A stretch of DNA of 64,000 nucleotides from Prosopocoilus inquinatus (lineage: Eukaryota > Arthropoda > Insecta > Coleoptera > Lucanidae), in assembly GCA_036172665.1 (NCBI GenBank), contig CM069877.1, positions 17,819,001 to 17,883,000 of the forward strand, written 5' to 3'. The position numbers and the translations under genes are program-made. The notes beneath the pieces were generated by a model. That model worked only from the letters and a program-made list of their open reading frames with translations, did not search any database and was not told where the DNA came from. Positions 1 through 64,000 of this stretch are shown here, piece after piece. Each line of letters begins with the position of its first letter. The first letter of the stretch is position 1.

Positions 1-645
1 ACCTCGTACTAATCTTAATTAGGAAAAAGGAAGATTTCTTACGCAGAAAAGGTATAAAACAATCCTATTATAAAATTACAAGCGAACCATGTTTCAATTT
101 TTACGAGAAATTTTCTTCTGAATGAAGTAAAAAATGTTCTAAAAAAATAATATCCATTACAAGGAAAAAGGTTTGCCCTAAATATACAGGAGAAACCGAT
201 ATACTGAGGTAAAAATAATTGATAATTGAAATTAATCTCCGCCCACAATAATCTTGTAACCGTAGATACGCATTTCAGCAGCTAAGTTGCCATCTTCAGT
301 ACGCTACCAACTTAAAAACACTTACAAAGATCTAAAAACAACCTAATCATCTTAATAAAATCATAAAAATGTAAAAACTAACAACAATCTAATCATCCTA
401 AAAGATATGTATGTCTAAATGTAAGTAAATAGAAATTAATATGTAAACATCTAAAATTAACCGTCAGAAAAACCTTACAAATAAGAGCTAACCAAACAAC
501 ACGGAAATACGGAAATAAATAGTCCGGAAAAAGTTCCTATTTTGACGAATAAATAATAATAAATAAATAAATAAATAAATAAAATAAATAAGTAATATTC
601 TTGTTATTGGATACCTAAAAATCCTGAAAAATAAAATAAAATATT
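1..645. other. AT-rich non-coding stretch with a microsatellite
   Basis: No reading frame here has protein-like composition. An (AAAT)n-type simple repeat lies at about 541-592. Nothing else is recognised before the first mobile element. Confidence 0.6.
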
Positions 646-647
646 TA

Positions 648-1364
648 CAGGGCGGGCCAATAGTGCATATTCGGCACATAGCGCCTACATATAGATTTTT
701 AAAATCTGTTTTCGCTATTACTTACCTACGGTATAGATGCGTGATTTAAAATTAGTTACAATTATACAGGGTGTTCCGTGTGATTGTGCCAGACCAAAGT
801 TGTATTTTTTTTAATGGAACGTACTGTATATTATGGTTTAATTCGATTTGTCTTTAAGAGTAGATAAATTTATTATAAGGATGTTATGTACCTAAACCTA
901 ATGGTTCTTAAGATATTAACATTTAAATGTAAAAAAATGGTATTATTTGATGCTTTAACATGGGAGTTATGAATCACCCTGTATAAAGTAATAGGAATAT
1001 GTTCGAGAAGGAAATTGTTTTCTGCCCTAGAGAGGTTATGTAACGTTACTGTTATATTTAAAAAAATTTAATAAACATTTAATCTGTAAAAAATCAAATA
1101 TAACCATTTTTTACATTTATATATATAGATCCTTATAATAAATTTATCCACTCTTAAAGAAAAATCGAATTAAATAATATATAGTACGTTCCATTTAAAA
1201 AAGCACAACTTTGGTCTGGTACAGCCACACGGAACACCTTGTATAATTGTAACTAATTTAAAATCATGCATCTACACCATAGGTGAGTAACAGCGAAAAC
1301 TGATTTTAAAAATCTGTATTAATATAGGCGCTATCTACCGAATACGCACTGTTGGCCCACCCTG
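648..1364. mobile_element. Long inverted-repeat MITE, family A (full copy)
   Basis: The 717-bp element folds back on itself. Its left arm begins CAGGGCGGGCCAATAGTGC and its right arm ends in the complement, GTTGGCCCACCCTG. The arms run about 245 bp each. TA dinucleotides flank both ends (646-647 and 1365-1366), the target duplication of Tc1/mariner-type elements. A second CAGGGTGTTCCGTGTG palindrome sits inside the arms (about 768 and 1235). No transposase is encoded, so it is non-autonomous. Parts of the same family recur near 38.5-38.8 kb and 53.7-53.8 kb. Confidence 0.8.
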
Positions 1365-1366
1365 TA

Positions 1367-1944
1367 TATTATGTATAAATCTTCAAACTCACATATCACA
1401 AGTTAAGAGCACTTTAGGAAAATTTTATCTCGGAGAATCTTCTCCTTATCAAATATCCAGTGCAAATGCAAGGTAAAAATGTATACTTTCTCTCACAGAC
1501 CAATTGTTAAAAGAAATTGGTGGGAAAAACAAGTAAAAACAGCAAAAAAAGTGTTTTGTTCATTTTCGTCTGGTCTCTGCTTCTGATATGTAAGAAGTCA
1601 TTTACTTCAAATGACTACTTTGTTCGAACGTGTTCAAATAAGTTGAATCCTTTTTTTTGCAAGTAAATGACCTTTCCTTTTTATTCATTCATTTCTTCAT
1701 AAACTAAAAACAACATGGAAAAACAAATGTATAGAAAGAAACAACGCATTTTAACAGCGCGAATTAACTTATACATAGTACAATTTGATAAACCCAAAAG
1801 AGAATTGATTGTACGTAATAAGGTGACAAAGGGGGAGTATAATTTGGTCAAATGAAATTTGGAAAGAAATTTTAATTAATTAACATAAGACGCTTGGTGT
1901 TGTCATAACTGGATGAGATAATAGCTTTTAAAAGAAATTTAAGA
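1367..1944. other. Unassigned non-coding DNA
   Basis: No coding frame, RNA gene or repeat boundary is recognised here. Composition is AT-rich like the surroundings. Confidence 0.5.
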
Positions 1945-1955
1945 AAGAATTTAGC

Positions 1956-2118
1956 AAGTACAAAGTTTTTTAATCTCGAACCGGACAGAAAAATGAAGGG
2001 AAAACTATAGATTTGTAGCTTCGTCAGGAGCGAAACGTTGACTTTCATTTTTCTGTCCGGTTCGAGATTAAAAAACTTTGTACTTACAATTTTCATCGGA
2101 CAAGAACCAACTTCAATG
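1956..2118 (+). mobile_element. Palindromic Penelope-like insertion, family P, copy 1
   Basis: This 163-bp insertion has two inverted arms sharing CCGGACAGAAAAATGAA and AAGTACAAAGTTTTTTAATC. It is flanked by an 11-bp direct repeat, AAGAATTTAGC, at 1945-1955 and 2119-2129. The right arm carries the full 3' end (ATTTTCATCGGACAAGAACC, then AACTTCA); the left arm stops at AAGTACAAAG. A CGTCAG...GCGAAACGTTG segment in the middle is a broken form of the hammerhead-like motif found in copies 2 and 3. The Penelope-like assignment is inferred from that motif, the inverted arrangement and the 11-13-bp target duplications. Confidence 0.65.
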
Positions 2119-2129
2119 AAGAATTTAGC

Positions 2130-2354
2130 GTATTTTAAAATACATGACAAAAAATAAATAAATAAATAAAGTAAATAAATAAATAAACAGCGAGAAGTCC
2201 TATCATTTTTCTCCTGACCTGGCCGAAATCTAGTAACATCAGTAATTGCTCGGGAAATTATTACGCTGTCAGCTTTATTTCTTTCTAAAATAACTCACTT
2301 ACTATTATGAATTACAAGCAACATTTCTTATGCAACAAAGTACAAATTTTATTA
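2130..2354. repeat. (AAAT)n microsatellite and spacer
   Basis: A simple (AAAT)n tract lies at about 2150-2189 and is followed by AT-rich spacer up to the next MITE. Confidence 0.6.
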
Positions 2355-2356
2355 TA

Positions 2357-3263
2357 CCGGGCGTCCCGCGCCATGTGCTCATCCTTCTAGAATCTTTATT
2401 TATTAATCGATTAACCTGAATTTTGGAGACGATAAACTAAACAAAAAATGGAATTTTTCTACATACTGATAGTCGTCATAAGACTTTTTTAAGGTTTCGC
2501 CGGAAGTGATATCAACTTTCTTATTTTAAATGGAACATCCTATATATTTTTACATATTTAAAATCTACGGAGCATTACGAGTCTGAATACGTATCAATTG
2601 TTAATTTTGGTTTCCATGACAACGAAAAAAAAAACTTTTTTATTTTTCAATCTAGAAAGCTATGAATAGCATTTTTTCGATCTAATGCGATCAAGTGTTT
2701 CGAAAAAAATCACTCCTTTGATGGTATTTTGATTTTTAACATTTTTACAGTATTTGAAATTTTCATTAGCTCTTAACTCATTTTTTTCGATAGAACCTCA
2801 TATGTCTCTTAGCTTAGTTCAACTGAACATTATTTTCTGAGTACGCTGATACCAAATACGTCATATTTTCTTTGAAAGTCATTTGAAATAAAGGGAGTGT
2901 AAAATTTCAATAAAACGTGCTCTGTTTTAAATTATTTTATATATACTTGATCGCGTTAGATCGAAAAAATGCGATTCATAGCTTTCTAGATTGAAAAATA
3001 AAATTTTTTTTTTTCGTTGTCGTGGAAACCAAAATTAACAATTGATACGTATTCGGACTCGTAATGCTCCGTAGATTTTAAATATGTAAAAATATATAGG
3101 GTGTTCCATTTAAAATAAGAAAGTTGATATCACCATCTATATAACGACTATCAGTATGTCAAAAAATTCCATTCTTTGTTTAGTTTATCGTCTCTAAAAT
3201 TCAGGTTAATCGATTAATAAATAAAGATATTAGAAAGGTGACCACATAGCGCGGGACACCCGG
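2357..3263. mobile_element. Long inverted-repeat MITE, family B, copy 1
   Basis: This 907-bp palindromic element begins CCGGGCGTCCCGCGCCATG and ends with the complement GCGCGGGACACCCGG, flanked by TA at 2355-2356 and 3264-3265. The arms are about 320-350 bp. They contain the module TTTCTTATTTTAAATGGAAC, which also occurs in other MITE families of this window. It is non-coding. A second copy begins at 63421 and runs off the window. Confidence 0.85.
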
Positions 3264-3265
3264 TA

Positions 3266-4954
3266 TACTATGATTATAAAATTGCAAGCGATCCGTGTTT
3301 TACTTCTTTCTTTCGAAATTTAGTGATTTTTAAATTACTTTTAAAATTAGTGATATTTATGTATTATTCAGTTTTACAACGTTTTTAGCGATTTCATAAA
3401 AATATATAAATGGCAATTACAATGAGTGGACGTAATTTATTTTCTTTGATGATAAAGAAATACCTTAAAACGTCCTTAAAATTATTTTCTTGCTCACTTC
3501 TGGTATTATGACGTCATTGCCAATATTTTTCAGAGCTGCAAGAACGATTTTTTTTCTGCAAGAACTAATTTTTTTTTTTTCAAGGTCAAATTGATCCTAT
3601 ACTACTAATATATACTGTATACTATTGCATTTCTGAAACCTGCTTTAAATTTTAGTATGACGGGGTGGGTCGCGTCATAGCTATAACGTATATGGTTTTC
3701 GAGCATTGAAAAAAAATTGACATTTTAAGCCGAAATTACGGTTTTTTGAAGGGAACTTCCTCTATATTATTGCAATTTTGAGTTCTGAATGGAATTTTAT
3801 CACGAGGTGATGGATCGCACGTTGGGTCTGCGTTAATTGATTCACTAGTTATTTTACTTCGTTTAAAAAACGATGTTCTCCTTTGCATTTCTTTTGTTTT
3901 CAGAGATAGAAGAAACTGTTTTCGTGTAAAAATTAAAAAGAATTTTTTTTTCCACACTTTTATTGAATTAACACTGACCAAAAATCTAACTTAAATCTAA
4001 TTACATGCTGAAGACGCGAAACTATGCTTTTCATTATTTTCTGAAATAAATTTTTATACACTTAGCCAAAAAAATTATCGTAACACTCGCTTATTTCTGT
4101 CGTACTTTCAAATGCTTCATGAAATTTGGACAAAAGCCTGAAAGCAAAAATAAGATATTACGCACATTTAAACTAAGAAACAGTCACCACTTATTACCAT
4201 GACAGCGTTATCCATTTTTTTCAACAATCATTGCTGATAATTTTTTATTTAATTTTTTTTACCAACAGTTTCTTCACAAATAATTATAAAAGTTAGTAAG
4301 CTAAATTGTTTACATTTCCGTTATTCACTTTTGATAAAGCAAATAATCGAAATTGGGAAACATCGAGTAAGGTAGTTAGGTTTTTACCTCGCTTTCTAAA
4401 GTGCTTTTGTTTGTTTTATATTTTCCTGTAAATCTCACGGCTTTACAGAAGTGTAATGTGGGTTACGAGTAATGCAGGCGTTTCACTGAACATTAAGTTA
4501 TTGAACGTGCATCACGCATGCCACTTTTATTTAAAGCGCGATTTTAAATTCTCAAAACTGAGAAAATACTTAAATTTTGAAATTCGTATTCATATTTTCA
4601 TTTAAAGAAAGTTTTACTCACTGCAAAATCAAAAAAGGAAAAAAAATGAAAAGTGCCTATTTGATTAAAAAAATTAAACTTTAACGGAAATTTCCGTTTT
4701 CGTTTTGGATTCAGTCCATTCCACCAGGGTTTCTATTCAAACAGATCTTTTTCTTTCTAAATAAAAATTCAGTTGGATTTTAAATAGGGTTGTAAATAAT
4801 AAATGTACGCTTTTGTAGCGAGCCAATGATACGCGAATCGTGGTAAACAATTTTAACGTAAACTATGACGAAAGTAAACTGTCCCAAATTGAATGCAGAT
4901 ACTAGTCGAACAAGTCTTGTTCGCAGTAGATGGGCGTAAGAGTTCCTGCATATT
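3266..4954. other. Unassigned non-coding DNA upstream of an orphan exon
   Basis: AT-rich, with several poly-A and poly-T runs. A frame at 3736-3981 on the - strand is short, lysine-rich and shows no recognisable domain, so it is not called as a gene. The part just before 4955 could be the promoter and 5' leader of the exon there, but no clear TATA or initiator stands out. Confidence 0.4.
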
Positions 4955-5074
4955 ATGGAAGACGACAACCCCAGCGGAAAGCAACACTTGGCCCAGCTGA
5001 GACTGTGCTCGGCCATCATCTACAATGAAGCCAGATATGCCAAAGACAGCTTCAGGAAACTATTTCAATCTAAG
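4955..5074 (+). CDS. Probable first coding exon of an unidentified cellular gene
   Basis: A 40-codon open stretch starts at ATG 4955 and ends exactly at a consensus donor, AAG/GTAAAA, at 5074/5075. An in-frame TAA lies six codons upstream, so this ATG is the natural start. The segment stands out from its surroundings in codon use: most third positions are G or C in a window that is otherwise strongly AT-rich, which suggests selection on a protein. The peptide begins MEDDNPSGKQHLAQLRLC and continues with SAIIYNEARYAKD, helical and charged, with no signal peptide or membrane segment. I do not recognise the family. No further exon with the same signature is visible downstream on the + strand, so the next exon may be beyond the window or displaced by transposon insertions. 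It could instead be an exon remnant. Confidence 0.5.
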
Positions 5075-5819
5075 GTAAAATTATGCACAAAAAAAATTGA
5101 GCGTTTTTCAGAGGAGCATATAAATGAGTTTAGGCCTTACATTACCTTCATCGACTGTAAAAAAAATATTTCCAATTGTTTTCGTGCACGCCATTAACGA
5201 ATCTGAAAGTATTAAATTAATTAACGAGTCTGAAATTGTTCAATAATAAATTCATTTGTTCACTCAGAAAAATGTTAAAGAGGCGTATACATTACATTAT
5301 CGAGACCTATTTACAGTTCTGCAATCCTTAAGGGGCGCTTACATTACATACATGTCTTCAATAAATTCAAAAAACAAATCTGTATAAAACTGCCGACTTA
5401 TCACATACAAGTTCCAATGAATGTTTAGCACAAGTCTTCGACAAATATTAGAACAGAACATCGTTTACACTGTGTGACTTGTTCGCTACGTATCTGGTAT
5501 TTAATAATAATAAAAATGTCGCATATGTATGATGAGGATCGACTTTTGTTTCTGGCCGCGGTTGCAAATTGTTTCGGTGCTCCTTTTGAACCACTCCATC
5601 GTCACAAAATATCGGCTCGCTTAATAATTTAAAACAGCTAACTAGTCTATACATGCGTAAGTACCTTTGTATGCTCTATGATCGCTGTGTTTTCCATTTA
5701 TTTGGAATACAAATCTGTCCTGTAAAACTTGTCGGAAGCATGTCAAATACATCAAAAATCTAATAACTGTATGAGACAAATTTCAGATTTGTTCCAAACT
5801 TTTCAAACGATATCTAGGA
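5075..5819. other. Putative intron, nothing recognised
   Basis: This follows the donor at 5075. It is AT-rich with no coding signature; frames on either strand are short and of low quality. Confidence 0.4.
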
Positions 5820-5821
5820 TA

Positions 5822-6416
5822 CATGTGTTTCACAACCCATGGAGGAGATTGAAAGGGCAGCTGTAGGAGATCCAAATAAAGCTTTTTCTTAATTCACTTT
5901 TGACCAAAACCCAATAATAAGAAAGTTTTGCAGTTTAACTGTCTTCATTTCTTCTTTAATTTACTCCTATGGCTTCTTAATTATTCAAAATTATTTCACA
6001 AACTGCAACTTTATTGTCAAATAAACTCTAAATTTATCTAAATCGTCATTCATAGAATGTCTATGAGAATCTATTTCCAAGTTTTGTTTTAATGAGTACG
6101 CGGTGCACAACAATGCGAAAATCCGTTTTTTGGCATTAAAAGAAAACGTGAAACTGCCGCAACTTTTATGTGATTACATGTATTTAGATAGTTGTTTCAT
6201 GTAAAGTAGTGTTCAATTAACTCTTAAAAACTCCAAATTTGAATTTAAAACTTTTACTCCAGGTAGTAACTTTTGTTTCTTAAGTATTTTCACTTTAAAC
6301 TCTTATAACTTTTTAGTTATTGTTTTTTTTTACCAAAAGTTTATTGGGAAAAAAGCTCTAATTTGATCTCCTCTAGCTGCCCTTTCAATCTTCTCCGTAT
6401 GTTATGAGACACTCGG
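5822..6416. mobile_element. Inverted-repeat MITE, family G
   Basis: The 595-bp element has diverged terminal inverted repeats. The left arm reads CATGGAGGAGATTGAAAGGG and continues CAGCTGTAGGAGATC; the right arm is its inverse, GATCTCCTCTAGCTGCCC followed by TTTCAATC. The right tip is CTCGG, and TA flanks both sides (5820-5821 and 6417-6418). It is non-coding and I see no second copy here. Confidence 0.65.
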
Positions 6417-6463
6417 TATATGTACTAGGTTTCTCGGTTGACTACTTTCTTGCGTAAAACATT

Positions 6464-6807
6464 GGGCGCGTTCAATGGACCCAACCGTTGATTAAAACCA
6501 GAAACGTGTCTCATTTATGATGGGTTTAAACATTGAACGCTATGAAAACTATTGTTTACCAATCAACATTTGACATGTGCAGTGAGGTTAGATTTTCTTA
6601 CATGATTACTCGAAATAATTATAAAAACTTGAGAAAGCCAGCAATCCGAAAGAGGTTGGAATAAACAAATGATGAACTGGCAACGCACTCACCGTAAATT
6701 ATTTCTGGTGAGTAAATTCGACAACTGTTGACAGTCAACGTAAGTAACCATTAACCGTTCAACGTACTAAAGAACATACTCTACAGTTGTGTCCGTTGAA
6801 CGCGCTC
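6464..6807. mobile_element. Short inverted-repeat element with GGGCGCGTTCAA tips
   Basis: The left tip GGGCGCGTTCAATGGAC is mirrored by GTCCGTTGAACGCGCTC at the right end, 344 bp away. The trinucleotide ATT flanks both sides. A 3-bp duplication and G-rich tips recall PIF/Harbinger MITEs, but that superfamily usually duplicates TWA, so the class is uncertain. Confidence 0.5.
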
Positions 6808-6810
6808 ATT

Positions 6811-7079
6811 AACCAAAGGGCGATAAGTTAAAAAAAATTCATATACATACTGTTACTTTTACAGCAGTAGTACGCTGGAATCAGTTTTTAACAGGATATT
6901 TTTACCAGTGTTTGTACTGCGGCCCACATGAATGATGATTTGTGGTGGTATGAGAACTGATATATGATTACAAGTTGCATACGAACGCTGTTCCAACGCG
7001 CAATGCAAAAATATTTGGGGATATTTCATTTAAAGAAAACGTATTTTCGGTTCTCGAACGTTTAAGTCAAATGAGGTCG
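6811..7079. other. Unassigned spacer
   Basis: No coding or repeat structure is recognised between the short element and the 3' end of the old LINE. Confidence 0.4.
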
Positions 7080-8305
7080 ATAGATAGATAATGTTTATTA
7101 ATCATTATTACAATATCAGTGTTATATGTATATATACAATACATTAACACAGAGTTATGTTTATGGCATGTCAACTTTTTACAACATAAAATATAACAGA
7201 AATATATAAAAATTTAAAAATATACTGCAACGAAAGTGAAACGTTGCAGACTGAATATACACATAAGACCAGGACAGACATAATTAATACACAAAATTTA
7301 TATAACACACAATCACAGCGCGGCTCACTGATTACCTATAATTCGAGAATGTACTATAAACTCATCTATAGAATATGGTGCCATCAGCTTGAGATTGGTA
7401 TACAGAGTATTTTTAAATTTTGTCAGAGTATATCCTTTTACATTAGATGGAATGATTGTATAAGTTAAGATTAATAGTATTTTTTTTTTATTTTGTTAAT
7501 TTCATTCTCGATTGTTTTAAAAGATTTCCAAATCGAGTAAGATATGAATGATTTTCATTTACAGTAGCAAATTTATTTTTATGTTCGTGAATATGCACTA
7601 AGGTACTGTAAACAAAAACGGCAGGAACAGTTAAAATGCCCATCTGTATAAAACAATGTTTACAATGAGCGTCGTATTTTAGTCGATACATAGCTTTCAC
7701 TGCCATTTTTTGTAGTCGGAATATTATTATTGAATCTGTAGAGGCACCCCAAAGCTTTACGCCGTACAGAACATGTGAGTGAAATAAGGCATAGTAAACC
7801 ATTATGTTGTATTCTAAGGAGATCAGTTTGGATAAATCTCTTAGTACAAATATCGCAGAAGATAATTTAGAGCTAATGGATTTAATATGTGCATACCAAG
7901 TCAAGTTATCGCTTAAAGTTATGCCTAAGAGCTTAACAACGGCGTTGGAATTTATACCATGATTCGTTGAGAAAACCATCCATTATTTAAGCTAAGTGAA
8001 TTTCTAACAAAACATTGCTCTGCGCTATCTTTCATGTCTTGTACTTTATCTAACAGCACGTTAATGTTGTTATCAAAAAAAATATATATTTGTGTCGTCG
8101 GCATAAAGTATAGATTGTACAGGATCCATGAACTTACTTAAGTCGTTTATATACAATAAAAAGAGAACAGGTCCCAACACAAATCATTTAGGTACACCAT
8201 ACTGGATCTGTACTCTCTTTGATAGTATGCCATTAATTTTAGTACACTGACTTCTATCTATTAAATAGCTTTTAAAAAAGTTTTGTGCTGTACAGCGAAT
8301 ACCAC

Positions 8306-8308
<3 letters not shown>
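7080..8308 (-). pseudogene. Old Jockey/CR1-type LINE, 3' part (reverse transcriptase C-terminus and 3' tail)
   Basis: Read on the - strand, the segment opens with GIRCTAQNFFKSYLIDR, continues through a damaged YGVPQGSVLGP-type block (an in-frame stop replaces the Q) and LLYINDL, then reaches the catalytic YADD motif near 8110. The open piece 7979-7488 is the thumb and C-terminal region. The 3' end near 7083 is AATAAACATT followed by (ATCT)n, a typical LINE tail. Several stops make it dead. Its 5' half is at 12297-13800; the two halves are separated by a younger LINE that inserted inside the reverse transcriptase. Confidence 0.8.

Positions 8309-8370
<62 letters not shown>
8309..8370. repeat. 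(TAA)n / (ATT)n tail of the younger LINE
   Basis: About 20 perfect trinucleotide units directly follow AATAAAGACCGT on the - strand, the position expected of a LINE 3' tail rather than an independent microsatellite. Confidence 0.85.
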
Positions 8371-8554
8371 GGTCTTTATTGAAAAATTATGGACATATTT
8401 TAAATAGAAAAAAATATTACAAATACCAGGCGAGGTTCGCCGAAGCGCTCTTCCACCTAACCTTAATTTGAATCTTGGTCAAGTCACGTGTCAAGTTCTA
8501 ATTCATTGAAGAGTCAAATATTTATGCAGAAATTATGCTACAGACCTATGCTAC

Positions 8555-10150
8555 CTACTCTGTAAAGATTAGTTGTTTTAAATTAGACCTAAATGCAAAC
8601 AGAGACATGGTCTTCAGATTTTCAGGAATATTGTTATAAAGGGTGGGTGCAACGTAACCGAAAGATCTTGTAAATAAGGAGGTTGTATGTTGAGGAATTG
8701 TTAAGATTGAAGTATTGCGCGAAGCACGATTATGGATAGAACATCTTGGCACTAAAAATTCAAGTAAATATGGTGGGGTACTAGTAAACAAAATCTTATG
8801 AGTCATACAAAGTAAATGATGTCGTCTTCTGTTGCTCATATTCAGCCAATTTAAAGAAATTATACCAGGAGATATGTGGTCACGCCTTCGCAGACCTAAA
8901 ATAAATCTAACGCATGAATTTTGGGCTTTTTGGATCTTAATTTCGGTGGCCTGATCTATGCACGGGCCATAGACGACATCGCAGTAATTAAAAATGGACA
9001 AAATTAAGGTATCAGATAAGGTAATTTTCATTTTAGAATTTAGAAAGCCTTTGCCAACGTAAAGACTACGCGGTGCTCCGTAGAAACGCTGTATTAGTTT
9101 GTTAACATGTGGCCTAAATCTCAATTCTTCATCCAGTATCACACCCAAGCTCTTAATTTCTGTTTGAAAGTTAATCTTAATATTATTTACGTATATGTTA
9201 ATGTCGCCTATGGCCCTCTGCCGATCTTTAGAAGGGCCGAAAATAATGAGCGAGGATTTGCGTGGATTAATACTCAAACAGTGTGATTTTGAAAAAGATA
9301 CTATTGCACGCAGGTCTTCGTTGATTAGATTTTCATACATTTTCCTGTTGTTAAAATCAAAGCTGGTGTACAATTGTGTGTCGTCTGCGTAGTAATGACT
9401 TTTACATATTTTTAATTGTTCCTGAAAATCGGCTGTATAGACTAAGTACAGAAGGGGACCAAGTACAGAACCCTGAGGAACCCCAGAAGTAACTGCTCCA
9501 GCATCAGACTTATTTCCATCAACTACCACTCTTTGTGACCTGTTAGACAAAAACGATTCTAATAAATTTAAGGAATCACTTTCAACACCGTAACATTTCA
9601 ATTTGCAACAAAGGAGTTCATGGTTGATAGTGTCAAACGCTTTAGAAAAGTCTAAGAGGCTTAAAATGGAGATATGGCCTTGGTCTGTTGCTTTAAGAAT
9701 ATCACTAGTAATTTTTAATAGAGCTGATGCAGTGCTGTAACCCGGACGAAAACCTGATTGCGTTGTGGGCAGAATATTTGTCTTCGCTAAATATTGAAAA
9801 AGTTGTTGATTCATTATTTTTTCCAAAACCTTGGAAAGGTCTGGCAGCACACTGACTGGACGCAAGTCAGAAAATTCTTTTGGAGAAGACACTTTAGCTA
9901 AGGGTGTCACCAAGGCTTCTTTCCAAAGCGTAGGAAACTTATGTAAAGTAAGACATTTGTTTATGAAAAAAGTAATGTACTGTGAAATGTGAGCCAAACA
10001 TATAATTAGCATGTTCCTCGATATTTGGTCTACATCAATAGCATTAGATTTCAAAGCGTATATTATACGCTCCACCTCTTCAACAGACACAGTGCAAAAA
10101 TTGAAATTAAATAATGAATTGTAGATATTGTTACTGTAAAATGTCATCAA
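8555..10150 (-). CDS. LINE reverse transcriptase (C-terminal part of ORF2)
   Basis: The 531-residue frame copies element RNA into DNA at the nicked target. Visible blocks in order: TPLAKVSSPKEFSDLRPVSV and LPDLSKVLEK (fingers, about residues 80-115); FLDFSKAFDTINHELL with the first catalytic Asp (about 165); SGVPQGSVLGPLLYLVY (about 220); YYADDTQLY with the catalytic Asp pair (about 250); then a thumb and C-terminal region with LGVILDEELRF and an RNA-binding-like tail. No in-frame stop breaks it. It lies one base out of frame with the endonuclease just upstream; in the family both belong to a single ORF2, so a single-base slip has separated them. Frame 10150 starts at an internal ATG and is not a genuine separate start. 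Confidence 0.9.
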   Translation of the reverse strand: MMTFYSNNIYNSLFNFNFCTVSVEEVERIIYALKSNAIDVDQISRNMLIICLAHISQYITFFINKCLTLHKFPTLWKEALVTPLAKVSSPKEFSDLRPVSVLPDLSKVLEKIMNQQLFQYLAKTNILPTTQSGFRPGYSTASALLKITSDILKATDQGHISILSLLDFSKAFDTINHELLCCKLKCYGVESDSLNLLESFLSNRSQRVVVDGNKSDAGAVTSGVPQGSVLGPLLYLVYTADFQEQLKICKSHYYADDTQLYTSFDFNNRKMYENLINEDLRAIVSFSKSHCLSINPRKSSLIIFGPSKDRQRAIGDINIYVNNIKINFQTEIKSLGVILDEELRFRPHVNKLIQRFYGAPRSLYVGKGFLNSKMKITLSDTLILSIFNYCDVVYGPCIDQATEIKIQKAQNSCVRFILGLRRRDHISPGIISLNWLNMSNRRRHHLLCMTHKILFTSTPPYLLEFLVPRCSIHNRASRNTSILTIPQHTTSLFTRSFGYVAPTLYNNIPENLKTMSLFAFRSNLKQLIFTE

Positions 10151-10151
10151 C

Positions 10152-11339
10152 TTAACACGGAGTTAAATTATTTTTACTCACTTGTAAAAAGTAATCATTA
10201 ATTTCGTTTGGCCTAACTAAAACTGAAGGAATAACAGAACGATTCCATTTCCGATTAATTCCTAACTCAGTAAGTGTTTTCCACGATTTTTTGCTATTAC
10301 ATTGTGATTCAAGATAAGCGCGCTTTTCGCTGATTACGGTTTTATTAGTAAGATTACGAAGATTTCGATATTCATTCAAATGAATCAGACTTTGTGTTGA
10401 CTTAAAACGAGCCAGTGCTTTATCACGCAACTTCATTAATTTCTTTAAAGTATAACTTAACCAAGGAGCTGCTGGCTTTGTCACGCGTACGGTACGCGTA
10501 GGAGCAAATATATTAAATAAAGTTAAAATATTGTCAGTTATAAAGTGGAGCATGTCATCAACATCAGATAAATCATAAATGTTTCTCCATGGTAGAGAGT
10601 TTAGAGCATCCCGAAAAGGCAAGTAAGCAAAATACTTGAAGTCCCGATAAGTAATGATTTTAGGATCGGGTTTAGGAGTGCTTAATTTTAGTTCGGCACA
10701 AATAAACCTGTGATCGGTGAAATACAGGTCTGTAAAAGATGTATCAGCTATGAAAGAAGGATTATTAGTCAATAGGACGTCGATAAGCGTGCTACTAGAC
10801 TCGGTTATCCTAGTAGGAAAATTAACTGCTTGGAAAAAACCGTACGCATCCAAAAAGTAGTCGAGTTGTTTAACCGCGCTGTTAGTTAAATTATACAAGT
10901 CTATATTAAGATCTCCCGCGCACAGCACTGTATCAACGAGGGGCAGAATTTGTATGAAACTATTTTCTAATACTTCCATAAATTGATAAAAATCTGTATT
11001 TGATCTATAAAGTGCCCCAAAAGCAAACTTATGATTATTAGAATTAAACGTTACCCAGCATTGTTCCAGTACTTCCTGCCGATTATCGTCTAAAGTTAGA
11101 GACCTACAGTTTAGAGAAGATTTGTAATAGATTGCAACGCCTCCACCTCTTTTGTATATACGATCAGATCTTTCCAGGCTATATCCGTCAATGTTTATGA
11201 CATTGGAATTAATATCATCCTGAAGCCATGTCTCCGTAATTGCAATAAGATCATAAGATGCATTTAATATGATGTTTTTAAATTCCTCGAAAGACGGAAG
11301 CAGGGAGCGTACGTTAACACAAGCAATTTTGAAATGCAT
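10152..11339 (-). CDS. LINE apurinic-like endonuclease (N-terminal part of ORF2)
   Basis: The 395-residue frame starts MHFKIACVNVRSLLPSFEEF, the usual start of ORF2 endonucleases of the exonuclease-endonuclease-phosphatase fold. Motifs follow in order: ITETWL (catalytic Glu, about residue 36), RGGGVAIYYK (about 64), LCAGDLNIDLYN (Asp and Asn, about 140), TLIDVLLTN (about 185) and FTDHRFI with the terminal Asp-His (about 208). This enzyme nicks the target to prime reverse transcription. The C-terminal 180 residues form the linker to the reverse transcriptase. The frame ends at TAA 10152-10154, whereas the + 1 frame continues into the reverse transcriptase, so the product as it stands lacks the polymerase. 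Confidence 0.9.
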   Translation of the reverse strand: MHFKIACVNVRSLLPSFEEFKNIILNASYDLIAITETWLQDDINSNVINIDGYSLERSDRIYKRGGGVAIYYKSSLNCRSLTLDDNRQEVLEQCWVTFNSNNHKFAFGALYRSNTDFYQFMEVLENSFIQILPLVDTVLCAGDLNIDLYNLTNSAVKQLDYFLDAYGFFQAVNFPTRITESSSTLIDVLLTNNPSFIADTSFTDLYFTDHRFICAELKLSTPKPDPKIITYRDFKYFAYLPFRDALNSLPWRNIYDLSDVDDMLHFITDNILTLFNIFAPTRTVRVTKPAAPWLSYTLKKLMKLRDKALARFKSTQSLIHLNEYRNLRNLTNKTVISEKRAYLESQCNSKKSWKTLTELGINRKWNRSVIPSVLVRPNEINDYFLQVSKNNLTPC

Positions 11340-11787
11340 AAATTAAGGAAATGTTACCATGTTATCATGAAATTAATATTTGACTCTTTACTATTAATGT
11401 ATAGTTCTACTTATCTAATATTTTCTTAAAGATTGACAATAAAAAAATAATCTGTTATCCGTATTAATTTAATCAATACAAGAAAACACAGTTTGGGTAC
11501 AACAAATTTACTTTTTGTTCACGTGGCCGGCGATGTCGCTCACAGATAATAAACAAATAAAAAGAAATGAAGCATTCATTTTACATTTTAAATCCATTTG
11601 ATTCCAGTAATAATAAAATTAAATGTGATTGAAACAATAACTGAACTGAAGTTTATAATTATTTACCGTAACTAATAATTGAGTATTTGTGCGAAGAAAT
11701 AATCGACAAATTTTACGCAAAACAAAACTTGCGCTAAAAACTAGAAACTCTATCTAACAAGGACCAAGAGGTGCGCGAAGCGGGTGG
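11340..11787 (-). other. Inter-ORF spacer of the younger LINE
   Basis: About 450 bp between the ORF1 stop (TAA near 11788) and the ORF2 start, AT-rich and without coding signature. Confidence 0.6.
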
Positions 11788-12296
11788 TCTTACTCGAGGT
11801 CTTGCCTTTCTTTAACCAATTTTCGGGAATGAAGTTGTTTTAGATTATCAATCTTTATAATACCATCCTGAGTTTTTGCTGTTATTCTACCGTTAGAAGT
11901 CCAAACATTTCGGTTTCCATAAATATTTTGAACTTCCTTTAAAAGCATCATACGTGTCGAAGTAAGGTCCTCTCTAATAATAATGTTTGTGCCTTTCAGC
12001 ATTTTTTTTATTGCGATATACGTTTTCTTTCACTTCTCTTCTTAAAAATTTAACAATTACAGGTCGGGGTTTGCCAACTTTTCCTGGGAGACGGTGGGAG
12101 CAGTCGATGTCGAACGTGGTAATTTCAATTTTAAGCATATTCTTGAACAATTGTAAAATAACACAAAATAATTTCAATTTTAAGCATATTCTTGAACAAT
12201 TGTAAAATAACATCGTTCGTACCTTCTGATTGCACCTCTGGAATGCCTAGAATACGCAAGTTATTTCTCCTGGAGTATTGTTCGATAGCATCTTGT
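11788..12296 (-). pseudogene. LINE ORF1 protein, 5'-truncated and frameshifted
   Basis: The frame starts inside the gene with EQYSRRNNLRILGIPE, followed by SHRLPGK, RPVIVKFLRREVKENVYRNK, GTNIIIREDLT and ending RQDLE before the stop. This is the RNA-binding region of LINE ORF1 proteins (a coiled-coil-RRM-type nucleic-acid chaperone that coats element RNA). A 49-bp direct duplication (12122-12170 against 12171-12213, both containing ATTTCAATTTTAAGCATATT) shifts the frame, and a second shift lies near 12000. The N-terminus is lost at the insertion edge. Confidence 0.75.
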
Positions 12297-13800
12297 TACA
12301 AGTTAGTTTATTTATTAATAGTTCGTGCTGAACATAGTTGAAGGCTTTTGTCAAGTCACATGCAACTAATGCTGTATGTTTACCTTCTTCGAAACTCTCA
12401 ACTATGTTCCTCACGAGCTCTTCTACTGCCTGAATACAACTATGTCTAGGCCTGAACCAGTATTGGTTTTTATTGAGCACATTGAATTTTTCCAAGAAAT
12501 TGATTAATCTATTTTTAACTAGAATTTCCAAAACCTTTCCTAAAACTGGAATAAGAGAAATGGGTCGATAATTATTTTTAGCTTCTGGATTTCGATTTTT
12601 AAGTATAGGAACAACCACGGAAACTTTAAAAGCTGATGGGAAAATACCTTGCTCAAAGCATAAATTGTATAAATGATATATATATATAGGAGTTATAATT
12701 TCAGAGAGATTTTTTAGGTATTTGCTCTTAATGCCGTAAAAGTCTTTCGAGTTTGAATTTTTAAGTAACCTAATTATATTACTGTTACGTTTCTAGGGTT
12801 TTAATTTATTTATTTAAACGAATAAAACACTCGATAAAAACTTAACCGTAATTTAATAAAGCTTAAAAACTAATTTATTTGTAACAATTTATTTACACAC
12901 TAAAAGTCTAACTTCGACGATCGCTGTTAGAATTCGACTGACTGCTGAGTCAACTTTGGCCGATTTTATATCCCTTTGCGGCCGTCTCGAATTCTCTAAC
13001 GCGGAAGATTCGAGTTTGTTCCATCGCCGGAAAAGTCTAGTCTGTTCGATGTAGACCCCGGTGGCGTGGCAGCCAATGACGCATAACGAACCGACTTCTT
13101 GACGCCTTGAGCTTGACGTAATAAGCCGGGTGGTGCGCCACATTACTAATTTCTGGTACAGTTGTAGGTTGCATAAAAAAAGAACGATCTAGAGCTGAAA
13201 CTGCAGAAATTCGATTCTTGTTTGCTTCAGATAACAAAGGTAATTTTTTTTACAATATTTTCGGCAATATTTGCAAAATAAAAATTTAATTCTTCGTTAT
13301 CAATAGGAATGGTCTGTTTTTGGAGAACTTTGCCTCTCTCACGATTTATTAAATTCCAACATGCTTCAGTTCTGTTTTTGTGGTTCAGTAAGTAATTGTT
13401 ATATGCATTTTTTTGCAATTTTTATATTGCTTTTATATATCTTCATATATCTTCTTAAAATCATTATAAATAATTTTCTTAGAGCCTAAGTTAGTTGTTT
13501 TATATAAGTATATTAAAAAGGTTTTGTAACCAGTGTAAACCAGCTGATATTAGTTTTTTGGTTTCTTTTATTGTTTTTGAACACTGTTTTATGTTATTTT
13601 GTAAGAGACATATCAATTTGTTTGCAATTTGTTCAGGGTCATTTAAACTCTATAAATCTTCAAGATTTATCTCTTTGAACAGGTTCTATCATTTGCACAA
13701 GTTGATAAAACTAAGAATTTCGTACTGATTTACTTGAGTTTGAAAGTCATACTCTGAAAACATTATTTTTTATTCCAAAATGATCCGATAAATGAGGATT
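12297..13800 (-). pseudogene. Old Jockey/CR1-type LINE, 5' part (endonuclease end, linker, reverse transcriptase start)
   Basis: On the - strand from about 13800: a SDHFGI-like end of the endonuclease, a linker with YNDFKKIYEDI and AYNNYLLNHKNRTEACWNLI, then (after the solo LTR) DFYGIKSKYLKNLSEIITP, ILKNRNPEAKNNYRPISLIP and VACDLTKAFNYVQHELLINK, which holds the first catalytic Asp. Frameshifts and stops are present. It stops abruptly at about 12297, where the younger LINE begins; the continuation is at 8308. Confidence 0.8.
12783..13142 (-). mobile_element. Solo LTR, Ty3/Gypsy-like, 360 bp
   Basis: On the - strand the unit begins TGTGGCGCACC and ends CGTAACA, so it has TG...CA borders. The 4-bp target duplication TTAC flanks it at 12779-12782 and 13143-13146. 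Inside, a TATA box (GGGATATAAAATC, 12958-12974 region) lies about 28 bp before an initiator (TCAGTC, near 12940), and AATAAA signals follow. A 4-bp duplication fits Ty3/Gypsy better than BEL. The internal region has been lost, probably by LTR-LTR recombination. It sits in the linker of the old LINE. Confidence 0.85.
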
Positions 13801-14091
13801 GATACTGCAGATTTATAGGAATTTATAGGAATTACAGATAATTGATGCGACAAATGTTTGTGCGAAACGGTGAGTCGAACATTCAAACGAACCGTGTAGC
13901 CGTGTATCAAAACATTCAAAGTTTCTCTTCGAACATTGGAGGAAATTCTTTGACTCAGGTCAAAAATACCGACAATGGCCCAACTTTAGACGGTTGCATT
14001 CGTAGCTCGTAGGTTCGAACGTCACATACGGGTATTTGCCCTGAAAAGCTGGCCAAAAGTAGAATGACACAAAGACATGAAATTCATTATT
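13801..14091. other. Unassigned spacer
   Basis: No gene is recognised. A tRNA-like phrase (GTAGCTCGTAGGTTCGAACG near 14000) resembles B-box sequence but no cloverleaf can be drawn around it. Confidence 0.35.
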
Positions 14092-14102
14092 GTAACTATT
14101 AC

Positions 14103-14298
14103 TGAAGTTTGTTCTTGTCCGATGAAAATAGTAAGTACAAAGTTTTTTTAATCTCAAACCGGACAGAAAAATGAAGGGAAACACACTCAACGTTTCGCTA
14201 TAGATTTATAGCTTCGTCAGGAGTGACGAAGCTATAAACGTTGGGTGTGTTTCCCTTCATTTTTCTGTCCGGTTTGAGATTAAAAAAACTTTGTACTT
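14103..14298 (-). mobile_element. Palindromic Penelope-like insertion, family P, copy 2
   Basis: The 196-bp insertion is flanked by an 11-bp duplication, GTAACTATTAC, at 14092-14102 and 14299-14309. Two inverted arms share AAACCGGACAGAAAAATGAA. The left arm carries the complete 3' end (reading outward, ending CAAACTTCA); the right arm stops at CTTTGTACTT. It contains the best-preserved hammerhead-like motif of this family. Confidence 0.75.
14184..14225 (-). ncRNA. Hammerhead-ribozyme-like motif of family P
   Basis: Read on the - strand: helix I strand CACTC; core CTGACGA; helix II GCTATA, loop AATC, TATAGC; core GAAA; short self-complementary helix III ACGT; then T; then GAGTG pairing with CACTC. 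This is the order of a type I hammerhead. One extra A lies between the core and helix II. Penelope-like elements are known to carry minimal hammerheads with very short helix III that may act as dimers. Activity is not shown here. Confidence 0.55.
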
Positions 14299-14309
14299 GT
14301 AACTATTAC

Positions 14310-14701
14310 CTAAGTTAATACAATACTTATTATAAGCAATCAAAGGAATCAAAGCTCATTCATAAGTAATGGATTGTGCTAAACGTAGATGCCTAACTCA
14401 AAAAATAATTAATTTCAAACTATTTGTAATTTTTCTTTGAAGCTAGGTGCTATGATTTTTGTAACGGAGGACATTGAGCCAAGTAAACACCGTTCATATC
14501 AACCATTAGTTTTAAAATGCTACTGTCAATATTTAAAATATTTCGGATTAAAAATATGTCAAATTTATCTCATTGAAATCTCAGTTATTGGGGTATATCG
14601 AAAGGCTTTTTTTATATGTCAGGGCGTTTCCGGGTCGATTTTTTTCTGTTATATTTTATAGCATAGATTCTCGAAGTGGGCGCTGAAGCGTTATAGGGGG
14701 G
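14310..14701. other. Unassigned spacer before the BEL/Pao fragment
   Basis: AT-rich, with no recognisable coding or repeat structure. Confidence 0.4.
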
Positions 14702-15598
14702 CGGTAGTGAGTTCAGAGAATTAGAAATTCCAAGATACGTTCCAAGTTCAGGCTTAAAGCGCGTTGAACTTCATGCATTTTCAGATGCATCTGAAGTGGC
14801 ATTTGGAACGTGCATTTGTATAAGATCGATTTCCGACTCGGATCAGATTTTCGTGAGGTTATTGTGTGCAAAGTCTAGACTAGCACCGATCAAAAGGGTC
14901 ATAATTTCCAGACTGGAACTTTGTGCGGCTATTTTGTCGACGAGATTGGTTTCAAAATTAACTACATCTACAAACATAAAATTCGACGAAATATTCTACT
15001 GGGCTGATTCGACAATTGTCCTCAGTTGGATTAGAATCCCATCAGCCCAATCGAAAGTATTTGTTGCTCATCGTTTAGCAGAAATACAAGAACGAACAAA
15101 TGGAAACAATTGGTCACATGTAAGAACGACAGACAACCCTGCTGATTTAATATCAAGAGGTGTTTGGCCAAGTAAATTAAAAAGTTCGATATGGTGGGAC
15201 CCTCCATGGTTAAGTTTACCGAAAATTGCGTGGCCTTCCACAAGTATACCCACAAAAGAAGATATACCAGAACAAAACACTACGATGGCTCTAACTGCAA
15301 TGCAAATAGAAACAAATGTTTTCCCATTCCATTACAGTTCAGCGCTGACAAAACTTCAACGCATTGTAGCTTGGTGTCTACGATTTTACAATAATTGTAA
15401 AGAAGCAGAGTTAAATCAGTCTTACACTCAGTTGGTTAAATTATCTCAAACTGAAAGCTTTCCAGATGAAGTAAAATTTTTGAAGAATAATGAAAAATAT
15501 TTAAAGGGAAATTTAGCAAGTTTATCACCCTTTCTCGATGACCAAGGTGTAATACGCGTAGGGGCAAGATTAATTTTGAGAAAAAACACCCGATATTG
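14702..15598 (+). pseudogene. BEL/Pao retrotransposon pol fragment: end of RT and RNase H region
   Basis: An open frame runs from about 14702 to the TGA at 15596-15598 with no ATG at its start, so it is the middle of a longer pol. The RNase H block is seen from the ELHAFSDAS motif (catalytic Asp) with ISRLELCAA, then FYWADSTIVLSWI and NPADLISRG, the characteristic BEL/Pao order. Upstream protease and reverse transcriptase are absent and no LTR was found nearby. The RNase H removes RNA from the RNA-DNA hybrid during reverse transcription. This copy is 5'-truncated. Confidence 0.85.
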
Positions 15599-16690
15599 AC
15601 ATCTGGTTAACATGAACTTACGAAACTACTGTTGGAATATGACCACGTACGTCTATTACACGCGGGACCGCAACTTATGTTGTCAATTCGAGAAAAAATT
15701 TGGCCAACTGCGGGAAGAAGTTTAGCAAAGACAATTGTTCATAAATGTATCAAATGTTTTAAGGTTAAGTCACCATAAATAAATCAGTTCATAGGGGAAT
15801 TACCGAAACATCGCGTAACTGCTAAGTATCCATTTTTTTGCCACAGGCATAGATTATGCCGGATCTTTTGTAGTGAAAGAAGGAATTGGGCGCGGGCGTA
15901 AAACGATTAAATGTTACATCAGTTTATTTAGTTGCTTTACTACTAAGACCGTGCACTTGGACCCAGTAACTGACTACTGAGTCATTTATAGCTACGTTTC
16001 GTAGATTTACTTCAAGACGCGGAAAACCTTCTCATGTTTACTGTGACAACGGCACAAATTTCGTTGGCGCAAATTCAGTTCTAGATGAATTAGGCAAATT
16101 TCTAATAAAAAACAAGGACGTATTATATAATTCATTTATTAATGAAAATGTACAGAGGCACTTTATTCCTGCACATAGTCCTCACTTCGGTGGTTTGTGG
16201 GAGGCCGGTGTAAAGTCTACAAAGTTTCACTTGAAAAGGGTGTTAGCAAATTCATTGGTAACATTTGAAGATTTTCTTACCATATAAGCGCAGGTTGAAC
16301 AGTCCTGAATTCACGTCCTTTATATCCATTGTCTACCTCTCCAGACGATTTTGAACCTTTAACCCCGTCCCATTTTTTAATTGGGTGATGTGAAACAGCA
16401 ATATCAGACGCAGACCTGAAGGATATCCCGTTGAATCGCCTGTCAAGATTTCAACACGTCCAGCAAATGACGCAACATTTCTGGCAGAAATGGTCACTTG
16501 ACTACATATCTCAGCTGCAGCAACGCAGAAAATGGACGAAGCAAGAACCTAACGTTAATGTTGGTGAACTCGTCCTACTGAAAGAAGACAACTTACCTTC
16601 ATTAAGATGGAAGCTGGGTCGCATCATCACCGTCCATCCAGGGAGTCACCGTGCTGTGAGGTGGTGTCAGTGAAAACTGTGTGGCATTTT
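15599..16690 (+). pseudogene. BEL/Pao integrase and C-terminal domain, decayed
   Basis: In shifting frames one can follow the pol order: an HHCC-type zinc region (His pair near 15635, KCIKC near 15750), the first catalytic Asp in a GIDYAGSF block (about 15845), a second in CDNGTNF (about 16045), and the Glu in GGLWEAGVKS (about 16195). The open piece 16431-16673 is the C-terminal domain that follows BEL/Pao integrases (WKLGRI, HPG). At least three stops or shifts interrupt it and the end of the element is missing. It is an old, inactive copy. Confidence 0.75.
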
Positions 16691-18153
16691 AAAACGTTCT
16701 GAAACGAAAATTTGTCCCCTACCAATCGCAAGTGCACTGGAAACCTAAAAAACAAAGGACTATAGTTTTGTATTCTTACATTATTTGTCAAATATTTTTT
16801 ATACTTACCTTTGTTATGTTGAAAATATCTTTCAAGGCGGGAAGGATGTTGACGCATTTGAATTTTTACCGGCTAAAGCGGCTTAGTGCATTAGCGGACC
16901 GATGGATGTCGTTTGCTGTACGAGATCCATGGACAGTGTAGGACATGCGCATTTTTACGGGAAGTAGCCATTACATGCTTTGTAACAAATCAATACAGTC
17001 CACTTCATGTCGTTTACACGTGTTCAATAATACAGTGTGTTTTATTACAAAATAACATCATCCCATTACTGAGCATAAACAATCAAACAACAACCTGAAA
17101 CTTTTAATTTAAGTTAGGTACTTCATAAAAATGCCAATAATGAAGTTTGCTACTGTAGCGGCTTCACGTAAACATCCTGTATAAAGTCGGAAATTAAGGA
17201 GACGTCTTGCGACGTACAAATAGATCGCATTCAGCATGTTGCTTTTTCAACAGTAACTTCAATAGGCAGGCAGAAATTAAACAAATTCATATGGTGCATA
17301 ATTAAAGTGGATACCAGGTATATGGTAACAGATAAGAAAATTTACCCTAAAATACTTTATTGTCATAGAATAAATACGAAAAGACAATAAAATAATTTTG
17401 GCCAACTGTTTGGGTACATGCGTCATCCACACGATGCGACAAACTTTCTTGGAAGATGTTCGACGCATCGTGTAGCAACGACATTACATCCAGCAGAGTC
17501 ATTCAACAACCGTGTTAAATTAAATTTATAAGAACGTGATGCATGTTTCACGTACTGAACCAGAGCAGATCCATTTCTCATCGTCACAAACGACAAGCGC
17601 ATGTGAGCTCGCACCTGATATTCAGGGCTACTCTGTAACATAGATATGCATATCAATTGAAGATAACTGAAGAGGACTTGACACAATCAGGGCTATTCTG
17701 TAACATTGATATGGATATCAATTGATATGGTCTTCAAGGTCTTCAATAATTGAAGATAACTTGATACGATTTCATAACAATTCAAACCGATCGCCGACTG
17801 CCAATTGAAGAGTTTGCAGTTTTAAGGTTATAATGAGTTGTTCATACGAATTGAAAATTGAGTGCCAAATTTTTTTAACAAAAATTAATTTTCATCCATA
17901 AATTTGTAGATTTTTCTGTTTGAAAACATTTTTAATTTAGACACTCTGTCCTATAATTAATTTTTTTTCTTAAGAATATTTTACTTATAAAATTTTTATG
18001 TTTTACAATTACTAATTTCTATTGACAAATGTGATTATGACTGAGTCCTATACACTTCTCGTAACTGTCTTGGCTTAGGAATATAAAGCAGCAAGTATCT
18101 GCAATAGATTACGTTATTATTACAGAGCTAGGGTTGCCACCTGATCTTCAATA
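16691..18153. other. Unassigned region with a 64-bp direct duplication
   Basis: No gene is recognised. At 17623 and again at 17687 a direct repeat begins CAGGGCTA(C/T)TCTGTAACAT followed by GATATG(C/G)ATATCAATTG. These look like two nested or duplicated MITE tips; no opposite end is clear. Confidence 0.4.
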
Positions 18154-18155
18154 TA

Positions 18156-19378
18156 CATAATGTTCTTTTACTGTGTGCAAATATTTAAACCTGTAATACA
18201 TCACCATAAATGGCAAAGATTTTTACCAAACAGTTTGAGAACTGCGGGCATAGCTAACGACTGGATGGTACGCCGCCTTGCCTGTGTGAATGACGACTCG
18301 AATATAGGTCAGTGTTTTACGATGTCGTAAACGAACATCTGTTTGATTTGTATGAGGCTTATTAATAGATCGTAACAGTCGGAACATTTTAAATGCGCTC
18401 ACAAAGCGCCTGGATTAATTAAAACAAGTGCCACTTCGCTCCAAGTAATTACAATTTTAGGTATTTTCAAATTATAAACCGACGATTATAATTACTGCAC
18501 AAAAAATGCGAATGAATTAAATAATGGCAGCACCGTCATTCATCGTTTTATTTTCGGATATTTTAATAAAGAAACTTTAAAATAATGTTGTAATTTATCT
18601 ACTGTTTGTACAGTTTAAAATCGGCCGCATTACGTAATCACACTAGGGAGAATAAACCAGCTGTTAAGACTGATATGTGGTCACTACTAATATGACTCAC
18701 ATAAAATTTACAATTTCTATTTATTCAATTATGAAATTCGGCTAAGTAAAGCATGTTTAACGCGCTTGCATCGCAAATTCCAAATTTGATTAGTATCTTA
18801 AAGTATTCTCGCATGCATTCGATAAAGTCGCAGTTTCGCATTTCTTTTGATGCTTTTTATTACGGCAATTTTTTGTGTTTTTATAACGGCGGCCGCTGTA
18901 ACCCGTTTAAGGTGAGACAGTATTACATTAGCGTTCTGCAGTTACGAAAAATTTGACAAACGAAGATAGATTTTTTTATTCGTAAAAACGCATGTTAAGA
19001 TCGTAATGGCATTTACAAATAATGAAAAAAGATATATGTTACTCTTGTATGGGGAAGTCCGCGGAAACGTACGTAGGGCCCGAGCATTGTAATAAACGAT
19101 ATCAGTGATTTTTATTACGAAACGCTGGAGAATGAGTTTAAATGCGGGACTCTTTTTATGATCGGCGCTGTGTGTGGGCACACCCACTGATCACAGAGGA
19201 AGGCGTCAATGACTTTGCTGAATGTTTCTCTCTCGCACATTTCAGCAGTTTCAAACAAGTGGAACCTCCCATTTTTTTTGGATTTGATTCGGTAGCCGCT
19301 CGAAATACTCGCAGAAGGTAGCATTTGACATACTTATACTGAGGTTTTTTTATTTGCACACAGTAAAAGAGTACCCTG
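18156..19378. mobile_element. MITE family E, copy 1
   Basis: Terminal repeats read TGTTCTTTTACTGTGTGCAA at the left and the complement TTGCACACAGTAAAAGAGTA followed by CCCTG at the right. The two ends differ just inside (TTTAAACCTG against GAGGTTTTTTT), which gives the family an orientation. A second copy at 58119-59040 is in the opposite orientation and shares the interior near ATATCGTTTATTA. No protein is recognised. Confidence 0.65.
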
Positions 19379-19801
19379 CGTATCAGATAGGCAAAAAATA
19401 ATATATGAGACTGAAAAATATTATATGAGATAGTAATAAAACGTTTTGTTTTGTCAACGAACAAAAAACAAATTAGTTACAAGTAGTGTTGCGAGTTGAT
19501 AATATTACCACGTTACCTTACGGTAAGTTTCCAATGTTACCGGTAAGGTAACATTCATTTGTTACCGTTTGTTACTGTTTGTTACTCAGTTGTCAACATA
19601 ACGTAATTTCGAGTTGCACACTACCAAAATGCTACCAATTAAAGAAATAGTCAAGGAATACTTTTGATTATTTATGAAAAACGTAAATACTAAGAAAAGG
19701 TAATAAATGTTTCATAACCTAAAATGACTTTCGTTTACACATGAATTTATTTATTTATTTAGAAATACATAATATTAAATATTGCAAACCTTATTTTTAA
19801 C

Positions 19802-20039
19802 TGAAGTTTGTTTTTGTCCGATGAAAATAGTAAGTACAAAGTTTTTTTAATCTCAAACCGGACAGAAAAATGAAGGGAACACACTCAACGTTTCGCCATA
19901 GACTTTATAGATTTTATAGATTTTATAGATTTTTTTTATTTATTTTTACTCCTGACGAAGCTATAAATCTATAGCGAAACGTTGAGTGTATTCCCTTCAT
20001 TTTTCTGTCCGGTTTGAAATTAAAAAAAATTTGCACTTA
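19802..20039 (+). mobile_element. Palindromic Penelope-like insertion, family P, copy 3
   Basis: Nested in the hAT-like element. It is flanked by a 12-bp duplication, CTTATTTTTAAC (19790-19801 and 20040-20051). The inverted arms share the GACAGAAAAATGAAGGGAA block, with a short TTTATAGATTTTATAGAT tandem at the centre. Confidence 0.75.
19947..19988 (+). ncRNA. Hammerhead-ribozyme-like motif of family P (copy 3)
   Basis: On the + strand: helix I TACTC / GAGTG (one wobble), core CTGACGA, an extra A, helix II GCTATA-AATC-TATAGC, core GAAA, helix III ACGT, then T as the predicted cleavage-site base. The arrangement matches copy 2. Confidence 0.5.
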
Positions 20040-20248
20040 CTTATTTTTAACAAAAGCCAAAAGTGTAATGCGTATTCGGTAGCAAATTAATCAGAAAATT
20101 GAGTAAAAATAACGTTTTTAGTTAAAAGTGTAATTGGAAATTCCGGCGCGAGATGTCGTCACTTGAGCTGTAGGTAATATTACGGTGACATTACCGGTAA
20201 GGTACCATTAAAAATAAATTACCGGTAATTTAGCAACAGTGTTACAAG

Positions 20249-20717
20249 CCAGTTTCGATAGTAGTGGATCTCTAGAATTCCATGGACAGCTGTTGGGGTA
20301 GCTCGAAAACTCCATTACAATCAAACTGACTCCTATCCAAATTTTCTGGAAATCGAATATGCATGTTGACAACAGTTTATGTTGCTTCTTCGCGGCATGG
20401 CGTTTCAGGTAACAAATTAGTTGCTTTTTGGCATTTCTGACTAAAGTAGTTTTCTGTCTGAATGTGAACATTATCAAAACGACTTATGTGAGCAGCATAC
20501 AATTGCTGCGTAGCTCATAATCAGTAGTTTTAAAGTGGACTGTATTCAAATACGTCGATTACATTCTATCGTATTTTCATTTCTAAAATTTAGCAAATCA
20601 TTAATTACATAACTGTGATTTTAGAAAAAATAAATAAAATAAATTGCAACGATATACATATATGCGATTTTCTCGTATATTTACAATTTGTTATGATATA
20701 TGAGATGTTGTTTAAAT
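20249..20717. other. Unassigned spacer
   Basis: A frame on the - strand (20477-20208) has mixed composition but ends inside the hAT-like element and shows no recognisable domain; it is not called. Confidence 0.4.
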
Positions 20718-20721
20718 ATAT

Positions 20722-21271
20722 TGTCACGCGTCGGTCGTCTCCAGCAAGTTACGAGCTGTCGGCGTCCAGATGCGGGGGTTCCGTAGCTTGGGGGTGAAAA
20801 GGGAGTAACAGGGAAACTGCAAACTAACTCATTAAAACAACAAGGATTACCTTTATTGTTTAAAGGTCAGAAATATATATAACTATATCCCACGACGACG
20901 ATCAGATTAACTGATATCTTTTACAAATTATGCCCATCTTTTATACTGTTAATGTACGTGATGTCATGACCAAATTCCGCAAAACTTTAATTGAACCCGT
21001 ACTTTGCTTGGTTGCTGAAAAGGTGATGTCAGGCTTTTCACGTTGTTTCCAATCGTCATTTCTATTAAGTCGTGAATTAATTGATTGTGTTTAAACACAT
21101 ACAATACCCGAGTTATTTGCGTATTTGCAACTTTGCGGATTCACGCTACAAGTTAATTGCCTGAATCGTTGCACCAGCAAACCGCTTATCAGCAAATAAC
21201 TCGTATTGCATTGGAAAAAATACATTTTAAACTAATTAAATACGATTTTCAAATTTTCCGTAATCGTGACA
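20722..21271 (-). mobile_element. Solo LTR, Ty3/Gypsy-like, 550 bp
   Basis: On the - strand it begins TGTCACGATTACG and ends GACGCGTGACA. The 4-bp duplication ATAT flanks it (20718-20721 and 21272-21275). The promoter is visible: TATAAAAG at 20938-20945 lies about 28 bp before an ATCAGTT initiator at 20909-20915, with AATAAAG at 20851-20857 downstream. No internal region or second LTR is present. Confidence 0.85.
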
Positions 21272-21292
21272 ATATGTATCTCATATTAAATA

Positions 21293-23051
21293 CAGGCAAA
21301 TTCAGGCAACCCATTCATTAAAAGTTTACGGACTTCTCCTTTGAATTTCTGTTTCATATTTTGCAGTTATAAGTTAACGATAACGATCTATCAAAATATA
21401 TTATTTTCTATTTTCGGACACTTCCGCTTATACCGGAAGTTGCTGTCAACTTTCTTATTTTAAATGGAATTTTTTAAAGCATTTTTGAAATCTTCATGAA
21501 ATTCTAAAAATATTTTGTGCAACATGTGATACAAGAAAAATTAGCCGTCTCTGAGGTATTTCCATTTTGTAAAAAACCTCGGACTTGCAGAACCCTGTTT
21601 ATGATACTGCCATCTTTGTACAACAAACACCACGGTGTCACTTTTTGGCCTGTAGTAGGATACAGTAACAATCTTTCAGATCATGTCCAGTTTTGCAATT
21701 GATTGTTTACAGGCTGGTTGAAAAGTAACTTCTATTCGAACTGATTTCAACTGTCGAAAAGTATTGTTTATAAATAGTGGGCTATGAGAACTATAGAAAT
21801 TATAATTTTTCAAATCATCCGTCTAGTAGGCATTAAAAAAATAATTTAATCGCTACGAAGAACCGAAAACTGGATATTCAAACACAGACATATTAAATGT
21901 ATTTGATGATAAAAAATCCACAATTCAAGAAGTTAATAAAAGAAATTTTATATCGAGGAAAATACGTTATTACTTAGATACAATAAAAATGTATTATTAA
22001 TAAATAATAGCTGAGAACAACTTAGAGCCAATATTATGACCAACCATTTGTGTATTATTTTTAATATTTTTGATTTATTTATTAGTTTTCATAAAATTTT
22101 GTATTGTAAGTGTAAATTTCTCTTTGTAGATGTGTAAAATATCATACCAAGAATTCTAATACATGCGGTATATGTAAATAAAAGGTTCAGATGATAGATA
22201 TGTATTTAAATATAATTTTTCGGTTTTTAAAATGAAATTGATTTTATATTCTGAAATTAATTAAAAAAACCTCAGTTTGTTAAATTTTCGTAGCGCACTA
22301 TTCAGAAATAATATTGAAAAGTGAAAAAATTTATGTATCAAAGAGAAAATCATGAATAGAAAGAGAAAGATAAGAGATACAGTTCGAAAGAACATTTAAT
22401 TCTGATTCTTATGGTATAAAAATATACTAGGCGTTCCATTTAAAAAACATGACTTTTCGACAGTTGAAATCAGTTCGAATAGAAGTTACTTTTCAACTTT
22501 TCATAGCACACTATTCAGGAGTGACTGAATCTTATGGTATAAAAATATCCTGGGTGTTCTATTAAAAAAAAAACATGAGTTTTCAACAGTTGAAATTAGT
22601 TTGAATAGAAGTTACTTTTCAACCAGCCCGTAAACACTTTTGTGTAAAATTAGGTATGACCTGAAAGCTTATGAGTATGGCCTACTACAGGCCAAAAATT
22701 GAAATTATGGCTTTTGTTACACAAAGATGGCAGCATCATAAACAAGGTACTGCAACTTTGAACTTTTTTTTTTTTAATGGAAATACCTCTTAAACGGCTA
22801 ATTTTTCTTGTATCACATGTTACATAAAACATTCTTAGAATTTCATGGAAATTTCAAAAATGCAATTAAAAATGGGGTATTCCATTTAAAATAAGAAAGT
22901 TGACAGCAACTTCCGGCACAAGCGGAAGGGCCCGAAAGTTGGAGACATTATATTTTAATAGATCATTATCCCTAAATTATAACAAAATATGAAATAGAAA
23001 TGGGAAGGAAGTCCGTAAAGTTTTAATAAATGAGTTGCTTGAATCTCTCTG
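21293..23051. mobile_element. Long inverted-repeat MITE, family C (1.76 kb)
   Basis: The left end reads CAGGCAAATTCAGGCAACCC and the right end GAGTTGCTTGAATCTCTCTG, flanked by TA (21291-21292 and 23052-23053). The arms are roughly 480 bp and share TTCCGG and AACTTTCTTATTTTAAATGG modules with families B and F. Near the right arm a segment of about 125 bp is duplicated in tandem (CTTATGGTATAAAAATAT at about 22408 and 22530). No coding frame is recognised. Confidence 0.75.
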
Positions 23052-23053
23052 TA

Positions 23054-25790
23054 TATGAGGCCTGGCAACCCTTTACAGAGCAACTACTCTGCAGCCTACA
23101 CATACCCGAATAAAAACTGTGATATTCGTTGTCAATCCGTTATGTCTCCATGTAACGCACAAGCATTTAATCAATAAGTTCTCGCCACTAATTTTCTGCT
23201 TAGCCGGAATATATACCGTCAAAATCCTTGTCGGGCAATGCAAATCGATCATAACTTCTCAGAGTTGCCTGTATACGTTCCCTTAAAAGAAAAAGGTTAG
23301 TTTACGTCCAACACGTGCAATAAAAATGTTACCTGTCTGTTACCTCTCTTGTGCCCTTTCTACTTCGTCCATAACGCCTTCAAATATTTTACCTTTCAAA
23401 TCCATGATAAATTTTAAACTTCATAGACATAGCAATAACTGATACGTATCAAGTCCATATCAATCAGCCCGAGTATATATCCCGTTCAGTTGCCACAACG
23501 TGTACGTTATGTGAAGGATGGACGTTATTTTGTGACTCGATATAATTTCGAAGTACGTATCCCTTTCACAACAGTTAACGCTTAACGTGGATGTTATTCT
23601 CAGACGTTAAAGGATGTCTTAACGTTTACAAATAGCGGCATCCATTTAGGTGCCGCTGAATAACAACGTGTAAGTTTAAAATTAATTTACAGAAAAACAA
23701 TACTCAAATGGAAGTCACATTAAATTTATTGTTATTAGAATTATCGATTCATGTAGAGAAAACGTAATTAAGAGAAGTATTTTTAATAAATTATGCAATT
23801 ATAATTGTTATTTAATAAGTGCAGAGGCGAATTTATGCGTTTTAAGATCAAATTTTTTACAAAACTATTTGTTGAAAATGATCAAGTCATTAATTAATAC
23901 GGAAACTGCGGAAAAATGATGAATCAGTACTAAACTGCATTAAAAATTAATTTCCTAAAAAAATGTTTGTTCGATGCACTGGATGTAATTAAAATCTAAT
24001 CTAATATTTGAGTAATCTCAATAACATTTTGTTTAAACAGATGGTTGCTATAGTAAATTGTAAATATTTTTTCTGAGTGTGTTCAAGTTGCCGCATTCAC
24101 CATAAACTTGTCAAAATAGCAAATAGGAAACCGTGAAATAAAACTCATCTCATAAGAAATTAGGTACAGGTTTATTGAGGTTAGTTTAAACTGGTTTTAT
24201 TCTTCCAGCATATAATACCTTATTTTCTGTCACAAAGTTCAACTAATTCGGTTGTTTTTGATAATATTTTCCGTTGCCCCGTTTCTAGCAATGAAATGTT
24301 ATTCCTCATTAATGAACTTAAAAGTACGACGTATAACAACACTTACATGACATCACAGAACTTACTTGCCTGTTATTTACAACGCATGCGCAGAACACCG
24401 TGTTTTATCTCTTTCTTTTTAACATGCAAGTATTCATATAAGTCCATCTTTTATTGTTTACCCCTAAAACTTGATTCTAAATAACGTCTTTAAACTTAAC
24501 ACGTATGATAACTACAGCATCGAGGAAAATAGCCCGTCCAGTCTCCCAGATGCCGATTACGCATCGTAAAACCCCCGGTGTAGCGATTGCCCGGCTTAAC
24601 AGAGAAGCGCGTTGTTGAGTATTCTCAGGTATTCGAAATTCGAATAAGGAAAAAAATACTAAAATTTCTCAACTATTAATTGTTATTAAAATTAATTATT
24701 AAATAACGTTCCAAATGTTCGTTCGTTTCGATTTGCCGTAAGAATGTCTTGTTTTTTAAAGCGAGAAAATGATCACTCAACATAAAGTTGTGAGAGACGC
24801 TTTCTCTAGGTAAATTTTGAACTCTTCAATATTTACGAAGAGAGTGAGCAAGCAAATAAATGTCGAATCGTCAAAATCAAAATTAAGGAGACGCAGAATT
24901 CGATCGTAGAATCCCCGTGCCTATCGGAAATGCAGCGAAAAATCGAACCCCGCCGCGCGCGGAATAAACGCCTCTGAGTTTGGACCCTCAGATTCGAGGC
25001 CTTAATGATAACAGAACGATTTTTTAGAGGATACGTACTTGAAAATATAACGTTTCTGTTATCCTGCTGTTAACTTTAACATAACATGTAAACGTTATGT
25101 TTAGTGTTCAGATACATACTCGGGCTGATTGTTACAAAATAGACCCAACTGACAGATTTACTGTGGGCTGTGTCCCAAGTATGCGTCGTTAAAATGGGCG
25201 TCACGCAGTGGACTCTCCGTGTTCTTCGTTTATCAGGAGCGAAACATCTCGGCAGCCCATGAGGTGTGCTGCGGACTCTGCGGAGTTCACAGCGAACACA
25301 TATATCAACTGACTCGCAAACTAGGCCGGAACGATAAATATAACGGTTGGGCAATACGAAACGTTTTTACGTCCGTTTTATTAGCTTATACTACAGATCA
25401 ATTAAGATATGCGGCGGCCGAGGACTTGACGGCAGATCGCTTCGGGGGAAAACGCAGATAAGAAAAAGGGTTTCTAGAAAAAAAAAAAAGAATGCAGAGA
25501 TCGCAGCCGTGCTCAGAATAATCTGTGTCAAGAATGAGCCGTTTACTGGAGAATGAAGTCTTCTAACACAAGTGAAAGTGATGATGATGATGATCCTCAC
25601 ATCGGCGAAGGTTAATTATTAGTGTCGATTCAACACGATTTTCTACAAGCAAGAAATCTTCATCTACGCTGCGCTTACAGTACGTGATCAAAAAAAAATG
25701 TACGCTGATGTCATCAGGTTAAAAATGTCGGAAGGCAAAACAGAATTTTATTGCAGCCGAATCTTCAATTCCTTTAAAATATTACACTTA
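23054..25790. other. Unassigned region with GC-richer patches
   Basis: No gene could be assigned. Patches near 24510-24610, 24890-25000 and 25140-25600 are richer in G and C than the rest and contain short open frames on both strands, but none shows a domain, a supported start or splice partners. They may be old exons, untranslated exons or regulatory DNA. Confidence 0.35.
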
Positions 25791-25792
25791 TA

Positions 25793-27073
25793 CATAGGCT
25801 GCTGGAAAAGTTTCTGGAAAAGGTATGGAAAAACGCATATGAAATTTGGTAAACGGTATTATTGTTTTTCGAAGTATTCGCCTTTGACGTCAATACACTT
25901 TTGCATACGCTCGAACCAATTCCTAAAGCACGTTTTCCATTCTAAAGATGGTACTTCAGAAACCAGTGTCCGGAATGTTTCAACCGCTGCTTCAGCCGAC
26001 GAAAATCGCTCACCACGCATTTTATTTCTGATATTTGGGAACAAAAAGAAATCATTAGGTGATAAATCAGGTGAATATGGACAATGAATCATTAATTCAA
26101 CATTTTTGTTGAACAAAAAATCAACTGTTTGACGGGCTGAGTGAGAGCTGGTGTTGTCATGATGGAGAATAATTCGTCGATTTCGATTGTTTCTTCTTAT
26201 TTGATCAATGACTTCCGGCAAACAAATTGTAGTATACTAATCAGCATTCACGGTTTTTCGCTCCTCTGAAGCCACGGTTGCTACATGTCCAGTTAAACCA
26301 AAGACACAAGCAATCATTTGCTTCGCAACACTGCGTCAACGGACAACTTTTGTTGGTTTTGGTTCATTTTGAAATACCTAAACGGTAGATTGTTGTTTAC
26401 TTTCTGGCTCGTACGAATAGATCCACGTTTCGTCACCAGTAACGATGTTATAAACTACATTTGAACGACCTCCATTGAATTTCTTGAGCATTTCTTCGCA
26501 TCATTTGACACGACCTTGCGCTTGCGCTTCTGTTAAATTGTGTGGGATCCAACGACTGCAAAGCTTTAGTACGTTCAAATAATCACGCAAAATCTGGTGT
26601 ATTGCTTTCATGTCAATGCGTAAGGATGCTTGAATCTCACGATATGTCATATGTCGATCTCGCTCAAGCATTTCACGCACAGCATCTACGTTAGTGGCAA
26701 GAACAGATGTTGATGGATGACCTTCACGAAATTCGTCACTGAGACAGCTGGAATTCGGCTAACCAATTATAAACACTGCTCTTTGATGGTGCTTCATCTC
26801 CAAAAGCCAAATGAAGCCGATCGAGGCATTGTTTCGGCGTTAGACCACATTTGAAATCGTAAAAAATCATGGCTCGAAAATTTTCACGCGAGATCTCCTT
26901 GTTTACACAAAATTACTTTTTCTCAAATGCTGTACAAACAAAACTAGTTCACTTGGATAGGAACTGTCAATAGAATTATAGGCGAAAAACGTCAAATTTT
27001 TCAAATGTGACAGTTGATAAACGCTAACAATTCTAGACCTACTAGATTCCAGAAAATTTTCCAGCAGCCCATG
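25793..27073 (-). mobile_element. mariner element, full length but inactive
   Basis: The inverted tips CATAGGCTGCTGGAAAAG and (from the right) CATGGGCTGCTGGAAAAT lie 1281 bp apart, the normal mariner length, with TA duplications at 25791-25792 and 27074-27075. The transposase runs on the - strand but is broken by stops and shifts. Confidence 0.9.
25859..26890 (-). pseudogene. mariner transposase, broken
   Basis: The N-terminal helix-turn-helix region is readable near 26880 (FYDFKCGLTPKQCLDRLHLA and FGDEAPSKSSVYNW). Stops then interrupt the middle, where the first catalytic Asp should be. The last 120 residues are open (26221-25859): ILHHDNTSSHSA holds the second catalytic Asp and YSPDLSPNDFFLFPN holds the third, giving the D34D spacing of mariners. 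The enzyme cuts and pastes the element at TA; this copy cannot be active. Confidence 0.9.
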
Positions 27074-27075
27074 TA

Positions 27076-28214
27076 TGTAGAGTTAAAGAAAATCTACAAG
27101 ACAAGGTTTCAGAACCAAAAAATAAAATTCCAAGAGCTCTTGATAGTGCAAAATCAAAATCAGATAACACCGTCACTGTAATTTTTCACTGATTGTGAGT
27201 TACTAGATTAGAAGAAATGAAACAAATAGCTATTTCTCAAACAATGCGGAGCTAGAAGAGCTGACGAATTTGACAGATTGTTTCCGAACCCTCTCAAGGA
27301 AGATAAACGTCAATCAAATCTAGAGACCCTATATTATAACATGGGTCCGCAATGAAAACGCCATTAACTTTGTTTATCTCATCATCGTGCATCCTACGAC
27401 ATTTGTAGCGTGTAATTACATGTAATTAACTCGATTTATTCGAAGGAATTAATCGCTGTACGATGCTATTACAGAACGTTGATTTATGATGCCTTCGCGG
27501 ACATACCGTTCGCAAGAAGTTGATTTTGCAAAAATGTTTGAGCTCGGAGGTTTCCTTTTTGGCTTTTAACAACCAAATACCTTAGAGCATCCATTAGCAA
27601 AACATTCAGTATTTCATAAGCGGCGCGTTAATTTTAACGAGCGGCGGTGGCGTTGCCATTAAAGGATAATTGGCGGAAATAAAGTCACAAAAGTCGCCGG
27701 CGAATATAGTATTAACAAGGAGGGGTGCGAGAAGGATGGGCAATTTGATTTGATACGAGAGATGTGCCGCTTTTAACTGCATATCGAGACGTCGCGGAAT
27801 TTCGCATGAAATACCTGAGCGGTCCGGGACTCTCATGCCTTAAATCAAACATGTCGTGGAACACCAGGCCGAGCATTTCATCAAACGTCCCATTAAATTT
27901 CACGTAAATTTTCACTAGATTACAGATAGTGAAATAATGTTGCTATACTATTCAATCGGATAGACAAACTCAACAACTTTTCGAGAAATTCGTCAAAATC
28001 ACGTTTTCTTCTACGAAACACCCCCATTCTTATTGCATTTTTGAATTCGCGAGCAAACTCTACTCTGAACTTGGTGAATTCAGGTCAGAAACCAATCGCG
28101 TTAGACTCACGAATTCAGAATAAAATCAACTCACTATTATGAAAATGTAAAAATAAAACTCAGGATACATTAAAACAATGTAATAATAAAATAGAATATG
28201 AAAATGTAATAATA
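27076..28214. other. Unassigned region
   Basis: No gene is recognised. A GC-richer patch at 27600-27840 contains short palindromic GCGGCG/GCCGGCG words, but no coding frame is supported. Confidence 0.35.
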
Positions 28215-28216
28215 TA

Positions 28217-28567
28217 CAGGATGTGTCATATGAAATAAACTATTTTATTGAGCAACCCTAAAAAATGAGAAATTTAAGTCATTTCCTGCATATGAGTCCA
28301 TTTCAGAAAGAAGTGCTAAGTACCCAGAGCATAGTTGTTCGTTCGAGAAATTCATTCATTTTATGGAATACTCTATAATATTATTGCAAATTTGAATTCG
28401 CGAGTAAACTCTAGCCTGATTTCACATGTGGCACCGAGGGTCTGTCACCACCCGTTCTCGAGTTTTATGTGATGACCTTGAAGAATCCCGGTAGAGAACT
28501 AATCGCGCTAGACCCATGGTGGTTCAGGCTAGATTTACTCACGAATTCAAATTTGCCATAATATACT
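28217..28567 (+). mobile_element. Dispersed MITE family D, copy 1
   Basis: It starts CAGGATGTGTCATATGAAAT. The same sequence occurs in reverse at 60240-60612, ending TTATATGACACACCCTG. Both copies carry AAGAAGTGCTAAGTACCC-like and TTCAGGCTAGA...ATTCAAATTTG segments. TIR of the right end was not resolved. Confidence 0.55.
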
Positions 28568-28639
28568 GAGTGCTTCCTAAAAATTCAAACTTTCGTTCTT
28601 AAATTGGTAATGCGACGTTTAATATTTTTTTCTGAACAT

Positions 28640-29490
28640 GAAATTCACTGAAAAAACTTGCATGAAATCTGTAAGCTCGAAATTTAGCGGTTCACGACAA
28701 GTGATAAGAGGGCGTTGGTTAAAGTTGTTAGAGCTGGATTGTGCCTTAGAAGGTTGCCTTGATCCAGAGGGGAGGATTTGGGTACGTAACTCGTTACGTC
28801 ACGTCACGTTACGTGATAAATTCCACTGAGAATATTAATCAGATTTTTTTCATTATACGATCAATAAGACCATAGAATTGATTCCATTTTTAGGAAATTA
28901 GATAAAGTTTTAGGAGATAGATTCAAGCTCACTCTACTTACTTCACTGTAACAGATAGAAGTTTCATGTGACGTCACGAGTTACTTTTGTGGAGAGGTAA
29001 GGATCAAACTACATATTTAAATGGGAACCAGGCAACCTGCTAGCTGCAATATCAGTTTTACCAAACTTGTACGTTGGTCAAGGTTGGTAGAGCTAGAGTG
29101 TGCATTAAAAGGTTGCCTTAATCCAGGGGGGAGGGTTTGGGTACGTAACTCGTTACATCACATCACATCACGTGATGAATTCCACTGGGCACGCCAATGA
29201 CCTTTTTGCATTATTTGATCAATAAGTGTTTTCGTTTTAAACTGATCTGATCCCAAGAGATACTACGTCGACACGAAAATGATATGCAAATATATTATTA
29301 AACTCCTAACATCAAACACCTAACTGATCGAAACTGATCCTATAATTTCTAGGTGCTTCAGTGGCAAGGGAAAGGTAGACTAGCGCAGCTAAGGATCAGT
29401 TCGCTTTAAACGAAAAGACTCTACGGATAAAACTACACATTTAAATGGGAACGAGGCAATCTACTAGATATAAAATCAGTTTCACCAACC
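28640..29490. repeat. Two-unit direct duplication
   Basis: The block around GGTTGCCTTGATCCAGAGG, followed by GGTACGTAACTCGTTAC (28751-28795), recurs with changes at 29111-29155. The block AAACTACATATTTAAATGGG (29007) recurs at 29430. The interval differs (about 360 and 423 bp) because extra sequence lies in the second unit. No protein is recognised. Confidence 0.6.
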
Positions 29491-29612
29491 TTGGGAGTGG
29501 GCCATGGTGTTATTTACAACCAGCGCCATCTATGAGCAGAAAGTTAAAACACACGCGAGAAAGTCGACAGCGCTATCTACGTTAATAAAATACAAAAAGA
29601 GACGGCACGGCG

Positions 29613-30792
29613 CACAGTGGGCGAAATCTAGGAATTAGCTGGACAAAAATGTAAAAAGGCCTTTATCGCAACTTTTTTTTGGGGGTTAAAATTGATGAAA
29701 ATCAATGGATAGTATATTCAGTTATATAATTCACTCAAAGTATGCCAGATCATCTGTTAAAGCGGTAATGGCCGAATGCGGGAATCTAAACAGTGCGTCA
29801 ATATACGTAGCTAAAACTTCTCCTTTCTCAATTAATAAGTAATTTTAACACAGGAAAAGTACATGTGCTATAGAATTATGATTTTGGTATAACAATTTTC
29901 GTTATAAACGGTTAATATTTGATTTAGACTGTTACAAAAAATTGTGTTTATGTCGGACTTTGAACGAATCATCATAACTTTTTTATGTTTGAAAGTGTCT
30001 TTAAAAAAATGGTAAGAAATGGTATTCCTGAAACTTTTTCCACTTATTCAGGAAGTAACAAGGTTTTGATTTCTTGCAGAAACATTTGCCTTTTTGCCCC
30101 ATTCTGAAAATTATAGCTGTCTAGATTTCGCAACATATTTTCTTATTTCTAAGAGTAATGTACTGTTTTATTTCAAAGCAGAGAAAATATTGTGAAATCG
30201 AGACGGATATAATTTTAAAATGACACAAAAAAAACAAAGAAATGCAAACAGAAGTGTATTATTCTGTTTGAAATCAGAAAAAATATTGTCCAATTTAGAT
30301 GGCTATAATTTAAAAAAATGGCACAAAAATGCAAATGTTTCTGCAAAAAATCAAAACTCTATTACTTCCTCAATAAGTGGAAAAAGTTTCAAGAATTCCA
30401 ATTTTTACTATTTTTTTGGACACTTTCAAACATGCAAAAGTTATGGTGATTCGTTCAAAGTTCGCCAAAAACACAATTTTATAACAGTAAATAATAAATA
30501 AAATACTAACTATTTATAATGAAAAATCATAATTTTCTAGCACATGCACTTTTCCTGTGTTTACTTATTAAGTGAACAAGGAGAAGTTTTAGCTACGTAT
30601 ATTGACGCGCTGTTTAAAATCCAGCGTTCGGCCATTACCGCTTTAACAGATGAAGTACGTTGTTTTCATGGCATACTTTGAGTTTATATAACAGAACATA
30701 CTGTCCATTGATTTTCATCAACATAAACAAAAAAAATGTTGAGGGCCATTTTATATTTTTGTCCAGTTAATTCCTTGATTTCGCCCACTGTG
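29613..30792. mobile_element. Transib-like element T1 with RSS-like ends
   Basis: The 1180-bp element has exact CACAGTG tips at both ends and a 5-bp GC-rich duplication, CGGCG (29608-29612 and 30793-30797). Reading inward from each end, CACAGTG is followed by a 23-bp spacer and then ACAAAAATG (left) or ACAAAAATA (right). This has the layout of a RAG 23-RSS (heptamer, 23-bp spacer, A-rich nonamer). Established knowledge: Transib transposons carry CACWRTG tips and make 5-bp GC-rich duplications, and are the source of RAG1. The arms are inverted over about 530 bp. No transposase is encoded. Confidence 0.8.
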
Positions 30793-31459
30793 CGGCGATC
30801 AGAATTACTTTTTACTAGAGTTCCTGCATACAGGGTGCTGCGTGTTTAAACGCAACATAGGAAATCCCTTATTCTTTTACAGCAAAATTCCATTTAGTTT
30901 TTTTTAAGTACTCTTCAAGATGAATCTATCTGTGAAGTTTGAGAATTTTCCATTCGCTCAGTTTCAAGATATTTAAAAAAGATCAGTAACGAACAGTGTT
31001 GTTAAAGATACATTTCTAATAGTATCTAGATACAGATGCAAATACTTTCACAAATATGTATCTAGATGCAGATACATATACTTTTTCCGGAAAATATCTA
31101 GATATAGATACAGATACAAAAAGAAGTATCTGCAGTTTATCAAGATATTTGCTGGTGTAAAATTCAATAACCTATGCAGTAGTGGAGGTACGGTATTATT
31201 TGCGATCCAAATCGACTTTTGTGAAAATTGACGAAGTTTTCGTATGAATATGTGAATAATGTACGCACTAAAATCTGTGATAATTTTCACAATTTTTTTC
31301 AGCAGTATGTCTTTTTAAATAGAAAATTTATCTTTGTAATTAAGTTGATCTATAAGCTGATATGTAATTACCTGGTTTTGTATGAAACCAAGTCAAGTCA
31401 ACATAAAATATAAAAATTTTGTGCAAATCGTTTTTAATTGCAGTGAGAACCTCGAGCAG

Positions 31460-31506
31460 CCTCTGGACAACTGTTTCAGCCCTGCTTGGGGCTTCTTCAG
31501 CAGAAA
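31460..31506 (-). ncRNA. Hammerhead ribozyme, family Q, intact core
   Basis: On the - strand: helix I TTTCTG with CAGAGG (four Watson-Crick pairs, two wobbles); core CTGAAGA (fits CUGANGA); helix II AGCCC / GGGCT with loop CAAGCA; core GAAA; helix III ACA / TGT with a two-base turn; then C, the predicted cleavage base after GTC. All core positions of a hammerhead are present. The very short helix III is as described for Penelope-like elements. Confidence 0.7.
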
Positions 31507-31896
31507 CGTAGCTGGACATTCGCACTGCAGACCAAAAACGACTTGCCCAATTTATTCGCAAATGCGATGTAAGAATGATGAACATATAAAATAGCGACAT
31601 CTTACTATCGCTTTTTGACCTAACATTGCAGTAGGATAGACAAATTGAAGCGGGATTTGCTCCTAATGAGTCCCCCATGCAAGGCGGCCATGCTTGCTGT
31701 CAAAGCATAATGAAAGATTTTAGAAAAATTTTGTGCAAATCGTTTTTGATTGCTTCAATTTGTCTATCCTACTGCAATGTTAGGTCAAAAAGCGATAGTA
31801 AGATGTCGCTATTTTATATGTTCATCATTCTTACATCGCATTTCCGAATAAATTGGGCAAGCCGTTTTTGGTCTGCTGTGCGAATGTCGAGCTACG

Positions 31897-31943
31897 TTTC
31901 TGCTGAAAAAGCCCCAAGCAGGGCTGAAACAGCTGTCCAGAGG
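31897..31943 (+). ncRNA. Hammerhead motif, family Q, with mutated core
   Basis: Same helices as the inverted copy (TTTCTG / CAGAGG, AGCCC / GGGCT, GAAA), but the core reads CTGAAAA: the conserved G (position 8 in hammerhead numbering) is A. Helix III is ACAG / CTGT with no loop. The G8 change is expected to abolish cleavage. Confidence 0.6.
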
Positions 31944-32605
31944 CTGCTCGAGGTTCTCACTGCAATCAAAAACGATTTGCACAAAATTTTTCTAAAATCT
32001 TTCATTATGCTTTGACAGCAAGCATGGCCGCCTTGCATGGGGGACTCATTAGGAGCAAATCCCGCTTCAATTTGTCTATCCTACTGCAATGTTAGGTCAA
32101 AAAGCGATAGTAAGATGTCGCTATTTTATATGTTCATAAAATATAAAGTTATCAACAGAAATGACTACTTCCGTATCAGACAAGTTAAATGCCAAATGAA
32201 TCTAGGATCCTTAGTTGCAACCTTGTTGTAGCTAAGAGAGCGTTCCCAGAATCAAGAAAAGTTGATAAAATCATTTTCCGTTTGATTTTCTCCTTTTGTC
32301 AATTATCTTTCCCAATTTTTAAAATAATTTTCAAGTTTCTGAACTATCAAATCGCATTTTAAATAGAACAGTCATTTGACAAACTGGAGAATATAATTAA
32401 CAAGAGGGGAAAATCAAAACAAAGAGACTGTAAAATCGGAGGTTGCCAAGATCTGCTGTTTTTATGGAAGTTCAAAATATATCTAAAATGTATCTTAGTA
32501 TCTCAAATGAATAAATACACTGTAATTGTATCTAGATAGTCAAAAAGTATTTAGATACTGTATCTAGATACTTGCATCTAGATACTTAACAACACTGGTA
32601 ACGAA

Positions 32606-33989
32606 GTTCAATTTATGCCAAACTATCAGCACGGCCAATGAATTCCTAAGACTAGAAGGAATGTAATATACCCTTTATGGAACGTAGCATAATCTGCGGT
32701 TTTGTTTATGTTAAACGCAGCTCCTGATTGGTCGAGAGGCATATCAAGGAGGCAGTCGTGATCAGCTGAGATGACTTAATATAATAATATTTTATTTTGA
32801 GTATTAATAAATAAATTTGGGTGAAAATTAATGTGATAACTTGTCCGATTAATTTCTGTGTTATTTGTGGCATCATTTATTAGAGGAACTAATCAGTTTC
32901 GTTACTTAAGTTAATGTTGGTTAAAATGTAAACAAGTCAGCGGCGTTGCGTTTTTTTATGCATTGAAATCGACTAAATCAAATTTCATTGGTGAAGCGAA
33001 TGGTGGTGCGAATAATAAAGGTGCCTTTACGCCAATGTAATGTGGAAAACGTAAATAAATCTACAGGTTATACTGACTTCTCTGTTTTAACATGGCATAC
33101 TACTTCTAGTCCTAGGAATTAATTGGACGAGAACAGTACGAAATCACTCTAATTAGCGCCGTTAAAGCGCAGTTAAAATTGCGACTTAATTTCAGCACAA
33201 TACACAAGTAATTTGCAGCAAAATCGAATAATCCCAAGAACATATTTACTCAGAGAAAAATAAATAGGAGTTTTTTCTGCAATTGTAGAGCAATACACTA
33301 CAATTTGCGTCTAAAATGACTCCAGTGACAATTTATAAAAAAAAGTTCTTCACATTTGTGCAGAATTTTAGTTGTAAATGTTCATATCCTCTTCTACACT
33401 TTTTTACAGTACGTAGAGCAATAATTTCAAGCACTATTATGAACAGTAGTTCATAATATTAGAAAAAACGAGAATAATGTTAATGTGTTACGCGTTTTTG
33501 TAATATAAAACTTAACAATGCTTTTATGAAACGACTGGCATAAAAAATATTACAAACTTGTGGCTAAATCAAAAAAAATTGTAACGTAACTTGCAACAAT
33601 GTGTAAATACTACTACTATATTCTAATAACACAAGATTTTGTTAATTTTTAAGAATTTATTTTTCTTAGTGTATAAACACTGAATTAAAAAGAATGATAA
33701 GTTGATGTTTTTTTTAGGAAATGAGTGTAAATAACATAAATATGTCGAAAATATCGCAAAAGAATACGTCAAACTTCTCGTCAAATGCTGTTGCTCGTAA
33801 GTTTTAATAGTCGATCTGATATTGTCACGCTGCTCTGTACCTCATCGGGAAATCACGGAATTTATGTTGTGTTCTCATCATTGAATGGAACGATAAAATC
33901 GTATTGCCATCGCTCGCAAACCTTTACAGAAAGGCAGGCGCTTTATCAAGCGGCCCGCAATAAATGCTGTACATAAACAGTACAGTTCG
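32606..33989. other. Unassigned region
   Basis: AT-rich, with no gene or repeat boundary recognised apart from the possible MITE end at about 32720. Confidence 0.35.
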
Positions 33990-34800
33990 CTTATTGTTAA
34001 AGATTTCTAATAATAACTAGTTTCAGATACTTTCAGAAATATGTATCTGGATACAGATACAGACACAAAAATAGCATCTGCATTTTTTTTCGTATGATTA
34101 TGTGAATAATATACACACTGAAACCTGTGATCATTTTCAGGACCGAAAATAACACAATGTCTCTTCAGTAGTATACTTAGTTCCTTTCTTTTAAATTTAA
34201 CTTTTGTAATAAGTTGATCAATAAGTTGATAAGTAATCACCTGATTTTGTATGAAACCAAATCAGATCAACGTAAAATACAAAATTATCAACAGAAATGA
34301 CTCTATAATACTTCTCTATCACATAAGTTAAATGTCAAATGAATCTAGAATCCCTAGTTATAGCTAAGAGAGCGGTCTCGCAATCAAGATGTGCCGATAA
34401 AATCATCAATTTAGTCTTTTTCTTTTGATTTTTCCCTTTTGTAAATTATGTTTCCCAATTTGTCTAATCATTTACAAGTTTCTGAACTATCAAGTCATAT
34501 TTCCAATAGGAAAGTCATTTGACAAACTAGAAAACACAATTGACGAAAGGTGAAAATCAAAAGAAAGAGGCTGTAAAATCAATCATTGCATATCCGTCAA
34601 AGTTTGCTGTTTCTATGGAAGTTTAAAGTAAAGTATGAGATGTAAAGTATCCAAAATGTATCTTAGTATCTCAAATGAATAGAGACTTTTGTAATTGTAT
34701 CTAGATGCAAATAAATTTACTTCTTTTAACAGTATCTGAGATAGGTACCTAGGTACTCAAAAAGTATTCAGATACTGTATCTAAACACTTAACAACACTG
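33990..34800. mobile_element. hAT family 1, copy 2 (degraded left end)
   Basis: The right end CACTTAACAACACTG is intact at 34800; the left end is degraded (TTATTGTTAAAGATTTCTAA). The interior matches copy 1 in order: ATGTATCTGGATACAGATAC, the GTTGATCAATAAGTTGAT block, CAGAAATGACTC, AGCTAAGAGAGC, then an inverted TTCTTTTGATTTTTCCC block. No flanking 8-bp duplication is visible. Confidence 0.7.
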
Positions 34801-35479
34801 ATAAGTAATATTTTGTTTTATTTACTCTCGACGAAAACTGATTGGCCGATCGCTGGTGAAGGCGAATTGAATCAGGATCGTTGTAAGCTGTCCGTGGAAG
34901 GACCACTCATTATTTAATGAATGTGTTGTCAGTGAACACCGACAAAGTGAGCCATCAATAACTCCGGTGACAATTACATTCGCCATAATTAAGATCGAGA
35001 GCGATCAAGGCAAAAAGCGGCGACATATAAAAACAAGTGAGTTTTGATACTCGCACAGGGCTGGCTTCGTTTTAACTTTTCTACGAGCCCTAACAACTAC
35101 ACTGTGTTGAATCGTTTTTCAGACATAGCAAAATAGCACGTAAAATTAAATACTTGAAATTATTGTCTCTCTCGTAAATTTTAGGGCAAAACGGTAAAGA
35201 AAAATATTGTTCAAAATCTTAAAAAGCACTTAGGGCGAAATACACGGAACTCCCTTAAACTGCTCCTTAACTTATACTTTACTTTAATGTCCCTTACACG
35301 TCAATTCTAATTTACAAACCCCCTTAGACAGATAATGTAAAGTAGCATCTTTAAAGCAATTAAAGTACCCTTACACTACAAATATTGCAATTCACGAACC
35401 TTCCTCTCAACAAATTTTGTTGTAAATCGTTTGTGATTGCAATGAAATCCCATCATACTGCAATGCCACTCAAGCAAAC
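34801..35479. other. Unassigned region
   Basis: No gene, RNA or clear repeat is recognised. Confidence 0.35.
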
Positions 35480-35760
35480 ACACATATACGTTTAATAAAG
35501 GATAAAAAGTCCGCGAGATAGATGTTGAAAAAACATGTTCCTTATACTAAATACGATGTTTCTGTATTAAAGTGGTATAATGTATACGTTTATTAGACGG
35601 CTTAAAACATGTTCGTTTAAAAAAGGATAAAATGTCCGCGAGGTAGATGTTGAAAAAACATGTTCCATATACTAAATACGATGTTTCTGTATTAAAGTGG
35701 TATAACGTATACGTTTATTAGACGGCTTAAAACATGTACGTTGACCGTAACCGTTTAATA
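35480..35760. repeat. Two tandem units of about 125 bp
   Basis: GATGTTGAAAAAACATGTTC occurs at 35521 and 35646, each followed by the same TACTAAATACGATGTTTCTG, continuing GTATAA(T/C)GTATACG. The units are nearly identical, so the duplication is recent. Each unit contains a small palindrome around GAAAAAACATGTTC. Confidence 0.75.
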
Positions 35761-37564
35761 AATGTAAAAATGTCCAACCAAAACCAAAATATGGTTGAAT
35801 ACACGAAAATTAAACCAAAGCGTGTTGCTTGGGCGGGTCAAAAAGCAATCGTAGGATGTCGCTGTTTTTTCTATTCTTCCTCTTAACGTAAGGAAGACAA
35901 AAGTTAAGGTTTTAACTTAACAATTATTAAGGTATGTAGGTACAGAGATCCTTTTAAATGTCCTTACACAAAACTTTCAGTGATTTTTAATTGAAATCAT
36001 TTTAAAAAAACGTAATATGGTACAAATTATTAAAGATTTTATTGAATTTATGAACGATGTTCAAAATGTTAATAAATTGTTTGCTATAAATCTGAGTGTT
36101 TTAAGAGATTATGAAAATCGAAAAAAAATAGAACAAACAAAATGTATAATAATTAATTTCGTTTATTAATACTTTAATAACTTCATAATAACTAATAGTG
36201 GTGTTTCTATTTGTGCATCTACTAATTTCCGAAAAAATGAAACTATTTGTAAGTTGACTTCACTTAAAACCATTTGTGTTTTAAATCGTTCTCATATCAG
36301 ACGTTACAGTTAGGTACCTAAATGCACCTTTCTCTTTTCAAAAAATTTAAAAATCTCGAAAACGCTTGATTTGCTGACTTTCAGTTAAACGCAAAAAAAT
36401 AGACAAAAACTGTTTCCTGTAATTGTTATTTCTAAAAATGGTATTGATTAAAGACATATTCATAGATTATACCAGTCTTCTTATGCTTGTTAAATTTGTA
36501 AGCTTTCAAATTCTTTCAATGTTTCATTTGCGATGTGGTCTTTATTCAGTACCATTGCGAGAAAAGAAACTATTTTGTCTGCATTCAACTGTACGTTTAT
36601 TAAGGCTGCGTCAGTCTTGTTGTCAAAAAAAGCTAATCACGGTCAAATTCGTTCGATTCATTGACAGACTCCTGGTCAGGCCAAGAATGTTGCGGTCGCA
36701 TTTTAAAACGTGACCACTGATGCGTTCGACAGATGCAAAATTTGGTTCGCTCGCTTTGATTGCGAGTCGGACGTAGTTTTTAGTGTTTAGTTTTTGTGTT
36801 TGTATTGGTGCGATCTACAACTGGGTAAAATATTTAAAAGGTTTTTATGAGCAAATAGTTCTATTACTAAAAATAAACATTAGTTTTGTAACAATTAAAA
36901 ATTAATCATAATCACTTTTCTATGTTCGGGTACAAAAGACAATACCATTTAATACATAAGAAATTTACTAGCCCTCTATTACGGAGTACTAGAGACGCGC
37001 AGTTCGTGAACGAATTAGTTTATTGAACCTATTTCCTATGATGAGCTAAATTCTTATTTAGCTCACGAGTAGCGCGAGTAGTTTAGTTCGTTTACTCGAA
37101 CTAACTTAATTCGCTCTTGTTCCCATCCTGCCGGAGACATGAGTAAATCGATCATCTGTTTGCGTCCGAGCGTCGAGCCCGTGAATCATTTTATTGGGGT
37201 ACGACGATGGTTGAGGTGACAGTCATTATTATAACACAAATTCGAATTTTCATAACAGTGCAGAAATGGAATGAAGCGTGACATCATTTTAAAATGGACA
37301 AAAACGAGTTTAAAAAAAACTAAGTACTCATGCTGGTTCTGCACTTTCCGAGAACATTTCGTATTCGTAATAATCTCAGTTTTTGCAAATTGTAAAACAT
37401 GCAAGCGAAAACTTATACGATTGCACCGATTAAACGCAATCGTTTCGGATTGTCTCTTCCTACGCACGAACTAAATGAGCTAAATGAACAAGGTTCGCGA
37501 ACTATCTCCAGACTGAGAATAAGAACAAAAGAATCAATTCGTGAGACCACCTCTACGGGGTACG
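35761..37564. other. Unassigned region
   Basis: No gene is supported. Near 36990-37110 and 37470-37560 there are diverged inverted words around GTTCGTGAACGAATTAG and GGTTCGCGAACTATCTCC that may be the two ends of an unrecognised element. Confidence 0.3.
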
Positions 37565-38518
37565 CGACGCACAGTGGTCCAGAATGGAATTCTAGCATGA
37601 CAAAATGAAAAAAATTGAAACATTTGAATAAACATCAAAATAAAAAATATATTTTTATTAATGTTCTTCCATGTTTGTTTTATTTGTTTCGCAACCTTTT
37701 CTTTTATTTACGCTTATGTACCGCTGTCAAATCATGCATGAACACTTCAGGTATCAAACGTGACTGAAAATGTAATAAGTTAAACATAAGTCTGACAATA
37801 TTTTAGAAGGTTTTATTGGGTAAGTTTGGTGAGATCTTGTTACTTTACTCTTTCTTACATAATTCCATTTATGATCAATCGGATCTGAAGGTTTATTTAT
37901 ATATTTTTTCAATTCAAATAAAAGTATATTGAATATTTGCATTTTAAACTTTCAAAGACAAGGACTAAAAAAGAGATCAAATGAGATGTTTTTGCGAGTT
38001 ATGTAATTGTAATTAGTAGTTTATTTTAAAATAATTTTGTCCAACCAAGTGCTACTTTTTGCTACTTTGTAAGATTTCTTCAAAATTCGCTCTTGATTTG
38101 GCTCTGAATATGAGTAAATATGAGAATGTCTTAAGCAGCGTGTCCATGGATTGAGTTGACAAGAGGAAAGACATATTTTATAGAATTCTATTTGCCTAGA
38201 AATCTGAAATAAAAAGGAGACTGTTCCATTAAAAAAAAATGAGATACCGAATGTTTCGTAAGTATCGATCGTTCGGTATAATGCAAAAAGATATCTTAAT
38301 TTTGTTCACATTTTCATAAAGGCCAAAGTTCTAAAAATATCGTGTTAGATTTTCGTTCGTCTGTATTACCTCAGTAATCAGAAATTCATATTCAAACTGA
38401 CTGCATTTTTGCAAAATTCTTCAAGAAAAAAAAATATTTTACGAAAGTTATTCAATGAAATATCTTTAAACCGTTGTAATCAGCTCACTGTGGCGCATCC
38501 AAATAAGTAAAAATATAC

Positions 38519-38706
38519 AGGGTGTTCCATTAAAAAAAAAAAAGTTTTCACGAACCACCATTTTTCTGATCACTCTGTACAGTTCAAAATAATTTTACAA
38601 TATGTCGCGTATTGTCTAGTATAAAATTCTTTATAGATTTTTTTCCTAATTTTTTCCCATAAGCCTCATAGAAGAAATACGCATCGTTGGGCCACCCTGT
38701 ACAGGA
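38519..38706. mobile_element. Short CAGGGTG MITE inside T2
   Basis: CAGGGTGTTCCATTAAAAAA at the left and GTTGGGCCACCCTG at the right, with TA on both sides. The right tip matches family A, the left the internal palindrome of family A, so this is a deleted or rearranged derivative. A piece resembling the family A arm (TTGTAACTAATTTTAAATCA) follows at about 38740. Confidence 0.5.
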
Positions 38707-38763
38707 TATGCTATTGGCTGTGTCACACGAAACAATTCAATTGTAACTAATTTTAAATCATGT

Positions 38764-38950
38764 ACTAGGACCGCCAAAAAAATCTGAGACAACTCTCTAC
38801 ATGCATTTTTCACTTATTTTATTAGTTTGAATGCAGCTTTAAGCCATTTATCTTGTTATTTGGAGCTTGTTTTTATGGTAATGTAAAAACATGGCGTTAT
38901 ATTTACAATAGGACATACTGCATGTCCCAGATTTTTTTGGCGGGCATAGA
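38764..38950. mobile_element. Short MITE with GACCGCCAAAAAAATCTG tips
   Basis: GACCGCCAAAAAAATCTGAG near 38768 is mirrored by CCCAGATTTTTTTGGCGG near 38928. It splits what looks like a family A arm, so it inserted later. Confidence 0.6.
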
Positions 38951-39182
38951 ACCTATACCATGTAAGTAAAAATGAAAACAGAATTTAAAAATAAAAAGAC
39001 TCCGAACTATTAGATCACTTCTATTGACTACAATAAGACAAATATGAAAATCTTATTATTACCATTTTAGTGCGTTTTTACAAACTCTTTTCAACTTCTT
39101 TCTTTTTAATAGCAGTGCAGGGTTTCTGAGGATTTTTACCTAATTTTAGGGCGATTATGTTACTTAAACCTGAATTTTTCTA

Positions 39183-39942
39183 CATGGTGTTAATAAAAAA
39201 AACCTGGACAACGTTTGGCAGGTGACAGTAGAGATCAAAACAAGAAAAAAAATTTAATAAACACATGTCCATTACTCAATACAAGTGTCCACGTTATGTG
39301 TTCACTTTCTAGAATTTTTACTTTTACGTAAAATTCATGATAGATAAATTAAATAAATTTAATATATAATAATTTTTCGACGTAACGCCAGCGACCCCAC
39401 CACTTCCGGTGAAACTTATTTTTTCAAATGAAACATTTTACCACCTAATGAAAATTTCACGTGCTGTAAAAATGTTAAAAAAACAAAATGCAATCAAAGG
39501 AGTGGCTTCCTCGATTTATTTGTTCGCATTAGAACGAAAATAAACGATTTATAGCTTTGGAAAAAAAAACAAAAAAAAAGTTTCGTTGTCTTGAAAACTA
39601 AAAGTACTAAGTGATACATATTCGGACTCACAATGATCTGCAGATTTCAAATATGTAAAAATATACAGGCCGTTACATTTAAAATAAGAAAGTTGATGTC
39701 ATTTTCGGTGAAACCAGAAGTCGTACAGCGACTACGTCCGCCGTGCTACGTCGGAAAATTCAACTTTATATTTAATTCATCGATGCAGAATTTTACTTAA
39801 AAAATAAAATTTTTAGAAAAGTGAATACCATGCGTGGACAGCCTATAGAGAGTATCGAACATGGGTTTATTAGAATTGTTTTTTTGTCTTCATCTCTACT
39901 GTCACCTGCCAAACGTTGTACAGGTTTTTTATTAGCACCCTG
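39183..39942. mobile_element. Long inverted-repeat MITE, family F, copy 1
   Basis: The left tip CATGGTGTTAATAAAAAAAA, continuing ACAACGTTTGGCAGGTGACAG, is mirrored by CACCTGCCAAACGTTGTAC and ATTAGCACCCTG. Arms share TTCCGG, TTTAAAATAAGAAAGTTGAT and CGTTGTCTTGAAAACTAAAA-like modules with family B. Palindromy continues outside (GGGCGATTATGTTAC and GTAACATAATCGCTC), meaning it lies near the centre of another inverted repeat. A second copy lies at 49289-49944. Confidence 0.7.
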
Positions 39943-40265
39943 CAGAGAAATTTAGGTTTTTTGGAAGGTAACATAATCGCTCTAAAGTTAAGCAAAAATC
40001 CTTATAGAAGTAATTGTATTGTGATACTATCATACGATTTCTATAGAGAATGTAGTTAAAAAGATACTGTTTTGTTATTTTCATCATTTTGGAAACTTAG
40101 ATATAATAAATTAATTCTGTCGCGCTAAAATTCCATTCTGGACCACTGTGCGACGCTTACGTCGACAGTCAACATTGGGACGTTGTTCTTGCATATCGTA
40201 ATCGTAGTGCCAGTGGTGCTTAAGTTTAGCTTGATTCGTTTTTAAGCGTTAATTTATCTATTAAC

Positions 40266-40442
40266 AAGGGCCGTAGCTAGGGAGGCTGAGCCTGCTCTGG
40301 AAACTTTTAAGCTTGTCCTACGATGGCCCAACCTAATGAAGATGTTTAAAAAATACGTAAAAGCATTGGAATAAAAACCTATAGAGCCTGCCTTATACTA
40401 GGATAAGCTTCCCCAGAATATTTAGCCTGGCTACGGCTTTGG
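40266..40442. mobile_element. Short MITE with AAGGGCCGTAGCTAGG tips
   Basis: The left tip AAGGGCCGTAGCTAGG is mirrored by CCTGGCTACGGCTTTG. TATTAAC flanks both ends (40259-40265 and 40443-40449), close to the 8-bp duplication of hAT elements. It is 177 bp and non-coding. Confidence 0.6.
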
Positions 40443-40449
40443 TATTAAC

Positions 40450-41639
40450 TAATTAAAGTATATTTTACATCTACGTGTAGGTACTTTCTCATATCTTTAT
40501 TACCTGTTATTGTAATATTTTAACGGCCCTTGCGATAGAACTTGGGCATTTTTTTTTTCGTTTTGTTAATGCAGTTGTTTTATTTCATTATAGAATAGAA
40601 TCAAACTGTTTAGTTAGTAATGGTTTTTTATGTGTAAGAAATCAAACACTGTGTAAGAAAACAAACACTGCGTGGTCCGTAAAACAATTTAATTGAAGTG
40701 TACATTCGTAACTCGTCTGACTTCTACAATGTATATCAAAACAAAAGACGATTCCTTTTTATTCTCACCTTTTTGTAGCCCCGCCTATATTAAGCCTAAA
40801 AATTATTCTAGCACACGCTTTTCCTTAAATAGTTTTAACAACAGCGCTTCGATATTCTCGGATTTTTTACATTCAACCATCCTGACAAGTGGGCTGTCCT
40901 CAGACCATGACGACTAAATAAGTGTTCGGTAACACTGGACGCACTATGCCTACTACCGGGCGACCGGACTACAATCCCAGAATGCCAACTTACAAGTGTA
41001 CTTACTGGACTATTTTGACCGTGTGGTTAGAACCACATCTCACAAACTGATACTGGACAATTTTGTCCGTGTGGCTACAACCACATCTTGTCTTCATAAT
41101 CTGGAATTGGTTGCACCATATAAGTGGCAGCATCCAACAGCAACTTTGAAAACAGAAGCTGTTTATGAAATTGTTAAATACCTTTTTAAGGTCCTTCCAT
41201 TCCACGTTCAAATATTGTTGACTAAGGTACCACCGTCTGGCATCCCTTGAAGCCGATTTGCGATTATTTTTGTCACGCCTTGCCATTGTTACCCCCGGAA
41301 ACCCGATCGGAAAATTTCCTTTTTTTGTGGTAATTTATCAATGCTTTTCTTCATTCTGCGTAAACAACGAGCGTCGCAGCACTCAACACTTTCATAGACC
41401 AAAGGAAAGCCAGATCCGAGAATCTAACGGAAGACTGGCGAAGAGGTTGTGGCGGTGTGGTTAGGAGCAGGATGAGGAAGGCATAAAAGAAGCACATTTT
41501 GGGCCCGAAAAGTCAGTAATCCCCAGTAAATCCCAGCGGCATTCCGCACAGAAAAAAAACTGTAGCAAAGAATATGACAACTGCTTAAATTTTACCTATA
41601 AATAGCAGTAAATATAGAGATAAGTGCAAGTTGTGGCAA
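40450..41639. other. Unassigned region
   Basis: No gene is recognised. Around 41005-41090 a 46-bp unit containing TTTTG(A/T)CCGTGTGG and CAACCACATCT is repeated twice. A TATA-like GGCATAAAAGAAGC lies at about 41480 with no recognisable gene after it. Confidence 0.35.
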
Positions 41640-42335
41640 AATGTCATAACCATTTGTAATTCAGTTTTGCGTGAAATACTTTCACAAATTGCCTGTCCTT
41701 TCTTTAAACAGCCTTTGTTTTATTGCATATTATTTATAAGACCGGACTTTGTAAAATGTATAAATCAAATGTACAATTGAAAGGATTCTGTTGTGTAGCC
41801 AGTAATAAAGAGAGCTGCTTATATAATTTAATTTATAAAATAATTTTTAGTGAATGATACTATATTCTTGTAATTAACATATATGAAATATGGGAGAGAA
41901 AATGCTGTACAAATATCAAATACATTAGAAAATTATAGCAATTATCTGAAGTTTTGCAATTCATTTTTCTAAAAACTGTAATAAAATAAAATGTATAAAA
42001 TACCTGTGTGAATAACATGTTGTAGTGAAGTATATTGTAAACAGTTGTGAAATATCTTGCAGATTGCTCATAAATTAAAAGAAACTTGTAATAACGTATT
42101 TAGCACTTATGTAATGACAAAAACTACAGATTGCATTCAGTTTAGGAGTATAATGTGGATACTTCCAGCTTCCAGTCTTTTTCTTTTGCTCTTCCTCTTT
42201 TGCCAAATGTTTCCCACTTTGTTGTACGACATTCCAATACCTGCAGAGCTATTACTTTTAACAAATTGAAGTCATTTGATAAATCGGAAATAATTGACAA
42301 AAACAGAAAAACAAAAGAAAAAGACTGAGAATAAA
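41640..42335. mobile_element. Diverged hAT family 1-like fragment
   Basis: TTTTTCTTTTGCTCTTCCTC near 42178 and its inverse AACAGAAAAACAAAAGAAAA near 42304, with GTCATTTGATAAATCGG between, resemble the central palindrome of hAT family 1. The tips were not found. Confidence 0.35.
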
Positions 42336-42640
42336 TAAAATGCAGTAATTTGATTTTTTAATATCGTTTATTTATAAAAACAAAATTAATTTCGTTTACG
42401 TCTCGCCTCTCATGTAAACCGAGCCCAAAGTCTGTCTTGTAAGAAATGTAATTTGAGAGGCCTTAGACGCGCGTCTAACGCCTCTCATCTAAACCCAGCC
42501 TTGTACATAGATATGTTTTACGTAGTGTTTAACATGAATAAAGATATGAAATAAACTTGAAACAAAACAGTTGTACGCGTTACAAGTAACATGCATGGTA
42601 AATTAAAATTGTAAAAAAATATAATAAACATTGAATTTCT
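42336..42640. other. Spacer with a small duplicated CGCCTCTCAT motif
   Basis: CGCCTCTCATGTAAACCGAGCC (42405) and CGCCTCTCATCTAAACCCAGCC (42479) are direct repeats 74 bp apart. An AATAAA on the - strand lies near 42367, the first good polyadenylation signal seen downstream of the transposase-like gene. Confidence 0.4.
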
Positions 42641-42649
42641 GAAGTAACA

Positions 42650-43030
42650 TGAGTGAAAATTCTAAAGAAGTAACAGATAACCTTATACGTTACCAAGTGA
42701 AATTAATGAAAATTCTACACAAGTATCAAAATAAATTAAATTTCTCACAAAGCAAATTTATACGTTACCAAGTGAAATTAATGAAAATTCTACACAAGAA
42801 TCAAAATAAATTAAATTTCTCACAAAGCAAATTTATACGTTACCAAGTGAAATGAATGAAAATTCTACACAAGTATCAAAATAATTTAAATTTCTCACAA
42901 AGAAAACTTATGCGTTACCAAGTAACAGGAACGAAAATTCTAAACAAGTCTCAAAATAACTGATTTAACAGATAACTGATAACAAAACTGATTTATACAA
43001 GTAACGAATGAAAATTCTAAAGAAGTATCA
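42650..43030. repeat. 75-bp tandem array downstream of the transposase-like gene
   Basis: The word TACGTTACCAAGTGAAAT recurs at 42686, 42761 and 42836, and with changes at 42911, always 75 bp apart. Each unit also has GAAAATTCTACACAAG and TTAAATTTCTCACAAAG. The first three are nearly identical; the fourth has diverged and traces of a fifth follow. The array begins about 50-90 bp beyond the end of the transposase-like reading frame. Subterminal repeats bound by the element proteins are typical of CACTA-type transposons, so it may mark one end of a mobile unit. Confidence 0.8.
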
Positions 43031-43076
43031 ACCAAACTTTTAAATTTCTAACAATTTGAACCTAACCGTTTTGTCC

Positions 43077-45497
43077 TTATAACACATGTTTCAATGTTAC
43101 ATACAGTTTTGACGATATTCGACTACATAAGAGAGGAAAAACGTCATGTAAATCAGTATATGAAACAACAACTTTATCATCTGTATATTCAACTTCAAAG
43201 CTTTGAAAATGGTGATTGAAACAAACTGTATTCAATTTATTTAGCACAAAGAAAACTTTTTTGTCATCTTCAGTAATTATGTGTCCAATAATACCAAATC
43301 GTGGAATATCGTTTGCTTTTTCTACTAAAACCATCTGCGGTTTATATAAAATACCAAACATTTCAATCCAATTAGTTAGACATAAGTTTTCTCTTGGTGT
43401 ATCCAGAAAGAAAGACTCGTAAGTACAGGTATCGATAGGATTTAATTGACCTAAATTATTGATACTACTATCTTGTAAAGGTGTCACAAGTTCATAACAC
43501 AGTTTTAATTGAGCTTTGACAGACAACGTATGGATTATATTTTTAAATGATCCGGATATATTAGAAGTTAACTTTGACTGCCTATGTTTCTGCTCAAATC
43601 GCATACTCCAAAAATGTATTAAAGGTCCACATTTTTCAAGCACAAGTGGATAATGAACGAGATGGTGATGTTTCGGTTTGAGTGGTCCGCAAAGAGAAAT
43701 ATATAACTTGTGATGTTCTTCTATAAGAACTCTTAAGCGTATGGTTTCAGAGAACTGAAGTGAAGGACTTGTAATGATATCAATGATTTCCCTTAATTTT
43801 ATCCATAACTGCCAAAGCTCCAGATCTTGAGGAACTAAATCACCAATTACTAAGCCAAAATATCTGGACAAAAACAACATTTCTGATGCTGACATTTTTA
43901 AACCATTTTTTAAATTGGAAAGCACTACCTTCTGTGGTTTATTTCTTTTTTCTATTTCACCACAATTAAATGCACCAATACGATCATTAAAAGTGCTCAG
44001 AGAAAATAATCGATAGTCACAAATAAGTTTATATAATATAAAAGTCATGTCATAGACACATACACCTTCGAACATGTCATGCATAATGTCTACACTAACA
44101 TTGTTTGTTACATGAAAATCTTGTAATTCATGCCAAATACAAGGCTCCTTTACACCTGTTTGTGAAATGTGATGAGCTAAGTCAGATTCGTAATTTTCTT
44201 CTGTTCTTAGCAGAGTGTCATCGCTAACGCATAAAAATTGTGAATCAGCTTTATGTATTTTACAAAACCTACATCTGTAATTTGCAGAAAAACATTCTGT
44301 AAAACCCAGCACAGAATGGACACCCAAATTATCTCCCAAAATCAGGCCTAATTTGAAATATATTCTCTCATCTGAAATGCCATTATTCACAATAATGCCA
44401 TCAGTCTCTAAAAATTTTAATTCTTCAATAATTTTATAAAAGATTTTCTTGTTGCCAAATACTTTTTTATCACGAGAATGGAATAAAGCAAATAAATAAA
44501 TATTACTTAATTTTGAGAGTAAATGTTGAGGTAAACAAGGTATTGTGAAGTATACCGCCCCTAACTTATTGATGCCCGCATGTGAACCTAAACAATTCCC
44601 AACTTCGTAATCATCGTAGTAAATAAACAATGGCAATATAGTTTTCTCATTGGACATGAATTGTTTCCAAATATTGCCTTGTACAAAGTTGTAACATATT
44701 TTTTCAGTTTTTAAATTCACAATGCAGTTTTTAGTTTGATTTAAAATATCTGGTTTTTCCAGAATACATTGCAGTACTTTACGAATAGGTATAAATTTTC
44801 CTTTCACTTCCTTTGGTGCAAATGTCGTATCATTATTATGCGTTACGAAATGCATAGCATGGCTGATAACATAATCCTCAGGTAGTATAAATAATTTGGA
44901 ATTTTCGAAATATTTTATACGTTTGTATTCAGTGTCGAAATCATTAAAAGCAGTGCAACACATTTCAAACACATCTGTGAACGTTTTAATAACATCACCA
45001 TTGCAATTTAAAACTAATAACTGTGCAAGTACCATTTTTTGTAAATCTTTGAATACAGTGTGAAAAAGAATTTGAAAAGATTGTACAATATATTGTACAA
45101 AGCTTCGAGGAATCAACGAATTATTATACATTTCAGAAAATATATGTATTATAGAATTTTTTAACAGTTCTTCTATTTTATTAATGTTCACGGTTTCTTG
45201 TTCCTCTTCAAAATCAGAATTACTATGTAGCGTTTTATCTTCCAGTTTTTCAATTTCTAATGTATTTTCACATAAATCTGAATTAAAATTTTCTGTATGC
45301 ACTGTATTCAATATTGCATCTGTGTTATGAATCTTCAAATGCTTGATGAAACAATTACGATTGGTAAATTGGCGTTGGCAATTATTTTGAATGCAAACGT
45401 ACAAACTGTGGTGTTTCAAATTATGAGAAATCTTTAAGTGAAAAGTTAAAGCTTTGATAGAGAGTACTATCTTATAACATATGTAACATTGAAACAT
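43077..45497 (-). CDS. Transposase-like protein with two N-terminal C2H2 fingers (806 aa)
   Basis: An intact single-exon frame. I start it at the first in-frame ATG (45497); an in-frame TAA lies 15 codons upstream. Two C2H2 fingers open the protein (Cys4, Cys7, His20, His25; Cys35, Cys40, His53, His57). An acidic low-complexity stretch follows (about 70-105). The large C-terminal region has NCLGSHAGINKLGAVYF (about 301), GDNLGVHSVLGF (about 388), a Cys pair in YRCRFCKIHK (409, 412), DIMHDMFEGV (470-479), LKPKHHHLVHYP (606) and FWSMRFEQKHR (629-639). Conserved Asp, His and Glu in such motifs suggest a DDE-type nuclease of the kind found in large two-gene DNA transposons (CACTA/EnSpm-like); that assignment is inference. 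The gene lies only 49 bp after the stop of the SAM-domain gene, same strand, and is followed by the 75-bp array. No stop or shift interrupts 2.4 kb, which argues for recent activity or selection. Confidence 0.8.
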   Translation of the reverse strand: MFQCYICYKIVLSIKALTFHLKISHNLKHHSLYVCIQNNCQRQFTNRNCFIKHLKIHNTDAILNTVHTENFNSDLCENTLEIEKLEDKTLHSNSDFEEEQETVNINKIEELLKNSIIHIFSEMYNNSLIPRSFVQYIVQSFQILFHTVFKDLQKMVLAQLLVLNCNGDVIKTFTDVFEMCCTAFNDFDTEYKRIKYFENSKLFILPEDYVISHAMHFVTHNNDTTFAPKEVKGKFIPIRKVLQCILEKPDILNQTKNCIVNLKTEKICYNFVQGNIWKQFMSNEKTILPLFIYYDDYEVGNCLGSHAGINKLGAVYFTIPCLPQHLLSKLSNIYLFALFHSRDKKVFGNKKIFYKIIEELKFLETDGIIVNNGISDERIYFKLGLILGDNLGVHSVLGFTECFSANYRCRFCKIHKADSQFLCVSDDTLLRTEENYESDLAHHISQTGVKEPCIWHELQDFHVTNNVSVDIMHDMFEGVCVYDMTFILYKLICDYRLFSLSTFNDRIGAFNCGEIEKRNKPQKVVLSNLKNGLKMSASEMLFLSRYFGLVIGDLVPQDLELWQLWIKLREIIDIITSPSLQFSETIRLRVLIEEHHKLYISLCGPLKPKHHHLVHYPLVLEKCGPLIHFWSMRFEQKHRQSKLTSNISGSFKNIIHTLSVKAQLKLCYELVTPLQDSSINNLGQLNPIDTCTYESFFLDTPRENLCLTNWIEMFGILYKPQMVLVEKANDIPRFGIIGHIITEDDKKVFFVLNKLNTVCFNHHFQSFEVEYTDDKVVVSYTDLHDVFPLLCSRISSKLYVTLKHVL

Positions 45498-45546
45498 AGT
45501 GGCATATACAAAAATAAACTGCACAGACAATTACTCATGAAAATGA

Positions 45547-48500
45547 TCAATCCTCAGATATTTTCTTGAGATCAGATATTAATTGTGATACAGACACATA
45601 GTGATGATCACGTTGTGTGTGTATGTCGTAAATGTAATTTTGCAAAAATGTCCACACATTGTCGGATTCTTTGGGGTAATTTGTTTTTAACATGTGAAAA
45701 CATTTAAAACATACATCAATAGCTTTCAACGGAGATTCTACATTATATAATTGCTTATTTATATGTACGTAGCTGCTTACGACTTTTGCTGGATTTTCGG
45801 CCACAATTATTGGTAATGGTTGTGCACTAAGTTTAAATTTTGACAACTTCTCTTCACGTTCTTCGAGATTCTTTGTTATGTCTCCTGCAGAATCCAAGAA
45901 CATCACAAATCCGCGCTGTATTTCCACTTTAGATGGCCTCCAATGCAAAGTAGGTTTTTTGCTTTTTATATTTATTCCTGATAGCAATAAAGGCAAAATT
46001 TGTAGGGCAAAAAGCTCTCGTGAGGCTAGAACAAAATAAATATAAAAAATAGGATACATTTCTAACGTATAAAGTATATACCGTGAATTTATTTTAACAT
46101 AAAACATGAAACTGTCATTTTGAATAGTAATATTTTACTTTAAAATATAATATCACGGTATGTGAAACTATACGGGGTGTTTCACTTAAGGCGGATTCTT
46201 TCCTACCTCTCTAGATATTAATTTTACGAAAAAATGTTTCAAATGAAAGTTTCACTGTATCATGTGGAGCATATTCTAAAATTAGTTTAACGTATACAGA
46301 GTGTTCCATTTAGTCTGGGCGTTAGGTCACTTCCTTATTTTAAATGGAACACCCTATATATTTTTACATTTTCGGATTCTGGACTGAATTTTATCTGACT
46401 TTATGTATCAAACATAGGTGCTAAAGTAATCTGTTTTCCTGTTATTCAATTTTTTATTAAAAAATTCCCTGTTGCACTAGTTCATACAAATGCAAATATA
46501 TTTCAAACAAATGACGTTAGAGACTTGTAATTTTTTGCAAATGTTTCATCTTGAAACGCTTTTTTAATTATACTGTCAAGAAAAATTCCAAGCAACATAA
46601 GTTTTTACAAAAAAATTAATAAACTTGAGAATGTTCAAATTACGATAACTATTTCTTTTTTAATGGAGTGCCATATATCTTTTACCATTACTAGATGCGC
46701 TATTTAATTCTCTTTTCAATGATAATAGGGTTGTCGAAATCTGTCGTTAATAGTTTTTCAGTATTTAGATTTTTCTCTACGATTTTTAAAAATACAAGAA
46801 ATATTGTGGCATTTGTTATTTGCTATGGTTACAAAGCACATAAACTCTTTGTTTATCTTCACCCTAAGATTATTAAGTATTATGCGACATTCAAAAAGTT
46901 CAAATAATTTTTAAGAAGGTCTCTTACGCAAGAAGACATAATTTTACACTTGCCATGATATCCAAGCTAATGAACCCTAAGAAAAATCTTCTATTATTGT
47001 CATTAGATGCATGTAGATTTAACAAGACGTGCTTCAGTAGTTGGAACGTTATTAAACGAATTCGCTGTTTTATGAAACCCTAGAATGCGGTCAAATGAAG
47101 ATACTGAGCAATCCACCTTACTGGTCCTCCTCCACTAATCCACTTATTGGTTAAAAAAAATTCCAACAGTTAAAATACGTCTTGTTGTATCCATATGCAT
47201 CTATTTACATCAATAGAAGTTTCTTTATAGGGTTTGATAGCTTCGATATCCATGGCAAGAGTAAAATCCGTACCTATCACGTCTTCTTACGTAAGAGACC
47301 TTCTTAAAGTTTAATTTTAACTTTTTGAATGTCGCATAGTACTTAATAATCTTAGGGTGAAGATAAACAGTTTGTTTGCTCTGTAACCATAGAAACTAAC
47401 AAATGTCACAATATTTCGTGTATTTTTAGAAATCGTAAAGAAAAATCTAAATACTGAAAAAACTATTAACGACAGATATCAACAACCGCATCCAATAATG
47501 GTACAAGATATATGGCATTCCATTTAAAAAAATTAGTTATCGTAGTTTGAATATTCTCAAGTTTATTAATTTTTTTGTAAGAACTAATTTAGCTGGGATT
47601 TTCTCTTGACGATGTAACTAAAAAAGCGTTTCAAGACGAGACTTTTGCAAAAAAAACTACGAGTCTCTAACGTCATTTGTTCGGAAGATATTTGTATTTG
47701 TTTGAGGTTCTGTAAGAGCAATAATTAAAAAAAAAGTTGAATAACGCGAAAACGGTTTCGATTAGACCCTATGTATGGTGCACAAAGTCACCTTAGAATT
47801 CAGCCCAGAATCCGAAAATGTAAAAATATATAGGGTGTTCCATTTAAAATAAAGAAGTGACCTAACGCCCAGGCTAAAGGCAACACTCTGTATACGTCAA
47901 ACTAATTCAAAAATATGCTCCACATGATATAGTGAAACTTTTATTTAAAACTTTTTTTCGTAAAACTAAAATCTACAGAGATATGAAAGAATCCGCCTTA
48001 GGTGGAACACCCTGTATAATTGAAGAAAACTAAGCAATTCAGCAACTTATAATTTGATTTGTTACTTATCTAACGAAAATCTCTTACCATCAGTTTTTAT
48101 GCAATCTGCATTCTTTTCAAATAAATTTTTAATGTAAACGTCTTTTTTTGTTTGTGCCACTTGTAAAATTTGTTTTGCGCAAAGTGTCCATTTATTATAC
48201 AAGTGGTTGGAATGTGAATTATATATTTGATCGAAGTCAATCTGAAACTAATAAGAAAGTTTATTTCAGTTAATTTAAATTAATTATTTAAAAGCACACT
48301 TCAGTTTTTAATAAAAATTCTTATATTTGTATGTAGGTAGCGTGAAAATTAACTAGCGGATAAATTCTACACTTTCAAGACGATCGACTTTTTCAATAAA
48401 CGCAATAAACAATTTTGTCTAATTCTTTGCCCTTTCCGGGAAATATTTTTAATACTACAGGGTGTTTTAGAAAAGCTGGGCGAGTATTTTATTTTAATGG

Positions 48501-51500
48501 TACCCTCCCAATTTTGTGATTGTAATTTTGAATTCTGCTCAAACCTTTACAAATTTTTCATATAAGTCAACTGTTTTCGAGATATTGACGCTTGAAGGTA
48601 CATACGAAATAATTTAAATTTTATTTAAGTGATAATTAATATATAATAGCATCGTTATGAAAAACTAAGGTGAAAAAGAGGATATAGCTGTACTAAAAGT
48701 TAACAATTTTTAATTTTCAGTCTGTTAAACGTTAAAAATTATCAACTTTCAAGGGTCAATATGTGAAAAAGTTGACTTTTAACAAGTGGTCACTCAAGTG
48801 AAAAATATGGAAAATTTTGAGAATTCAAAATTTAAAAAGAAAATAGGATACCATTTAAAAAAATAAAGGTTACACTCGGCCCAGAAAATACCCTGTAGTA
48901 TAAAAAATATTTCCTGAAAAAGGCACAAAAATTGGGATCTGAACGTTTTTAGAAAACATTGATCGCCTTGAAAATGCCAAATTTATCATATAATAGCTTT
49001 TTATTTAATATTTCTTTCAGGTATATGTTTTAATGCATTCAAATATTATAAACTGTACTACTTACCAATCTGTATCCTAGTGGTTCTTTAAAAGCAGGGT
49101 AAGTATTTATGTAGGAATCAATTGTTTCTAGGTCATCAAGCCTCTTTAGTGTAGTATTTTTCCACTTTTCCTCGACTTCCGTTTGTGGTTGACAATTGTT
49201 TTTTAGCCACTGAATATCCTCAAGGATGTCATTACTTACGTTTATATATTTTTCAGGATCTATTAAAAAAATATTTTGTAGCTAATCTACAGGATCTTAA
49301 TAAAAAAAAACTATACAACGTCCATATCCAATACTCAATACAGGCTGTCCACGATATATGTTCACTCTTCTCCAATTCTAATTTTTTACATAAAATTCGG
49401 GATCGATAAATTAAATAAAAGGCTCGATTTTCCGACATTTTCGCAGAAAGTGATATCAACTTTCTTATTTTAAATGGAATGGCCTGTATATTTTTACATA
49501 TTTGAAATCTACAGGTCATTGTGAATCCGAATATGTATCACTTGATAATTTTGGTTTCCATGACAACGAAATTTTTTTTTGTTTTTTTTTTCAATTTGCA
49601 AAGCTAAAAATCCTATATTTTCGTTCTAATGTGATCAAGTAATTCGACAAAGGCCCCTCTTTTGATTGTATTTTAGTTTTTAACATTTTTATGTCACATT
49701 AAATTTTAATTAGGTCGCAAAATGTTCCATTTGAAAAAAATAAGTTACGACCTAATGAAAATGCAATCAAAGGAAGGGCTTTCTCGATCCCGAATTTTAG
49801 GTAAAAAATTAAAATTCCAGAAGAGTGAACATATATCGTGGACATCCTGTGTTGAGTATTGGACATCGGTTTATTAGAATTTTTTCTTGTTTTGATCTCT
49901 ACTATCACCTGCCAAACGTTATATAGTTTTTTTATTAACACTGCATGTGCACTGCATAGTAAAAAAATGTTACCTGCACTTATTTCCGGAGTTATTAATC
50001 CATAATTCTTAAAGAGTTTTCTCATATAAATGTAGGCACTATACAATTTCCCACGAGCAGCTTTTGGCTTTTTGTCAGTATAGCTTTTCATGTATGGTAC
50101 GTAATAGGTTTCAGCTCTTTCGTGAAGAAATATTTTGTTAATTTCATCTGCTAATTCTCGAAATCTTTCAGATGTAATTCTACAAATACAAGTCATCATT
50201 TACAAACCTTACAGAATTATTCATTTTGTAAAAATGCAAATCAAAAATAAAAAATGTAAACAATCCAAAGTTCGTATCAAAAAACAATAAAATCTTGAGT
50301 AAGAAATAATATTCAAAATTAAAATAAATTGTATTTGCCTAAGGCCACTCATAAAATTATTGATGACCTATGATTTATATTAATCTTTTGTTAGTCATTA
50401 CAAAATAATATTCAGTTATTACTAGAAATTACTTTACTTTAGTAAATAAATTAATTTAATAAAGCTCTTTACATTTCACTGTTCAAGAGCTAAACACAAA
50501 CTACTTACTACATGAAATTTATATTGCTCCTAGCCTGAACCTATTTTAATTTATTTTTAAAATTATTTTCTGCATAACTTAATTACTCTTAAATACAAAC
50601 TTCAATGTTACAAATCGATGGTGTCAAATCAATACCGCGCAAGTCTTATATGATTTGTATTAAACTTACATGGTAACAACCAAAATTTTTATTAATTTTC
50701 TATTTCTTAATTGTATTGCATACCTCTTAATGTTGCTTTTCTGCAATTCATGTCGAACAATCAATTCCGCCAGTTTGTTTCGCATAAATGAACCACCACT
50801 AGCATTATAGCTCGCTGCTATTAGCTTCCCTTCTTCTGTTGTTGAAAGCAGTTTTTGTACAGTCTATATAAAACAATCAAATTGTGAATTTTAAATTTTG
50901 AACATTTTAAATGCGACAATCTTATGAAGGTACTTGTTGTTCGTTCGGAAATTAATTATCAGTGAATGTAATTATAAAAATATTTCTGTTTTCTCTTGTC
51001 AAGAACTGTTATTCAGTTATTTTAGAGCAACATTTTTATCAATGTAATTTTTTTAATAAAACAATATATTCAAAAACTTACAGAATTTTTGTCAATTGTA
51101 TTTATTGTGTACGGAAGTCCAACACTTGCCCGTTGTTTATACGGAAGAGGTTTCAAATTTTCTAAAATAATCAATAAATAAATAGTGTTTTAAAATACAA
51201 AAGAAACTTACCAGTGGAGACATTTTGCAAATCTGATAAAGACGACGACGACGACTCGATGGTTTCAGTAGTACTGTCAGATATGCAATCAAGAGAAATA
51301 AAGTCTGATTCGCACGCCTAAAATGAGGAATACTTTTTACATGTTTTTTCTACAAGGCTTAAAAACAAAAAAAGATATTAGTCACAACTTACTAGATTTA
51401 CAATTTCACGTTCATATTTTATAATGAATTTCTTTCTTTTTCCTAACGACGGAATTAATTCCTTTATGTCACTCTGTGTAAGTGAAACGAATGCGTCGTA

Positions 51501-51648
51501 ATCTATATCATTATCTAAAACAATTCGCACTTACAGCCGCAATGCTCATCTAATAATAAATAAGACTTTTGTTCAACATACCTGCAAATGTTTGACACAG
51601 TTCTTCAAGTTGCCACTGTTTTAAAATATCTCCTACATTCTTCTCCAT
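45547..51648 (-). CDS. Nine-exon gene for a SAM-like-domain protein (about 515 aa), partner of the transposase-like gene
   Basis: Exons (- strand): 51648-51582, 51514-51393, 51317-51212, 51161-51082, 50863-50724, 50179-49974, 49259-49066, 48241-48088, 46025-45547. Every intron is GT-AG with good donors (GTAAGT, GTATGT) and phases agree at all eight joins, giving 1548 nt including the stop. Residues 1-63 (MEKNVGDILKQWQLEELCQT, then DYDAFVSLTQSDIKELIP, LGKRKKFI) look like a SAM helical protein-interaction domain. A serine-rich stretch follows in exon 3. Exons 5-6 hold AELIVRHELQKSNIKR, ERFRELADEINKIFLHERAE and RGKLYSAYIYMRKLFKNYGL; exon 9 holds ELFALQILPLLLSG, HWRPSKVEIQRGF and NYPKESDNVWTFLQNYIYDI. 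I recall this architecture from uncharacterised proteins widespread in fish and cnidarians, but its function is unknown to me. Introns 1-3 are 50-75 bp; introns 6, 7 and 8 are enlarged by MITEs. The adjacent gene suggests a two-protein transposon. Confidence 0.8.
46173..48014. mobile_element. Long inverted-repeat MITE, family I, copy 1 (in intron 8)
   Basis: The 1842-bp palindrome begins CGGGGTGTTTCACTTAAGGC and ends GCCTTAGGTGGAACACCCTG, with TA on both sides (46171-46172 and 48015-48016). The arms are about 750 bp and contain TATTTTAAATGGAACACCC. It accounts for nearly all of intron 8 (46026-48087). A second, partial copy lies at 52623-53667. Confidence 0.85.
48458..48895. mobile_element. 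Inverted-repeat MITE in intron 7
   Basis: The 438-bp unit begins CAGGGTGTTTTAGAAAAGC and ends GGCCCAGAAAATACCCTG with TA duplications (48456-48457 and 48896-48897). Inverted similarity continues outside (CGGGAAATATTTTTAATACT and its inverse), so it may lie within a larger palindrome of about 48378-48980. Confidence 0.7.
49289..49944. mobile_element. Long inverted-repeat MITE, family F, copy 2 (in intron 6)
   Basis: The left tip ACAGGATCTTAATAAAAAAA, then ACAACGT, and the right TTTTTATTAACACTGCATG correspond to family F of 39 kb. The central region holds CCATGACAACGAA and CTATCACCTGCCAAACGTTA. Removing it leaves only about 58 bp of intron, the size of the short introns in this gene. Confidence 0.7.
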
Positions 51649-52622
51649 CTTGCCAATTCACAGATAAACCGTTTAGTTTTTTAACGCAGTAAAATATAAA
51701 ATGTGCATCGTATCATATGCGCATTAACTTAACATCAGGTGATCGTCCACCAGTCGCCACCCCTCTTGTATTTATTCCTGCATGCTTTGCAGTAAATATT
51801 ACTACATTGAATAATGTCTTTCTAGTAATCTGTATGAGTTACATTTGCTTTGCTGTAGCAAGATGAATTACTTTTTCCAAAATATTCGTTAACATATTAT
51901 TTACATATACACAACAAATTGTAATAGATCTTTATGTAACAGTCTACTAATAATTACCGTAATTTGAATGTGTATACTATCAAAAAACTGTACACACTAT
52001 AATTGCATTTTTTTTAATACAAACTTTTTCATACTGTTAGAACAATCGCGTAGAATTCATATTTACAAATATGACAATATTAACTGCAAAATTTTATTAA
52101 TAAGTTTGTAGTCCCGTGTTCAATACCGATTCTTTCTGTGCGCGCTCGTCTGCACCAGCGGTGAAAGTGGTGTCAAGAGTAATGTAATGAACTTTAACAA
52201 TAAATAAGCTGGTACCAGTGTAAAAGTTAAGCAGTAAATAACTTCTTTACATAATAATTGCTCTGTAATTACCTCAAATAAAAGAAATTAGCTCATTTTT
52301 TCTGCCCCCTTTGTTTCTCTTTACGTTGCCGGTGCGATTTCTCAGCCAACTAAGATAATTAATAACAATCACACGTTTTCTAATTAACTAATTGCTAATT
52401 AACAAAGGCAATTAACAATTACGAAGTTTTTCCCCGAGATTATCGCCACAGTTCGCAAATAAATAAATAAGTCCATCTTTACGCTTTAATGCTCCTTTAT
52501 GAAGGGAGGTTAAGGAGGCAGTGTAAGGAGTGTTCTTGAATTCCGTCCTTAATATTATATTTAGAACTTCAAATTTCGCAGCCAGTTTCATATAAAATGG
52601 CTAATTTTTTCTGAAAAATGCA
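51649..52622. other. Region upstream of the SAM-domain gene
   Basis: A TATA-like TTTTATATTTTAC lies about 45-55 bp before the ATG on the - strand (near 51700). A phrase CTTAACATCAGGTGATCGTC near 51730 recalls 3' ends of interspersed repeats in other insects. No terminal repeat matching the 42-kb side was found by eye. Confidence 0.35.
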
Positions 52623-53667
52623 CACAGCAATAGAAGTTTCTTCTTAGGGTCTTAGCTTGGATATCCATGGCAAGAGTAAAATCTGTACCTATCAGGTTTT
52701 CTTAAGCAAGAGGCCTTCTTAAAGATTAATTTGAACATTTTGAATGTCGCATGATACTTAATAATAATTGAAGTTTGTTCTTGTCCGATGAAAATTGTAA
52801 GTACAGAGTTTTTTTAATCTCAAACCGGACAGAAAAATGAAGGGAAACACACTCAACGTTTCGCTATAGATTTATAGTTTCGTCAGCTATAAATCTATAG
52901 CGAAACGTTGAGTGTGTTTCCCTTCATTTTTCTGTCCGGTTTGAGATTAAAAAAACTTTGTACTTATACTTAATAATGTTAGGGAAAAATAAACAAACAA
53001 TTTGTTTGCTGTGTAACCATAGCAACTAACATAAAGGTCTCAATATTTCGTGTATTTTTAAAAATCGTAAAAAGAAATTTAATACTGAAAAAACAATTAA
53101 CGACAGATATCGACAACCCTATGTCATTGATAAGAGAATTAAATAGCGCATCTAATAATGATAAAAGTTATATGGCATTCTATTTAAAAAAATAGTTATC
53201 GTAGTTTGAATATTTTCAAGTTTATTAATTTTTTTTTAAGAACTTATCTTGCCAGAATTTTTTCTTTACAATGCAATTGAAAAAGCGTTTCAAGACAAAA
53301 TTTTTGCAAAAAACCACAAGTCCCTAGCGTCATTTAATCGGAAGATATTTGCACTTGTTTGAGGTACTGCAAGAGCGATATTTTTTTTTTAAAAAGCTGA
53401 ATAACGCAAAAACGGTTTAGATTAGATCCTATATATTGTACACAAGATCACATTAATATTCAATCCAGAACCCGAAAAATTTTTAGGGCGTTCCGTTTAA
53501 AATGAAGAAGTGACCTAACGCCCATGCTAAACGGAACACTCTGTACACGTCAAACTAATTTTAAAATATGCTCCACATGATCCTGTGAAACTTTCATTTG
53601 AAACATTTTTTCGTAAAATTAATAACTAAAGAGGCATGAAAGAATCCGCCTTAAGTGGGGCACCCTG
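52623..53667. mobile_element. MITE family I, copy 2 (right half), split by a Penelope-like insertion
   Basis: It matches 47209-48014 from CAATAGAAGTTTCTT and GGATATCCATGGCAAGAG to the right tip CCTTAAGTGGGGCACCCTG. The left arm is missing. The family P copy at 52766-52965 interrupts it. Confidence 0.8.
52766..52965. mobile_element. Palindromic Penelope-like insertion, family P, copy 4
   Basis: The 200-bp insertion is flanked by a 12-bp duplication, ATACTTAATAAT (52754-52765 and 52966-52977), cleanly interrupting MITE family I. Two inverted arms share AAACCGGACAGAAAAATGAA and ACACTCAACGTTTCGC. The hammerhead-like core is incomplete on the right arm and its helix I does not pair on the left. 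Confidence 0.8.
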
Positions 53668-53689
53668 TACACATACATAATTATATAAT

Positions 53690-53806
53690 TGTAATTAATT
53701 TTAAATAATGCATCTATATCATAGGTAAGTAATAGCGAAAACTGATTTTAATAATCTGCTTTAATATTGACGCTATCCACCGAATACGCACTATTGGCCC
53801 AGCCTG
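53690..53806. mobile_element. MITE family A fragment (right arm)
   Basis: It matches 1246-1366: TTGTAATTAATTTTAAAT, GTAATAGCGAAAACTGATTT and CGAATACGCACTATTGGCCC, ending AGCCTGTA. The left arm is missing. Confidence 0.75.
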
Positions 53807-55880
53807 TATATACCGGGTGTCTCAGGATGGGCGGCGACCGGCGGTATCCAGCTAACCGTAATACTTACAGCTTCGGGAGAAAAAAATTATAGTTAAAGTG
53901 GCCAAGAGAAATTCCAGGAAAATATTTTTAAGTATCTGAGTTGACCACAAGGGGGCGCAATCAATAGGTCCATCAATAAAAATTAATTTTACTGGCAAAA
54001 ACAAATTGCAGCTCTGATAGCGCCAATAGAAAGCTGAATTAATTCTGCACAACTTTGATTTTAGACTTATTATCGTATCACCGTTAATAAGGGTCGACAA
54101 AACAGTTGAATTATTTACTTTAAAAAATATCATTACTTCTATACTTTTTATCAGAAATTAACGAATTTCCACTCTTTGAAAGGAAATTTTAAACTGATTC
54201 TATTCAACGACTACCGCTACTTTGTTATAAAGTATTAGAGGGCGCTATTTGCAAAAGTAATAGTTTTTTCCAGTTTTCCAAAAAAATGTAAATGGAAAGG
54301 TGTATTTCTTTTACAGTGATTACAAACGATTCAATCAGGAGAACATTTTGATAATAATCCGAAATTGATAACTTTTTTCGTTCTCGAGTTATTATCAAAT
54401 GAATCTATTAACTGAAGAAATAAACGAATGTACATGAAAGCTCAAACAAATGCTATCGAGTAATACTTTTCATTTTGAGGTAAATGGAAAGTCATTAATC
54501 TGCTTAAATGCATATAGTTGATTTTGAGAGTCTAATATTTAAATAAAAGATCAATACAGCAAACAAACACATAAATGAGAAAAGCACAGGCACTAAACAA
54601 AAGGAATAATAAAATGTTAAATGACGGAAGACACTTTGAACATTTATGAAATACATTGTAATCAACAATGTTCAAGGCCCGCACCTAAAATATTTTCAAA
54701 ATACTATCCATCTTTCATTTCGAAATAGCAGTTTACTATTCGTGAGGGTATCAATAATAATTTCTACACAACTCAATACAGGAGGCAAAATTGGTTGGAA
54801 TTGCTCGTTAAATTTTCTGCTAAGTCTTTAGTAAACCGATCCCTACATTAGGAAAGGGAAAAGAGAAAAATCTTCATGGCGTAATACGAACGCCCACTAT
54901 CACTAGTGCGTTAACTCATAATTGTCCACGTTTATACCAAAATCGATTTTTTCGGTCTTTACTTATGTCTCCATTTATAAACAAATTCTGATAAGCTAGG
55001 GCGCGCACATCTTACAAACGGAGCGAATGCAGAATACAGGGAAGTTCATTTTTACGATTTTTTTTTGCCTTTTGGCATTTTTAAGGAAGTTGGTTTCTGG
55101 GTATAAGAAACGGTGCGGATTCATGATATTATAGAAAAGTACGCTAAATATTGATAACAAATTAAGAGAAAAGTGTGCCTATACAAATTAAGAGAAAGTG
55201 TGCCTATTCTGTACCAAAACCGTTAAATTTAAATGGCAGTTAAATTTTGTTGCTACGGTAACAACCAATCATAAAACTCTATTTTAAATTTTAAAGTACC
55301 TCTAAATTTAACAGCCCGTTAAAAAGTTACAGAATACGCCCCATAGGCATCTAAAATTCCTGCCTTGTAAATATCATTTTCCAGTAAATTTTGTGTATAA
55401 CGTTTTTTCAGTATTTACTGAAAACACAGCCAGAGTTTCAGAAGGACAAAAGACATGATATTGATGACAGCTAAAAGTTGCAGTTGCTTGCTTTACTAAA
55501 TTAGCCAATAACAAAGTCTTTAAGTGAATAATAATCACTGTGTAAAACGACCTCAATCACAGATAATACTAATTAATTTTATAAATAAAACCGCACTTAT
55601 CCTTTGTATCCACAGTATCCTTTGCTTATTTTTCAGGAAGTAAAATTTTGTAGCTCTTTCTCGACATCTGCAGTCGTTGATATCCTCCGCATTCGATTAG
55701 ATTGATTATTTTGGAAAGCCTGAGAATGTGGTATTTTCCTGAAAATTAATTTCAGTTCGTAGTAATTGATGTGTACATCTTTTAAATTTATAGTGACCAT
55801 TCAACTTTCCTAGATATTGAAAGTATCCATTCACACTATTCCATCATGATTCCAAGTTCCTACGTTGATTTATTATACTT
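53807..55880. other. Unassigned region; MITE-like tips at both sides
   Basis: It begins with TACCGGGTGTCTCAGGATGG, a probable MITE tip for which no right end was found. At about 55198-55345, GTGCCTATTCTGTACC and the inverse GTTACAGAATACGCCCC bracket a possible 145-bp element. No gene is supported. Confidence 0.35.
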
Positions 55881-56115
55881 AAGGTGTTTTCTTTCGCTCA
55901 TAAAATCGTGATCCAAACGTGTTTTGATTCAAAAACAGACATTCTTTTCTTTGAATCTCTCTATTTTTAAAACTTGTTTGGATTGAATTATGGTTATTTA
56001 CAAAAGAAATGTCAATCAAAAATTCAAGTCAGGTGTTTTGTTGCAACAATTACGAAATTCAGGTCCAAACTCTTCGAAACACGATTCAAACTTTTAAGCG
56101 AAAGAAAACACCTTT
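55881..56115. mobile_element. Small inverted-repeat element
   Basis: AAGGTGTTTTCTTTCGCT at the left is mirrored by AGCGAAAGAAAACACCTT at the right, 235 bp apart, with further inverted similarity inside (ATCCAAACGTGTTTTGATTC and AAACACGATTCAAAC). TTAA-like letters sit at the borders, but the duplication is not certain. Confidence 0.6.
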
Positions 56116-57017
56116 AATGAACGAACCTGTTTGATAATATCGAAATGTCTTGATTGTTGAGTGTGAATGCGGCGAAAGTTGAAGCCTTATCAAGAGCCGT
56201 TTTTCTTACCCAATTGTGCATGCAGATAAGTTCAAAAACGCAAGAAGCAAGAAGTTTAAGTTAGATAGGTGTTCATAAATCGTTTGCGTTTAAAACACAA
56301 ACTGCACTTGAAACTTACATTTTACTATAACTCACTCTAACTCATGGTCTTTACCAGTTGTTCTCTCTCTAACTCATTGTCCTTACCAATTGCGTTACTC
56401 TGATAGATCTAGGGACTTTGTACCAAGCTTCAAACATCAGAGTAGGCCGAGCGCACATATTGGTTACGTTCTTGCCCAACACACTAACACGATCAGTTTT
56501 TTTTGGTAGTTCTTCGCCGTCAAAGAAACGAGTGGGTGAATGAAATGTATTTAAAAAGGGACGAATTTGGTAAATTCCATCATATTATGGCAGACTTAAA
56601 TATTTCTTCAAAGATTTCTCGCCATGATTTGCGTTAATGGTCACGTAAATGATAATTACAATGGCTTTGATCCCACAAACATTTGTGTTCGTGCATTTAA
56701 TAATTTTTTCTATATCCATTTGTCTGTACGTAAACGCAAATATCCCAACAAAATGGGAATATGTCGGACGTCGTAAGTACACGCGCGTAGACGCATGAGC
56801 AAAACTTATTTAGTCTGCGAGCTCCAATAGTACTGCGATGATTCGGAATTTTCGTGCGTATTCGTACATATTCGAACTATTTAAATTCGTTTGAAAACGT
56901 ATCTAAAGTGCTCTCGACCTAATGGTCAGAGGAACAAAAGTTTGCATTGAAAATCGAAAATTGGAACGGCCGTATAAACGTCAAGCTTATTAATAAAGTT
57001 GACCATGCCAACACCAT
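56116..57017. other. Unassigned region
   Basis: No gene or repeat boundary is recognised. ATTGTCCTTACCAATTGCG and similar words near 56340-56395 form a loose 40-bp direct repeat (TCTAACTCAT...TTACCA). Confidence 0.35.
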
Positions 57018-57544
57018 CTCATCACCAGTGTTGTTAAGTATCTAGATGCAAGTATCTAGATACAGTTTCTAAATACTTTTTGATACATATCTCAGATACT
57101 ACTAAAAAAATGTAACTGTATCTGCATCTAGATACAATTACAGTGTATCTATTCATTTGAGATACTAAGATACATTTTAGATATATTTTGAACTTCCATA
57201 AAAACAGCAGACCTTAGCGGAAATGCAACCTTCGATTTTACAATCTCTTTCTTTCGATTTTCTCGTCTTGTTAATTATGTTTTCCAGTTTGTCAAATGAC
57301 TGCTCTATTTAAAATGCGATTTGATAGTTCAGAAACTTGAAAATTATTTTAAAAATTGGGAAAGATAATTGACAAAAGGAGAAAATGAAAAGGAAAAGTA
57401 TTTTATCAACTTTTCTTGATTCTGGTAAGGCTCTCTTAGCTACAACAAGGTTGCAACTAATTACTAATTGTATAGTAGGAAATAACAGAAAAATATATTA
57501 GATATGTTCTCCATGACATATGTAGTAATAATTTAATTAGTTTT

Positions 57545-57700
57545 AACGCCTGAACGGTCCAAGTGGTAAGGGACCGGCCTTGCAATCGTAAGGTCCTGGG
57601 ACCGCACCGCGCTCGAGATATTTCTCGGGAGTGTGGTTGCTACTCAACAGCAAGGAGGTTTGGAAGTAATAAAGCCATGGAACACTTTACACATACAAAA
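57545..57700 (+). repeat. Possible tRNA-derived SINE
   Basis: AACGGTCCAAGTGGTAAGGG resembles a tRNA A box region, followed by GGCCTTGCAATCGTAAGGTC (anticodon-arm-like) and CCTGGGACCGC in place of a B box. A TAATAAAGCC and short AT-rich end follow. The cloverleaf is incomplete, so this is not a functional tRNA gene. Confidence 0.4.
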
Positions 57701-58118
57701 TGCACTCCCGTTCCTTTTTTGTATTTTTTTTCTTAATGTTGTCATATATTAACAGAAAAATGGTTTGGACAGAAATGCGAATATTCAGTACAAAACAAAA
57801 AAGCCTTTGTTAGAGAATAGCTTTACCTTATGTGAAAAAAATGACTTTTCATTTCAACTCACCAACGCAGAGCAGGAATCTTCCTTGTAACAGAATTTAA
57901 ATTAATTTAATAAAAAGATATACACTGTGAAGAGGTGCAATATTTATGAAAAGTATAAATTGTTTACGTTGCTATGTATAAGTGTTACCTGCAGATAAAC
58001 TTTTGAGAAACGGTTTTTATAAATTATGGTGAGTTTATCTCTACATAAAATTATGTATCGTTTCAGAAACCGGGCATCAGTCACCTCTAAATGACTCACC
58101 GGTACGCGTTATGATATA

Positions 58119-59040
58119 CAGGTTGTTCTTTTACTATGTGCAAATAAAAAAACCTCAGTATGAGTATACGAAATGCTACCTTCTGCGGGTACTTTTTGGT
58201 GTCTACCGTATCATAGCCAAAAAATTTCGGATGGACCACTTGTTTGCAACTGCTGAAATGTGCTAGAAAGATAGGAAAGTCAACTTCGCTTTCCTCTCGG
58301 TATGAACACGCCCACCGATACCGCACTCGATTTTCAACGCAGCGTTTCATAATAATAATCACTGATATCGTTTATTAATTATTTTATTTAAAATTTTAAT
58401 TCACTGACCGAAGTAATATGTTTTACGATAACAACTAACGATGAATAAATTTCAAGTATATGCACTAATTAAGCAAGCGCGTTAAAAATCTTCTTCCTTC
58501 ACTCTTTTACCTAAATAGTTTTACTATAATCTCGCTGCTAGCTATGAAAGTATTACTTCTTACGGCCCATGGAAAAAAGTAAATTTTTATAAGTCTATTA
58601 AAAATAATATGGAATGAGAAATTACAATTTGTTTGTGCCTCGCTTCTAAATTGTTCGGCAATTACGAACCGCAGCTTCTTGAAATGCACTAGATTTTAAT
58701 GTAGAAATACTTAAACTTGTAATTACTTGCAGTGAAGTTAATTTAAATTGTAAACGTTTTGACCGACCAGCTGATCGGAGCGGCTGATTTACGTCGTTCG
58801 TGCCCAAGATCAAGTGAAATACTGACCCTGCTCTACTTCGGCTTCGGGTCATAACTGAAGAGGCGGTCGCGTTTCACTTTTAGCTATGCCGGCAGTTCTC
58901 AAACGGTTTAATGAAAATCTGCCAGTGCATTTTTCTCGAAAACTATTAAATTTGTGTTAAGATCATATGAGTTCAATCATTGCCATTTATGGCGATATTT
59001 TACAGGTTTAAATATTTGCATACAGTAAAAGAACACCCTG
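58119..59040. mobile_element. MITE family E, copy 2 (reverse of copy 1)
   Basis: Left tip CAGGTTGTTCTTTTACTATG, right tip CAGTAAAAGAACACCCTG. The interior matches 18156-19378 in reverse (ACGAAATGCTACCTTCTGCG, CACTGATATCGTTTATTA, CGGCAGTTCTCAAACGG). It is nested inside hAT copy 3. Confidence 0.65.
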
Positions 59041-60239
59041 TGTTATAGTACGTCTAGAAAGTATACTTCCAGTTTTAAAATTTATGACTGAAACAATTCA
59101 TACAGAGAAAGAATACAGTTCCAGTTACTTGTTTATGTAATTTCAGTTTAATCCTATAAATTACACTGAATGTTCTGGAAACTTTAAACAAAATCTCTAC
59201 AGCCTGAGTACAACTGGTACGTACTTCATCTGCGCACAAAATGACACTGTTAGTTTATTTTTTCTTAGGTTTTTTGATAGAACAAGTATGGCAAATTTAA
59301 GAAAAGGGAAAAAGTGCCCCATACTTTTTCTCTTTTCTTAAATTTGCCATACTTGCTCAAATCTTCGCTCTTCAGCTGCTGGGAAAGCCATATATTGGAA
59401 AAAATTCACAAAAATTTCCGGCCTATCTAATATTATTTAATCGCAGCTTAGTTTTTATAAGAATAATGCATTTCAACGTATCCTTTACATCTATATTTTC
59501 GGTATTTTAAGTTTTTACGGGTGATTTTATTGAAATTGGCTTGTATGTTCTAAAAGGCAGCTCCTCCCAAAGAAGACCTAATAATGAAGTGCACATTTCC
59601 GGGCAATTTGGGTGATTGCTCGACAATGTTTTCGACCGTATTAACAGATGAGGGTATATGCTACTCTTTCAACATCATTTGGCATTTAACTTGTCTGATA
59701 CGGAAGTAGAGTCATTTCTGTTGATAACTTTATATTTTATGTTGACTTGACTTGGTTTCATACAAAACCAACTTATCAGCTTATTGATCAACTTAATTAC
59801 AAAGATAAATTTTCTATTTAAAAAGACATACTGCTGAAAAAAAATGTGGAAATTATCACAGATTTTAGTGCGTACATTATTCACATATTCATACGAAAAC
59901 TTCGTCAATTTTCACAAAAAAAGTCGATTTGGATCGCAAATAATACCGTACCTCCACTACTGCATAGGTTATTGAAATTTACAATTGCAAGTATCTTGAT
60001 AAACTGCGGATACTTTTTTTGTATCTGTATCTGTATCTAGATATTTTCCGGAAAAAGTATCTGTATCTGCATCTAGATACATATTTGTGAAAGTATTTGC
60101 ATCTGTATCTAGATACTATTAGTAATGTATCTTTAACAACACTGCTCATCACTTATTGTCGTGAATCGCTGAATCGAGCATACAAATTTCCTGTAATTCT
60201 TTTAGTGAATATCATGTTCAGGAAAAAAATTGAACGTGG

Positions 60240-60612
60240 CATTATCGATTCGAGAGCGAAAGTTTGAACTTTGTAGGGAACATGGTATTTCTTATTGGAT
60301 TTTTGAATGTACTCACGTGTCGCATCACGGGTATATCGCGATTGCTTCTCGACCGGGATTCTTCAAGATCAAAACTCAAGAACCGGTGGTGCCAGACCCT
60401 CGATGCGACACATGAATTCAGGCTAGAACTTACTAACGAACTCAAATTTGCAATAATATACAGACTGTTCTGCAAAAGATAACGCCGTCCCACCGAATTT
60501 CTCATTCAATTATGCTATGGGTGTTTAGTACTTCTTTCTGAAAGGAAATATTCGGATTTCTCATTCTTCGGAGTTACTCAGCAAAATACTTTATTTTATA
60601 TGACACACCCTG
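60240..60612 (-). mobile_element. MITE family D, copy 2
   Basis: The reverse of 28217-28567: it ends TTTATATGACACACCCTG at 60612 and contains TTTAGTACTTCTTTCTGAAA and TTCAGGCTAGAACTTAC. A third, weaker echo (ATTCGTGGGTTAAGCACGAT) lies at 60700-60830. Confidence 0.55.
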
Positions 60613-60619
60613 TATGTTA

Positions 60620-62540
60620 TTACATTTTCATAAAATTGTGCGTTTAATTTAGTCTGAGTTCTATCTATTATTACGTTTTGATAATTTTGAGGTGAATCTA
60701 CCCTGAATTCGTGGGTTAAGCACGATTGGTTTTCGACCTGAATTCACCAAGGTCATCGAATAACTTGAGAACCAGTCAAGCTAGTCCCATGATGCGATAC
60801 ATGGTAGAATTTGGTCGCGAATTCAAAATATAGGCATTGGGTATTATTGGTCATTTGATTGGGTTAGGTTGCATTAAATTTTTCAATTCGTAAGTAAATT
60901 CTAGCCTGGACTAATGTATCGCATCTTAGATCTAGCGCGATTGGTTCTCAACCTGGAATTCTAGCAGTCCCGTTGACCGCGGTGTTAGTGAGCCGTCTCT
61001 TGGCTTAAAAAGTAACCAAAAGCGCCGGGTGGCTTTTAAGTGCAAAAAATGTTTGAATCCGGTCGACTTGATTAACTTTTCATTATTAAAGTTCACAAAG
61101 AACTAACAAAACACAATCTAAGAATGCGTCCTGTCACTGCAGCCCGTAATAACAATAATTGCGGTGAAACTAGGTCTAGTACGTTAGTGTAATTAAATCG
61201 TAACTTGTTATTACGCACTAATGGCTGGCAAGCGGTGGGCGTTGACATTATTACCTACGTGACGGTTTTGCAAAATCTCTAGCTGAAGTGAAAGCGCCTT
61301 TCGCGCGCCAAAATTTATTTTATGTCAGCGGACATCCAACGCTTAGGACTTAGGCCGGCCCAGTTCAGTTTTTTGATTTAATTTATTTTTTTATAATTAA
61401 ATTGATGATGCTTTTTTATTTAATCGGGGATGGGGGTGGTAACTTTAAGAATTTGAAAATTATTAGAAATTCCAGCGGCTTTCAAACGTGCACGCGTGTC
61501 TCGGGCCGACATCTCTCGCAGTACTTGGAACCATTACTGAAAATTCGCAAGGTTTCGTCCTCGCCACCGCCATCGACATCGTCGTCGACTTCGAGAGATA
61601 AGATCTCGTGAACAGTGCGGGCCGCATTCGAAATAAATCAAGTGGGCCTTAATTGCCCGACGCAAGTATTTTTCGGCCCACAATCTCGACGATCTGGAAT
61701 TTATTTTCTTTGTGGGGTGTCAGCAGCCGCCTTGATCTACTTTAGGCTCGCGCGCTGCTGATTCTAATTTGTATACCTCGCCCTCCTTCGCCCTTCTCCC
61801 CCCCCCCCAAAAAAAAAAAAGCAAAATTCCTGAATTTTGAAGCACTTGTAAATTTCAATTTAAGATTTATTTCTTATTCGTCGTCGACGTCAAAGCAAAT
61901 TATTTATTTATTTACGCAAGTGACTGTCTAAGCGCGGACGATTAATTAGAAACTGATGTGCCTCCTGGCACATAGGTGTAAATTTAAGCAATCACTTTCC
62001 CACCCTGTCGCAAGTGAGTGGCAAGAGTCAACTTCAAAGGCCGTACCTCAACAACGTCTCTGCAGTCTATCGCGACGAAGAACAAGAAGCACGACAAGCG
62101 CTTGAAGAAGTTCTTTTGGTGCCGTCGCGTCGGTACTCGAAAACACGACGAAGAGAGAAAATGTGTGACACATAGTGCGGAAATTCATCGTCTCTCTCCC
62201 TCTCCACCCGCCCCCCATTAAGTCTAGCAGATACTCGGGGGATGTAATTTGTGCCCGTGCTTCAAACAATTTTTAACTTACTTCAGCGTTCAAATTAATT
62301 TTGGTAAAATTTGGAAACGGTTGAATAGAGGAACGGGGAGGGATCAAAGCACCACCCCCACAACACGTTTATTTATCTCTAGAAATAAAAGCGTCACAAT
62401 CTAATACTGACACCCCCGTTCTCTGTTTTAAGTAAGACGATATACGGTGATCACTCGCGCCTACAAATGAAATTCTCCGATGAATTATTACCATCTTCAT
62501 AATTTGACTGTCTTCACTTGTTTCTGAGTGACACAGCCAA
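60620..62540. other. GC-richer region without an assignable gene
   Basis: From about 61000 to 62220 the sequence is clearly richer in G and C (GTGCACGCGTGTCTCGGGCC, CGTCGTCGACTTCGAGAG). Open frames at 61402-61611 (ATG start) and 62018-62221 (GTG start) show no domain and no paired splice sites that I can defend. Untranslated or regulatory exon sequence of a flanking gene is possible. Confidence 0.4.
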
Positions 62541-63410
62541 CTATTTCTGCAGAAAGTCACTTCTCCTTTTTAATTAAAATAAATCTTCGTTTCTCTTTTG
62601 AACAAAAAAATCCCTTGATGGTCTATCCTTGCAAAAAAACAAGTGATTATTGGATACCGATTATAGTTCGATGATAGCCGAGGAAAAGTAGGTGGATGCA
62701 CGTGCTGTGACCTTGAAAAATCTAATTGAAACACATAAAATAAAACGTTTTAATACTCCCACAGTCTGAGGTGCGGTTACATTAAGAATCAGGGTCACTG
62801 TGACATTAGACTGTGAGTATCTGTAATGAAATAATTCTCCCTTTTTTTTTTGATTTTTCGAATTCGCCGGCGCCTTTTTAATTATTTGTGATTAAAGCTG
62901 CGTCGGGCACAAGTGAGGGGCGAAACGACAGACTAGTGCCCTCTTCCGCACGTTCCACATCAAAAAGAAATTATGCCCCCTTCAGCTATTTTGAGTTTTT
63001 CTCACTTTCTGGTAAAAGCCAATATTTTCTGCAAAAAACTAGTTCATTTTTTAATTACGAAAAAGAAATTCTTAGGTTTTTTCTTTTTGAACGATGGCGT
63101 AGTATGGCTTGCAACGTCGATAAAAAGGGATTATCCGGTGGCATTTTCGATGGTAGTTGAGAAAAATTAGATTGAAACATATGCAGTGACCTAGAAAAAC
63201 CCGACTGAAAACGCTGTCCAAAAATATATCTTAAAAATGTCATAGTCTGAGGTGCCGTTCAAGTGAGATTCAGAGTCATGGTGACATTAGGCCATGACTA
63301 TTGTGGCGAAGTAATTTGTTTTTAATTATTTATTGTTGAAACAACATCGGACACAATTGAGGGGAGAGAGGACGAAACAACAAAGGCATTCCTGGCATTT
63401 CCATCTCTAC
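62540..63410. repeat. Tandem duplication, two units of about 450-480 bp
   Basis: AGTCTGAGGTGCGGTTACAT (62764) recurs as AGTCTGAGGTGCCGTTCAAG (63246). GGGCACAAGTGAGGGGCGAA (62907) recurs as GGACACAATTGAGGGG (63349). GTCACTGTGACATTAG recurs as GTCATGGTGACATTAG. Unit 2 has diverged and no protein is recognised. Confidence 0.65.
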
Positions 63411-63420
63411 AAAAAATATA

Positions 63421-64000
63421 CCGGGTGTCCCGCGCCATGTCCTCACCCTTCTAGAATCTTTATTTATTAATCGATTAATCTAAACTTTGGAGACAATAAG
63501 TTAAACAAAAAATGGTATTTGTCGTCATGATGCTAGTCGTCATAGGACTTCCGGTTTCGCCGGAAGTGATATCAACTTTCTTATTTTAAATGGAATACCC
63601 TATATATTTTTACATTTTTAAATTTACGGATCATTACGAGTCCGAATATGTATCAATTGTTAATTTTGGCTTTCATGACAACGAAAGACAACTAGACAGC
63701 TATGAATCGCATTTCTTCGATCTAATGCGATCAAGTCTTTCAAGAAAATCACTACTTTGATTGTACTTTGATTTCTAACATTTTTACAGTATTTGAAATT
63801 TTCATTAGGTCTTAACTTCGAACTTTTTTCGATAGAACCTCATATGTTTCTTAGCTTACATCAACAGAACATTTTTCTTTAAGTACGCTGATACCAAATA
63901 TTTTCATATCATATCATATTTTCTTTGAAAGTTATTTGAAATAAAGGGAATGTAAAATTTTAATAAGACATGCTCTATTTTAAATTATTTTCAAAGAAAA
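63421..64000. mobile_element. MITE family B, copy 2 (left part, cut by the window end)
   Basis: It starts CCGGGTGTCCCGCGCCATG after TA (63419-63420) and follows copy 1 (2357 onward) through TTCTAGAATCTTTATTTATT, CTTCCGGTTTCGCCGGAAGT and the central CTTTGAAAGTTATTTGAAAT. The right arm lies outside the window. Confidence 0.85.

Follow-up and report, generated by a model that had tools for sequence, protein, structure and literature searches.

Element A, which occupies positions 29613–30792 (1180 bp) of the window, as we call the whole 64-kb stretch of DNA that was analysed, is in all probability (about 0.93) a palindromic, MITE-like, non-autonomous member of the Transib superfamily that was mobilised in trans, was inserted at a CGNCG-like site and goes back to one founder. 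Direct reading shows that the element is flanked on both sides by an exact CGGCG. At each end a perfect CACAGTG heptamer is followed, after a spacer of 23 bp, by a block that agrees with the RSS nonamer at 7 of 9 positions, the consensus used for scoring being CACAGTG / ACAAAAACC as given in PMC212687 and PMC8289069. The first-pass annotation had described this layout, including the perfect heptamers, the 7/9 nonamers and the 5-bp duplication, and every part of that description was confirmed.

Table 1. Features of elements A and B, in window coordinates.
Feature	Positions	Strand	Basis
Element A, left target duplication CGGCG	29608..29612	.	direct reading
Element A, left heptamer CACAGTG	29613..29619	+	direct reading
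Element A, left 23-bp spacer GGCGAAATCTAGGAATTAGCTGG	29620..29642	+	direct reading
Element A, left nonamer-like ACAAAAATG, 7/9	29643..29651	+	direct reading, consensus scoring
Element A, left palindrome arm	29613..30148 (inner limit approximate)	+	
Element A, right palindrome arm	30271..30792 (inner limit approximate)	-	
Element A, right nonamer-like ACAAAAATA, 7/9	30754..30762	-	direct reading, consensus scoring
Element A, right 23-bp spacer GGCGAAATCAAGGAATTAACTGG	30763..30785	-	direct reading
Element A, right heptamer CACAGTG	30786..30792	-	direct reading
Element A, right target duplication CGGCG	30793..30797	.	direct reading
Element B, left target duplication CGACG	37565..37569	.	
Element B, non-autonomous Transib-type, CACAGTG-23-ACAAAATGA / CACAGTG-23-ACAGAATTA	37570..40150	+	
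Element B, right target duplication CGACG	40151..40155	.	

Element A forms a single imperfect palindrome, each arm being some 530 bp long, and its inner right arm holds a diverged second copy (30151–30233 / 30247–30329). A whole-element alignment to its own reverse complement gives 76% identity with gaps, and the majority consensus of seven full-length copies has a palindrome identity of 90.5%. An open-reading-frame check found no frame of at least 120 aa that overlaps the element, and a Transib frame is absent from it; its description as palindromic and non-autonomous held. A transcript of the element, if one is made, is predicted to fold into a long hairpin (−603 kcal/mol, a figure that at such a length stands without a shuffle control). 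In the window copy the tips agree between the arms at 36 of 39 positions and the rest of the arm at 362 of 408 ungapped positions; the difference is not significant (P = 0.79), so this copy gives us no ground to claim that the tips are under selection. Since both ends belong to one palindrome they are not two independent RSS matches, and the copies in the genome are the better evidence.

The host is probably an insect, since insects supply most of the named relatives of an 817-aa frame in the window. Its genome, 173 contigs that total 650 Mb, gave 125 alignment rows with element A as query (106 first-look candidates, 40 of them scored). The pattern CACAGTGGGCGAAATCNAGGAATTA, the first 25 bases of the A end, occurs with at most two mismatches at 72 places, and the reversed pattern at none. 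A part of these places was fetched (20 + 11 + 11 loci), which with the window copy makes 43 loci, and 40 of the 43 carry A-like ends, 54 in total. Their consensus is CACAGTG-GGCGAAATCWAGGAATTAGCTGG-ACAAAAATG, also written CACAGTG GGCGAAATCAAGGAATTAGCTGG ACAAAAATG, where spacer position 10 is A in 59% of ends and T is the other common base. The ends were chosen by likeness to A (at least 30/39), so the conservation figures are inflated: the heptamer is perfect in 40/54 and imperfect in 14, and the nonamer reaches at least 7/9 in 41/54, stays lower in 13 and is exactly ACAAAAATG in 33. CGNCG is the commonest flank pattern, found beside 29 of the 54 ends, and by hand count 21 of the remaining 25 flanks are one base off it. 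Fourteen inverted pairs of A-type ends could be compared; their flanks are identical in five, agree at 4/5 positions in six and at 2–3/5 in three. A match of at least 4/5 is thus seen in 11/14 pairs; random pairs of 5-mers drawn from the window match this well in 2.5% of cases. Loci L113 and L114 lie about 20 kb apart, are possibly one duplicated copy and may not be independent. The first-pass annotation had proposed collecting copies and building a consensus of the ends, and had named copies without the nonamer or the duplication as evidence against its claim; the 23-bp spacing, the nonamer and the 5-bp duplication proved to be family-wide, the majority of copies keeping the latter two. Element A belongs to a real transposon family.

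The seven full-length copies are 93–96% identical to their majority consensus (4–7% away from it) and 88–92% identical pairwise, so that the burst of element A was not recent. At spacer position 10 six of the seven copies carry T in the left arm and all seven carry A in the right arm, the exception being L100 with A on both sides. The same difference between left and right arm in most copies points to descent from a single, imperfectly palindromic founder. No description of this family was found in the literature at the level of titles and abstract openings; element A is a new non-autonomous Transib family, while the RSS resemblance of Transib ends is already published.

How often such ends arise by chance was estimated in the window. 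In 300 simulated sequences of 64 kb, built from the dinucleotide frequencies of the window, a perfect heptamer with a nonamer of at least 7/9 at +23 occurred 0.017 times per window. The window holds 62 inverted pairs of CACWRTG-type heptamers within 12 kb; identical 5-bp flanks occur in two of them, A and a second element, B (Table 1), versus 0.10 pairs expected from base composition. A motif-blind scan for identical 5-bp flanks 150–5000 bp apart, with the first four end bases equal, at least 17/20 inverted end identity and simple-letter ends removed, returned five pairs: A, B and three others, flanked by AT-rich 5-mers (TTAAA, TTTAA, TTTAA), that lie within longer inverted repeats or at their margins. 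A chance match was rejected as the source of the A ends on the simulation, the motif-blind scan, the scores of the window's 9-mers and the offset test reported below. Public contigs were also covered. A lone CACAGTGG-22-ACAAAAA string is present in 89 public viral contig stretches, one in each of the 80 listed, and a single string of this kind is uninformative alone; near-exact A and B end strings were absent from the viral contigs, and no Transib protein was confirmed in viral or bacterial/archaeal contigs.

The search for Transib transposases used as probe a Transib C-terminal motif, which matched HzTransib in PDB (6pqn, E 6e-26). Through the matched HzTransib piece 72 Transib relatives (of 80 candidates) were drawn from public proteins, the named ones among the 72 coming from moths, a beetle, an aphid, a barnacle and a protist. 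With these relatives no Transib transposase was found in the 64-kb window (best tblastn E 0.009, best profile E 0.67). In the host genome the beetle protein P0038 of Zophobas morio matched 72 rows at at least 70 places (784 candidates, 70 scored), with 37–63% identity; many rows have stops and some have none. DNA identity sorts thirty transposase loci into six families, of which F4 is represented by L143 alone, and with two families added later, F7 (L148) and F8 (L149/L150), the genome holds at least eight. Two further loci, which were read in the search for a partner of A, fall into F5 (L173) and F2 (L174).

A strict scan found inverted CAC..TG ends between like 5-bp flanks at 14 of the 30 loci (13 exact, one at 4/5), and further loci show single ends. 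The Transib-type assignment made at first pass is borne out by these abundant transposase loci, whose ends follow the same plan as those of A. Three locus pairs (L119/L120, L121/L122 and L128/L129) are probably assembly duplicates. The contig pairs C11/C13 and C6/C15 of assembly G000 carry identical or near-identical Transib or element-A matches, which suggests that the assembly includes duplicated haplotypes. A transposase tree was built with nine sequences of this genome, all of which have the catalytic D, D and E columns. On it F1, F4, F5 and F6 cluster with the proteins P0038 and P0062 (support 0.82) and F2 and F3 stand beside the HzTransib-like protein P0001 (support 0.84).

Family F7 (L148, L179–L188) has the ends CACTATG-23-CCAAAATGG / CCAAAATTA, identical over 39 bases in all six copies read. 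Each of the six has an exact 5-bp duplication (CATTC, CAACG, CAACA, GGATG, CAATG and CAACG), a target that differs from CGNCG, and the frames are of 719–732 aa, with one stop in two of six rows. The heptamer CACTATG is the one reported for amphioxus ProtoRAG (PMC8289069).

CAC..TG ends are near-universal among the Transib transposase families of this genome. Eleven of 15 representative ends start with CACAGTG, and the others read CACTATG (both ends of F7), CACAATG and CACACTG. Scored at +23 against ACAAAAACC, the two ends reach 7 and 6 in F1, 5 and 6 in F4, 5 and 5 in F7, 4 and 5 in F5, and 4 and 4 in both F2 and F3; the single end read in F6 scores 7, and F8 gives 0 and 4, the 0 belonging to a left end that came from a loose scan and is uncertain. 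Averaged over the eight families, the score peaks at +23 of 60 offsets (4.81 vs 2.59 elsewhere), and none of 20000 random-offset draws reached this mean; at +12 the mean is 2.38, with the uncertain F8 left end scoring 5 there. For F1, F4, F5 and F6 the best offset is again +23 (5.88, other offsets 2.64), and for F2, F3, F7 and F8 the +23 mean of 3.75 is barely over that of the next offset (3.5). One transposase clade (F1, F6 and less so F4) shows a clear RSS-like nonamer at +23, and elsewhere this block is weak; clade and nonamer do not correspond cleanly, because F5 groups with F1, F4 and F6 by sequence, yet has a weak nonamer. Column conservation over ten families, A and B included, is found at positions 24–26 and 29–37, which read TAG..GG and then ACAAAAT. 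This block starts in the region of the RSS spacer and is thus not simply a vertebrate-style nonamer; we read it as a putative inner binding block of Transib whose position overlaps that of the nonamer. The first-pass annotation had also called the match of A unusually close. The perfect heptamer and the 7/9 nonamer are real, but the claim that so close a match is exceptional is only partly supported, since some Transib ends with heptamers and nonamers identical to the RSS have been published and 7/9 is also reached by F1 (one end) and by F6.

An autonomous Transib with the same tips, which the first-pass annotation had expected, was not found. A Transib coding match was present at none of the 22 loci read around A-type ends (six end pairs of 0.75–4.8 kb, the rest 3.2–3.6 kb stretches beside one end), and these loci thus hold no autonomous element with the exact ends of A. 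The A ends agree with those of F1 and F4 at best at 29/39 and 28/39 positions. The mobilising enzyme would most likely belong to the F1/F4/F6 clade or be a relative that has since been lost. Supplied in trans, such a transposase would bind the heptamer and the inner TAG..GG-ACAAAAT block at both ends and would cut at the outer edge of CACAGTG by a hairpin-forming reaction, as reported for HzTransib and RAG (PMC6941560). Staggered insertion, with 5 bp between the cuts, into a CGNCG-like, GC-rich target would then produce the CGGCG duplication. We infer these binding contacts and this cutting chemistry, as well as the choice of enzyme. In the likeness of A to the vertebrate 23-RSS we see the shared descent, already published, of Transib transposase and RAG1 together with their ends, and no immune role.

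It seems improbable that the likeness to the RSS at +23 arose by chance in AT-rich DNA lying inward of a Transib heptamer. Such DNA is at hand, with 33% G+C and with 2% of the window's 9-mers scoring at least 6/9 and 0.3% at least 7/9 against the nonamer, and in half of the transposase families (F2, F3, F5 and F8), where the nonamers are weak, +23 is the second best offset. However, the best offset is exactly 23 both in the mean of the eight families and in that of F1, F4, F5 and F6, and ACAAAA stands at positions 31–36 in both A ends and in the left end of B (the right end of B has ACAGAA) despite spacers that agree between A and B at just 8–10 of 23 bases.

An origin of element A in the RAG-like (RAGL/ProtoRAG) lineage, with RAG1L plus RAG2L, instead of in Transib would share with it the 5-bp duplications and the CAC-type ends (PMC7204232, PMC8289069). 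The motif behind CAC differs: the protostome RAGL consensus given in PMC7204232, CACTWMCAAACK..., has AAA at positions 8–10, where A has GGC, and on this mismatch a RAGL origin was rejected. The inner block TR5 of ProtoRAG, GCCATCTTG, is described as unlike the RSS nonamer (PMC8289069) and, unlike that of A, is not A-rich; the identity of the genome's transposase rows to a Transib protein also speaks against this origin, which we hold to be very unlikely. Hardly any weight is left for a product of another CA..TG superfamily such as Chapaev, CACTA/EnSpm or Mirage, to which 5'-CA..TG-3' ends are mostly common according to PMC12730594. The duplications of this group are given there as 2 to 5 bp, hence length alone is not decisive, but the CGNCG-like, GC-rich target, the 23-bp heptamer/nonamer plan and the similar ends that Transib genes carry in this genome argue for Transib.

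As a Transib member, element A shares CAC..TG ends and 5-bp duplications with the described elements of the superfamily (HzTransib, Drosophila hopper and transib1–4, Anopheles Transib N1–N3). The Transib transposase is described as a RAG1-like DDE enzyme (PMC7204232, PMC8355894, PMC6941560). Compared with known Transibs, A is a near-complete palindrome, and the CGNCG-like target of its family differs from the CCANTGG reported for hopper and transib2 (PMC3276498) and the GCTCG reported for HzTransib (PMC1852546). Its nonamer-like block is stronger than that described for HzTransib in PMC8289069, which attributes to most Transib families, HzTransib for example, symmetric ends that resemble the nonamer slightly or not at all; for some Transib ends PMC6941560 and PMC8355894 report heptamers and nonamers that equal those of the RSS. 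The weak nonamers of F2 and F3 and the stronger ones of F1 and F6 agree with both remarks. From the vertebrate 23-RSS, which it resembles in heptamer, spacer length and nonamer, A differs in the absence of 12/23 asymmetry, both of its ends being of the 23 type, and the Transib conserved block differs in beginning within the spacer.

The range of end types in one genome is a more interesting product than the RSS match of element A. The genome adds a within-genome comparison of one palindromic non-autonomous family with at least eight transposase families. Several of the latter have open frames as well as intact 5-bp duplications, and the ends in this comparison, set in a common 23-bp register, range from RSS-like to nonamer-poor. 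With such natural enzyme/end pairs the ancestral status of the nonamer becomes testable. One tentative and rather doubtful idea is that the F1/F4/F6 clade, beside the Zophobas morio protein, may have kept or regained a true 23-RSS-type end with a nonamer-like block that is read by the transposase, and that the HzTransib-like clade (F2 and F3) may have lost it. If this were true, ends of the F1/F4/F6 type could be direct substrates of RAG, and the tree leading to RAG1 could show where nonamer-using Transibs parted from nonamer-free ones.

Element B has inverted ends of 40 bp with 87.5% identity, and its nonamers ACAAAATGA and ACAGAATTA score 6/9 and 5/9. It is commoner than A in the genome (853 first-look candidates, 40 scored), and the 39 scored rows besides the window copy cover about bases 1–636 of the 921-base query at 93–96%. 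In four B copies that were read, the left end agrees at 39/39 positions with the degenerate B-end consensus and the flanks are CGCCG, CGGCG, CGACG and CGCCC; the opposite ends of these four were not located. Three stop-free pieces of B gave no match in Pfam. The B ends agree with those of F1 at 32/39 positions, and the right end (120 bp) aligns weakly to F1 (about 67%, E 0.007), so that B, as far as its sequence goes, is best placed near F1. An inverted-repeat element with arms of about 230 bp that are 79% alike is nested in B at 39129–40002 and has relatives at 2.4–3.1 kb, 49.3–49.9 kb and 63.5–63.8 kb of the window.

Other mobile sequences were seen in the window. A mariner-like transposase remnant lies on the minus strand at 25859–26221 (DDE_3, E 1e-4, below the cut-off of Pfam), and 31409–32137 holds large, nearly perfect inverted repeats (243 bp at 97% and 176 bp at 100%). 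On the minus strand at 43077–45530 an open frame of 817 aa, which contains a weak C2H2 finger, has 173 relatives at E ≤ 0.001, the best of the 120 listed being 42% identical over 99% of the length and most of the named ones among the matches listed coming from insects; the product resembles that of a mobile element.
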